A DNA stretch of 64,000 nucleotides from Toxonevra muliebris (Eukaryota > Arthropoda > Insecta > Diptera > Pallopteridae). The notes under the pieces were generated by a model that was given only the letters and a program-made list of their open reading frames with translations, made no database searches and was not told where the DNA came from. Positions 1-64,000 of the stretch are shown piece after piece. Every line of letters begins with the position of its first letter. Position 1 is the first letter of the stretch. Location: positions 66,290,079-66,354,078 of the forward strand of contig OY829327.1 of assembly GCA_963691655.1 (NCBI GenBank), in the 5' to 3' direction. Both the position numbers and the translations under genes were made by a program.

Positions 1-1196
1 AAGAATCATAGAACACATGAGAAGAAACGTCTCTGCTTGTTTGCATGCGACCGATCCCTATACGTTCATTTCAAAAAAGCCCGATCCCGACGTCCGCTCT
101 CTCAGTTTCACATTATGTGCTCTATGGGAAGAATACACAAAACAATACAGAGTGTGCAATAGGATTTGATAAATATATCAAATTGATTTATTAAAAATAT
201 CAAATTTATCAAAAATACACAAATCACAATGGACTCACAAAATGGATTCCGAAATGCAAAAAAACTCGACAAGCAAAATTTTTGTGATTCACTCTAAAGT
301 ACAAACCATATGTTGGTTTGCCTTTGCTTGCTTTTAAGATGCACTTTGTGCTTAACCTAATTATGATTAATAAACATATTTTAAGATTCTAATAATAATA
401 CAATCCAACAAAGAAAATAAATCGTCTATCGACTTAAATAATGACCATATTAAAATATTATAAATATGTGCATCAGAATGAAACTAGAGCGCCAATAACA
501 AAAAGAAAGACAACAACAATATAAAACTAGATTCAATTATATGATCCATAAAAGAAACTGGGCTAAAGAAGCTTCCCACAATACGTTGAAAATACAATAA
601 CAAAAGCAAATAACATTAAGAAAACTGCTAGAGTGCGGCGAAGATCATGTGGTCTTGTGTGTTCCCTCCATGCTATGAAAGGCTATAATTTTGACATGAT
701 TTTCTTTTTTTCTGCTTAACAATTTATCAAGAAAAAAGCTGCCCATTTGTTATGAAATTGCATTGCATTTTTTTTTGCAATGTTTTGGAACATCAGAACC
801 TGGCGTTTTTTTAAACAAAAAGTGATCAACAAATTGTTGATATTGCTGTGATGTTGTTGTGCTGTTGTTGTTGTTGCTGCAATGTTAAATTACCATTATC
901 CCGGAAATTAAAGTTTATGTTTAACCTAAAAGTGGTCACAATATGTAAATACATACATATGTATGAATGTGTGTTTGTGAACATAACGTGGTAACTTGAG
1001 AATATTGGATACAAAATTGCAGCACTCACTGTGTGATAGTGACTGGAGAAAATGTTCACTCGAAATTGTGAGTCACTCGAGATGCAGGTGTGGCATTTTA
1101 ATCTAGTAGTGCATGCAGGAACATGTATAAAAAAGAGAGCAAACGGCGAACGGGATTTTGTGAGCATACTTACTAAACGGGTGGACACAATGAGTG
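1..1196. other. A+T-rich noncoding stretch
   Basis: No credible gene. A short GTT/GCT run lies near 850-882; the minus-strand open frame across it (826-1188) gets its Gln tract from that run and resembles nothing I know. Bases 195-220 are an exact 26-bp reverse-complement match to 13208-13233. Confidence 0.6.
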
Positions 1197-1248
1197 CATT
1201 CAGAAGGTACAGCTGTTGCGCAACTGTGGCGTGTGTGTCTTCTGAATG
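1197..1248. repeat. Short inverted repeat, first of a pair
   Basis: The 10-mer CATTCAGAAG (1197-1206) faces its reverse complement CTTCTGAATG (1239-1248). The right arm extends leftwards to the 14-mer GTGTCTTCTGAATG (1235-1248), which recurs exactly at 1869-1882. The matching left arm is shorter here. Function unknown. Confidence 0.75.
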
Positions 1249-1799
1249 GGTTGTTGTGAATTTCCGCTCCGTGGAGCTGTTGGCATTTCAACGCTATTTT
1301 TTCCATCATTTTATATTTCTGCTCTTTCGGGCCAACATGTTGCCTCAAAAGATCTGCGCCGTCTATTTTTATTTATCGGCGGTTTGGCGATTTTTAGGCG
1401 GTGGCTGGTAGCCGATATTTTCTTTTGTTTCGGTGGCTGATATAAAAATACTCGAATATAATATTTTAAAAAAATCCTATTATAAGCAAATTAATCTGTT
1501 TAATTAGCCGATAAATCACGGCCGGGTAGCAAGAAAAAACAAAGCGGCGGCGCGAAGTTGACTGTAAGCCGCACGGCGCAGGTTTCTGGCTTATAGCTAA
1601 AAAAATATATATATAAGAAAATATCCATGATGTCTGCCGAAGATACAGTTTCAATTCAATATACAATTGTCGAGTGTATTTAATAATAGATATCTTATAT
1701 TATTTTTGTCTTGGATAAAATTAAAATTTGTTCACTTTTTTTGTTTCTCAAAAAATAAAACAGCTGTTTCTCAAAAATTTGTCAAATGATCCATCATGC
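1249..1799. other. No feature seen
   Basis: A+T-rich sequence with a GC-richer patch near 1520-1590 (CGGCGGCGCG). No coding or repeat signal that I can support. Confidence 0.5.
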
Positions 1800-1882
1800 C
1801 ATTCAGAAGACACAAAATGTATATACGTAGCAGAAGCGAATTTAATCTCAACATGTTGAGCCTCCGGTGTGTCTTCTGAATG
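1800..1882. repeat. Perfect 14-bp inverted repeat, second of a pair
   Basis: CATTCAGAAGACAC (1800-1813) and GTGTCTTCTGAATG (1869-1882) are exact reverse complements with a 55-bp loop. The same 14-mer occurs 634 bp upstream at 1235-1248. The outer ends of a small decayed MITE or a protein-binding palindrome are both possible. Confidence 0.8.
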
Positions 1883-2811
1883 CAACCAATGTATTTCAAG
1901 GTCTGTTACCATAAATGCATTGCAGGGCACCTTTACGTTCACAACAATTTTACTATTTTGCTTTTTATTATTTATATTAGTTATTATTTGTTTTGTTTTT
2001 ATCTGCGGTTCTAATAAAATTATAATTTGCGGTTATGCGAAGACAACAAAGAAACAAGCAACCAAATATTAACAGTTTAAGATTAAAGCGGAAATTTATG
2101 GTTACTTGACATAAAATTATCCAACAAAATGAGGTCAAATCAGTATTTTTATATGTCAAAAAAATGTTAATTTATTATGTTCATGTTTGTGTTAACGTGA
2201 TAATATAAATTTACACCTTAATACTACAATGGATTTTATTTTACACAGCATTTCCACTGACAACATTACGTTATTGTTCGCATGTGTGTGTGTGTGTATA
2301 CAACTATTTTCAATTCAAAGTAACTAAAATTATGTGCAATAGCACGCGACTTTCATATCAATCACTTCATTCTGTCCACTCGTCCGTCCATCATTCAGTC
2401 ACTCCTTCATTTACTCATGTTTCGTTTTTAAGTTTATTTCTTTAAAAAAAAGTGCGTCGTAAGAGCATAAAAATTAAATAAAATTGATTGACATCTGTTG
2501 TTTTTTTTTCTGTGGGGGTGGCGGAGTGAGGGGGATTGATGTTATACATATATATAGTATATATTCGTATTTATGTATGTTTATTTGTATATGAATCAGA
2601 AGCTACTATTCAACTAACGACTGGTTTAAGCGGACGTATCACAAAATTTGTTTGAGTCACACGGCTGCAACTTAATGCGTGATTGCAGATCCTACGAAAA
2701 TTCTCTTAAAACTTAAACAACGTTTTCAATGCCGGTGAGCACGGTTCTCAAGAACCACGTACCCGATTACGATGGAATTCAACGCACATATTTAAGATTA
2801 AACAAACTTAC
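1883..2811. other. A+T-rich noncoding stretch with a TG microsatellite
   Basis: Contains a (TG)7 tract at 2283-2297 and a short TATA-rich run near 2540-2570. No gene recognised. Confidence 0.55.
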
Positions 2812-3226
2812 TGGTGAGCGAGGGATTTTTTTCCAATGCTTCCATACATAATTTTTTTTGGAATATTCCTCAAACACGAAACTACATAGTTCAATTGATA
2901 ACTTTTTAAAAAAATGCACTGCGTTGATCAAATCAGTTTCTCCAAAGAAACATGGGAGGTTCAATGCCTCAAGCAAAAATAAATTTCTAAATCGGATAAT
3001 GTTTATTCTTTCATTATTATTACCAGCAACTAGACGTTTTTCGTATATTTCTTTTTCCCTGGCAATAGAAAAAACTGTAAAATTTGAATTTTTAAAAATC
3101 TGTTTGTTTGTGATCTCAATACTTTTCATTTTTTTTTTATCAAGAACGGATATTTCTAGCTCGAGAGATATGATTTCTAAAGTGTCAAAATGTCGACACA
3201 TTAATAAAATTACAATATATAAAAAA
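2812..3226 (-). pseudogene. Unrecognised 140-codon open frame, possible exon
   Basis: An uninterrupted minus-strand frame runs from an ATG at 3201 to a stop at 2779 (140 residues). It is rich in Lys, Glu and Leu and ends with aromatic/basic residues (KNYVWKHWKKIP). It is bracketed by splice-like sites: a T-rich stretch ending in AAACAG just upstream (boundary about 3227) and CCA|GTAAGT at about 2812/2811. In DNA this A+T-rich, an open stretch of this length with both sites is uncommon but can occur by chance. I do not recognise the protein. The overlapping plus-strand frame (2858-3256) is more hydrophobic and less convincing. Candidates are an orphan exon or a transposon relic. Confidence 0.25.
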
Positions 3227-4121
3227 CTGTTTCAAAATAAAAAATTTGAACCTTGAATTTCGAATTCAGCGGGACAAAATGTATGTTTTTTTTAGGAGTC
3301 CACTTAAAAAATATCGTAAAAAAAACTCCATAAAATTTTTTTTTGTACAGTTAAAGATGTCAATAATAACATACCTATAAAAAATTGAAATGATTGTATT
3401 TTATTTTGTTATATTTAATAAAAAATTCCCGAAATAACCTTAAAAATTAGGCCGAAACATCAGACTACATCCTTAAAAAAGTACTCATACAGAAAAAACT
3501 AAAAAATTTATATGTCCAATCGTGTGCAAAAAAATAAAAGTTTATCCGTGAAGGTTAAATGTATATCTAACGTTTAAAAAGCAATCGGGTCCGGGGGCAG
3601 CGGGGCAGTTATTCCCTACTCTACCAAAGTTAAAAAAAATCAAAACACCAGACTTTACTTAAGACATATTTTCTTAATCTAAAAATAAAAAAAAACACCG
3701 AGCTTATATTCAGGTTTTATACTAAATACATCAGAAACTGACCTTAACTCTAAAATCCATTGAACAAAAAATTCTAGAGTTTATTCAAAATTATAAAAAA
3801 AAATTTTCGGAAATGTACAAAATTTAACTTATTGCCAACCAATGAACTACTTAAATAAAAAATTTGACTTTCAAGGACTGTAAGTCAATACTTAGCCACA
3901 TAGACCATCAAAATTGTTCATATTCTTAGCTTAAAAGTTTTTGCAATGAATTTGATCTGCAGAATTGAGTTTTGTCCAACTAGCTTGTTCTACTCGAAAT
4001 ACTGTGCGCTGACCAGCAGCATTAAAGAGCTGCACACTTGCGACACTAGATGGAGGAGCGGAAAGATACTTGGTTGCAATTATTTTTAACCATCAATTCT
4101 GGCTGTGGTGCCAATATTCTT
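3227..4121. other. A+T-rich stretch with TTAA-type element ends
   Basis: No gene. Bases 3451-3476 read on the minus strand as TTAAGGATGTAGTCTG followed by ATGTTTCGGC; the first 16 bases recur on the plus strand at 28683-28698. A related end (CACCAGACTTTACTTAA) lies near 3644-3660. These look like termini of TTAA-target MITEs whose other ends I could not place. Confidence 0.45.
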
Positions 4122-4225
4122 GTGTTCGGCTATTGTTCGGCCAACTTTTGGCTGAAGCCGAACCTAAGCCAAACATCAAATTTACAGCCGAACCTGGCCG
4201 AAGCTGCTGCCGAACGTTCCGTTGA
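4122..4225. repeat. GCCGAA/TTCGGC-rich cluster
   Basis: About nine copies of GCCGAA(C) or its complement TTCGGC lie within about 100 bp, in both orientations. The same word clusters in the subterminal regions of the hAT element at 42818-44605. Subterminal arrays of this kind are typical transposase-binding regions of hAT elements, so this is probably an end fragment of a related element. No TIR was found beside it. Confidence 0.5.
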
Positions 4226-4230
4226 ACTCT

Positions 4231-4330
4231 ATTATGGGTAACCAAAAACAGTATTTTAATTGCAATATTGGTAATGGGTGACCAAAATGAAATTTCGGCT
4301 GCGATATTAGTTATGGGTAACCAAAATAAA
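4231..4330. repeat. Tandem repeat, ~40-bp period
   Basis: The core ATGGGT(A/G)ACCAAAA begins at 4234, 4274 and 4313, giving a period of about 40 bp over two and a half units. Intervening bases diverge. It directly follows the GCCGAA cluster. Confidence 0.7.
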
Positions 4331-4373
4331 GTTGGCCACGCTTTACCATAATCCATCAAAAGTTTGTTTTGAA

Positions 4374-4420
4374 AAATTTGATGTTGGGACTTTAGCAAAT
4401 TAAGGTAGCGATATGCACAT
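4374..4420. repeat. Dispersed repeat fragment
   Basis: The segment with TTGATGTTGGGACTTTAGC and TTAAGGTAGCGATATG matches 15815-15860 (TTGATGTTTGGGCCTTAGC, TTAAGGCAGCGACATG) in the same orientation. Unclassified. Confidence 0.5.
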
Positions 4421-4805
4421 ACGCAATGAAAGTTTTTGACTTTGCATTGCCTATATTTTTATTGTGCAGTAGTTGTGGGTTGAATTGGAAATATTAAAGG
4501 AAAAAAATTAAAATGTATTCTACACAAATTTGAATTTCTACACGTTTTTAACACAAAAAAAAAAAACAATACAAAACAATTTTAGAAGAAAAAAATGTTG
4601 CATAAAATATTTTCAATTTGGTTTGATTAAATCGTAGCAAAATAAACAAATCGCTTGAACAGACAAGTTCGAGGTGTGCAGCAGGTATGCGAATTGTAGT
4701 AGCATTTTAAATTTTGTTTTTGTTATTTGATATTAATATGTGCGTCAACAATAAATTGTTTTGTTATGTTTTGTTTGCCAGCAAATTTCAATGTTATTTC
4801 TTTTT

Positions 4806-4880
4806 AACATACATACATACATATGTAAGTAACATACATACATACATATGTATGTAACATACATACATACATATGTATGT
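4806..4880. repeat. Three 25-bp tandem units
   Basis: Three head-to-tail 25-bp units (4806-4830, 4831-4855, 4856-4880), each made of ACAT words and ending ATATGTATGT (first unit TAAGT). Units two and three are identical. This is minisatellite growth from the common ACAT/ATGT microsatellite. Confidence 0.9.
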
Positions 4881-5698
4881 ATGCATGTGCAAGCCTACAA
4901 AAGCAATTCATTATAATGTTGCTGTTGCTTTGCATATTTTATTTGCATAACGTTTTCCTTTTTTTTGTTTTTTGCTATCGGAAAGTGTGAAACTATAAAT
5001 AAATATGCGATTGTTTATTTTAGTTTAAATGTGTTTGCAAAAAAAAAAAAAACCATCAGCCGCAATAATAACAACAATACATATTAATAAGACAACTGCT
5101 TGATTATTAAAAAAAAAATTGAAACAAGTTTGCATGAAATTTTTATAACATAAATAAATAGCAAATATTAATAAGAAACGCTAAAGAGATATGCACGCAC
5201 ATATCGAAGAGCTCACAGACACACATAAATCCATTTGAAATATGTGTGCAAGAGAATCGCTTGAGTAAATATCGCACGGGCACTTTTGGAAAAATGCTAA
5301 AAAAATGTGATTTCCTTGTGATAATGTTTTGCAAAAATGCTGTTGTCAATGTACATATGTATGTATGATGTTATTACCATTTTTGTTGTTGCAATTTTTC
5401 TTTGTTCTTCCAGAGTTATATCAGAAGGTCAAGCTCAAATGCTCAAAAATAGATATTTTAAAATATAGAATTTGGTTTTGTAAAGTTCTTTTGAAATATG
5501 TATTAACTATGTACTTCCCTTCGAGCTTCCGCATTAAAATATCAATATTGAATACACACCTGCAACGAGAAGAGAAATACAATAAGATTATAATTTTTGA
5601 ATAAGTAGGAACTTACAAAAATATTGTATATAAAAAACTGTTTTGTTATGGATAAATATATGGAACTTCTACTACGAAAACTTAAACACCAAACCCAC
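4881..5698. other. A+T-rich noncoding stretch
   Basis: Homopolymer A and T runs (5040-5053) and ATGT words. No gene recognised; the short frames here are low-complexity. Confidence 0.5.
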
Positions 5699-5741
5699 GA
5701 TTTGCGTCGTTATTTAGGACCAGAGAAGAACGACGCAAATC
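5699..5741. repeat. Perfect 13-bp hairpin
   Basis: GATTTGCGTCGTT (5699-5711) and AACGACGCAAATC (5729-5741) are exact reverse complements with a 17-base loop. Related words (GACGACGCAA, TTACGCCA, GACGTAAAT) continue to about 5860, suggesting a larger decayed inverted structure. Confidence 0.8.
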
Positions 5742-6603
5742 GAATTACTTTTTCTTTCTTATTTTTATATTTCATTAAGATGTTTTTTAATTCGAAATTA
5801 AGACGACGCAATTGTGAAACCACAAAAATTTTCACTTACGCCATGTGAATTGACGTAAATATTCGAAATTCTATTAAAATCCTAATTAATATCAAACTCG
5901 AAATTACTCATTGGTAGTTTTGACGTTATCATCATGCGAACAAAGCAAAAACCTTGGTTTAATAAGAGTTTGACGAACCAGGGGATGCAAAAGGAGGTTT
6001 TGGGGGGTAAAACTTTCACTTTTTGATAAATATCTCCTGAATGAAAAGGCTTTATTATTGCTTAAGTAGTTCCACAATTGTTAATGTGAAAACATTTGTT
6101 AAAAGTGTTAAACAAAACTTATATAATTATACTGCTTACTTAAAAAAATCCTTCAATAAGTTATAAATATGAAAGGTTAAACTATATTTTATTTCCGGGC
6201 ATAGTTAATTCACGAATAGTCATTTATGGTAAGGTGTTGATAAATAGTTTCGACAACAAATTTCTTTCGATTTAGAAAATATTCAATTAAACCATTTTCG
6301 TTTGAACTCATAGCGATTACATATTTGTGTCTACAACTGTAGCCTCCTTATATTTTATACAAAACAAAAAGTGAAAGTAATGTGCATGCCGTCAGTTAGC
6401 TGCGCGCTAGTGCGCTCAACCTATGAAATTGGTAATATATTCGCTGAATGACTAACTATCTGTGCGCGTGCGCGTTCGCAGAAGCTGCTTGCTTACGTTG
6501 ATTTGTTACGCTATTTATTGCTTACATATTTCGTTGTTTTCCTTCTTTTCCATGCACAGGTGTGTGCACATTAAAGTTAAGAAGCACTGTAAATAGTAAC
6601 TTT
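5742..6603. other. Noncoding stretch, no feature seen
   Basis: A G-rich patch near 5980-6010 and GCGC-containing words near 6400-6480. No coding or repeat structure that I can support. Confidence 0.45.
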
Positions 6604-6911
6604 CCCAAAGGCAGAAAAGAGCTTCTGTGCTTCTAAAACGCCTCATTAAGAAACACTTGGAAAACACTTTGAATTCGCTATGCACAAGTGAACGAAATTT
6701 ACTCAGTCAGTATCTTGTCTTTTTTATACAAATATGGTAGAGAAATAGAAATACAGAAGTGGTTTGAAATTCGTTTATTCTATTAGTATCGATAAAAAAG
6801 TGGTTCTCAGTGTTGATAAAAAAAACCGAACCGAATAACTAGGGATGTGCCAAACTTGATCGAAAGTCGACTTTTACTTTCGACTTTTAGTGCAAATTTT
6901 TTTATAAGTGC

Positions 6912-7165
6912 CAATTCTATAGTTTGACTTTACTTCATCCATACTTAACAGTTCAGGGTGTGGTAATGAAACGTAATTTTTCGTCAAAGTGACAAACTGA
7001 CTAAGTCGCAACAATGTATAAAGAGCAGGTAAATCATACGGCCGTTTCGGAACCTGCCACGATTCCTCATCAGTGATCTTTGTGATGGTTCTTACTAGCA
7101 TTTCAACATTCTATATAAGTGTTTAATATTTGAAAGCGTTACCAAGAATTACATGGTTTTTGTTT
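6912..7165 (-). repeat. Ribozyme-bearing dispersed repeat, copy 1
   Basis: Minus-strand sequence around the hammerhead matches 60108-60258 (-) over about 150 bp, with a shared run of TATATAAG and AATATTTGAAA upstream of the ribozyme. It also matches 20056-20225 (+), including AACTGTT and AAAGTCAAACTAT downstream. A 75-codon minus frame (6874-7101) crosses it. I think that frame is incidental because the RNA fold explains the conservation better. Confidence 0.55.
7028..7081 (-). ncRNA. Type I hammerhead ribozyme motif, copy 1
   Basis: Read on the minus strand (7081 to 7028): stem I 5' half AGAUCA; core CUGAUGA (7073-7067); stem II GGAAUC, loop GUGGCA, GGUUCC; core GAA then A15.1 (within 7048-7045); a short stem III with AC and GU around loop GGCC; cleavage triplet GUA (7039-7037); stem I 3' half UGAUUU. 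Every base needed for a hammerhead core is present. Stem I pairs 6 of 6 with one G-U, stem II 6 of 6 with one U-G, stem III only 2 bp. Predicted cut lies between 7037 and 7036. Very short stem III in type I hammerheads is known from Penelope-like elements and animal satellites, where dimers are often the active form. Confidence 0.75.
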
Positions 7166-7536
7166 TTCAAGTATTTTCCCTGAAGTCATTAACTAACTGT
7201 TAAATATCTAGTTTTAATGAGAATTTCAACAAAATAAGTATAAAGAACAGTTGTATTAGTTCAATTTATTTTAAATTTTACTAAATTTTTCCAACTGTGG
7301 ATTTGTAGTACGTGCATGTGCAGCTTTAGGTACTAGTAATTTTTGAAATTTTATTTCTAAAATAATTTTCTTCCTGTTTAGTCTGCTATGTATTATTATA
7401 CTTCACACATCCATAGGCTGTTCCATTTATTCGCACAAAATTCGCATATGAAGACGAATAATATCAAATAATACCGCCGGAATAAGTAAAAAGACGATGA
7501 ACGTAACAGGGGAAGGAGAGGAGAGGTCGGGGGGTC

Positions 7537-7587
7537 GTGACTCTAAAAATCTCACCCCTGGATCTCCTGTGAGATTTTAGAGGTCAC
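7537..7587. repeat. Hairpin inside the hAT
   Basis: GTGACTCTAAAAATCTCAC (7537-7555) pairs with GTGAGATTTTAGAGGTCAC (7569-7587) with one offset; the loop is 13 bases. It follows a G-rich patch (7508-7535). Possibly the folded remnant of a small insertion. Confidence 0.7.
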
Positions 7588-8189
7588 AATATCATATATA
7601 TCCAAATTAACTATATATGAAGAGTAGGTGTGGAAGTTCACCGATTTTCTCTGTTTTCGCTATAGTTAAAATTATCGAGTAAATATATCTACTCGTCAAA
7701 TTTTAACTTTCTATCTATGATACTTTACAAGATATATGCGTTTCGAGATTAGATTATATGGGAAGTGGGCGTGGAACTTATACGATTTTACCCATTTTTG
7801 TATTTTATTATAAATATGGTACCGAAGTGTATTTGTAAATTTTAAGATAAATATCTTTTTTCTACGGCTTTATGAAAAAAAAAACGGTTTTGGACCGCAG
7901 TGGTATGTATAGTGGTAGGTTGCACTAAGGTCATATAAACTGTATGCCATTTAAAACAAACCATTTACTTTAAAGCGGAGCTGGGCGTGTAGAAGTACGA
8001 TTACTTTTTGAGTACGATTCCTTCGTGTACTTGTACTCAAAATTTTTTTGAGTACGATTACAGTAATCGTACTTGAAATTTTTTGAGTACGATTACAGTA
8101 CTCGTTTTGGTTTATGATTACAAAATGTTTGTATTAATATTTGTAATTTGTTCATAAAATGTTTGAAAATATAAATTTTAAGGTAACAT

Positions 8190-8402
8190 CTGTGGCAATA
8201 AGGAATAACAGCTAAACTCAAAAGTCGAAAACCTGTTGCGTATTTTTTATTATAAAACCCATATAATTAATAAAAAACTATGGAGACTGCTAAATTGCAA
8301 AAAATTTTTGAAAACTTTTAACATTTTGGGATTTATAATATAAAATACGCAGCAGGTTTTTATTCGACTTTTGAGTTTAGCTGTTATTCCTTATTGCCAC
8401 AG
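8190..8402. mobile_element. 213-bp MITE with long inverted arms
   Basis: CTGTGGCAATAAGGAATAAC at 8190 is matched by its reverse complement ending at 8402. Pairing continues about 60 bp inwards through AAAAGTCGAA and GCGTATTTT with few mismatches. The flanks are ACAT on both sides (8186-8189, 8403-8406), consistent with a 4-bp target duplication. It lies inside the second hAT and is therefore the youngest of the stack. Superfamily not assigned. Confidence 0.82.
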
Positions 8403-8546
8403 ACATAAGTATGAATATGTTAAAATTCAGGAACAATATTTATTTCTATTGCATGTAAATTTGCATGGAGACATATGTACATACATACAAAGTTTGCAAT
8501 TGAAGAAAATAAAAAAAATAATGAAAATAGAGAAAATGATGGGATT

Positions 8547-8747
8547 TCAATATAAAACTTTCAAACTGGACATCCTTAAAAATTTAATGTTGAAGATAAA
8601 CTTTGCATGAAGTTTCAATCTTTTATCAGCACCATTTGAAGCTTCACACTTCCGTTTTCTGTTGGTTAATGTTGAAGGAAACACATAAATTGGGTCTCTC
8701 ATAGCATCATCCGAAGACCAGTCCAGCTCATCGTTAGACGACATCAT
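8547..8747 (-). pseudogene. Possible hAT transposase N-terminal relic
   Basis: A 66-codon frame starts with an acidic segment (MMSSNDELDWSSDDAMRD) followed by a basic, nuclear-localisation-like stretch (NRKRKCEA, DKRLKLH) and then stops. It lies wholly inside the hAT at 7976-9172 in an orientation compatible with transcription from the right end. Acidic-then-basic leaders are common in hAT proteins, but no BED finger or catalytic residues remain. An unrelated chance frame is possible. Confidence 0.4.
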
Positions 8748-9797
8748 TTATAACCAATTTTTTTTTAATGAAATTGAAAATGCGGAATATCCAGAATTTT
8801 GAAGTTTACAAAATTAACTATTAACTGTGTGAAGATTAGCGCCAGTAACAAATTAATTAAAATAAAGATCGGAAATTAATTTATAACTTACTTATGAAAA
8901 AACGAATGATTTTTTGATGAATTGCTTTTATATTTGGTTATTGTTATTGACACGTCAACCTAGTGACATTTGTCTCAAAAGTAACTTAAAAATTTATTTA
9001 TGTTCAATTACATGAGTATGAGTAATTGAACTCAAAATACGAAAAAGTAATCGTACTCAAAAAATTTTGAGTATGATTACTGTAATCGTACTCAAAAGAA
9101 AATTAAGTACGATTACAAAAAATGATTACTTGTGTAATAGATTACACAAGTAATCGAAACCGCCCAGCTCTGCTTTAAAGTACTTTTTTTATATTCCATT
9201 CAATAAATATTTAGAAAAAATGTATATCATGTCAAAACCTTTCGTTTCTTTTTTTTTTATTCCATGCAACAAAAATTCAGAAAAGTCGATTAACCGATTT
9301 TCATGAACCTAAAAAGTTGATTAATCGACTTTGAATTTCTGATCAATCCAAAAGTCGAAAATCGATTTTTCTTTCCAGTTGCACATCCCAATGAATAACA
9401 TTTTCAAACAACTTAAGTTCAAATACTTTTTAAGAACCAAAATGTAATAATATTTACCTTATTTTTTGTGTTAAAATATTGATTATTTGTATAAATTTGT
9501 CATAAAAATGAGTGAGTATTTATAAAAAAAAGTTAATGTAAATAATATAAATCAATGAATTTAAAATACGCATTTATGACTACCTGGCGCTGTTGACATG
9601 GGTCTGTCGAAGGAAAATTAGAAAAATTCTTGATAGTGTAACCTTTTGCCTACCTCTTCCAAACTAGCCAAAAACTATTGAAACATTGGAACATCGTAGA
9701 AATCTGGCCTGCGCGACCCTACTGCACCGCTATTTATGGAACAAGGCTCCCTGCAAATATTTATAAAGAAGCACAGAAGCTCTTTTTTGCCTTTGGG

Positions 9798-12660
9798 ATC
9801 GTTGCATTATACATACCTATATTTTAATGAAGTATACCCAATTTGTTTTATTTGATTCAGGGTATTACTTTTTGAAAATTTTAGTTCTACGATTTACGCT
9901 AATGTGACCGATTGGGCCTTTGCAGCACCTAACCTTTATCTGACTACAAAGAATGTCTATATGACTTTAGATGAGATTGCTTAAGCTTTGTTTGAGTTAT
10001 TACGTTATTACGGACGGAGGATCATAGCTAAATCGACTCCGTTACACATGCCGATATGCATACATTCATACTCTCGAAACCTAATTATGGGCGTTACAAA
10101 TAACCGTACCTCGATCAAAACCAATATGCTCTGCGCAAAGATAGTGTAGGATATAAAAATCGAAATATACCTCAAATAAATTACGAAAAAAATCACATCT
10201 CTAAAGGTTTTTAATTTAGAGTTATGGCTTTTTCGAAACTCCTCATTACACCATCTCAAAAATAAAATGAACAATCAAATTCAAATTTCATTTGCCATCA
10301 ATTCGAAATAAAATCGCAATTTTCATAATATTTACTTAAAATTCAGGTGTTGCATGCTCGACAACAACACCAACAACAACAGCAGCATAAGATATAAAAT
10401 GCATTTTCCCTTTCTGTGTAAAATTTCCTTTCTCAGTTTGTTTGCTTTTTCTTTCTTTTATTTTCTTTTATGTGGAAAATGTGAATAATCGTAAATTTCT
10501 TTAAAGTTTATGACCTTTTCGTTGCATGTTTTTACAGTTGCTGTTACTGTGGTTGTTGTTGCTGTTATTTGCTTGCTTTCTTGATTCATTTGTTGTTGAC
10601 GATAAGAAAGAAAAAACATTCGCGCATGCGCACATGCGCACTTGTTTCTTCTTATTCGTCTTCATGCCACAACAATATCGTATTACAAATGGTCGCATAT
10701 AAACAACAACAACACTAATAACAACAATATCAAAAGAAATATATTAAAAAAAAAAAAATTAAATTCCGCATACACACTCGTCGTCGTATCAGCAACTTTT
10801 GATATGAAAATAAATATTATACCATATCTGAAATATGTATCTTTATACGTTGAGAGAGCCTAATGAAGACATACTGTATATAAATACATGCACACATACA
10901 TACATATGTTCGTGCAGATGCATGTAAATAAATGCGTGGCTGCGAATGCATGTGTGCGTGTGGGTCTATGGCAGAACAATTACTTTTCTTCGTTGTGCTG
11001 ACCCCGCGGGTGGTGGGGCTGTTTTTCACTGCACATATCATTGTGAGGAATTTGAAATTTACAAAACCATGAACCAAAACTGAAAATTGGAGAAAATAGA
11101 GAGGAAAATGTTTCAAAAGGCGTATACGGCAGTTCCTCGATAAATTATTATATGGTAAAGTAAAATATTTCGTAGAAACATGACAGCAACAACAACCATG
11201 ACACGAACAGCCACTTCAGCAGCAATAACAATAATATGCAATGTACATGTGTTTTGTATGTATGTAGGTGCGTTTAATAGCTAACATTTAAGTATTTGCT
11301 TAAATTCCATAATAATGTTGTCGATGATAATGGCAACGATGATTATGAGGATGCTGATAGTGCTCACACTTTGACCCATGATTTGTTTAATTTTGATTTT
11401 ACTATGTTAATTTACGTATGTCTATGTATGTACATCTGTATGTATGTTTGAATTGTTGTTACTTTTTTGTTATTGGCATCTATCGATTTCTATTTGATTA
11501 AATTTTTTTGATTACAGATAAGTTGAGTTTATAGAAAAGAAAGTGATTCACTGCCGAATGCCTATAAATCGAACAGCTAAACATTTCCATAGCCATTTCT
11601 AGTGAGTGCTAGGGCATGACATTTTTTAGGAAGCACAGGTCAGGGTGAGGGTTTAATACCTGCGGAGCTACGTTATGATTTCATAAACTTAGTTCTTCGC
11701 CTCTACAAAGCGGACGTTGAGTATTTGTTATTAATTTTTCAAGGGGCATATCCGCAACAATAAACCAATCGGTAACCGAAACCAGGAATGTGAACCAGAG
11801 CCTGAAAATAACTGTTATTTTTTTTCAAGTTAAACTAGACTGTAAACTTTTATATTAAAAAGTGAAAGTTCAAAATTACTCTTAACTTTGAGTTAAGAGT
11901 CTTCTTCTCCTGGAGTCCTATTACATATTTTTTAATATTTTCTGTTACTACTTTTAATCACTTTCTTTCTACTACCCCCTACAAAAACAATTTGAAAGAT
12001 CATAGGAAAATACTAATAGAAAAAAGTGCAAGAAAATAGTAGTAGAATTAAAAAAATAGTAGTGTTCAAAGACTTTTAAAAATAGATGTCTTCAAAAACT
12101 TTTAAAAATTAAAAATAGTTTTTAAAAAATAAAAGTCTAAAAGTAATTGAGTAACAGTTTAAATTAAAAGTTAAAAAAAGAAGTTATTTTAAAACTATTA
12201 CTTCTGATCATCACTTTTAACTCTTATTAATGAAAAGTTTAGAAAAACTCTTATTTTGAAGACTTTTTGATAAAAGTTAGAAGAGTTTAATGTTTTGCTC
12301 TGAACCATTGGTTTGCTTCAACAACCGGTTCTTCCGCACCTTCAAATCGCTGGTTCGGTACAAAAATTGTGTAAAATTTGATAGTGCCCTTTAAAGATTT
12401 CACTTATATGGTAAGTAAGCGTCATTATGGCACGATGTTGAAAATATTCACAGCAGTTGTTGAAGACCCTATTTAATCGAAATTTCATTTAATTTGTTTC
12501 AGAATTTCATTTGATATCAATGTTTGAAAAGCTAATCACATACATGGAAATTGTCTGATATTCAAAATTTTCATAACAGTTATTCTAAAGTATACTGAAT
12601 TTGGATTTGCTTCAGAGCTTATACTTAGCTATAAGTTACGATTGCTCAAGATATCGCGTA
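9798..12660. other. Noncoding stretch with simple repeats
   Basis: CAA/CAG/GTT trinucleotide runs occur at about 10360-10390, 10540-10575, 10700-10735 and 11185-11230; ATGT words at 10890-10930 and 11400-11450. Bases 10080-10135 belong to a dispersed repeat also seen at 12720 and 49354. A run of AAAAGT/AAAATAG words fills 11870-12300. No gene recognised. Confidence 0.5.
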
Positions 12661-13160
12661 CAAAGACAGATTTTGCAGACGAACATTGCTTGATCAACCA
12701 TATGACCACACCTACGATGCCTAATTATGGGCGTTATAAACAACCGTTACTTAATCAAAGCTAATATGCCCGTGTACTGCCCGTGAGTGTGTAGTTTATG
12801 GCTCGGTTTGCGTCACATTCTGAACAAACCCATCCGGAGGTTTGACTATACTATACTTGTAATTGAATCCCATGAAGACCGTTTTCTGCTCCAAAGGAAT
12901 GTAATATGATTCAGCGGCTGATGCCTGATTACTGGATTATATAGCCCCCATATAACTGAATAATAAAATTCGCGATAACTGCCTTAAAAGTCAACCTATC
13001 GACTTTAAATTTGGTATATACGCTTCTTTTTGCCATCACCACCAAATATCAGACGATTTTTCGGACAGCGGTATTATGTCGTATACAAACTATTCTGGCA
13101 ACTGGTTTATATCGGAAAGTAAGATTTTCAGTTTGTGTATTTTGTTCGAATAAGAACTGA
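12661..13160. repeat. Dispersed repeat family (ATTATGGGCGTTA)
   Basis: CCTAATTATGGGCGTTA at 12719 also occurs at 10079, and the following AACCGTT(A/G) with GATCAAA and CAATATG recurs at 12740, 10101 and 49360. The tail (TATAGCCCCCATATAACTGA, TCTGGCAACTGG) has the look of common fly intergenic repeats. The class is not identifiable from this window. Confidence 0.5.
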
Positions 13161-13207
13161 AAGAGGCAATAGCGGTGTTCACGAACAGTAGTAAATGGTC
13201 TGGTATT

Positions 13208-13233
13208 GTGTATTTTTGATAAATTTGATATTT
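13208..13233 (+). repeat. 26-bp exact match to 195-220
   Basis: GTGTATTTTTGATAAATTTG plus ATATTT is identical to the minus strand of 195-220. Similar sequence (AATTATCAAAAATACACAC) lies near 56915-56935. A fragment of a dispersed element. Confidence 0.6.
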
Positions 13234-15964
13234 ATAGTAAATTTAATAAATTTACAAAAACAAAATACATACGATTTTCAAATACTACAAATATCAACGG
13301 CAAACGCCTATTGTAAATTTTGAATTGTATTTGTGTACTTGGCAACACAACAATGCGATGCTGCCATATTAGTTTGTTTTTGATTGATTTTGAAGATTTT
13401 TAATATTCAAATTTTTGTTTTTTGATATGACAGCACTGCAAATTCATTGCATGTGTATGCAATGCAGCTGATTTTGGGAGTTTACAAGTTTATTACAACA
13501 GGCGTTCACAATATGGTGTATAAGGTTGTATATTTTGAATAAGTGAATGCCCCTAAAATTTTGGGCAAATTTTTTGAATTAAAAATAGTAAATGCAGTGA
13601 GATTCAAAAATAAAAGAACCTGAAATTTTTGTTAAGAAATTAACAAATACTTGATTTTTTATTAAAAAAAAATAAGTTATTACAGTTCTAGATTTCTATA
13701 AATATTAAAACAAAGACATAATATTTCTTACATAACACAATAATTGGAATAAATTATTATAAAAAAAAATATTTTTAATAATTAAAAACTAAAGCAGACG
13801 ACGCAACAATAATAACAGTTGAAAATTTGTTTATTCAGGGAATGCAAACAGCTGCTGAATTATTGATATTGATAGACTAAATATGAAGAAAACAAAAAAC
13901 AAAATATATACTGATATGAATCATAATTAACGATTCTATTAATGAGACCAAATTTACGATTTGCTAAAATGCATATGTATGAGTTGTGTCTGTCTGCCTG
14001 TGCCCGTCCATAAATGCAATGGAAGTCGAAAGCAACACGTGTCAAAATAGCACAACTATTGCACTTGCATACTATAAAGTCATTGCAGGCGAGTGACAAG
14101 ACGTTAGATGGACGGACGCGGACGGAATTACAGATGGCATATGTCAATGCGAACAAAATGAACAGAATATTATTAAATTAATAACAAAAATATTACGAAA
14201 TAGTGCAAAAAGTTCGCATGCATTGTTTCCTTATCAGTTTTCATATCAGGCGTAAATTATAACAATGCAATGTTTTGCAATTTCAAGGCGAAGTTGAAAG
14301 GCTGCAATGAATTGTAATTTTAACCTTATTCGTATCATCAAGCGAATTTGTGTCACTATCAGGAAGAAAAACACGCTCTATAAACTTTAAGTAACGGTAT
14401 TTCATGAAGAGTGTGGTCACCAGTCAATATCTTTTAAACTTCCAGGTGTGATTATTTTAAATACCTCAAAAATGATTTCATTATTTTTACAATGGGATAT
14501 ACTTCGTAAATCGACTTTTGGCCAACTAATCGAGGGTTTGGGACCATAGTGGAATGTTTGGTATAAAAATATTTTCACAGAATATTCACAAAATACTACG
14601 TTGTGTGTAAATAATAACTTTTTTAGTTAAAGTATATTAATTTATTTGTGTTTTTGTGTTAATGTTGGATTTTTTTTGTTCTTATATTAGTTGAATTTTG
14701 TTGGATTAACTTTTTCGAAGCCGTAAGGAACTTAGAGGGAATGGCGCTAAACTGCACCCGTACTTGTATTTTCTGATCATGGGGGTCAAAGATAAATTTT
14801 TCTGATAAAAAGTTTTGCTCCCTTGAAGGCTTGAATGGCCTTGCGACCTTTAGGCAAATTTGTTATCATCTTTTTTGGTATATTTTTAATAGATATTTTT
14901 TCAAAGATAAACAAAGTCTTTTAGTATTAATTCAAATGAACCCTTTCTTGACCGCATGAAAATTAGAAATGGTAGAGCAAAATCTAGTCCGGATTCGTTT
15001 TCACTGGCTATCATTTCATTGTAAAAAGTTTTTAAAAAGTTTCCATTGAGAACTCGCGAATCTTAACAAAAATTTAATTTTTAAAGAAAGTAAAAAAAAA
15101 ACTAAAAATATAAAAATATGTATGTGTTTGAGGAAACAGTTTCCCCCATCACATATTGAAAATTTGACATATTTGGACAAATATTGTCTAATCATGAACG
15201 ATTGAAAATATGTATTTTTTCTATTTTATTTTAGGTCACAATGGTATCGTCAATTAGGTGACAAATTCCATAATTTTTTATAATAACTAAATAAATACAA
15301 ATTTATTAAAGTTGGTAAAATTGTTTTCGAAAATCTGAAAAACAAATTTTAGTTCATCAGTGACCAATGGTACTGAAAGGGTTAGTAAATGAAATACATT
15401 AAATAAATTGAGTTGTTTGATTTTTGACAGCATTTTTCATATAAGTGATTTTAAGTCACTTCATGGTACTTCACATTGTAAAATAATTAGGTGTTAATAG
15501 GGTTAAACAAACAAAGAAAACTTCATAATTGAAATTTCTTGACAATGGCGCGAGCAATAACGTTTTTCATATAAACGCCACGCGCCCAGCAACTTAATCA
15601 CATATCGCTGCCTTAATTTGCTAAATACCTAACACGCATTTTTTAAATTTTACAGGAGAAGCAAAAAACATTTTGGTATTTGGAGTACTGCTTCGAGAAT
15701 TCGTAATTTAAATTAAAAGAAAATATCGTAAGTTTTTGGTGTAGGTCTCTAAAATTTTTGGTACAGATGAAAGTGGACATTCTTATCACAATCAATCAAA
15801 AACTCGATTTTTAAAAAATTGATGTTTGGGCCTTAGCAAGTTAAGGCAGCGACATGTACTTATATATATGCATATGTAAGTCGGCATTGGAAAAACTAAA
15901 TAAACAACAACAAAAACAATAATAATTGTAAAATAATTTCAACAGATTTCAGGAAGAGACACTT
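13234..15964. other. A+T-rich noncoding stretch
   Basis: Long A+T-rich segments (13620-13800). A copy of the 4374 repeat lies at 15815-15860. No gene or complete element recognised; the minus frame at 13860-14156 resembles nothing I know. Confidence 0.45.
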
Positions 15965-16211
15965 CCCAGTTGAACTTTGGATGATCATAGGAGTAATCAT
16001 TGAGCGCTCCAAAGCGAGCAATCGATTACTCTCTATTGCTCCAAAGCTCTTGCATTTTTTACTCCTTTTTTAACATTGCATGTCCTAGGGCATGGAGTAC
16101 TCGTTTTAGCCTCGAAAAGGAGTAATAAAGGAGGACACGATTACGAGCATGAGCTCACTTGCATCTCATAGAAAAACAAAACTCCGAAATAGTTCCTTAC
16201 AAAATTCATAA

Positions 16212-16277
16212 TACCATAGACTAGTTGTCTAAAACACCAGTAGCAACTTGTGTGTGCCTGGGTTCAAATCCCACAAC
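16212..16277 (+). repeat. tRNA-like sequence (SINE head or tRNA pseudogene)
   Basis: An A-box-like segment (TAGACTAGTTG, about 16217) is followed about 40 bases later by GGTTCAAATCC (16261-16271), a perfect RNA polymerase III B box, inside a T-arm-like CTGGGTTCAAATCCCA. The acceptor stem does not close, so it is not a functional tRNA. A T-rich run follows. Confidence 0.5.
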
Positions 16278-16389
16278 ATTTTTTTTTTTTTTAATTATAA
16301 TGTTATTATTCATTTTTGTTCATTATTTTTTATTTTTTTTATTTTTACTATTATCATTTTATAATTTTATTATTTTCTTGAGTTACCTT

Positions 16390-16458
16390 TTTCCAGGCTC
16401 GAACCTGTATTCGAAAAATTCGCATCGCGAATATTAAACGACGCGCTTACCAAGCAAA
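16390..16458 (-). repeat. Second tRNA-like sequence, opposite strand
   Basis: Minus strand: TGGTAAGCGCG (16452-16442) resembles an A box and GGTTCGAGCCT (16405-16395) matches a B box within a T-arm-like CAGGTTCGAGCCTG. It faces the tRNA-like sequence at 16212-16277 across a T-rich spacer. Acceptor pairing is poor. Confidence 0.45.
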
Positions 16459-16903
16459 TTTGTTGCCATTGAATTTCGTTTCTTTTACTCTTGCAATGAT
16501 TCTAGTACTAGTTACTGATTTTTAACTCTTTGATGCACACGATTTTAAAGAAAATAAAAACACCAGTTTTGGTTTATATCATTATCAGCAAAATCAGAAA
16601 CTAAATAAAATATTAAACTGTGTGACTATAAGTAATTTCAACTTTTAGAGGTGGGCCAGTTTTTACCCTACCTACCGTAAAGGGTAAACTGGGCAAGAGA
16701 GAGTAAGATATACAAATTTGAACTACTCAATCAGGCTGTCTTTGTTTATCATTATTTCTAAACATAGACCATCTAAAATTGTGAAATTGTGTTAGTGAAA
16801 TCCAAAAATTTTGTTACTGTATTGGAGTTGCTCGTTTATCCCTCCTTTTGGAGTAATGGAATCATTAATCGTTTGAAGAGTACTCACTGTTTGTGCAACT
16901 GGG

Positions 16904-17829
16904 TTTGTACCTGCACACAAAACACATAGTCACACACACCAATGCACTTGTTATGTAAACAAAGTTTTATGTATGGGAGTTTGAGAGCGAAAACAAAGGC
17001 AAATGACCTCATTTACATTTCTTTGGATTGAAATACTGAAAAACAAAAAACAACAATAATAAATAAAACCAAATAGAGGACAGACGGACAGACTAGAGAC
17101 GTCGCCTTCCATTTCCACGACCGTAAGTGTAAAATGTATTAGAACGAATCACCTAAAAACATTAACCAACAAAAAAAAAGAAAAAAGAATGTACAGTACA
17201 TAGACCTTTTTGAACATTCACACCATATTTACAGCTGACATACGTACACACATACATACTGCCGCATGCGCTTTGTTGGAGTAAGGCAGAGATATGCTCT
17301 TATGAAAATAGATGGTAATGAAGGCGCATAATTTGTTTTATAACTACATTTATACACACATATTAATGCTCCGTCTCCAACGTTGATATGTGTCACTTGT
17401 TCCTCGCATAGATCCAGCAGAAAATGCAGCATTCATTCACTTTCGTAAGTGATGTGGAAAATCAAACTTCGTAGTATTATGTTTTTTACGAGAATCGATC
17501 ATGTTAGCATTCAAATAACATTAGAAGCAAGCAACAGTTAGAAAAATAAAAAAAATAAAAATCGAATGAATTTCAATTTTAGTGCCAAATTTCACTTCTG
17601 TTTTGTTTTTTTGTTAAACGCACTGAACACTGATCATGATCACTAAAATTGATTCATAAAAATATATTACAATAATGCCTACTTCCTTTATAATCATAAA
17701 AATACAACGATCACTTTGATCTGATCATGATCACTTCAGCTGTTTTTGGTTTTGCCAACTATATATACTCATTACCGATAAAAACGTCAAAATTTGAACC
17801 CAAGCTATTCCAAAAGTTCATATAAATAT
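16904..17829. other. Noncoding stretch with TGATCATGATCA words
   Basis: The palindrome TGATCATGATCA occurs at about 17632 and 17723, and a variant (TGATCATGAATCAATGA) near 18287. No gene recognised. Confidence 0.5.
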
Positions 17830-18173
17830 CACTGGAATACAGTGAAAATATAACATGAACCAAAGAGTTTTATTTTTGAAATTTTTGTAATGAAATGGTC
17901 TAACGATTAACAAAATAGAACTTTAGATTTTGTGATTATTTTTTGTGAAAAAGAAATACTTAGTCTACGCCTTGTGGGAAATTTTCGCAAAATCACACCA
18001 AAATTGAACTTTCAGCAGGCAAATCTCAGTCATTTAAACAGACTTGAAGGCATTAGGCGGTTAATTAAATTATATTTCTAACGATATGTAGCTTGCTTCA
18101 ATAGAAACTATGAGTTTAGAAAACATACTTTGGTTCATTTTATATTTTAAGTTTGAAATTTTCTATTCCAGTG
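17830..18173. mobile_element. Possible 344-bp MITE
   Basis: CACTGGAATA (17830) and TATTCCAGTG (to 18173) are perfect 10-bp inverted ends. Further in, ATGAACCAAAG (17855-17865) faces CTTTGGTTCAT (18128-18138). The spacing between the two words differs between arms. No clear target duplication. Confidence 0.55.
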
Positions 18174-19222
18174 TAGTTATTCAATTAAATATAAGTGTTG
18201 GGAGTGTTGAATTGTTCCTTAATCAGTATCGCAAAAGATGCTTTTGGAAATTTATCGTTACGTTCAGCAGATAATAATCACTGATCCACTGATCATGAAT
18301 CAATGAGCAAAGTGTTAATGCGCCCAATGCTTAAGATAAAAGGTAGAGTTATTGGGTACCGTATTTAAATAGTCAGTTGTGTAGGCTCTTTTTGGTTTCA
18401 CTGGTAAGTTTTCAGGTATCTGTGACTAAAAATAAGTTTTCCAATAATTTTATTTACTTATTTTGAGATACAATATAAAATATTATAACTACACAAATAT
18501 TATAGCTAACAGGGTCTTCAACTCGAATGATAATTTATTTTTGTAATTTGCTGGATAATATTAGTTGACAGACTGAATGATGATATGGTCCCTGAAACTA
18601 AATATGTGCAATAATCTAGAATATGATCGACGGATGGTGCGTTTCCATTTCCAGATGGGCATGATTGCTATACATATGGTCGTTCCATGTCAGATTTACA
18701 ACTAAAATTTTAACTTCAACCAAAATTTTTTCTTGCATTCTTGGAAAGAAATTAAACGCCACGTATTTTATTATTTCAATTTGATGTTTTTTATTTTCAA
18801 GTTACGATATTTTAAAGTCTTGGAGTTATAAAAATGGAACGTTTTTTAGTCCCTAATTACTCAAAAACTAACCGTTTTAGGAAAAAGTTTCCAACTAATA
18901 AAAGTTCGTATATCGCACAAACTTATCGAAAAAATATGAATATAAAATTGTTTTTGTTATTCAACATATGAATTCTGGAAATTTTATAAACAAATTGAAT
19001 TTTTCGAAACTTGGACATTTTTTTTTAATGTTTTTGATCTGTAAATATTTATTAATGTGTTATTAAAATTGTGTAAAAATTTCAGAGTGGGATGAGATAT
19101 AGTTTTCGAGATATTCAAATAATAGCAAAACAACTACTAAGTACTAAAGTCGTCTGGCTTCGAGCGACGCGCACTTGCGTTTACATACGTTAAAGTGCAC
19201 TTACTACCACTTTCCCTAACTT

Positions 19223-19552
19223 TTGTTGTTTGTTTGGTTTATATATGAAATAGAAACAAAATTCGTAAATTTGTTGCTATTTTGCATGCTACCTAAACGA
19301 ACGGGAACGAAATACAGAAAGTTCTCATTAAGGCTGGTTTTACAGTTTCACGTCCAGTTCGAGTTTCCACGCGGTCAACAGCAAACAAAAATTTCTGCAT
19401 TAGTTAAATTTAAATTAAGTTGCTGTAACTCTTTAAATCATAAATTTCATGTTTCAAAAATTAAAAACACAGATTTACGTAGAGTTTCTGCTTCAATTCT
19501 GGAAAAACTAAATTTTAGGAACCGGGTAATCTGCTCTCCTTGCAGGAAATAA
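19223..19552 (+). CDS. Unrecognised basic 109-codon frame in the palindromic element
   Basis: The frame begins in the inner end of the left arm and ends in the loop. The product is strongly basic, with segments LPKRTGTKYRKFSLRL and LRRVSASILEKLNF, and closes with RVICSPCRK, a Cys-x-x-Cys followed by basic residues. I do not recognise a family. It may be a broken remnant of the element's protein, because open length is modest and no partner exon is visible. Coding status uncertain. Confidence 0.3.
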   Translation: MLFVWFIYEIETKFVNLLLFCMLPKRTGTKYRKFSLRLVLQFHVQFEFPRGQQQTKISALVKFKLSCCNSLNHKFHVSKIKNTDLRRVSASILEKLNFRNRVICSPCRK

Positions 19553-20071
19553 AAAATGTTAGTGCCAGTGATATTTGTAAGTACAATTTCAAAATTCGCT
19601 GCTTATTATACATAGTTTTAGGAATTTTGAAAAAACACTGAATAACCCAGATAATAAAATCTCAGAGACCGATGATAATGAATATCTATTATATTTAAGA
19701 TATAAATAGCTGACAGAAAATTTACCAATTTTGTTTCTGTTTTACATATCGTTATCTAAAATTCAAAAAGCCGTAACTATGCAAATTTTCAAAATAGACT
19801 TTTTGAATAATTATGATGCACTTGCCCAAACTACATGTTTCTACAAAATTGTAAACTTCTACGCCCAAAAAATAACGGTTTTATTAACGAAATCCAAAAG
19901 GCCGTAACTACAAGTTTATGAATTTAATAAGCAAATAGACGATTTACACACTCGAATGAAAAAGGAAACAAAATACTTATTTGAATCTTTTTAAGTAAAT
20001 ATTTCAACAAAAATAAGTGTTCAATGAAAATACTTGAAAACAAGCCTCTTGTAATTCTCGGTTAACATCAC

Positions 20072-20124
20072 AAAGATCACTGATGAGGAACCGAGGAGGG
20101 TTCCAAAATGGCGTATGATTTGCC
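20072..20124 (+). ncRNA. Degenerate hammerhead ribozyme motif, copy 3
   Basis: Plus strand: stem I AGAUCA (20074-20079); core CUGAUGA (20080-20086); stem II GGAACC, loop GAGGAG, GGUUCC (20087-20104), six perfect pairs; then AAAA instead of GAAA, so the essential G12 is A; stem III AU/GU around loop GGC; GUA (20113-20115); stem I 3' half UGAUUU (20116-20121). Stem II differs from the other copies at paired positions and still pairs. The G12 change should abolish cleavage. Matching sequence continues to about 20225. Confidence 0.6.
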
Positions 20125-21627
20125 TACTATCATTTCGACAAAAAGGACGTTACAATAAGCCTGATAAACAAATCTTTAACTGTTGAGTTAGCAATCAAGA
20201 AAAAAGTCAAACTATGAAAAATGAACAATTAGATTTCAGTTTCATATTCTCTAATAATAATATGTAATTAAGTGATTCTAAACCTACACAATTACATTTT
20301 TCTTAAAACTATTATATTTTTCATTTTACAATGTTTTTTGCTCCTCCTGTAAAAAAAATAAAATGTTTAGTTACGCCTTTTTGGATTTAAATGACGATAT
20401 AAACTAAACAAACGACAAACTAAACAAAGACAAAAAGCGAACGAAATATAGTAAGTGGCAATAAGTACTTACACTTTAACGTATGTAAATTCATGTGCGC
20501 GCCGCCCGAAGCCAGGCGACTTTAGTAGTAGTTGTTTTGTTATTATTTGAATATCTCGAAAACTATATCTCATTCCACTCTTTTTTTTACACAATTTTCC
20601 TAGCACATTAATAAATATTTGCAGACCAAACAAATTTTAAAAAAAATGTCCAAGTTTGGAAAAATTCAATTTGTTTATAAAATTTCCAGAATTCTTATGT
20701 TGAATAACAAAAACCATTTTATTTTCATATTTTTTCGATAAGTTTGTGCGATATACGAACTTTTATTAGCTAGAAATTTGTTCCTACAATGGTTAGTTTT
20801 TGAGTAATTAGGGATTGAAAAACGTTCCATTTTTACAACTCCAAGACTTTAAAATATCGTAGCTGAAAAATAAAAAAAAATCACATTGAAATAAAAAAAT
20901 ACGCGGCGATTAATTTCTTCTCAAGAATGCAATAAAAAATTTTGGTTGAAATTAAAATTTTAGTTGTAAATCTGACATGGAACGACTCATATATTTCCCA
21001 ACACGCTCGTAAGAAATTTTGGTGTATCCAATCCTGAAACAAACAAACAGAGTAGTAACGCAGACGGTACCCGCTGTTTGGTTAGCAAATTTTTCTGCCA
21101 TTTGTGTTGATCGTTGCGTAGCGGTGCATAAAAATCGCTCATGCACTTATTTTCCTCCCCAATAAAGATTGTCTTTAATTATGAATCTGGTTGTATAAAA
21201 AATGAGGATTCGATCTCATTCATTTGTAAAAGACATTATTCTCATATAACAGACCTAATAAATGAAGTCTCCTTGAGAGTAGGTGTCCTGTGCATGATTT
21301 TGAAGTTACGCATTTTTTGTGATCTACGGCGATCAACAAAATCATAAAAGTTTTATTATTAAAAATGTTTTAAAAGAAAATTGTGATAACTTTTGGTAAT
21401 TCAACACTAAGAAAACGCGGTAGCTTTTGACACTAGAATAACAATTATAATTTGATCTCTGTACATTGATATGAAAATGTGGCCATTCAATGGATAGATA
21501 CAGTACTATTCGCTAATAACGTTCCTGGTTGCAATGAACTATTTTAGCGTTCAAAAGTGGTTATAAAAGCTGAAGCCGAACCTTTTTGAAACTATAAACG
21601 CAAATTAATGTTAGGAAATATGATAAC

Positions 21628-21769
21628 CAGGGAGTGGGAAAAGACAAAAGAAAATTTTGAAATTTCTAAATTGCTTATGTGAAAGAAAAAGATAGAAATA
21701 AAAAAATATTTGAAGAATCTTTGAATACTATACATTATAAATTTTATTTTGCCTTTTTTCCGCTCCCTG
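21628..21769. mobile_element. 142-bp hAT MITE
   Basis: CAGGGAGTGGGAAAA (21628) and TTTTTTCCGCTCCCTG (to 21769) form imperfect terminal inverted repeats. Both flanks carry ATGATAAC (21620-21627, 21770-21777), a perfect 8-bp target duplication. CAGGG termini with 8-bp duplications fit a non-autonomous hAT. The interior is A+T-rich and noncoding. Confidence 0.9.
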
Positions 21770-21777
21770 ATGATAAC

Positions 21778-24700
21778 ACATTCTGAGCGTCAGTCCTTTT
21801 GGTGTGAACTCACTGGCACGACATGCGAAGTTAATTTGTGTTGAACATATATCATTGTTGTTATATACAAATTTTACAACAACTACACAAAACTATTTTA
21901 AATCCAATATTTCATTTGCCAACTATTTGAAGTTCACTTTAAGCTAAAAGCACTGTACATAGATATACTCTACATATAAAAACACATATGTATGAGTATG
22001 TATAGATCTACAGATTCTCTCTTACATATGTATATGGAGTCACATAAATGTTTTGACATACATATGCACATATAAGATACTTATGTCGAACTAGTAGGAA
22101 GTAACGCTACAACTACGTTGCAAACAAGAAACAATCAAGGTTTGTGTGTGTGCGTGTCACTTAATGTGTGACAGCGTTGTGACAGCAAGTGACATTTAAA
22201 TGTCACGTTAATTATGTGAAACTGTGAATTGTTCAAAATGTTTATACTCTGCAGTTGCTTTACTTATATATACATACATACATGTTAACAGCTAAAATCG
22301 TTTTACCTTTTTTGTAAAACTCAAATGCAACCAGAAAATTTGTTAGATTTTTGTTTGTACCCTAAAATATTCAAATTTATTAGCGTAATAACTGATAAAA
22401 CATCCGCTTTTTGATTAAGTTTCTCAAAGTATTTTATTTAGAAAGAAAAAAAGTAAAAAAAAACCAACAGAAATTCTTGTTATGTTTTCAAATTAAGTAA
22501 TAACACCAAATCAACACTATGAATTAGCCCCAACAGGGTCCCTTCCTTAGTACAATAGGAAAAAATGTTGCGCTACGCCGAAATTGTCAATTTCGAGCTA
22601 AATGAGGTCATTAATATTATACAAAAACAAAAACCTCGATGTGGTTACAATGTAACCCAAAAATTGACAGAGCGTAAAAAGCTTCCAACAACAACTACCA
22701 TACATAAGTACAACAATAGTTGCAATACTATGCTATGGAGAGCTTGAAGCATAATTTGACACATTTTATACTTTTAACTGCGTGAGAGGGGGAAGGAAAG
22801 TTGATAAGTTGAGTTTTTCTTACTGCGTATTTATTCAAATAGTTACAACAACAAAAACGAAAAAGGTTTCAATTAACAGAAACAATAATAAAAAGGAAAT
22901 GCGTTTGTGCGTTAATATTGTAGCATTGAAAGATTGAAAGGCGGCGTTTATGAAGCAAAGCTCAACAAAATTAAAAAAAAAAAAAATATATTTTCGTTTT
23001 TCTTAATTAATGCAAAAATTAATTAAGCATTGAAATTATTAAACAGAAAAAGAAACAAATAACTATAAATTTTTGTAATTTCAACTTATAATTTGTTGAC
23101 GAAAAAATTTAACATTTAAAATTATGCACACACGCCGAAATAAATTATCATAAAATAAAAATATTGTATGAGTAAGTGAGCCAAGGTTTTTGTTTTATTT
23201 GGTTTTTTGTAGTAAATTTTTGTAAATTTTTTATTTTTTAACCTTCTAGAATGCATGTATGTAATTTCGTTGTTTGGCATTAATTTTATTGTATCATTCT
23301 AGGTACTAAATAAATACTAATTCACTTTAGGGAAACGGAGTGAAATGAACATGCACTGCAGCTGGATTGCGCAGCAATAGAGGCTCAAATTTTAAAGCAG
23401 AATTTTCGAAAAACCTTCAGCTGAATGTTTTAGACCGTCATTCATTGAATTAATATTGTGTAAACAAGACATTGAGATTACTCTGTAATGGCTTGAATTG
23501 AAGCATCTGATTAACCCCAGTCCTAATATCATCGTAGTATACTGTATTAAATTTTGTAATTTTGAGTTTGATAAAAGTATAATGTTGAAAAAAATATAAA
23601 AGAGGATAAGGTTAACCCCGACACTCTAGGCGTACCCGATCCTGTGCATTATCTCGAGAACGCTGAGACAAACCGAGGTAACGCATGCATTGTTTGAGGC
23701 GCTATTAGCCACTAACAATTTCCTAGAAGTTTACAGTTTTTTGCTTATATTTGCACATTATTGCACATATTACAACACGGGTTGATGCAACAGTTGCGAA
23801 AGTGCGGATTGCGGAAGTTTGACACCTTTCTACCTCTAACACATTTATTTTTTACCACGTTTATATCAACTCGCTTTCAATGGTGTCTGTCTGTCAGTCT
23901 GTTCGGTACAAATTTTGCGATCGATTTTAAACTAACTTCCCGATGAGCTAGAGACTTGAAATTTTAAATATAGTTCAGAACTGGAAGACAATGCAATATG
24001 AAGTATCTAAAATATATATAAATATAATAATATTTAAAATATTGGCATCGGAAGTTTTTCCTTTTTTTTCATAGATCAAAGCATTGAATTCATCGTTGTT
24101 AAAATCATTGCTTTAGCGGGAGTAGAATATATGTATATGTGTATACATACACAAATTCAAAGACAAATGAGAGAGAACACAAACACAAACAATAACCAAC
24201 TTTTCTTTTCGTTTTGTTCCGCTTACAAAGAGTATAGATTGTAAAGAGATTCAATGATTCAATTTGTCAACAATTTCAAATTCCAATTGAGTTCAAGTGA
24301 CTTCAAAACCTCAATTGACTTCAAGTCACTCCAATTTAGTGCAAATGGTCGGTTATTAACCATGACTTCAAGGTATTGCAATTAAATTGAATGCATTCTT
24401 TTACAGCTCTGGTCTTTACTTAAAATCGATTGCAAAATTTCACATACACAAGACTAAAAAGTAAAACGTGGGACGCATATGGATAGAGATAAAATTGCTA
24501 GGTGAACTATTCATCCATCAATTTCCTATTGCATGTGAACCACGTTTGTTGTTTTAAATCATACAAGTATTTTCGCCCTACTAAAATTCACAGTTACAAA
24601 TTTTCAAGATAATCTGTATGGGATAAGGAACTAAATGTTCAAATATGTTGTATCATTTTTCACTTCTCTCTTAAAATTTATATATATTCTCTTGTTGTTA

Positions 24701-26016
24701 ATTTTTTTATTAATTGTGTCGGTCTAAACAAGGATGCCCATCATGGTAAAAGTTGAGTTTTAATTAATAAAAAATATCTTAAATCATTTCAAAACAGATT
24801 CAAGCGTTTTCCCTTAAAAAATGAGCAAAATTTACCAGAAAGCGGAGTCAAAAATGGCCAAATTTGAATCTAAATTATCTCGAAAATTTGATGTGCTGGG
24901 GAAAATTGAATACACCATCGGATTCGACTTTCGCTCCACTTTTTTGACGTCATTGCATCAGTGTAATCAACGGTTTATATGGGGAGGGTGAGATATTTAA
25001 TGTGCTACCAAACGATTTTATAAAAAAAAAAATATTAAAATGTATGCGCACAAATTGAAAAATATTTCAGAATTTACAAAATGTCAGATGAGTAGTTTAC
25101 GCTAAGTACGGCTGTATATATGTATGTATGTATAACTATAAGATTTTATGCACTTAAACAACTTAGAGTTCATTGAAAAATAATATAAAATTTCATTGCT
25201 TACTTATTCACTTACTTGTTAGTAAATACGTATGCATGTGTATTCAGCAGGTGAAGCCTTCTTCATTTAACTAACGTCATACGTCGATATGTAACAACTG
25301 TATGAAAAGATGTTTAGTTTTTATTTCTAAAGTCTGTTTTCAATAAAAATAATTTTTTGCTTTTAAAGTATTTTTCTTCCATTTTGCACACATGTAGAAA
25401 CTTTAATTCTTTAAATGTCATCGTACGTCAAAACAATGTCAAAGCGTTGGCGTCACTTACTGAAACAATTGCTGCAGCAAAATTGTTTTTATTGTTGTTG
25501 CTGTTTTGTCTCGCATTGATGCAAAGGTGACAATAAGACGCCCACCAGTCAGCCAACTGCTTGTGGTATGATGGAATAGCAAAAAAAATGCTGCATTCTC
25601 TGATTTAGTTCACGAATACGTAGAAAATATTAAATAATAATTGAGAATTATGTCGTATGTATCTTGAAACTCACATCAAAAATTATTTAATTATATTACT
25701 TAATCTCAGCTTCAGCTATGTAAGCTTAAGTTACCGTAGCTGTAAAATAGCAATGCCGGTTCCTACGCTCGCGAGTGATAATCTTTAAAGCTTATTAGTG
25801 GATTCCCACTGCTCTAAAGCAAATAGTTTTTAGTTTTAAAATTTTAACCGGCACAATTGTTTTCCGAATTTTCTTGTGCTCCAACTGAGGGTAGTAAAAT
25901 CAATTGGTTTCAAACTTATGTCTACGAAGATTACAAAACAAAATGTATTTTCGAGTATGTAATTCAAGATATTTTATTGTTTTCCATCAACGTTATGTAA
26001 GTTTTAAAAATTTAAG
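21778..26016. other. Long noncoding stretch
   Basis: A+T-rich DNA with ATGT words (21960-22080, 22270, 25115) and poly-A runs (22970-22986, 25020-25033). No gene or bounded element recognised over about 4.2 kb; the few short frames lack family features. Confidence 0.5.
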
Positions 26017-26020
26017 TTAA

Positions 26021-26330
26021 GGGGGTATTCTACCTTAGAACCAACCAATTTTCTTCACATTTTCTGGCACTATACATACATACAAATAATGTTACTTATT
26101 ATTTTCCCAAAATTTCAAGTAGTTTAGAATGTATGTAGGAAACCCCGATCAGTGGTTAACAAAAACTGTGAATTGATTTTTCTCGAGACGATATTATCCA
26201 CTTGTTGATTTAGAAAAAAACTGTTGCGGTTCTTCCCAAATCATCTAACCTAAGTAGTAGGATTTTTCGAGTGAATGTGTATCGGAAAATGCAAAGAAAA
26301 AATTGCAGAGCTCCAAGGTAGAATACCCCC
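26021..26330. mobile_element. 310-bp TTAA-target MITE (A)
   Basis: TTAA (26017-26020, 26331-26334) flanks GGGGGTATTCTACCTT (26021-26036) and its reverse complement AAGGTAGAATACCCCC (26315-26330), perfect 16-bp ends. TTAA duplication is the signature of piggyBac and Kolobok elements; the GGGGG start does not decide between them. No coding capacity. Confidence 0.88.
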
Positions 26331-26334
26331 TTAA

Positions 26335-26889
26335 GTGTAAGCAATTAAATTGATAATAGTAAAAATATTTTATTTTTCGAAATAGAAATATATACATACA
26401 TATATAAGCAATTAATTAAAATAAACTACAGTCTTAACAACAGCAACAACAAACATTTACACCAGCAACAAGTGAAAGTCTTTTTACGTAAGAGATTCGT
26501 TGTTGCTGCAATAGTTATTGCTGTTGCTGTTTTTGTTGGTGTTAAAAATTTGCCACTTCGCTAAAAGCCGCGAAAAACAAAAAAAAGTGAGAAACTGTAG
26601 TAAAAAGTTATAATTAAATAGTTAAAATAATTTCTTAATATAAAATAAAAAATCGCATTATACCAATTATGTACAATTACTTAAAACATTGTTCGGTTTT
26701 GAGTTTCAAAACTCATGATATTTCTGTATTTAAGTTGTCTTTCTGCCTAAATATTTAAAAATTTAAAAATAATATTTTTTCTAACCTTTTTTTATATTAT
26801 AAATAAAAAAGTTGTCACTTTAAAATTTGGGAAACATGTTCATTAATGTTTATAAGTATATATATTTATGATTTCCTTCAACTCACTCC
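26335..26889. other. Noncoding stretch with CAA/GTT runs
   Basis: CAACAGCAACAACAA (26440-26460) and GTTGTTGCTGC-type runs (26498-26540) in A+T-rich DNA. No gene. Confidence 0.55.
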
Positions 26890-28130
26890 TATTGGAGCAT
26901 AGGAAGTCTTCAATTGCCGTATTCCAACGAACTCAGTTTTGGGGCCAAATTTTTCAATTCGTGTCAGCTTAAACCTAGCCATTGCATCTCAGCTTCAGAG
27001 GAAATCCTTCACGTAGTGCGTGGTTTTCCAACTCCGCGCGCTAATTGTTGGAAAGGATTCCAATGCATTACTTGCTTGGCAATGTTGTTGTCACTCTTGT
27101 GTGGCCAATCTACTTGTCTTGCTCTTACGAGCAGCTCTTCGTTGAGATTCTGCGCGGTCAAAAGATACGGAAAATTGCGCCGCAGGCAGCGGTTGACAAA
27201 GGTTTGTAAAACGCTTGGTCAGTGCCAGCTACTTTTCAAGTATTGCAACCGTACAGGAGGATCGCTTTCACGATTGAGTGTAGACTTATGGTGTTCTTTT
27301 GCCATAAAAGGGCAAGGATACCATAGGCGGCTTTAGCTTTGTTGATCCGATTTTCTGATGTGATCATGCTACCGAGGTAACAAAACTTATCGACCACCAC
27401 AAACTGTTGATGATCTGTAGTAACACTCCGTGGGATGTCATTACGAAGACTCAACACTAGGGTTTTAGCAGCGTTAATTTTAAGTCCTGCAATCGAGCAA
27501 TCGCTTAGCGACTGAACCATCAACATGAAGTCGTTGCTGTTGTACGACAGTAGACAGATATTGTCAGCGTACGCCAGGTAACAAAGGTAGCGGTTGCTAA
27601 TTTGCCACTGGATGCCCCTTCATCAGCGATCGGTGGTGAAAGAGTCATTTATGATATCGCCAATGACAATAAGGAACAGTATGGGTGACAATAAGCAGCC
27701 TTGTCTAACACCTCTATGTACAGCAAATGGGTATGATTGCTTGCCTTAATGCAGCACAAAGCAGTTTGCGTTGTTATAGCTTTCCTTGATCAGCGAAACT
27801 AATTATCCTGGAACACCTCTTCTGCGGAGCGCCGTAAAAAAAAAACACTGTCAAACGCCTTTTCAAAATCAACGAACATCATTTGAAGTTTGGATTTGTA
27901 CTCCACTCTGCTCGATAACTATTCTCAACGTATTGATGTGATCTGCACCATAGAAACCGCTGCGAAAGCCTGCTTGAAGTCTTTGATGGTAGATTCGAAA
28001 TGATCTTTCAGGCGGCTGAGTATAATTCGGGCGATGATTTTAAAGATAATTCTATCCTCCACTCACTATGAAAAGCTTCTTGTTTCAGGCTGATTTATTG
28101 GCTGGCTGCAGAATCACTGCGGTGAGAGAT
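26890..28130 (-). pseudogene. LINE relic with reverse transcriptase
   Basis: Minus-strand translation, with several frameshifts, gives reverse transcriptase blocks in order: FVDFEKAFD (about 27876-27850), RGVRQGCLLSP (about 27713-27681), YADN (about 27580) and then a 96-codon open piece (27526-27236) with LKINAAKT, FCYLGSMI and AILLYGC. Downstream, weak matches to the usual post-RT tail continue to about 26890. The catalytic YADD is YADN here, so the enzyme would be dead even without the frameshifts. The 5' end is missing. The family is a non-LTR retrotransposon; I do not assign a clade. The plus-strand frame 26914-27336 is its shadow. Confidence 0.8.
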
Positions 28131-29246
28131 GGATCTGCTCTGTAGAGCAGTGTTGCCAGAATTTTTTTTTGGAAAACGTCGAAAACAACTTTGAAAAGCG
28201 TCATTTGACCGTTCAAATCGTCATTTTAAGTAACAAAACAACAACATGATTTAAAGGTATTTTTATTAATTTCAAAATATAAAAGTTTATTTAATTTTTT
28301 GCTGCTATTACAAGTTTTCAATTTATGTATTTTTTATAATTGAATAAAAAAAAAAATGGAAAGCGTACTATGTATATGCCTCTCAAATTTGTTATGTCGG
28401 ACTAGACCCACTTTACCTTAAAAGAAAGTTGCATATTTTGCACAAACCTGCATGCTTTCCATCCGATTATTTTATTTTCTGCAGCCATGTTTTCAACTTT
28501 CGATCCTTTAGCCAGGAATCACAAAAGCTGTGAATACGTTTTTTAGGCACCTACAAGTATAACAATGCAAAATTTTAAGTTACCTAGTTTTTCTTCCTCA
28601 ACTACTAATTACGTATCTTCTACCAAGTCTACTTCATCTGCACATTCTATTTCATCCGTCCATTCTGGGCCTTTTTCTTTTGTTAAGGATGTAGTCTGGT
28701 GTTCGAGTTTCAAAAAATCGATTATTTTTTTTAATATATTTCAAAAGTACAATATTTTGAGAGCGTACTGTTTCAGAATTCCAAATAATAACGAAGTTAT
28801 AGCACATAGTCGAGAGTTTTTAAGCCTTTTTCTCAAAACAACTTATTTTTGATTCGTCCAAGGGTCTGAAAGAATACGATTGGGCTGAAATTCTAATATG
28901 TTAAACTACACACCAATGGCTCTCGCAGGTAACAGAATTATTTATTTTTAATCATTTCCTAGTAATAATTTAATGCATTATTTTTCAAAAAATATTTAAC
29001 AAAATCTAACAAAATTTTTGCACTTAGGTTTTTTGCAGGATTTCAAAGACAAAACATTCAAAAAATTACTTAAGCAAGAAATTTCAAATATTCAGCAATC
29101 AGAACCGAATACAAATAGCGTTAATAGTAATATCTGTTAAGCATTTTATTTATGCCACATAAAAGTGGATGTGGCATATACGCAACATTGGGTGTGAAAG
29201 AGTTAATTAAGTTTGGTATAACATTTTATTTTAATTCATTTATACA
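28131..29246. other. Noncoding stretch with a TTAA-type repeat
   Basis: TTAAGGATGTAGTCTG at 28683-28698 matches 3461-3476 (-). Sequence after it (TTCAAAAAATCGATTATTTT, AAAGTACAATATTTTGAGAG) has the look of a TTAA MITE, but no right end was found. The Ser-rich 95-codon frame 28565-28852 overlaps it and is not convincing. Confidence 0.45.
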
Positions 29247-30387
29247 AAGGAGTGAGATTGAAAAAATCTTAAAACACGTTTTACCTAATAATTTTTTTTG
29301 GGTGTAAAATTTAAAAATTTCTTTGATCCAGTTATCCTTGAAAAATATGTTAGTTGTTATTTTTAATGACAAACATGATGATTTATTGTGAATTTGATCA
29401 AAGTGAGTGAAAAAAAAGAAATATTTTCAAAAAAAACCAAATCGGTCTTACAAAAAATTGGCCAAAGAATTGAAGGTCTGCCGTCAAACTGTTTCCAATG
29501 TTATTAAACAGTTTCAGGAGAATTTGGCCATTGATAGGAAATCTGGTTCGGAAAGAAAACAAGGACCACATGATATTGGGAAAGCCAAGAAAATAGAAAT
29601 CATATTAACAAGATCTCCAAACACATCTGAAAACATACAAAGTCCAAAAAGTTCCAGACAGGAATGCTGCAAAAAATTTAGACGCCAAAAGTAGGGCTCG
29701 GAAATTGAGATCGAATTTCATACAAAAAATTAGTGTTATATAATGGACGACGAAACGTATGTACTGGCAGATTTTACGCAGCTTCAGCTTCTGGGTCAAA
29801 ATTTTTATGTTGCTGATGCTCGAGGAAATGCTGAAGAACAATTAAGAATCCAAAAGCAGACAAAATTTCCTAAAAAATTCCTGGTATGGCAATCTATATG
29901 CAGTTGCGGCAAATGCCGAAATATACATCAAAGAATGTTTGAAAAAAAGACTTCTTCCTTTCATAAGAGAGCACAATGTGTCCACATATTTTTGGCCTGA
30001 TTTGGCATCATGTCACTACGGCAAGAAAGCTCTGGAGTGGTACCAAAGTAATAACATAGGTTTTGTACCAAGAGAGGCCAATCCTCCAAATTGTCCGGAG
30101 CTAAGACCAGTGAAGAGATATTGGGCTCTTGTGAAAAGAAACTTAAAGAGCACAAACAAGGTGTCCCAAAATATCGAAGATTTTAAAAGGAGATGGGCAA
30201 ACTGTTCCAAAAAGGTGTCTTAAACAACTATCAAATCTCTAATGTAAGGCTTACCAAAAAAGGTCCACGAGTTCATAAATAGTGGTTAGAACTATAAAAG
30301 TTAATATAAAAAATCAAAACTCTAAGATTAACCGTTTAAAAATTATTGAATTTTATATATGTTAAGATTTTTTCGATCTCACTCCTT
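29247..30387 (+). mobile_element. Tc1/mariner-group element, spacing fits DD37E
   Basis: The terminal repeats are 29247-29271 and 30363-30387, 25 bp with 24 identical; each begins AAGGAGTGAGAT. The 1141-bp span holds a broken transposase. A TA dinucleotide lies near each end but is not exactly symmetric, so the outermost bases are uncertain. In the second half, PDLASCH carries the second catalytic Asp and NCPELRPVKRYW the block of the third; the spacing from the Asp to the Lys in PVK is 37 residues, which fits the DD37E group if that Lys replaces Glu. Confidence 0.85.
29407..30223 (+). pseudogene. Broken Tc1/mariner-group transposase
   Basis: Three open pieces remain. 29407-29694 has a helix-turn-helix (NRSYKKLAKELKVCRQTVSN). 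29743-30000 starts MDDETYVLADFT with the first catalytic Asp and continues to KKFLVWQSIC. 29939-30223 has FWPDLASCHYGKKALEW with the second Asp and NPPNCPELRPVKRYW. Pieces one and two share a frame but are separated by in-frame stops (29692, 29731), and the protein signal shifts frame between them. Piece three is in another frame. The third catalytic acidic residue appears changed to Lys (AAG). It cannot encode active transposase. Confidence 0.85.
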
Positions 30388-33098
30388 AATCTTATACAAG
30401 TTTGTTTTGCTAAATAATACTGTAGTAAATTTTTCAACTTAATTTGGCTGCATATAGTTTGGATTTTGCATAGAGTTTGGCTAATGGAGTTCAAAATTTT
30501 GAGATTGAGAAAAACTCATTTTCCCAATTTTTCGATAATTTTTCGAAGAAAGGCCCAATTTCATTGAATCCTAGTACTAACAACGATTTACAACATTTAT
30601 ATCCGCGTTCAATTTTCGGTAGTTACTGAAATTTTTTTGTTTATTTTTTTGATTGTTTTCGAAATTCTCTGTAAGGAAGTAGGCGTGGCTATGGTCCAAT
30701 AATGACAATTTTCACAACAATTATTTTAAAAGATAAGTCAAAAAAGTGTACTTAATTTAGATCAATTTACTTGAGAAAATCGTTCACTTAAACAATTAGG
30801 TCCATTTCAGAGATTAACCTCTGCCTGGACTGTACCAAGTTTAAAAAACATTAAATCAATTAATAAAATTTTGAGATCCACCAGACCAACCAAACATACC
30901 ACAAAACTCATCGCAACAAAACTAAGTTCACGTGTTGGGGATTTAACTGTATTTAAAAAGGAGTTTATTCAAAGTGTCTCTACAAGAAGTTATCTCCTAG
31001 AGCTAATTTATTTTAATTAAGAATAACTTTGCAAACAGTAACACTAGTTGTTGGATTTTTTTATGCTCGCTCCACGGTCAGAGACCCGAAACCCATACTA
31101 ATGTATTGTGCTGTGTTGAATTTTGAAGAAGGAATAAGTTGGTGGTATGTGGGAAATACCCTTTATCGTTTCTTTGAAGATTGATAAGACCATTACTACT
31201 ACTACTACTTTTTGCGATTATAGACAAAAACCGACAAAATTACTCATATGCTATGAAAATGGCATGTTCTAAGAGAAATACAAGTAATAATTCCAGTGCC
31301 ATTATGCACACGTCATTTATAGTATTTAAATGCCAATCTTACGCGTAATATTTTTTTTTTTTTAACTAATAAATTATAGAAATAAATTAAACTACGCCAT
31401 GCTACAAAGTGAGGCGCCTCATGTGAATCCACCATCGCACTAAACCGCGCTACTTCATATCGAGACATGCTCTCATATTGAACTTTAATCTGTGGCTGAA
31501 ATGTGACGGCGTCGAAAAAAATTAAATTTTTTCAATACTTTACAATTGAGCGGAATCATGGGAGTGGCATTCGCCCTGATTGCAGCTAAAAAATTTCAGC
31601 AAATAACAAACAATTTTGACTTGCAGATAAAACTTGAAACCTATGGCTGGCGACGCGAAGTTGCAAAAGAAAACCTTGAATTATTATTTTCGATGATGTG
31701 ATGGATTTGGCACATGGAAACACCATTTAACTCACACAAACACACACAGACAGCAAAGATTTAAATGCATATACATAGATACATAGATTAAGCTTAAGCT
31801 TAAATTATTCAAATGTGATATAACTTCTGTATTTATTTTAATTGCTACTTATCTTCTCATGAATCGCTATAATTATTATTTCATAGCGTAAAGATCCGGA
31901 AAAATCAACAAAGCAATGCAAAATTTTTATACATTCATCTCTTTTAATATTTATTATAGTAAAGAAGAACTTGATTATTTTGTTAATTGCAATATGTATT
32001 TGTGTTTATATGTTTACTTGGTTTGCAAGATCATGCAATAATAAATAAACAAATATGTAGGCACTATTATTTAATAGTTTTTTTGTGAATCCGCTTTCAC
32101 TTTGCAGCGCAAATGAAAGATTCAATTCAGCATTATGTTTTTTGTTGTTGTTGTAGGTGTGTAATATAATTACAGTGAACATTCGTTCTATTTTTCAGAG
32201 GGCAGTAATAATTTTAAGGCACCGTCCTCTAAAATTAAAAAGTCCTCAATTACCCTATATTTTCGAACTTTACCAGATTTGAAACAAATTAAATTCAAAG
32301 CGAAACTTGTGAATTAAAATTAATAATTTTTCAATCCGGGAATATATAGACTATTAATGTTTATGTAACTATCTTCGAACTCTATCTTTCATCAACATAT
32401 TTTAGAAGAAAATTTATAGGATCGCTACATTTGATAGTGATGTTTGTAACTTTTCGTAATCTTCCGTGCTCATGCTGCTAGTTAGAAGAGACTTTAAGTA
32501 TCCTGCAGCTTAGCTGTTTTTCATCCAACGTCCATCTTCAACGTTTCAAAATTACAGAACAATTAAAATATTAATTATCTGAGTTGAATCACTACATCGT
32601 TCGAAAGCTAGCGTCATGGTTGTTTCGTGTTACTCGACGTTCATTTTGATAGATAAACAAGCCTCAGCCCACTTTTGGACCTCAAGGCATTCAAAGGAAA
32701 GCGCCTGAGCTTTCTTTTGAACCAAAAAATTCCGTCCTTTTTGAAAAAAAAGTCAAAACTATTTTTGATTTTCGAAGAAAATTGTCAAATTTTGAATTTT
32801 TTCTTTTTCTTTTCTTTTTTCAAAAGATTGAATAAAAATCTATTGAAAACGCGTTGGGTTTCTAAATGCAATAGGTGATTAGTAACATGGATTCGAAACT
32901 GTTTGACCAAAATGTCAAAATTTTACCCCCTCCACCTTGGCCAGTTTTTAATCAATCTCGTTCAAATTTGGTGTGGTAACTACAACTCTTGAGATGAAAC
33001 TGGACACAATGTTTTGTACCCAAAATAAATTGTCTCCTGATCACTTCTTGTGGAAGCAAAATAGATGCACATCTTTTCAAGAAAAAAACATGCTTAGT
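30388..33098. other. Long noncoding stretch
   Basis: A+T-rich DNA with short simple repeats (ACTACTACT at 31195-31210, ACACACA near 31740). No gene or bounded element recognised. Confidence 0.5.
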
Positions 33099-33102
33099 TT
33101 AA

Positions 33103-33333
33103 CCCTTAAATACCCACTGGTCACTGCAGAGACCAACAAACGTTCGCCATTTTAAATAAACATCTGGTCTTACTGGCTAAAGATTTCTTTATCGATACAT
33201 ATAAATACGAATAGCGAACTGGCGTATAGTTACAGTTATTTTTGACTCGCAAAGCATGTTTTGCAAACATTTTTGAACCACAAACTAAGAAAAAATTTTT
33301 TTATTTTCGAATTTCGTACTGAGCGTTTAAGGG
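33103..33333. mobile_element. 231-bp TTAA-target MITE (B), piggyBac-like
   Basis: TTAA (33099-33102, 33334-33337) flanks CCCTTAAA (33103) and TTTAAGGG (to 33333). The next bases are similar but imperfect (TACCCACTGG versus CGCTCAGTAC). TTAA plus CCC termini is the piggyBac signature. Non-autonomous; the interior has no reading frame of interest. Confidence 0.75.
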
Positions 33334-33337
33334 TTAA

Positions 33338-34392
33338 TAGAATAGATGAAAAGTTCGAAAGTATTCGAAGGCTAAATGCCGTCATAGCAAAGCAAACAAG
33401 GAAAAAAGAATCAATTTAACAAACAAGAAAAATACTTAGGGCCCAACTACCACATATTATGTATTTTAAAAATTATATTAAATGAGATTATGAACTTTCC
33501 TCTTTGACGATAAAAAACATCACTTTCAAAAATTACTTTTGAAATTAATTCAACAAATTCCATTGCAATTAACTGCACAAAAATATAAAAATCATCATTA
33601 TTTGTATGTATATTTTATTTATGATTAAAGTTTTAGCTGGACTCTAAGAAATGAGGTCAAAAATGTTTAGGAACACAACATCAAAGACTTAAAAAATATA
33701 TTTCAATTTAGGAAAATAATTTTACGAGGAATGTTAGTAATCGAAAAACGGGTTATAAAGCTAAATTCACAATGGCCAATGTATCAATCGTGGGGGCAAA
33801 AATATGAACTTTTTTTTCCGCCCACCTTAATGTATACGAGGCAAGACAGAAGCGCAACATCACCGAAATAAACACAATTTAATCGCTGTAGATAATGAAT
33901 GTCTCCGTTGCAATTGTTGCATTTTTTGTTACAATTGTTGTTGTTGTCATAATAAATTCGTTTATTTTTTTACGTTTTACGGCAGAAGGGCGGAAGGGAG
34001 TTAACCCCTCCCTATCCCCCTCATACCGATGGAAATTTCACCCATTTTGATCATTGGCATTATTAAAAAAAAATTTTAGGGGTCGAAAAAATTAAAACCC
34101 TCCCTTAGGCAATCTACTACTATTTTCTGAATATAGTTGTGCAATGTTGAATGCAGCTTAAAACTGAATACTGCTGGCATTTAGTCATACCTTTGATTTG
34201 CAACAAGTTGAAATTTATTAGGACCACTTTTATGTGACTTTTAAGCATAAAGCTTTTTAGAGAGTCGCCTAATACTTCTCCCAAATTGCATTGCGAGAGC
34301 AAACAGTTGATCAGCACCAATCTACACTGACCCATTTACAAGTACGTTCAGATAAATTAATAGGAGCCATTTCATAAATATTCAAAAATTAA
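33338..34392. other. Noncoding stretch
   Basis: A+T-rich, with GTTGTTGTTG near 33935-33955 and CACCTTAATGTAT at 33829, which resembles the right end of the TTAA MITE at 39572-39865 but has no partner. No gene. Confidence 0.45.
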
Positions 34393-34645
34393 CCTCATAG
34401 TCTAGTGGGTAGTGCACTAGACTTTCATCCGGGAGGTTCGGGTTCGATTACCACCGTCGTCTGGTGGTTAATTCTCATAACCTTCTTATATCTACTATCA
34501 ATATGAAGTGTATGATAATTATAAGAAAGTGTACAAGTACACATCTTGGTTGGTAATGGCAAAACCATCAAGCATGTGGTATCGAAATGCGCCCTTCAGG
34601 ACTAAGTGTGTCTCTCGACGGCCACTTCAACCTAACCTAACCTCA
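34393..34645 (+). mobile_element. tRNA-derived SINE
   Basis: An A box (TAGTCTAGTGGG, 34398-34409) and a B box (GGTTCGATTAC, 34441-34451) are spaced as in a tRNA; the anticodon region (GACTTTCATCC) resembles a Glu tRNA. Acceptor pairing is lost. An unrelated body of about 170 bp follows and ends in CCTAACCTAACCT (34631-34643), a short repeat tail. This is the head-body-tail layout of tRNA-derived SINEs, transcribed by RNA polymerase III and mobilised by LINE enzymes. No flanking duplication identified. Confidence 0.75.
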
Positions 34646-35424
34646 TATCTCATACATTTTCCAATTGAAACAATTACTTCATTACTGACATCCAGTGGCG
34701 TATTCCAACCTTTTCTTAATTTTTATTTTATTTCCGTAGAACTAACACATGAGTCCGCTACTGAATTTACATATCCATCGTCTACTGTACATATCTATAT
34801 TTGTATGACTGATACTTGCACATAATAAATTTTGAATGCTTCGCTTTGCAATTATAAACCCATAAAATGACAAGTTTGCCAGAAAGCTTTAAAATTGCAC
34901 ACATGATCTAATTGCTATACCAAAGATGGGGATATTTCATTTAAAAACGCTGTGGTTGTCGTTGTCGTTTTTCCACAATTCTCTACTAGACTATTTGAGA
35001 TTCGATTTAAGTTTGATTTTTTTGTATTTGATCAAATTTTATTCGAAGTGAGTTTATCTTAAAGGTGCGTCGAAAATCATGCTGTTTGTCACACAATAAT
35101 GTTGAATTTTCCAAAAATGAAAACCAACTTGAGAAGTTGAGAGTACGAGTGTAATAGAGATCGGCAAAATAATATAAGTAACAAGAAACAGACGAAAAAA
35201 AATGAGACTGGTTGATGCCCAAAATTGGTACAAAACACATTGCAGTTATAAAAAAAAAATAAATAAAATTGTCATGAAATTACGAAAAACGCGAATGAAT
35301 GAATGAATGAAAAAACCAATGCAATTTTAATTGAAACAATGACCTTTTATTTGTATTTTAAAAGTCACGTATTTTACGTGCATATACGAGGCGAATGCTT
35401 CATTGAAAGCAGTCGAAGGATATA
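34646..35424. other. Noncoding stretch, no feature seen
   Basis: A+T-rich with GAATGAATGAATGAA at about 35293-35308. No gene. Confidence 0.5.
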
Positions 35425-35489
35425 CAGTAAAGTTCGGTTATAAAGATTTTCAAGGAACATGGATATTTCATCAATATAACCGAATACTG
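35425..35489. mobile_element. Tiny pogo-like MITE remnant
   Basis: CAGTAAAGTTCGGTTATA (35425-35442) faces TATAACCGAATACTG (35475-35489). CAGTA starts with TTCGGTTATA resemble pogo/Tigger termini. TA lies on the left only. At 65 bp it would be a nearly complete foldback remnant. Confidence 0.5.
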
Positions 35490-35836
35490 TTGAGCCAGGG
35501 ACTGTAAATAACTATTATTTACAATTTGTTGATTGAGAATACATTAAAAATTATGCATTTGTACGGAAATATTTATATATATACATCATATACATACTAC
35601 ATCTGTTTTTCCGAATTTTTTGTATAGTTTGAAAATTTGATGGTTATTTCATACTCACTTAATATTTAATAGCAATTTTTAAATTTTGTTTACTGAAAAA
35701 TGTATGTGGCGAATTTCAGCAATTTAATCATTATTTCATAAGTTTTAATTTTTGATTACTAAATCACAAAAGTGCGATTTATTCAGTGAGCGGAAATAAA
35801 TATTGGGTCCGGGGTTAAAACTATATTTGTTGTTAT

Positions 35837-35851
35837 GTAGCACAGTGCTAC
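35837..35851. repeat. 15-base palindrome
   Basis: GTAGCACAGTGCTAC is a perfect palindrome around one base. It is isolated; it may be the centre of a decayed foldback or chance. Confidence 0.5.
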
Positions 35852-35947
35852 GAAATTGAGTTTTCTTCCTTCCGACATATCAGGTTTTCGAGATAACGGT
35901 AGGTGCATGAAATCAGAAAGACGTTGTTAATAAGAATGTAAAGGGCG

Positions 35948-36720
35948 TTTTTTTTTTAGAAGGATAGAGCTTTTTCTTTTAATAAAACACAAAAAATTTT
36001 GTCAAATTACCAAATGATTTCATTACCTCACAAATTTTATGGAATTTAATACTTACTGATTTCTGGCATATGACCACCGCGGCTCCGTTTCAAAAAGGCC
36101 AGCCAATCAGTCCTGTTGTTCACTAATCGCTCAAGAGCATTGGGCTGTATTTCGCCAAAAATTCGTATAATGTTGTGTTCAAGGTACTCAATTTTTGCTG
36201 GCTTATTAGCATAGGGAAGTGCCTTTACGTGGGTCCAAAGGAAATAATTTAGCGGTGCCACATCACATCATTGCAGTGGCCAATCGAAACCAATGGCTTT
36301 TCAGATCATCGGAAAAGCCAAAATCTTACGATTAATAGATTTATTGCGCGCGGCGCGAACTGACAGATTCGGATCTTCGGTCATACCGACGTCCATTGTA
36401 GCCACAGTTTCGGATATACGCACAGTACTAACTCGCTCTGGATAAATATTATCTAAAAGATTATACGAAAACATGAATCGATGAACAGATCTGCTTATAA
36501 ACTGTTCGGATGGATGGATAATGTGCATCGTAAATTGAGCGATTTGCTATTTGAGTTTCCAATAAATTTCCACGACTTTTAAGCCTCGTTCGAGTGTAAG
36601 TATTTGCATGAAAATTTGCCAAAGCATGCTGAACAAAAAAGTCAAAGAAAGATGCTCAGTCTGACAGCAGGTCAATTAAAACTTATGTATGCCCCGCATT
36701 TTGGGAGTTTTTTAAGTATA
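35948..36720 (-). mobile_element. Mariner-group relic lacking its catalytic core
   Basis: Minus strand, one frame, two stops. 36528-36301 carries the N-terminal region (EQFISRS, ERVSTVRISETVATM, MTEDPNLSVRA). After a stop, IGFDWPLQ leads across a second stop into CDVAPLNYFLWTHVKALPYA (to 36046), the normal C-terminal block, ending RGGHMPEI. In the full-length family about 180-200 residues with the DDE triad lie between these blocks; here they are joined directly, so an internal deletion removed the catalytic core. The T-rich end at 35948-35975 (GCGTTTTTTTTTTAGAAGG) looks like the family terminus. The other end is not sharp. Confidence 0.8.
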
Positions 36721-38961
36721 GCTTGGAGTATTATTGCCAGGGAACTCAGAGGATTATAAAAATATAAAAGTGTGTTTGAGGAAGAGGCTGCTTATCAAAC
36801 ATATGGGGGAAAGGAGGGGGGGGGGCGAGTGGTTTCAAAAGTACATTAAAGAACATCAAATCATCCCCAACACCCGAATTCGAAATCTTGACATGATGAA
36901 GTGACCTAAAATTACTCTAGAGTACGTCTGAAATCGCCAGTCCGATTTTTGCTGTTGCACATAGTAATGAATTTGCATTGAGCTCCTTTAGTTTTTTTTA
37001 TTGTATTTGTTTGTTTTGAAGAATTATTTACTGCCTGGTATTGAGATATGAAGGATAATTCTATCTCAATGGACGATAAGAAGTAGTAGGAAGTGGTATG
37101 AACGCCTACCTGATAAACTGATATTTTACGTTATTATTAAGCTTTTAAGTAAAAAAAGAATAATTGTCTTTGAAAGTAAAAAAAAATGTTTGTACAGAAT
37201 TAAGTACTAAGCTAAACTTAAGCAAGATACCAAAAATCTTTTACTTCCTACAGCATGCAAATAGTCAACTGGAAGATTTTTGCTTATTTTCCTTCGGAAA
37301 ATTGACATGACTACTTGTTTGTTCAACCCTAGACTACACATCTTATTTCTTATACACTACGATCCATCTTCGCCTTTTTAACTTGATGCTAATTACTTCC
37401 TATATAAAAAATTCTGGTTTTATTATTGTGTTTTATTAAACCCTTTTTATTAATTCACAATTATTAATTGTTTAATTTTTTCAGTCCTTTTTACTACTTA
37501 AAAACAAAATTAATTAATTCATTGTTTTTTCTGTTATTTCGTGTTTCGTCGATTCGACGAAGAAGCAAAGTAAAGCAGGCAGTTGATATTATGTCTTTCA
37601 ATCTATCTAAATATCTGTAACTTTAAATAATATTGTAGAAAATGTATGAAAATTATAAACGAATTTCAAACAAAGAAATATCATTTATTTACGACATTAT
37701 TTAACGCATAATTACGTATTAATTTATTTCTTATTATTTGCGAAATCTTTACTATGACTCACATATAAATGTACGCACATACTATTGTATACGTATGTAC
37801 ATGCCACTTAAGTATAATTCCCATTAAAGTGTCATTAACACGGTAGTAGAAGAAGAGAGAGCGAAGTAATAGTAATTGCCATTTATATCAAAAGAGCAAT
37901 GAAATGTCATTTGCTTTGCATTTAAAATAAATTCCGCAAAAACACAAAGAACAAGTTCAATTGTTTTCTCGGTCAATTGATTCTTACAAACACCCTACAC
38001 CTTTTCTCACTTAATATAGTACTCTATATAGCTCCTTAAAAGTTCTTTAATGTTGAACATGAATGGCATGAGCGTGCGTATTAGTGAAACGAACAAATCA
38101 ATATGCGAGTATATTAAACAAAGCTATAAAACCAACCAAGATTGTGGCTAAATGCTGCAATGCCAAAAGAGTTCCAATGATTCAGGTTTTTGTTTTGCAA
38201 TAAATTGCGAAATTGTGCAAAACGAAAGCAAAAAAGTGATAAGAAGATATCAGTTTTGATACAATTTTTTTTATAATTGCACCACTGTGTGTAACAAAGA
38301 AAGTACGAGTGTGAAATCATTTGCAACAAATGTCACTTCAACTGCCACTTTCAATAGTTGTCCTTATGCATTTCTTTCTGTTCGCTAAGATCGGACCTTT
38401 CTTTTCATTGGTTGTAATTTTCTTTATTTGCTGAATACGCATAAAATATTTAAGAGATATTCCCCATTGACTTTCATTATTTTCTGGAGAAGCTTCCGCA
38501 AAATAATTGAAATTAAATATAGAATAAAGCAATAAATATATGAAAGTTTCAAATTTGTTGAATTGGATTTTAATTTGTTGAATTTGAATTTTAGTTTTTT
38601 AGTTTTAGTGCCAAATTTAATCATAACTAATCCATCAAATATTTTCCACCGTTTATAAACTTTCGTCTTTGTGCGGAAGTTGTTATTGTAAATAACCAAT
38701 ATATTCTATACCCTGCAACAGATCTGCGCCAAAGAATTTGTATGTTCACATATATTACAATTTTATAGGCCAGCTGCATACTGCAAATCATGTGTAATAT
38801 CAACTTCAGCGAACTATTGTTGCACAATTATTTCGTAACGAATCAAATGCAAACAATTTAACAATAATTCAATTTCCAAAGTGTAAGTAAAAATTGGCAT
38901 TTTTGTTGTAGTAAACAAAATTCAATTTGTCATTTAGAATCAAGTCAGCCCACAACATTAC
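36721..38961. other. Noncoding stretch
   Basis: Contains a poly-G run near 36812-36826 and otherwise A+T-rich DNA with ATGT words (37750-37800). Several short minus frames at 38114-38827 lack family features. No gene. Confidence 0.5.
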
Positions 38962-39003
38962 CACAGCAACAGCAGCAGCAACAGCAACAGCAGCAGCAGC
39001 ACC
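38962..39003 (+). repeat. CAG/CAA trinucleotide repeat
   Basis: Interspersed CAG and CAA triplets over about 42 bp. No long open frame uses them as a glutamine tract, so a coding role is not supported. Confidence 0.85.
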
Positions 39004-39158
39004 AAGCATTATCTACAACTACAAAAGCAACTCAATCAACTTCAAAGCGATTTGTTCTACTTCAAATAAATTATTTCATTGATAGATATTTATTTTTTCT
39101 TCACTTTTTTATTATTATTTTTTTGCAATTATTAACCTTGAGGTTGTTATTAAAATGC

Positions 39159-39183
39159 AAAAAAAAAAAAAAAAAAAAAAAAA
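39159..39183 (+). repeat. 25-base A run
   Basis: A homopolymer A tract. It could be the tail of an old retroposon, but no body is recognisable upstream. Confidence 0.85.
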
Positions 39184-39571
39184 TCATGCTGTCAAAATAA
39201 TAATTATAAAAGAAAAAATTAAGAAAAAACTCATTAACCATATATGAAATTAACTATTGAGTATTGCTAAAGTGTAGCAACATTTTAAAAATAATGGAAA
39301 AATGGAAGTAATATAACACAAAATACTAAAATAAAAAATAAAATAAAAATAATTGCAAACATTTTCTAAGATTACTGAAAGAAAAATAATGAAAGAAATC
39401 ATGTTTGCACTTTGGAAACTTAAAAAGCGAATGCGGAATAAATCGCTAAACAAAACAAAGAGTTGTAAAACTGTTGCAAAATTCATTTTGCAGAACTATA
39501 AAACCATTGCAATACCAATACTGCTACAAGGTAAGGTAACATGAATGTGCTCATGTATGTGCATATATTAA

Positions 39572-39865
39572 GGTGTCTCAACTCTCATTAAAAAAAAAAT
39601 GTTAATGCCCGCTCTTTACAATTAACCTTTGTTTCGGCTCTAGCGATAAGTTATCGCGAGCTGAAACGTTTTGAAAGACGTCTCGCCTTTTGTATGGGAA
39701 CCTTCTAATTTTTGAATTCCTATTATTTAAACACGATTTGTAGAAGTTTTTGCCGAAAGATTCCAACTTACTACAGCTTACCGCTGGAACTTAGAGTCTT
39801 CATAAAATAAACCAAGCTTAACTTTTAAGAAAGGCTAGGACCAGTTTTTTTTCTCATGAGGCACC
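39572..39865. mobile_element. 294-bp TTAA-target MITE (C)
   Basis: TTAA (39568-39571, 39866-39869) flanks GGTGTCTCA (39572) and TGAGGCACC (to 39865); the next bases (TCTCATT with A run; T run with CTCATG) are also mirrored. Non-autonomous, no coding capacity. Its termini differ from the other two TTAA MITEs, so three separate families are represented. Confidence 0.8.
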
Positions 39866-40233
39866 TTAATGTATATAAGTAGGTAATCACAATAACGCAT
39901 TCGCAATGTGGCGATGGTCTGAGGGTTGATATTTGCGCTCATATAACTCATATACATATGTACAGGTATAATATAAAATAAAATAACAAATATGTATATG
40001 CGGGTATGACAAGGCCAACATTATTCCGAAACAGCCACGAGCTCATAATTGATGAGAATATTTTCACAACAATTTTATATAGAAAATTGCTAACACAAAA
40101 TTAGCAATTTTAATATCAATTTGAGAAGGTGTGTGTGTCTATGTGTGTGTGCGATGATGTTTGCATTAACAATAAACAATTTATTTAAGTTGTGAAGGAA
40201 TTAAAACTTAATTTTGTGCATATTAATAAAGTA

Positions 40234-40525
40234 CAGTAGACGTCCGAAATAACGAATTACTATGTAGTAAGTGCCCCAGCCGTTTAAACGCTCTTGATAG
40301 GGTTATGCATTGACTCATTAAGTCCAAATGATGCGTATACGCACAACAAAAGAGTATATTTTAATGCTGATAAAAAAAGTTACCGGAACACGTAATCGCT
40401 CTCACAGTTATTCTAATGCGAAGAGAGAAACTTAAAAAAAAATAAAAAAATTCGATAAAGACGTGTAAATCGGTCTGTTCTCGGACTTAATGGGATAATT
40501 AGTTCGTTTTATTGAATGTTTACTG
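40234..40525. mobile_element. 292-bp pogo-like MITE
   Basis: CAGTAGACGTCCGAAATAAC (40234) faces, inverted, CAGTAAACATTCAATAAAAC (from 40525). TA lies on both sides (40232-40233, 40526-40527). CAGT ends with a TA duplication are typical of pogo/Tigger elements. Inner repeats such as TTAAGTCC and GGACTTAA are also mirrored. Confidence 0.75.
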
Positions 40526-40630
40526 TAGGACAAATGAGCAAATCATTTTAATTTATCCGAATGAAGAAATTACCATTGATAGGTGTAACAAACACATACT
40601 AAATTTTTATGAGTCTGATGCTTAACCCTC

Positions 40631-40975
40631 TAGTTCCCAAATTATTGGTCGATTTAAAAAAATAAATTTTGATGTAAAAAGCATAAATCTGATCTCAAAA
40701 CCCTAAAAAAATGTAATGGGCGTGGTTTTATGACGCCGGAAAAGTTGAATGCCTAAAAGTATTTGTTGTTGAATAAACCTTTTATCAATTTCTTTTAGGT
40801 AATTAAATATTTTGTATAAAAAATTCAAATTCCTAGCTACTACAGCTTTTATTTGGCTAGTATGAGGGGTAGTACTTTATATATTTTTTCACTTTTATCT
40901 CAAATTCAATCAAAATAATTAATTTTCCTGGTTTTCATAAATTTTTGACTTTAACTCTCGCTAACGTCTCTAACA
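40631..40975 (+). repeat. Dispersed repeat, copy 1
   Basis: About 345 bp match 43229-43600 in the same orientation, starting CTCTAGTTCCCAA and including AAAAAGCATAAATCTGATCT and GAAAAGTTGAATGCC. The left end is preceded by TTAACC, hinting at a TTAA element; no right terminus is visible. Confidence 0.8.
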
Positions 40976-41859
40976 CGTTTTTGAAGTCAGTTAGCTCGAC
41001 TTTTAAAGAACCGTTCAACCCATAAAGCTGTATCCTGTCATATTTAACTGGATTCTTTCTTTGATAAATGTTGAAAGAAACACAGAACATTAGAGCAAAT
41101 ATTTATAAAATCATATTTAGTACCTCAATCCTTAATGTAACCGTATTTAAATATTGAAAGAGGGTACTAGTCACTCATTATTACGGGTTTTTACCTGCAT
41201 TCCAAGGTCAAAGAAGGCTCATAGTTTTGATATTATTGGAAATTCAGCAAAACTTATTGAAAAGTATAAATTGTGGTTGCAACTTCCGAACTTTGAAAAT
41301 CTTCCGAAACCAATAAACATTATCCGATTTAAAAAATCTTTGTTGCATTTTGTTTGTATTTGTAGAGAGCGATAACAAAGCGGTGAGGTTGAAACAATTT
41401 TTGGTGGAAAAATTTAAATAAATTTAGATCAAAATTTCGGAACTTTCAAGATTTTCGTCATATGTTCATCTGGATGAGGAGAAACTTGTACTGTTACTTT
41501 TCAATTTGTCAACTTTATTGGCCACAAACATTTTATAATTTTTTTTTTCCAAAAACGGTCAAAAATGCAGTTGGCTGTATTTTTGTTTTTTTCCCGTCAA
41601 ATATTACCAAATCTAGTCAAATCAAAATTGCAGTTTAAAATATACAATTTAATTTAAATTTATTCAGTCCTGGGACTGATTACACTGTACAACAAAATGA
41701 GACTTTAAAACAGTATCTGAATTGTGGCCCAATTTGTTTGTTAGGGGCTCACGGATGATGCAATTTTAGGAGTTTTAGATGAAAAAAAAAAATTTTCATA
41801 AAATTTAAATTTTTTGGTTTTTTAAAATTTGATAAATTTTTTTTTCGCTTTTATACTAT
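40976..41859. other. Noncoding stretch with one unrecognised frame
   Basis: The 73-codon frame at 41154-41375 (SFDIIGNSAKLIEKYKLW, NLPKPINIIRFKKSLLHF) looks more protein-like than its surroundings but I do not recognise it. The rest is A+T-rich. Confidence 0.4.
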
Positions 41860-42743
41860 CAAATACAGATGACTTCAAAAATTCACTAGTTTATAAAATT
41901 AATTTTCTCCCGCTGAGTTCGAAAATCATCTTCTTAGAGCCAGCTAGTGAAATCGAAGTATTGCGTATCATTAAAGATCTAAATGTAAAAAAAGGAGCAG
42001 AAATTGATAGAATTCGCCCAAAAGATCTGAAGAATAATGCCTAATTCATAGCACCACTAATAACAAAGCTAGTAAACATGAGTTTGGATGAAGCAAAGTT
42101 ACCAAAAATGTTGAAAACCTCGGTTATAAGACCGATATATAAATCTGGTATCAAATCCGATTATAGAAACTATCGACCCATATCAATACTTCTTGTCTTT
42201 GAAAAAATATTAGAAGATATCCTGGTCAAAAGACTAACTGAGTTTATGACAAAATATAAAGTAATAAACGAAAATCAATATGGATTCCAAAAAGAGAAAA
42301 ATATAAATAAACTATTGGGTAAATTCTCCAGCACGCTTAACAATAACCATCACAGTATAGTGCTCTTTATTGATTTTAATAAGGCCTTCGACACACTTTC
42401 ACGCGAAAAGCTAATAGAAGCACTGCAAAAGGCTGGCGTACGAGGCGAATGCTTAAAATGGTTTGAAAATTATATGACTCTCAGAACTTACAAAGTAATG
42501 GAAGATTATAGCGATGAAGTTCAAGTTACACATGGCGTCCCTCAAGGATCAAAACTATGGCCATTGATGTATATTTCATATACAAACGGAATGCTTAAAG
42601 CTGTTAATAGTAGCACAATATATGCTTATGCAGATGATACGGCAGTTATTGTAAGCCATAAAGATATTAAGACAGCGGAATCAATAATGCAGGGTGAACT
42701 TAATGCTATTACAAGATGGGCACATGACAATGGTTTATTTTAA
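41829..42743 (+). pseudogene. LINE reverse transcriptase, fingers and palm
   Basis: The frame 41829-42044 (ASEIEVLRIIKDL, AEIDRIRPKDL) continues in the same frame after one TAA at 42042 into 42078-42743 (221 codons). In that piece: PIYKSG and YRPISIL (residues 20-38), FIDFNKAFD with the first catalytic Asp (97-105), THGVPQGSK (151-159) and YADD (184-187). All three catalytic acids remain. The TAA looks like a CAA change. A further frame break follows GLF at 42743. Non-LTR type (Jockey/CR1/I side) by motif style; clade not resolved. Confidence 0.85.
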
Positions 42744-43228
42744 AAGCTAGTAAAACGAAACCACACATATTTGGAATAGTGACATAAGGTTAAATTTCCA
42801 TAATAGTGACTGTCTACTAGTGTCCGACCGAAGGTGATTTTTTGGCCGAAGCCGAACTTCATTCATCTTACCTTTGACCGAAGCCGAAGACCGAAGGATT
42901 TTTAAAGTAAATATTTTTTACCTATGCATTTGGAAACATATACAGAAAAATATAAATAGTAGATACTCCAAATAAAAAGCTGACCAGTAACACTAAATAA
43001 CTGTTCACTGTCGAAGGAGCTGACAAATATTATTTATTTCAAGAATCATTTAAAAATTTGTTAACATATAACATATAAAGGTACATCGACTATATATCTA
43101 TAGAACGACTGTCGTTCAACGACACCTGTGTCAAAAAAAAGTTGGCCGATGGCTGCCATGATTCTGCTTATCTTAAATCAAAGATTGAATCAGCGTATTA
43201 ATCGATAGACCTATAGCTGGAACCAGAA

Positions 43229-43600
43229 CGCTCTAGTTCCCAACTTTTGATTGATTTAAACAAATTTGGGATTGATAAATTTTAATGTAAAAAGCATAAA
43301 TCTGATCTCAAAACCCTAAAAAATTTAATGGATGTGGTTTTATGAAGCCGGAAAAGTTGAATGCCTAAAAGTATTTGTTGTTGAATAAACTTTTTATCAA
43401 TTTTTTTTAAATAACTAAATATTTTGTATAAAAAATTTAAATTCCTAGCTACTCACAGCTAGTTTTTTTTATCTGGCAAGTATGAAGGGAAGTATTTTAT
43501 TTATTTTTTTATTTTTATCTCTAACTCAAACAAAATAATTAATTTCGCTGTTTTTGACAAATTTTGACTTTAACTGTCGCTAGCATCATAATAACACATA
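43229..43600 (+). repeat. Dispersed repeat, copy 2, inside the hAT
   Basis: Same orientation as 40631-40975, with small insertions and substitutions. Because the first copy lies outside any visible hAT, this is likely an independent repeat that inserted into the hAT, or a fragment captured by it. Confidence 0.75.
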
Positions 43601-44059
43601 ACTAATTCATTTTTTTAAAAGCTGGAGAAATTCCATAAACGATGTGATAAAATGTAGTAAAAAAAACTATTAAGGTGGTAATTAAATTGAAAATTAAATT
43701 TTTGGGATAGTTTTATTGTACTTATGTTTTTTTAGTTAAGTCATTAAAAGTTTGTATTTTTATCTATCCAGTTTTGAAAATAAGTATTTGATTTTTGTCT
43801 TTTTTTTTAACTATATCAATTTAAATTAAAAACATTGCGAGATATCACAATGATCCTAGTTCAGACGGAGTAGAACTACAGATGCATTGAAGATACGATG
43901 AAAATTTAAGCGCAATCAGTTCATTAGTTTTGGAGATATCATGGCAGCCATTTCGAAAAATGCTGTTTTGAGAAAAACTAGTTTCAAAGTTCAAATATGC
44001 ATGACAGCTGTATCAGGGCCTGCAAATAAATATCAGTAACTTTCAATCGACTGTGAATT

Positions 44060-44302
44060 TCAAAGAATCCCTTTACACATATATTCTAGAGCGATTTTAG
44101 CCAAAACAATTTTCAATTTTTTTGACGTCCTTGAAAGCAAAAAAAAAAGTGAAGCGCCAGTAATGGAAGCAGTCGGATTCTCTAACAATTCACGCTTCTT
44201 TTCAATACGCTTCAAGTCTTCCTTAAAAAGTAAAAAAGTTTTGCACGCTTCTGCTGCCTCTAATTGTGTTAGCTCCAGCAGGTAGTTCGTTAAAAAAATC
44301 AC
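44060..44302 (-). pseudogene. hAT-internal protein fragment
   Basis: An 80-codon minus frame: FLTNYLLELTQLEAAEACK, KEDLKRIEKKREL (coiled-coil-like) and ENPTASITGASLFFLLSRTS. Upstream, another frame adds a plausible extension (HRFTTAQTVISD), implying a frameshift. Its location suggests a piece of the hAT's protein, but no BED finger, RNase H-like or dimerisation block is visible. Identity uncertain. Confidence 0.4.
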
Positions 44303-44613
44303 TGATTACTGTTTGTGCGGTTGTAAATCTGTGGGATATTTCAAAAGTAAAAATTCCATTTTCCAAGCAAACGGATAAAATATATCACAGAAATTGTAAT
44401 GTAAATACTTTATAAAACCACTTCACATTTATTTATTTGTATAAATTCTTACTGCCAATCTATATTAAAAATTATTATAAAAAAGTATATTATAATCTTC
44501 GGCTTCGGCCAAAACTTCGGCCTTTTTTTGCCGAAGGCGATGCCAAAGGTGCAATTTTAGGCCGAATAGCCGAAGAACCGAAGCCGAATAATCGGTCGGA
44601 CACTACTGTCTAC

Positions 44614-45191
44614 ACACAAATTACAATGTCCCCAGCAACACGAAAGATAATTGTGACACGTTCATCGAATCAGTTGATTTTTATAAATATCTTGGCGTTG
44701 TGGTAATTGGCAGCTTAAAATGGCATAAATATATTGAATATATACGAAAAAAAACCTCGAAAGACATCGTATGTTTTACACCATCTAAGAAACTGCAGCA
44801 ATGAAGCAGTACTCAGATAAGCATACCTGGCCCTCGGGGAATCGTATATTCGTCATGGAACAACAGCATGGGGTACTTCTACACACTGCAAAAGGCTTCA
44901 GAAAAGCCAAAAACCAATAATAATCGAACCAGCAGCACTATACAACCTCATAAACAGCTTAATGTATTAAATGTCGAAAATATATACAAGTCTACAATAC
45001 TAAATGAGTTCTACAATGAAAAACAGTACCGAACAGAGATCGAACATAAGCACAGGGCAAGAAGAAAAACGGAAGGACGATATACTATACCACGATTTAG
45101 CACAAATGCCGGCAAACATACACTATCAGTAATAATACACATTGCTGAACGAATTACCAACAAACCTTATAACCATCACAAACAAACTTAA
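44614..45191 (+). pseudogene. LINE ORF C-terminal part, frameshifted
   Basis: After the hAT the LINE protein continues in shifting frames: VDFYKYLGV and LKWHKYIEYIRKK, then LALGESYIRHG, then (44868-45191) LNVLNVENIYKSTILNEFYN and HRARRKTEGRYTIPRFSTN. These are the thumb and downstream region typical of non-LTR ORF2. At least two frameshifts and one stop are present. Confidence 0.75.
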
Positions 45192-45310
45192 TAGAAAAAA
45201 ACTTTTAAAAAAATATTTTTTAAGTATATTTCTTTAATTTGTAAAATATAATAACAATGAATAGACTAGACATAGACATACGCACCATTAAAATTGAGCG
45301 AAAATCAATA

Positions 45311-45346
45311 TATCCTGCAGAATAGCCGTAAGGCCTTCGCAGGATA
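45311..45346 (+). other. Stem-loop in the LINE 3' untranslated region
   Basis: TATCCTGC (45311-45318) pairs with GCAGGATA (45339-45346); the 20-base loop contains AAGGCCTT. LINE reverse transcriptases often recognise a 3' stem-loop, so this may be the template-recognition element. Confidence 0.55.
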
Positions 45347-45462
45347 ATAATTTAAAATTAACTGAAAATAATATATAATATATAGCAAGTAATAAAAAAC
45401 TGAATGTAATGCATTAAAAAAAAAAAAAAAATTTGTATGGATCATTTTGTGAGATGTATATA

Positions 45463-46091
45463 GGGGAGAGTGGTCCAAAGTTGGCACTGTGGGTTAAGCC
45501 GGCACCCCGCGTTTCTCAGAGATATCGCGCGCGTATCGGCTTAACCATTTTGTCGTATGACAGATTGGTAGACATGGACGTAATTTACGCTGACAATTGT
45601 CACAATAGTTTTCACTTGACAATGTGAGCACTGCATAAATTTTTCGTGCAAACGGAATCTCGTTTTCTTATATTCTTGTGAAGCTGCTTTTTTTCTGCAG
45701 AATTGGCAACAAAGAGCGATGGTTGCCTTTGGTAGTTTCATCAGTTTTAACAGTTTTTCAATTTTTCCTTTCTTTTTGAGATTCTATTTGGAATGGAGAA
45801 ATGTTTCTATTCTATAATTAATATTTGACAACATTCTACATATTTTTTCACTGCATATGGTTTAAATTTGTTAATTTTTTCATAACTTACATAACCTACC
45901 CTTTTTCTTGCACTTGGGTAAAAAAAAGTATGTGCCAACTCAAGACCAGGGGGACTTAAGATTACCATTTTGATAAAAAGTATAAATCGACTTCTCCACT
46001 TTGCGCTGCATTGCGACTACAAAAATCACTTTACACTGCTCCGAACGACATAGAATTGTAGACAAAGTGCCGACTTAGGACCACTCTCCCC
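45463..46091. mobile_element. 629-bp TIR element with GGGG ends
   Basis: GGGGAGAGTGGTCC (45463) and GGACCACTCTCCCC (to 46091) are perfect inverted repeats; pairing continues with few mismatches to GTTGGCAC / GTGCCGAC, about 28 bp. Both flanks are TATATA, so the target duplication could be TA, TATA or longer. A 66-codon minus frame inside (45541-45741) has four Cys in two C-x-x-C pairs (CCQFCRKK, CSHCQVK), possibly a zinc-finger relic. Superfamily undecided. Confidence 0.85.
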
Positions 46092-47409
46092 TATATATAT
46101 ATATATGTATATATTTTTTAGTTTTTTCAACTTTTTTATAATTTAAAAATTATATCTCGGGGTAGAAATGTCTGGTTGTTCTTGAAACTAAATGAAAGGT
46201 ATTGCGATGGGAAACATGTAGTATAATCGGATTTTTAATTGGATCCTCTAGTTTGGATGTAATAATTTCCTCAGTTAAATTGAATTAACTGGTCAATAAT
46301 AACACAGGGTTGCGAGGTTGTAGATGGTACTTTTCTCAAAATTCTTATTCTGATTTCGCATATATGTACATATTTATACCTACATAGGAAACTACTACTT
46401 GTTTCCAAACTTCTTAAACTAATTAATTTCACAGCTTTCTCTTGGCAGGTGAAAAATGAAAGCAAATAAAACTATTTCAAAAAATTTTTTAAATATATTT
46501 AAATTCGCAGAATTTGTACTCCAGCCAGTATCCCGTATAAAATCGGTTTTTGAAAACACGGAGATTCTGGGGTGAACCAGTTGGCAGTGGGCAGCTCTAG
46601 CTGTGGAGTTAAAACTCTAAACGTTGACTTCTAAAATGTAACAAAACGTTGCGCCATCTTTAATATTGAACATTTATAATTCGCTGACGAATGGTATAAT
46701 TCTCATTACAAACCGAAGAGTTCAACTACCTTCACGGTGTAGCCTGAACATTAAACACTAAATTTTAGAAAGCCAACACTTTATCTTATATCTCGTAAAG
46801 TGTTTGAGATTCTAACTCACACTTAAGATTACAAATAAATACCAAACATTGTGGACGATTGCCAAACGTTCTACCCAATGTTCTTTCCAATATGTAAACC
46901 ATACTCAACAGTTCCTGCTTATTTACGGAGGTTCAAAATTTCCTTGTAGCAAGGAAATCATCTTTTCTAAGCTTCAACGTATGTGTATATGTACACCTTG
47001 TTAATCATATTATTCACACACATAAACATGTATTGTATTCGCTATTCGCCACAAGATATGACGAGATATTTTCAACTATTAGTAACGCCCTATAATTGTA
47101 GACTTTGTCTTGTTCTAGCCTTAAACCTCAAACAAAAAAAACAAAAAAACATGAAATCTGTTGAAAATGTTGTTTTGTTTTCAACGTCATTCAGCAACCA
47201 ATACCAATAACAACAACTACAACAAAATATAGGTTATCTACATTAGTTAAATATGTATGTTTGTATGTGCATATGTATATTTTAATAATCCATTCTCTTT
47301 AACTCTATAAAGAAAAACTTTAAGAGGAAACCCCAAACAAAATAGAAGAAAAAACTTTACGCTTGACCAAATCGCAAAACCGAAACGCTAAAATGCCAGA
47401 GAATAAGCG
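46092..47409. other. Noncoding stretch
   Basis: Begins with a TA-rich run next to the TIR element. No gene or element recognised. Confidence 0.5.
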
Positions 47410-48125
47410 ATACAACAATAACAAATTCTGAACAACATTTTAGCGTGTTGTTATTATTATTGTTGCAAATAAGCTTACCACTACTACTACGAGTACCACA
47501 CATTAGTAGACCGCACTAATGTTGCTGGTGTTGTTGCTGATGATATTTTCAAATGCGCAAGTGCAACATTATGATGTTTGCAACGCAATATCAAATTATT
47601 AATGCTGCTGCTTTTGTTGTTGTTGTTGTTGTTACTGCTGCTGTTTGTTATTCATAGGACGTGCTCTTTATCATTTCGTACATATGCACATATATTGTTG
47701 TTATTGTTGCTGTTGAGGTTTTTAAGTACGTGCTATTTCCCGCCTTCCTGCAGATTAAACTGCTCTGATTATATTATTTTTCTGTGTTGCAGCTGCAGCA
47801 GTAACAGCAACAGCAACGACGACATTAACAACAACTACATCCATTAGAAGAAAGGCATGAGAGCAACATGTGTGCTATTCTAGTCAAGCATCATCAACAA
47901 CAACCAAAGCAACAACAATAACAACAGCAACAGTAATAACAAAAAAATAATAATAATAATAAAAATAATGCGAATTGTAGAAGAAAAAAATTGCATCTGT
48001 TGTTAAAAAGATGCACAAGAAAATGTGGCAGAAGAAGACAACGAAACCAAGACACAGCCAAGGGGGGGGGGGAAGAGGACTTAACGCTTTTATTGCTGTT
48101 GTTGTTGTTTCTGAAAAAAACAACA
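47410..48125. repeat. Trinucleotide-rich region
   Basis: Dense GTT/GCT and CAA/CAG/AAT runs (47450-47470, 47595-47645, 47695-47715, 47795-47830, 47895-47970, 48092-48110) and a run of about 11 G at 48062. Long Leu-rich and Tyr/Phe-rich frames here are products of the repeats, not genes. Confidence 0.8.
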
Positions 48126-48659
48126 AACCATAAGTTTAAATTGTAGATTAACGCTGATCTGGGTTGGTCCAAGTCTTTTTGTTGTTATTTTTCATTTTAA
48201 TGAGCAGCGCGAAAATGCGGTTGGAATCCAGATTTTCTAACCAACAAAAAACAATTGAAAATATGTTTTGTTTTTCTTCTTCTTCTTTTTTGTGTAGAAA
48301 TTTATTTTTTTTCTTTTTGCGTGATTTCAAGTAAAACAGAAAATATTACTTTTTTTATTTTGCACTAATACATTCATATGTATGGTAGAGGTAAGGTAAC
48401 TCTTAGCTGCAAATAGACAACTAGATGAACTCTTAGTAGCTATTAGTGTTGCGCGTGTTCCACTGCACTTTGCCACGTCTAAAAAACCGTTATTTAAATA
48501 TGAAAAAGCTTGTGCAAACAATGTACAAAACGAAACGTGCAAAACGTTTAAACTTGTCCAAAATGGATGCATTTCAACGAATTTGAATAAATATTTTGTA
48601 TTTGATGCACACATGCACGTACATATGAATCGCTTAAGTACACAAAAATGCAAAAAGTT

Positions 48660-49215
48660 TTATATTTCAGTACAAGACGTGAAACCATCAACCCGTGCCC
48701 ATCCAGAACGGTCTGCAGAAAATATTGCTTTCGTCATTGAAAGTGTCGCGGAGAGCCCAAGAACATCAATTCAGCACAATACACATCAATTGCATCTTTT
48801 GACCAAAGATCATGAAAACAGGAAGAGCCAACGATCCATGTTTCAAGGGAATCTGTCGACTTATTGTGTACCAAATTTCCAGGCCGTGTAATTTCACGTT
48901 TCGGCGATAATAATTGACTACCAAGATCATGAGACTTGACGCCGTTCGATTTTTTTTGTGGGGTTTTGTTAAAAGTAAAGCTTATGCCAACGATCCTCGA
49001 ACGATTCAAGACCTAAAAGTCAACAGCTTTAGGCCAAAAATCGTTGAAAATAATGAAAAAAGGGCGCAAAAGGAGTCGTGGTAGCCATTTATATTATGAG
49101 TTATTCCACGTATAATTTCCCAAGTCTCTACCATAAAGATTTTTGGGGTGTTCTCTAAAATTGTGAGTTTTATTTAAAAGTCAAACCTTGCTATTCTTGT
49201 TGAAACATCCTGTAT
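48660..49215 (+). mobile_element. Second mariner-group relic lacking its core
   Basis: The N-terminal block VKPSTRAHPERSAENIAFVI and ESVAESPRTSIQHNTHQLHL (in 48583-48891) is followed, after a frame change, by ISRFGDNN, stop, LPRS, stop, DLTPFDFFLWGFVKSKAYAN and DPRTIQDLK (about 48884-49027). As in the 36 kb relic, the central DDE region is missing, so N- and C-terminal blocks lie next to each other. AAACATCCTGTAT at about 49204-49216 may be the right terminus; no left terminus was found. This copy is more diverged from the 36 kb copy than a recent duplicate would be. Confidence 0.75.
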
Positions 49216-50213
49216 ATGGTATATCATTATTCTTAAATATCAATAATTTTTCAGTTTTTATTATATAAGTATGTTCGACAAAACTATTAATCCCGGAATT
49301 GATCATTAGATTGAAATTTAAATTCCGAAAAACTCTGAATCCCGAAAAGAGTCTACAAACAACCGTTGTTCGATCAAAACCAATATGTGCTGTACGCCAA
49401 GTGGGTAGGTCAGGGATTGAACAAAACCATTCTTTCGAACAAAACTCTAAGCGAAATTAAACAAAAAACGAACATTCGATTCACGTGATGCGATTTAAAA
49501 ACTGGCTTGGCTCAATACTGGTTTCCATCCCTGAATATTACTATAAAAATTTACTGAGTCGTCAATTCATGAAATTCATTATGCATTCTATATACATATA
49601 ACCAATTCAGAAATAAAAAAGACCATTTATTTTTAACAAAAAAAATATGTTTTTATATGTATACCTATATTTTTTTGGTAGAACTTTCTGATTTTTTCAG
49701 GCGTGTATTTCATAACTAAAATGTTGATTGTACGAACCTGAAAAGAAAAGAAATGAGAAAAATATTAATTTATTAAAAAAAAAATTTAAATTTATAAAAC
49801 TAAATTAGTTACTAGCTAGGCTTCACCTTGCTTCACTGTCCGGCCTTGACAAAGTTTGGGCAATACGAAAATTACAACAACAATAAAACTGTTTAAAAAA
49901 TAATACCATATGAGCGAGACTTTACATCCAATCTAAGTCTAATTATTGCACTTGTCATTCATGTCATTTACATGGATTGTACTTCTTGCTTGATAGTCTG
50001 AAATATCGTTTTTGTTAATCCAATCATCTTCATCACATTTCTTATTAAAGCTCCCATTTCTTATTAAAGCTCCCATTGCCGGCATTCTATACATATGCCG
50101 TTTCAAGCCATCCATTTTTATAGGGAAGGAAATCCTATTTATTCAAAATAACTACTTTGTGTACAATACAACTTTCAATTCCGTCTTGTTATGGTCTCTC
50201 AGATATACCGGGG

Positions 50214-50217
<4 letters not shown>
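49216..50217. other. Noncoding stretch with one dispersed repeat
   Basis: Bases 49354-49400 (ACAACCGTTG, CGATCAAAACCAATATG) match the repeats at 10100 and 12738. A direct repeat TTTCTTATTAAAGCTCCCATT occurs in tandem at about 50038-50079. No gene. Confidence 0.5.

Positions 50218-50262
<45 letters not shown>
50218..50262. repeat. TA microsatellite
   Basis: About 22 TA units. The frame 50012-50317 reads Tyr-Ile repeats through it and is not a gene. Confidence 0.95.
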
Positions 50263-50266
<4 letters not shown>

Positions 50267-50329
50267 ATTCTAAGTGTATTGGAAGGTCACGCTCACTACT
50301 CTACGCCTAAATCTTAGAGTAGCATTACA

Positions 50330-50520
50330 AAGGATTCTTGAGCTATCCTATGGAAAAAATTCAGGTTATATGGAAAGTACCCGCCCTCTTTTTCAATCCC
50401 ACCCACGATTTTCTTGTAGAATGGTCTTGCCCACCAACTTTCTTGTACCAAATCTCAGTATACTAGTATTAGAGTTGTATAAGTGGTGCCACGCCCACTC
50501 GACAAAAACTATTTTTATTT
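50330..50520 (+). repeat. Dispersed repeat, copy 1
   Basis: TTCAGGTTATATGGAAAGT, CAATCCCACCCA, TTCTTGTAGAATGG and TCTTGTACCAAAT match 51885-52110 in order and orientation. The region has the alternating conserved-word look of a common fly repeat. Class unknown. Confidence 0.65.
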
Positions 50521-50867
50521 AGCATGTGATATCTTCGGGAGACGAATGCGTGATTAAATTTCTGATGTATACAATTCTTAGCTAAACTAAATAAAAGAAT
50601 CGGTCACTTTGGCGATGAAAGGAAACTTTGAGAGTATTTTCTTTAAAGGCTGAGGAAGAAAAGACTTAGAATTCAGCTTAAGTTATGATTTCTCAGATCA
50701 TTTAGTTTATTAACAAAATCACAAACCCAAATCATGGGTCGACTAGGCTTTTAAAGCTCTGGACAATGTTTCTCATAAGCAATCTATGGAATTAAAAATA
50801 TATACCAATGACGAGTTTATATTATAGTTGTGTTACCCGACGAAAGGGGGATGGGTCGGGGGGGATT

Positions 50868-51040
50868 CTCACCGGGCCCGGAGTTTTTGAGGGGGCCCGG
50901 ATTTCAATCCAAATCCTGAAATCCAAAAAAACTTTAACAAGCGCCTATGTGTCTGAAAATTTAATTACAAACCATGAAAATTATTTATCGAGTTAATCAT
51001 CTATCAATCGTGAAGACATTTTGCAGACGGACCCGGGCCC
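50868..51040. repeat. GGGCCC-rich ends around an A+T-rich core
   Basis: CCGGGCCCGGAG (about 50872) and GGGGGCCCGGAT (about 50892) on the left, and ACCCGGGCCCTA (about 51031) on the right, stand out in A+T-rich DNA. They could be subterminal repeats of a small element; no target duplication is clear. Confidence 0.4.
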
Positions 51041-51884
51041 TATATTCGAAAAATTTTTGTTATGTAGAAAAGGAAAAAAAAACTTTATACAATGAATTTT
51101 CTCATGCCAGATTAGTTTGAAAAGCTCCAGAATATCGGACTGACTTCAAGAGGTTTCATAAATATAACTTATTATACAGATATTCATACTTAAAGTACAG
51201 AATACATTTTGTTTTTTGATCTTTGTCTTTGTATTTTTATATATTTCGAATTCTGAAACACATTCCTTAGTGAGCAGTACGTAGGTATTTATTGTATCAT
51301 TTGTCCGAATTTTCTCTCGACGCCCAACTTGTGCATTATACTTTATTCTGACCCGGCAGATGTTGTTCTGACCTTTCTACGAAGAAGTGGCAAAATTTCA
51401 GTTTATTTCAATGAAGACGAATGAAGTTTCTTGGTGTTTAAAATTTAACATTGGTAATGACAGTTCTAGTTTAAAGGACGTACATTGAATTTGTTAAAAA
51501 TTCTGTATTTGAAAATGAGGCATCAAAATTGACATTTTTAAAAGTATTTAATTTGCGGAAGAATACAAAGACAGTTCTAGAAGTTATATCTAATTCCAAA
51601 ACCTGTTTAAAAATATGGGCCCATTGCTGTTTATTATAAAAATAGAATTTAATATAGAATTTGTTACAGCGCCACCTTTCGGATTTAAACATAGATTGGC
51701 AGGTTCTTGAGATATTTTATCAATTAGTAAAAATTATAGTAGAAAAAGTAATAGAAAATAGTTATCAAAAATAAGAAGAAAATGTTAAAAAAAAAAAATT
51801 AAAATAGTAGTAGGAAATAGAAGGAGAGCATGGTGCAACACCCACTAATCCAACGAAGTGAAAAAATTTTTTAAATCCGGTATT

Positions 51885-52130
51885 GACAAATAATACTTCC
51901 ATACTAAGATATCCCGTAATGAAAATTCAGGGTATATGGAAGGTGTTACACTCCCATTGTCAACCCACCCATATTTTTGTTGTAGTATGGCATTGTTAAT
52001 TCTCGTACCAAATTTCTGTACAGTACTATAAATGGTTCTTGAGATACACCCAAAAAAATATTAGGATTGAATAGGAGGTGACACGCCCCCTTTCCTAAAA
52101 GCCATTATAAATAGCTATGTTTCATCCTCC
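51885..52130 (+). repeat. Dispersed repeat, copy 2
   Basis: Second copy of the family at 50330-50520, with TTCAGGGTATATGGAAGGT, GTCAACCCACCCA and TCTCGTACCAAAT. It extends further 3' (GGTTCTTGAGATACACCC, AAGTCGTTCAGAAGTTACAC). Confidence 0.65.
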
Positions 52131-53283
52131 CGCCCAAGAAAATATATTTTTGAAATATGATTTCAATCGGCCAAGTCGTTCAGAAGTTACACGCTTACAT
52201 ACACACAAAACTCTATGATTTTATATATAAATTTATGGGTCTGCTCATATTTTTCTGTATGCCACAATGAATGACGTATGTAGGTATGAATGAATGTGTG
52301 TATTAGCTATATTTTATGGTTGTGCAATATGCGTGACGTTATGCATTTTTACGTAATATATATATGTAGATATATATATATATAGATAAGTGTATTGTAA
52401 ACTAGTGTGTGTGCATATTTTAAGTTTACTATTTTAATATGTATGTAATTAATGGTGGTTATTTTATAAAAATGTAAATTCTTTTCACATGAATTATTAA
52501 TTTTTACACTAATGCTAAAGCAAGGTTACAAAGTTACCCTGTTACTTACTATACATACAGCAAACAACAACAAAAGATTTGCTGTAAATTGCAATACAAC
52601 AACAATAACAACAGAAGCATTTGTATAACAGAAAAACAATAAAAAATCATTGAAATTTTGTGGTATAAATATCTAATATGAATTTTAGTGAGTTGTTTTT
52701 GTTTTTAAAAATAATGCAGAAATTAAAAAAAATTCACCTTTAAAAAAAAGAAGGCGGAAATACACGCAAAGTAAAAAGTTAATTAAGCTACCGCGGAAAT
52801 TATGCACAAACATTTATACATAGGTGCATATGTATGTGTAATGTATGTACGTACGTATGTGCATATTTCCTTGGCAGTTATAAATGTTTGCGTATATTTG
52901 ATGGCTATACAATAACCAATTTCTGTCAATTAGCAATTTTTTGCGTTCAATAAATAAATTTTAATTAAAAAAACTGCATGACACCGCAAAAACATTTCAA
53001 TTGCCACCAAATGCCTCTTTAGCATAATGCACAGTCATCGCACGATATCAACAAAGACAAGAATGCAACTTATTAATGAATTTCGTAGTATAAAAAAAGA
53101 ACAACAGCAACAACGATGACAACAATATAAACACCAACAACGAGAAAAGATTACGCTTCACACTTTATGTCTATAGTATCTACGCTCAAAGAAAAAACTT
53201 TGCAATGTTTTGATAAATGCATTTAACGGTTTGGGTTGATATTTCCATTGCTGCTGATGAAGATAAGTGCACAAATAGCACAT
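52131..53283. other. Noncoding stretch
   Basis: TATA runs (52355-52385), ACGT words (52845-52860) and CAA triplets (52560-52610, 53100-53140). No gene. Confidence 0.55.
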
Positions 53284-53922
53284 GGGTCATTCCATGTAAG
53301 CTGACTCCTTCATACTAATAAACAAAGTGCTCTCTTCCGGTACCAAAATCTTATTTTTATACGTTTTCTCTATTGTTGTTAAGGTATTTAAATTTTTAAT
53401 CAGTGCTAGTAGAATTTTTAAAGTAATTTGAAGTTGGCGGCAACAATATGCAGTTTAAAGAGCTATCTTCAGAATCAAAAATTAAAAACACTGTTGTCGC
53501 CATTTCGTTTAAAAAAGTTATGAGCTCTTGAATCTAGTGGTACAGGCGTAACGAGAAGACATAACGAAAAAGTTTGTGTCAGTTCAGACTAATGCCCCAT
53601 TCATAAAAAGGCATCAAATATTTGATACTTTTCAAATGCTAGATATTTAATATTTTTGTTACACTGAAGAAAAAAATATATCTACATAAGTTTAGAAGAA
53701 ATTTTTTTACAAAATCCTAGTCAGAAGTGAGTAACCTCGAATTCGACAATTTTTTAACGTCGCAACTGTTTAGCCCCTTTTTTACATTTTTCTCTTGTGT
53801 TAATTAGTTTTTTTTTTTAAAAAAAAATTCCGCTTGTATTCTGTATTTTAAATGCATTTTTTCTCTTACATAAATAAATGTATTTTACATTTATAAAAAT
53901 TTGTGTTACAATGGAATGAGCC
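53284..53922. mobile_element. Possible MITE with GGTCATTCC ends
   Basis: GGGTCATTCCATGTAA (53284-53299) faces, inverted, GGCTCATTCCATTGTAA (53922-53906). The motif GGTC(A/G)TTCCATGT also forms the outer end of the palindromic element at 18678-20987, suggesting one family. Interior A+T-rich, noncoding. No clear target duplication. Confidence 0.5.
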
Positions 53923-54701
53923 ATATGAGCACTTAATAATTTCCATACATATTGCCTCTGATAAAATAATTCCTCTATGGCCATATTAGCCTTTATTAAT
54001 TGTGGGTGGCAAGCCACGCCTATTCTGAAGAGTGTAGCTTTCGTAGATATTTTCATGAGCTATAACGCACGATGCAATCTTGAATCATGGCTATTAGATT
54101 GATACCTATCAATTTCTTCGGACTGAACAAAAAAAGCGAGGGAAAGAGACTTTCGACTTATTCAACTTGTGGATGTTAAAAACTTCATGCAAGTACATAA
54201 AGTACATAGAAAATGAAAACATAAAATGGAGATATCAACAATATCGTAATTTAACATTGTTACTTGAAGCACTCCAAAACACAAGCAAACAAATAAACAA
54301 AAAAAAAGATATGTTGCATCATTTCCGTAAATAAAAGTAATGACACCAGCAGCAACATTAGCATCAACTGCTGCAGCTGGAGAACAACTCATTACATTCG
54401 CTTGCAATTGTTAGTACGCACACAATAGTAAAGCTGGTGGCATCATAGCTGTTGCTGGCAACGATGAGCGATTTCCCCTTACCCAATTGCAGTCAGTGAT
54501 GTGATAACATCGTTTTAGTTTAAGTTCATTGCTGCAGTTGGTGTTGCTGTTGCTATCATTACGCTTCATTTAATTTTGTTGTTGATATTTTTTAAACTTT
54601 CTAAATTTCATATTTACAAAGTTGGTCTCAATTTTGATTTCCTGGCCATCATTTCATTTTTATTTTTTTTCAGATATGAAGGATAAAATGAGTGATATTA
54701 G
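53923..54701. other. Noncoding stretch with GCT/CAG triplets
   Basis: Scattered CAGCAGCAAC and GCTGCTG-type words (54345-54380, 54435-54560). No gene. Confidence 0.5.
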
Positions 54702-55391
54702 TTATAATCGTGAAAAATTTATTAGTGATGGCCTTTTCCCAGAGTTTAAAGAGATTCTTTTATTTTTAAAAATTTCATAAGAACTATGCCACTCGGATAG
54801 TGTAAAACATTTGTCTTCAAACTGTGCCTGGTGCTCGACAAAGTTTTCCAGGCTCCGCAGTAATATTTTCAAATTCATAGCATTTATGTTTGGGGATTTT
54901 AAATTAAAAATGAATTTAAATAAGTTTAAAGCTCTGACCACAAACTCTTTGCTTCATTTGCAACTTCATGACGAAAAAGATTGCAGACCACTGGTGTAGA
55001 GCATCAATATTGGCCGAAAGTGAAGTTGAAATCGATTTGTGCAGAAGATGCCATTCGTTATTTTTTCACTTCATTCGAATTCGCTCCTGGCAGGTAGGTG
55101 CTGCCGTAATCTATATTTGACAGACGTCAGCTTCATTTCAGATGCAGCACATTTCACAAAAAACAAACCTTCGAAAAGTTTTGACCTTTTTGCAAATGAT
55201 TTATGTAAGAGATGCGAGTCGAAGTTTTTGAGGGCAGCATCCTCGTTTTTTATGAATAAGTTAAATGATGGAAAGTGAAAGATTTGGCGTGATCGGTCTG
55301 GAAGTTGGTATAAGAAGATGTGCTTTGGTCTATTACCCTTCGAAATCTGTGCTTCTTCTATTTTATGACTTTTATGGTCGGGTCTTAACAC
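54702..55391 (-). pseudogene. Unrecognised broken reading frame
   Basis: Two open pieces, 55391-55071 (106 codons) and 54941-54702 (79 codons), lie in the same minus frame, separated by about 130 bases with three stops. The residues look protein-like (IKNEDAALKNFDSHLLHKSF, SLENFVEHQAQFEDKCFTLS). A decayed single protein is the simplest reading, probably from a transposon. I do not recognise the family and no terminal repeats were found. Confidence 0.35.
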
Positions 55392-58300
55392 TGAATTCGA
55401 TTCGCGAAGTCAAAAGTTTTTCTTCGGAAATGTTTACTCCCGGAGATTTGTCATTGTCAGGCAAAAAAGGTTGTGCCGTGTAGAAAAATTTGATTTTCTA
55501 TTTTTTATTGAGAGCGCCGAGCGGGTTCCTTGCGTAGCAGTCCAGAATAGAAACCACTGTGCCACGATAACAACTATGCTTACGCTTAGCAGTCGTTCTA
55601 CGTAGAAAATCTTGCCATCAATGAGTATTTCTAAGGTGCACGCAAACTTTTTTGCTTAGTAATAATAAATAATAAAAATAATAGCATAAACTATTTAAGC
55701 TATGTATGTGCATATGTATGTATTCGTATTTGAAATAGTTACGATAGTGCCGTGGTCCAATGGCCAGTGACTACTTGCATCGCAACAAAAACGCACGCAA
55801 GTATACACAAATAACAAAGCGATTTTTTCATGTATACGCTTCCACTAAGCAAGGAATGCAAGTTGCAATTTTTCATAAGTTCCAACAACTTAATTTATGG
55901 CGTCTTACATAATGATTACGCTTAAAACTTTCAACTGCATATGCATACATAGTTGATTTATACTTTTATATTTTATTATTCTCTCTCTTTCTCACCACTC
56001 ATGCCTTCCCTTTTTAATATCATAATGCTAGTTTATGAATGTTAATTTGCTCCAAAGGCGAGGACGCCTGCATCATATAGAATGATAAAATTGCTCTTTA
56101 CCGTTTTTCATACAATTTTAGCAGCGACGCATGTTGCACGTTACACTGATAAGATTCATTCTATACCTTATTGTCCTTCCAGGTGTTGTTGTTTTTGTCG
56201 AACTATCCGTCAAGTGACGTAGACTCTGTGGTGCGTTAATTGGTTGGCTTATTGACTTAATGTGGCATGTCAGTACGTAGAATGCTTGGTTTATGTTGCA
56301 AACGGAGTTAAGCATGACCAAAGCGGAAATTGACCAAGAATTTTGTAGAATGTTCAGTGATAGCGGTGGCGTCGGCGTCAATGATGGCGGTTTTAATGTT
56401 AGGGGAATGCGTGAGAAATATGACAGCACAGCGGCATTGCGTGACTTTAGACAAAGTGAATTTGTTCATAAAGAAAAAAGCAATTCATTAAAACCATGAT
56501 TATTTTGTTATTTTGTGGTCGATGGGAAATTCTGTTTTTCCCTGTTTCAAAACGCGGATACTACCAGTAGTCAACTGGTAGTATACGCGCTAGTATGTTC
56601 TTTAGTTGTACGAAAAATGTGGCTCCCCTAAGCACTTTGGTCTTATTTTTACTAGGAAATCGTTAATTACATTTAAAATCAAACTTTTTCAGGACCATAC
56701 AAAGAACTTTGTACATTACAAATTTTTGGCCCACTCTACCGAAGAATTCAACTGAAATATCTTAAAAAAATTCTGGTGAGTAAATTCAGGTTATAGAAAG
56801 CAATTGAAAACAATGTAATAAAAAATGAATGGGTGACCAAATAATTTTGAATGGCAGTGCTCTCATACATAAAAGGCATGGGCATGTTTTTAAATTATCA
56901 TACTTAATAAAATTATCAAAAATACACACCTTGGTCTACTTTTCATCGGAAGACTAACCAGTTTCTTTCGAAAATAAAATCAGCGGTACCACAACTACAA
57001 AGATTACCAACAACAGCAACACAACTACCACTACGCACTTAACGCACAAGATTTGAAGTTGCATTACTGTTGTTGTTTTTGTAGTTGTCATACACGTCAA
57101 AAAATAAATAAAAAAGGAATCAAAAAAAAAAAAAAATTGAGAAGGCAAAAATAAAACAAAAAACTGAAAGTTGCTAAATACGAAAAAAGTGGCACAAATA
57201 ACGGTGTCGCTCACCGTCAGCTTCACCGACTCCGCCACCGCCACCAGTCAACATCGTTCACATTGAATCTATTACACCTTATGCTACAATTTTTCTATCA
57301 CTCGCACTTAATTCATTTTGTTGCTGTTTTTATGACGTTCGCTGCTGCTGTTGTTGTTGTTCTCGTTGTTGGCTTTCTGCGCTGCTCTAAAGTAAAGTGT
57401 AAATTTATTTGCATAAATTAAAAATGCCGTGGTAATTTTTATGTAGTCACAAACATGTGTATGAAAACACTCTGTTTCACTTGTATGCGAACACCATTTC
57501 AATGCAAATTTTAAGAATCTGTCACTGTCTACTAGAGTCGTTTAGTTCGTAAACCAAATGAACACACAGATAAACTAGGTTACTAGTTCGTACAGCTTAA
57601 AGCCGTTTGCCCCTTCGAAGAACGGTGAAGTAAACGAGATGAAGGTGGTTTTAGTCAGTAAGAATCCGACATAACCGGACAAGAAAATAAGTTCTGCTAT
57701 ACCTAATGTAAGCTTTCCATTTTCCAAGTTCGTTCATACCATAATGAACTATCTTTTTGGAACTAGTTGCATAAGAAGAATTTGGTTATCTCAAATACCT
57801 TCCCTATGATAATCAAATTTCTAAAGTTTCTCTTGAATTCGTAGCAGTATGCTCCGAGTGTTAACTGCATATTAAAGCACCTATGTCTTGACGTGACGAA
57901 AATGGAAAATGTGAAATGAAGCATTATATGGTAAGTGACATGAACCTCCTTACATCCCGCATTTTGTTTTAATAACATGGTTGTATGTAATGTATCTTGT
58001 TCAGAAACAAACTTTCTCAAAACACAACATAATTCTTGATGCTAACGATTTTCTAGGAGAGAAATGTTGCAAGGGAAGATAAAAATCTACATTTTTGGAG
58101 GGTTATTGTGAATCCACCAACACAAAGAAAACATAAGAACGAAAAGAAACTCATTTATTTACACGCCGTGTAAACGCAAGCATTGAAGCACATCGGGTTC
58201 CATCAAGTATTTGCATCACCGCATGAACATATGAGCCGCTGAGTGCAAAAGTGGTGTGAGCCAATTTTTTTTATTATTTGGATTTTCATCTTCAGGCAAT

Positions 58301-59880
58301 AATTTTGCCCTCATTCAGTTTCCTACAAAAAAGGTGTACATGTAGGTTGAACATGTGTATATCGGGAAAATAGATTCAAGAACCCTACTTTGTACAGCAC
58401 TTCTACCAAACCTTTGTATTTCGAAAAATCTGGTTTTGACTTACACCACTTTTGCACGCAACGACTCACATGCACTTTGTCAACTGATAAGCAAATAGCG
58501 GTGGAACAAAAGTGGCCCTATTCAAGTGCATCGTGGTACAAGTGAGTTCGGCCCGTGTGCTAATTTTCTTGAATTTTCTGGTTTTCTGTTTTTGTTTTTT
58601 TATTTATTCAATATGTTCGCATTTTTAAATATGCCGGGTCCGTTCAGATGTCTGTCCATTCATCGTCCGTTATGTTGCTTGGCATTGCGTTATAAATTCA
58701 TTAAGTCGTGCGTCGTCGGCTTCCGCACCGAGAGGCGAAGATTAAATTAATTCATACGCAATCTATGGTGGCACAATGCAGCAAAGGAAAAAACAAGTGC
58801 GGCTGGAAAAATATAGTGCATTTAATCTCGTATTTGCAGTGTCTTTCCACTAGAATTTCTTTGTTTAATTTTTTTTTTAATTTTTATTTTTTCAGTCTGA
58901 ACATTTTTTTTATAACAAGTGCATTTAAAGCACCTGTGGGTACAATTTGGAAATAATTTTTATAGAATTTTTTTGCAGTTGATTTCATTATTTTATAACT
59001 AAGTAAGTATATACCGATCCAATATTACCCTACAACCCTCTAGCAAATATATGTAGTATATAGTTTGAATATTTATACTAGTACATGCATATATGACGTT
59101 ATGATTTTAACAACCAATATATGAAGATCTGGGTGTGTGAATGGTAAGGTGCATGAACCCAGAGACACACGAGTGAGAATGATTTTTGAATTCTGAAATA
59201 TATGAATTTTCGTAAGCCAAAAATATTGTGATATTGAGCAAATCACCTTAAAAGTATGAGGTCGTTATTTGGAAGAACATCTTTCCAACATTGATGATGT
59301 CCTATGAATAGCGAGAAACCCGGACCTAATAAAGGAAACCTAATTGATGAGTAATGTTATCAAACAAATCTACATTTTCAATAATTTCACATTTCTTAAC
59401 ACAATACCATCTCACAAAATCACTACTTAATTTAAATAACTTTTGCTTGTGCTGTTGTTTTTATTAGTAATGAACTCCGGCAATAAATTAATAACATTAA
59501 CATTGCATGATTACGCATGAATGCACTTTAATAACATTGAATAATAGTAATAAAAATAATAATAATAACAATAATACTCGTAATAATAATAAAATTACAA
59601 CTGCATAAGATTTCAATCGTGTCAATTAATTGACAAACAAATGCATATCTACATACATATACAAACCATTTTCGTATATAAAATTTAAAAATTTTTTATT
59701 TATCCAAGTTCCTGTTAAAACACAAATACATACAAACACACATACATATACGCTCCATACATGCTTGTTCATTGCCAATTTGTTGTTATTATCATTTGTT
59801 GACAAGTAACAACAGATTGTGTAGTAAAAGTTGTTAGTAAGTAATATTAGTAGTAATACTACAATGCATTATTACTTATA
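55392..59880. other. Long noncoding stretch
   Basis: Contains an A-box-like tRNA word without a B box (TGGTCCAATGG, about 55754), CAA/GTT runs (56995-57030, 57070-57085, 57340-57365), an (AAT)n region (59537-59592) and ATG-rich words. The 68-codon frame at 56293-56499 is GC-richer than its surroundings but unrecognised. No gene supported. Confidence 0.5.
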
Positions 59881-60107
59881 CAGTAGAACCTCGATAATTC
59901 GAATCTCAAGAGAGTTTTCGAGTTACAGAGGTTAAAAAAATAAAAATCTGAGTTATGAAGGTTTTTTGTTTATTTTATTGGAGAAGAATAAAATACAACA
60001 AAAAACAATTAACAGCCATGTTTAAATTTTGTTTTTTAACAAATGAAATTTACTTATTTGAAGTTATATATATAAACAGGCTTAATGAACAAATGTAGTC
60101 ATCACAA

Positions 60108-60258
60108 CAACAATGTATATAGAGACGGGCAAATCAGACGGCCGTTTCGGAATCCGCCACAATTCCTCATCAGTGATCTTAGTGATAGTTCTTAATCTTT
60201 CAATATCCTATATAAGCTACTAATATTTGAAATCATAACCCAGAATTACGGATTTGAT
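60108..60258 (-). repeat. Ribozyme-bearing dispersed repeat, copy 2
   Basis: About 75% identical by eye to the 7 kb copy, from ACAATGTATA to CAGAATTAC, on the same strand. It lies inside the pogo-like element. Confidence 0.6.
60128..60181 (-). ncRNA. Type I hammerhead ribozyme motif, copy 2
   Basis: Minus strand: stem I AGAUCA; core CUGAUGA (60173-60167); stem II GGAAUU, loop GUGGCG, GAUUCC; GAA with A15.1 (within 60148-60145); stem III AC and GU around GGCC; cleavage triplet GUC (60139-60137), the canonical one; stem I UGAUUU. All core bases are intact. Compared with copy 1, stem II differs at paired sites and still pairs. ACGGCCGU is self-complementary, so a dimeric fold with a stronger stem III is possible. 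Predicted cut lies between 60137 and 60136. Confidence 0.8.
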
Positions 60259-60710
60259 AAAATTTACATCAAATTACATTACTCGTAAACGCAATAATTA
60301 TGTGCCCTGGTCTACCAAAAATGGTGATTCTGATAAAAACAGTAAGCTCTTTTTAATGACACCAACCGCAGATTTCAAGCTTTATTAGAACATTTGCCAT
60401 ACCAACGCGGAAGCGCATCACTATCGACTTGTTTGGTTTAACAGCTGTTTTCTCGTAAACTTGTTTTCGGACGACCAAGGCACATTTGCAAAGAAAAAAG
60501 GATGAATAAGAGGACAATAAGTACATGTTTACTTCAAACCTGACCTCTCAGATTTGCAAAATTTCGAGCTATAGAGATGTAAACGATGGAAATTAGTTCG
60601 AATTACAGGATGTTTGAATTCGAAATCCAGAGGTTTTCGAGCTTTAGCCAAAGGGAAAGAAGAAATTCTTTGGATTACATCGAGATTCAAATTACAGAGG
60701 TTCTACTGTA

Positions 60711-63042
60711 GTAATAATTGTGTGCGTGCGTGCAATTGTATGTGTTATTATTTCATTTCATTACATTATTACAATAAAACGCATTTGCATGTTTATTTTG
60801 ACTTTTTTTTTAAGTATTTTTCTTGTTGTTTTTTTTTTTCAAATTTTTTCTATGAAATATATGCAAAACAATTATAGTTTTTTTGTTTTAAATGAATTGC
60901 ATATTATTTGTTGATGCATTTACATTTGTATTTTACAAGTTATATATATTCAAGTGAAAAATCACTTAAAGCAAATACCGGCAATGGGGTGCGGCATTTG
61001 ATTTGTTAATTTAGCAATTAATTTTGTAGATAACAAGAATATTGAACGCAAATATTTAGACTTATGTATGCACTTAACAACTATTTATTAAAAACCAAAC
61101 ATATTGCATGTACAAACATATGTAAATATGTATGAATAAATATAATGCGATTTATTGAAAGCGAATTGCTATAATTACCTGCATTATTTAAATAGAGTTG
61201 TAAATCAATATCATAAAAATCATAGATTCATATGTACATATACATATTTATGTATGTAACGACATGCAACACAGCTTTTTTAACCCAATTCGCATATTCA
61301 AGTCAATAATTCAATAAAGCCATAATGCCAGAAAATCAATCTGCTAAATTTTTGCTTTTTTTCTATCACGTATCTACTGCAGGTTGCCTGCCTGCCTGGT
61401 TGCTCTGAACAACAACGTCACAAAGCAAACCGGTTTCAGTTTTACTATTAAGTTTTGTTTTCGTTTTGCTCAAGTACGAAACTAGTTAAATTTTGAATGT
61501 TTTTATCACGGAATTTTTGTTGTTCCACCGCCGCAGCCGCTGTCTAATTGTATTCATGTTATGTAGTATAACATGCTTAGAAGTTGTTGTTTTTGCTGTT
61601 GGTGTAGTAGATGGGCGCTTTTGCGCAGCTGCAGCATTCAACTTAAACGCATATAAATATCATGAGAAATAACTTCTTAAAAAGGCAATTTTGTTTGTTT
61701 TGTTTTTGTTTAGAAATACATTGATATAAAATTATTTCAATGACATTTTAAAAAACCACACAAATAGAAATATGCGCGAAAAAAGAAACGGAAACCTGTT
61801 AGTCGCTGCAAAGTGAATGGATTCATAGTATGCGAACTACTTGAATAAAATTATAAAATAATTCCGAAAAAAAATGTAAACGCTTAAATTTGACTAAAAG
61901 AAATTTGAAAAACTTCATATAAAAGTGCACGGTTTATAAGCATAACTTGGCATTTCGGCTGGTAACCCTACCCATAGCTGAAATGAAGGACATAAGATAT
62001 CAAATATGGAATTAAGACTGCGTTACAACCGCTCTTAAATACGCCTTCGATCTGTTTTGTATGAAATTAAAAAATTTCCATTTGCTCTAACTTCAAAACT
62101 TGTTATAAAGTGATTGGTTTTGGATGAGTTTAAGTTGACTTCCCAGTGCTAGATTTGATGGGAACCCCATTTTTGCTGATTGATTATTTTTAATTTTATT
62201 TTTAAGATTTTTGCAATTATTAAATAACAATTTATTTTAGTTCCCTGCAACGTTTCTGAACCTTTAATGCAGTCATTGGAGCAATGGTGAATCTAGGGGA
62301 AAGTGGCCGGCTTAACTCAAAACATGAATTGCGATTCTCAGAACAAACATTTAGTCTTTGAAAAATAAATCCCTTTAATGCTGCCTAAACAATCAAGTTA
62401 CAAAACAATCAGATTGCAATATTAGCCGATCTTATTGGATAAAAACAAAAGTTCTGGAAAACTTTGTATAAAAAAATCGAACGCTAGAATTCAATATAAT
62501 CATTAAATTAATCCGTAGCAATTAATTCTTGTATTCCAATTCGTTTCGGTGGTTTTCAGATCAAAATATGAATGAAGACTTCTTAAAGGGGCATTTCACT
62601 TTAAAATTTGAAGAACAACGATTTTTTTATTTATTTTTGGGTTCCTAATAGTTTCAAGAATACTGTCTTAAAATATTTGTGAAAAATTCGAAGTAAAACG
62701 AAAGCTCAGGGGCCACAAACCATAATGGCTTAAGCCGAGTTAGGACATAATTGAGTTTTTAGTATTATCGCGTTAGATATGTCTAAATCTATTTGCTATC
62801 AATTTTTCATGTTTGAATCTTTTTTAGGACGCCATTATCCATCAAGAAAGTTAAAAAAAAACCGACCCATGAGTGAGTATTTGAATCTTTAGACTGGTTT
62901 CTTGAAAAAATTGGAGAATAGACTTAGGCGGTTATGACTTGTAATCACAGAGTTATATATATATAATTGTGCCTTGGTGTACTAAAAAAGATACCTAACG
63001 TCCAAAAACAGATTTTTAAAATTCAGAATGGCTCATCCAATA
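60711..63042. other. Noncoding stretch
   Basis: T-rich runs (60805-60850) and ATGT words (61115, 61235). At 62294-62316 TAGGGGAAAGTGG with CCGGCTTAAC resembles the end of the TIR element at 45463, but no partner was found. No gene. Confidence 0.45.
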
Positions 63043-63420
63043 AGAAGGATGAATTTTTGAATAATAGATCGGATTCGCTGGAAACTCATTCCTCGGGGGT
63101 TTCTGGTCATGCTGATTAGGAATCTGACATCGGATTTTCGAAACTCAAAATGGCGGACTACTTTTCAAGTTCATCGGATTCGCTTGAAACATTTTATACA
63201 GAGGTTTTCATGGTCGCTGGTTACAAACCTAACATAATATTCATAATCGGTGACCCCTAAAATCCCCGAGTAACGAGTTTCAAGTTAATCAGATCTATTT
63301 TTAAAATATCTTTCGCCGTATTGGATCCGTCATTTTGAATTTTGAAAAACTGACATCCGATTTGTAATCGCTAAAAAGACATTGAAAATTGACGGAACTC
63401 ACATAGCTCAAGCCAACGAA
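63043..63420 (+). repeat. Degenerate tandem repeat, ~105-bp period
   Basis: GGATTCGCT(G/T)GAAAC occurs at 63071 and 63176; GACATC(G/C)GATTT at about 63125 and 63352; CTCAAAATGGCGGA and related (TCATTTTGAATTTTGAAAA) between them. Units are strongly diverged. Unclassified. Confidence 0.55.
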
Positions 63421-64000
63421 AGGAGGAGAATATTCTAAAGAAGCGCGTTCAGCGCGTTCAAAGTTTCTAAAGTAGTTGACTGAAATTGAAGACCTTCAGT
63501 ATGCACCAGGGATGGCTGACTAAAAGAAATTATCATAAAACAAAAATCATTTTTTCAATTTTTATTTATTGAAAAAACTCAAAATGCGTTTTTCTCAAAA
63601 TGAACTAATTTTAAAAAACCAAAATACGTTTCATTTGCTATCGTTATGGCTATGATTTGTTATCATTACATCAAAAATTGGAATATTCTTTTTCCCTCTT
63701 TTTCTAAAAGATAAAATAAAACGCTTTTTAGTTATCTTGTGTCTTTATCTTCATTAGGAAGCTCGGAATCCATCCTACCACCGAAAATTGACTTTTTTAG
63801 AGATACCCTCTACTGCCGCCATTTTGGATTAAAAGTTTTTTTTATTCTTCAATAAAATACAACTAGATTCCCCAAAAAGTCTATTTTTTTTAATTTTCAA
63901 CTGGAATGTCCCCTTAAACAAATAAAATTTGATTTACTAGCAGTACTATGTATAACAAAAACAACAATTGAAACAAGGTGAAAGTGGTCCCAGTAGCGTA
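63421..64000. other. Noncoding end of window
   Basis: A+T-rich DNA. A second CGCCATTTTGGATT word near 63818 belongs to the same repeat family as 63043-63420. No gene. Confidence 0.45.

Follow-up and report, generated by a model that had tools for sequence, protein, structure and literature searches.

A hammerhead ribozyme within a pogo-like element of Toxonevra muliebris probably belongs to a large family of non-LTR retrozymes

The window analysed here, a stretch of 64,000 nucleotides from the genome of the fly Toxonevra muliebris, carries a type I hammerhead ribozyme (HHR) motif located between the ends of a pogo-like element. We attribute this HHR to a non-LTR retrozyme, that is, to a non-coding and non-autonomous retroelement of about 485 nt with thousands of HHR-bearing copies, a reading to which we give a probability of roughly 0.78. 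The sequence-level evidence for it comprises the repeat unit itself, its tandem arrays, the paired HHR, the direct repeats at the ends of the copies, the pattern formed by these ends, and the presence of one copy within the pogo-like element. A ribozyme that seemed out of place in a DNA transposon would thus point to an extensive family of type I retrozymes in a fly genome. A preliminary description of this DNA had listed Penelope-like elements (PLEs), satellites and retrozymes as the usual homes of such ribozymes, and this list does include the likely answer.

The hammerhead motif and its predicted folding

The HHR motif covers 49 nt on the minus strand of the window (60131–60179), with all core bases present and 14 of 14 base pairs matched. 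Read from 60179 to 60131, its sequence is AGAUCA-CUGAUGA-GGAAUU-GUGGCG-GAUUCC-GAA-AC-GGCC-GU-C-UGAUUU. Stem I (AGAUCA/UGAUUU) and stem II (GGAAUU/GAUUCC, with the loop GUGGCG) comprise 6 bp each, including one G-U pair apiece, and stem III consists of one A-U and one C-G pair capped by a GGCC loop, next to a GUC site. The features of a type I HHR are all found here, namely the CUGANGA, GAAA and NUH core stretches and three helices, with the structure open at stem I. From the sequence, cleavage is predicted between C17 (60137) and U (60136). The preliminary description had placed the cut at this same position, and its account of an intact core with stems of 6, 6 and 2 bp and a GUC site is confirmed on this strand.

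What can be said of the folding of monomers and dimers consists of energy-model predictions. For the lone 49-mer, the minimum-energy fold is not the HHR (-11.2 kcal/mol, the HHR shape reaching -5.0 kcal/mol). Within a precursor of 349 nt, the predicted pair probabilities are 0.56–0.58 for stem II, 0.24–0.29 for stem I and 0 for stem III. Stem III and its loop correspond to the palindrome ACGGCCGU (60138–60145, minus strand), identified from the sequence and from a two-strand fold, which in these predictions can pair with its counterpart in a second copy, giving a dimeric hammerhead. The double hammerhead formed through ACGGCCGU is essentially optimal for a related copy located near 7 kb in the window (-32.7 versus an optimum of -32.9 kcal/mol); for the copy at 60 kb, a different optimal structure is 0.4 kcal/mol lower. 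According to the available text of a survey of metazoan retrozymes (PMC7229834), most invertebrate retrozyme HHRs self-cleave efficiently and the amphibian ones act as dimers; helix III of the invertebrate HHRs is likened there to two pairs with a tetraloop cap. By analogy with this description, the 60-kb HHR could also act alone.

Related copies in the window and the adjoining 200 kb

When the pogo-like element was compared with the window by BLAST, the surroundings of the HHR were found again at 7009–7152 and 20067–20124, at a distance from any match to the pogo ends. Two further retrozyme copies are located there. The first (6911–7184, minus strand) is a diverged copy of a GUA subfamily, whose HHR motif (7031–7079, minus strand) has a GUA site and keeps every pair. 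The other (20066–20260, plus strand) is degraded, its GAAA being changed to AAAA, and is probably inactive. Stem II reads GGAAUU/GAUUCC, GGAAUC/GGUUCC and GGAACC/GGUUCC across the three copies, in which 42 of 42 alignment cells pair, compared with 14.3–54.8% when the partners are slid; the shuffle control is uninformative for three copies, with 334 of 500 shuffles reaching every measure. The 60-kb and 7-kb copies differ at 4 of 49 positions within the HHR and at 20 of 96 in the remainder (Fisher p 0.04). Four random changes keep the HHR motif in 2,854 of 200,000 trials, and the four actual differences between these two copies keep it.

We built a covariance model (R1) from the three window copies, which match it for that very reason. 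In the adjoining 200 kb, R1 detected four strong copies and a weak one (19.7 bits). The core and the pairs are intact in four of the seven strong copies (60 kb, 7 kb, L018:7465 and L018:9924), the GAAA is altered in L017:580 and in the 20-kb copy, and most of stem II is lost in L024:7370. By their site, the copies divide into a GUA subfamily (7 kb, 20 kb and L017) and a GUC subfamily (60 kb, L018 and the arrays described below); copies of the GUC subfamily are near-identical to each other and form both arrays that were read. L018 contains a region of nested inverted repeats (L018:8369–9851; arms of 79–95 nt, 82–96% complementary) that looks like a foldback element; it lies between two retrozyme copies that are near-identical, inversely oriented and separated by 2.3 kb.

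A unit of about 485 bp dispersed in the genome

The host assembly (491,410,580 bases, 96 contigs) contains the 49-nt HHR 1,371 times in identical form (687 and 684 by strand) and a 15-nt core stretch 3,595 times (1,801 and 1,794), the reversed control giving 0 occurrences in both cases. Among the 100 matches listed, many form runs of two to five with spacings of 483–487 bp, and a further run has spacings of 487–499 bp. The two tandem arrays that were read correspond to 3.2 units of 486 bp at 99% and to 2.8 units of 483 bp at 100%. One unit has a GC content of 0.34 and a longest open stretch of 72 aa. The circular fold predicted for one unit reaches -129.8 kcal/mol, compared with -88.7 ± 6.0 kcal/mol for 60 shuffles (z -6.9).

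Thirty loci (L027–L056) were taken as the first listed of the 3,595 places, picked for holding ATCACTGATGAGGAA; this choice biases both the HHR pairing near ATCACTGATGAGGAA and the 5′ starts, and makes 3′ ends located just upstream of ATCACTGATGAGGAA invisible. Since L044–L046 and L050–L052 are overlapping views of two arrays, the 52 HHR rows obtained repeat some sites, and 29 distinct rows were counted. In an alignment of these 29 HHRs, which was fitted to the model structure and thus leans towards it, 97.2% of 387 cells pair, versus 17.1–54.7% with slid partners. Few shuffles match this alignment in the percentage of paired cells (14 of 500), the covariation score (10 of 500) or the cells changed on both sides (17 of 500), whereas the pairs with both-side changes (280 of 500) and the pair types (370 of 500) are not above shuffles. 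Outside the host, scans of viral contigs gave 0 and 5 stretches and a scan of genome contigs gave 0; three of the five viral stretches score 16.5–20.8 bits with R1, and a proper GAAA and stem III are absent from the alignments shown. A nucleotide search with the 142-bp repeat gave no match, the window itself included, probably because frequent words are masked in it.

Ends of the copies and a proposed cycle

Among 14 insertions, hand-picked as simple ones, the end repeats have a mean length of 6.5 nt for the true pairs versus 4.8 nt for swapped pairs (permutation p 1e-4), and reach at least 6 nt in half of the tested copies (7/14) versus 22% of the swapped pairs. The direct end repeats span 6–13 bp, the longest being found at L040 (13 bp) and L039 (10 bp). 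L040 holds 1.35 units between its repeats and L039 holds 1.09, so that a single insertion may involve more than one unit.

The ends of 27 out of 43 pieces (those with at least 88% identity over at least 40 nt, L045, L046, L051 and L052 being dropped) were mapped on the unit. The 3′ ends cluster at unit positions 2–13 (12 of 27) and 405–422 (10 of 27). None of the 27 comes within 10 nt of position 334, the cut site, which is spanned by 22 of the pieces. The binomial tail for the 3′ ends is 1.7e-12 even with only 181 positions open. The 5′ starts are scattered among the mapped pieces, with a bias from the choice of loci, and neighbouring unit pieces have opposite orientations in six places. The pattern of 3′ ends fits reverse transcription starting inside a circular or uncut multimeric RNA; a linear multimer would explain the pieces of more than one unit equally well as a circle.

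In the cycle that we propose, the tandem arrays would be transcribed and the HHRs would cut the multimer into monomers of about 485 nt, acting either alone, with a 2-bp stem III and a tetraloop, or as dimers via ACGGCCGU. The monomers would then be ligated into circles, and a reverse transcriptase (RT) from another element, most likely a resident PLE, would copy the circle or the uncut multimer. Copying would start at fixed internal sites, at AT-rich nicks, and this internal start would account both for the 5′ truncation of pieces and for inserts longer than one unit. A more specific version of the copying step, which we put forward as a tentative and rather doubtful proposal, is that the PLE RT starts at two fixed internal sites, about 70–90 and 155–165 nt past the cut site of the circular (or uncut multimeric) RNA of about 485 nt, passes the ribozyme and sometimes rounds the circle, giving copies of up to about three units whose ends do not coincide with the cut site. 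Were this so, the mobility of retrozymes would be tied to PLE-type internal initiation, and the family would preserve a genomic footprint of its own re-insertion. With 1,371 identical HHRs, clean arrays and intact PLE frames all present in this assembly, the identity of the enzyme that re-inserts retrozymes becomes directly testable.

Penelope-like elements as a putative helper

PLEs are resident in the genome. At the locus L058, RVT_1 and GIY-YIG domains are encoded in different frames, and the RT stretch of this locus has 148 matches in the genome, with open frames of up to 866 aa. Examples of PLE frames free of internal stops are those at C2:62381971, C3:82088232, C4:32220825, C60:41352, C5:14220772, C3:56000546 and C14:3936; for two such frames, 536 bp near the start were read. 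The search with GIY-YIG gave two matches, one of which (L057) was read by eye as a host gene. PLEs with intact frames are plausible candidates for the helper of the retrozyme. As described in the accessible part of PMC11167929, a PLE studied in vitro begins reverse transcription within its template, and has a protein-assisted HHR. This behaviour suits the end pattern observed here, as an analogy and not as evidence for the T. muliebris genome.

At another locus (L060; C2:62383300–62383835, minus strand), a hammerhead-like motif is located about 220 nt upstream of the likely start codon of a PLE, the frame beginning MKGFFKHIALKYNSETC being, in our reading, the start of the PLE frame. This motif (CTCC-CTGAGGA-T-GGTC...GACC-GAAACGCGTA-GGAG) is smaller than the HHR of the unit, with the palindrome ACGCGU and a GUA site, and its predicted two-strand fold resembles a double hammerhead. 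It departs from CUGAUGA and is reported neither by Rfam nor by R1; we read it as a putative minimal HHR of the PLE type. The 5′ stretch of the PLE at L059 has no such hammerhead-like motif.

The copies could alternatively be terminal-repeat and tail fragments of a longer autonomous PLE rather than a separate retrozyme. Minimal type I HHRs are found in the pseudo-LTRs of PLEs, and these elements can be arranged in tandem (PMC11167929, PMC7761336; as stated in the text available for both); the T. muliebris genome contains many PLE RT matches, one of them with the upstream hammerhead-like motif. In addition, the fixed 3′ ends, the 5′ truncation and the inverted neighbouring pieces (six places) are PLE-like. 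However, the arrays consist solely of the unit of about 485 bp, with no frame longer than 72 aa, and, unlike in a PLE, there is no RT or GIY-YIG frame in the unit or in the two arrays read. Moreover, two PLE 5′ stretches (2 x 536 bp, from L059 and L060) show no clear homology with the unit (best E 0.018), and R1 gives nothing convincing on them. We consider an origin of the copies from PLE fragments unlikely, and retain a separate retrozyme as the preferred reading.

Comparison with known ribozyme-bearing repeats

The assignment to retrozymes is based on the sequence-level traits that were examined, which the unit displays, its length being slightly above the described range. In the available text of Cervera and de la Pena (2020; PMC7229834), metazoan non-LTR retrozymes are described as repeats of 150–450 bp with RNAs of 170–400 nt, and insects are counted among their hosts. 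The traits that they share with the T. muliebris unit, as far as this text goes, are a type I HHR with a 2-bp helix III and a tetraloop, an organisation in short tandem repeats (dimers to multimers) present in many copies, a low GC content, the lack of coding capacity and of LTRs, strong self-pairing and co-existence with PLEs. End repeats of more than 4 bp are another shared trait, those of T. muliebris reaching at least 6 nt in 7 of 14 copies. The unit differs from them by its size of 483–499 bp.

The satellite pDo500 of Dolichopoda cave crickets resembles the unit by its description in being an insect repeat of about 500 bp whose 49-bp hammerhead can also form a double hammerhead; its multimers have been reported to be processed (PMC2837043, from the accessible text). 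It differs in being a tandem satellite that represents about 5% of the genome of one species, whereas the T. muliebris copies at the places inspected are mostly short and dispersed, with small arrays. The T. muliebris unit could itself be a tandem satellite that owes its spread to recombination or to other mechanisms at the DNA level, with the HHR as a relic that played no role in it. The tandem arrays, and the existence of ribozyme-bearing satellites of similar length such as pDo500 (about 500 bp; PMC2837043, same text), point in this direction. Yet most of the listed places hold isolated or short pieces whose 5′ ends are scattered and whose 3′ ends favour two positions; end repeats are present and the HHR pairing is kept, which together make this explanation very improbable.

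PLEs, as presented in the accessible parts of PMC11167929 and PMC7761336, resemble the unit by their type I HHR, their palindromic stem III, their tandem and 5′-truncated copies and the internal start of reverse transcription, which is putative for the unit. They differ in encoding an RT and a GIY-YIG domain, whereas the unit encodes nothing. Other HHRs encoded in dipteran genomes are those of Drosophila pseudoobscura, Rhagoletis, Musca and Hermetia; according to the available text of PMC7936874, these belong to type III and have longer helices I and II, unlike the T. muliebris HHR, which is of type I and open at stem I. Among the matches listed in the open-licence literature, the titles and abstract openings mention no type I retrozyme of a fly. 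Among the 25 of 5,317 matches listed for pogo elements, DNA transposons, Helitrons and SINEs, none names a hammerhead ribozyme, a result too limited in scope to carry weight.

Insertion of one copy into a pogo-like element

The element that hosts the 60-kb copy is non-autonomous and 828 bp long (59881–60708), with inverted ends (CAGTAGAACCTC and GAGGTTCTACTG) flanked by TA on both sides; we take it to be pogo-like, as did the preliminary description. Some of the queries made with it spanned 59884–60713 instead of 59881–60708. A Pfam search of its minus-strand peptides gave no match, and no transposase was found among them.

Within this element, a truncated retrozyme copy of 206 bp (60054–60259, minus strand) was delimited by its match to the unit and by an 8-bp repeat. 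Its identity with a 487-bp unit is 98.1% over 60047–60258, and it is bordered on both sides by AAATTTAC (60046–60053 and 60260–60267), a putative target-site duplication; sequences of 8 nt or longer are shared by chance in 77 of 5,000 random zone pairs nearby. The expected sequence of the empty pogo site is TTTGATGTAAATTT/CATTTG.

The preliminary description had presented the ribozyme as lying inside a pogo/Tigger-type transposon. Its location between the pogo ends stands, and would suit an HHR that was an original component of the transposon. This origin is nevertheless highly improbable, and the HHR does not appear to be the transposon's own: the insert is bounded by the 8-bp direct repeat, and the junction between pogo sequence and insert has one exact occurrence in the genome (the sole further match has 2 mismatches), as against 1,371 for the exact 49-nt HHR. 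Furthermore, no BLAST match to the pogo ends was obtained at the six other HHR copies in 264 kb, to which this comparison was confined, with the loci L027–L056 left out. The HHR looks like a passenger that landed in the pogo-like element, and its link with pogo seems incidental. With one HHR and 206 bp, the 60-kb copy should be a dead end; it could at most cut transcripts that cross it.

The motif against chance expectation

Two descriptors were used to estimate how often such a motif arises by chance: a strict one (GAAA, stems I and II of at least 6 bp, stem III of at least 2 bp) and a loose one (stems of 4, 3 and 2 bp). In 9,248 order-2 Markov windows, they gave 3 and 353 matches, respectively. 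In the real window, even the loose descriptor has two matches; both also fit the strict one and are homologous to each other.

An Rfam scan of the 64-kb window gave nothing at the gathering score, nor did any hammerhead family reach E ≤ 10 over 501 bases. Restricting the scan to 75 bases yielded an end-to-end alignment of Hammerhead_1 (RF00163) with 60131–60179 (23.8 bits, E 3e-4; gathering score 34); the same model gives 17.4 bits (E 0.039) on the 7-kb copy. The motif is thus real, with a score under the curated threshold. The type I covariance-model hit proposed in the preliminary description was thus obtained as far as the alignment is concerned, and falls short of the gathering score. That the hammerhead likeness is due to chance or is the by-product of a coding relic is scarcely credible, despite the Rfam score and a minus-strand frame open across the motif (TKITDEELWRIPKRPSDLP), given the three chance cases in 9,248 windows, the pairing kept in 29 distinct copies, the four 60-kb/7-kb differences that all change an amino acid in the open frame yet keep the HHR, and the lack of any homologous protein or Pfam match for the coding explanation.

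Minor observations in the window

On the minus strand, 60166–60245 shows a weak likeness to SNORD24 (27.9 bits, gathering score 41, E 0.014 in 501 bases), also found with 19.4 bits in a further Rfam scan; these matches lie over the core of the HHR and the flank upstream of it, and we take them as a C/D-box likeness. Elsewhere in the window, plus-strand open stretches at 29407–30220 resemble a broken Tc1/mariner transposase, as judged from a motif, and 42045–42740 contains an open reverse transcriptase fragment (PF00078 in homologues), of the non-LTR type by our reading.
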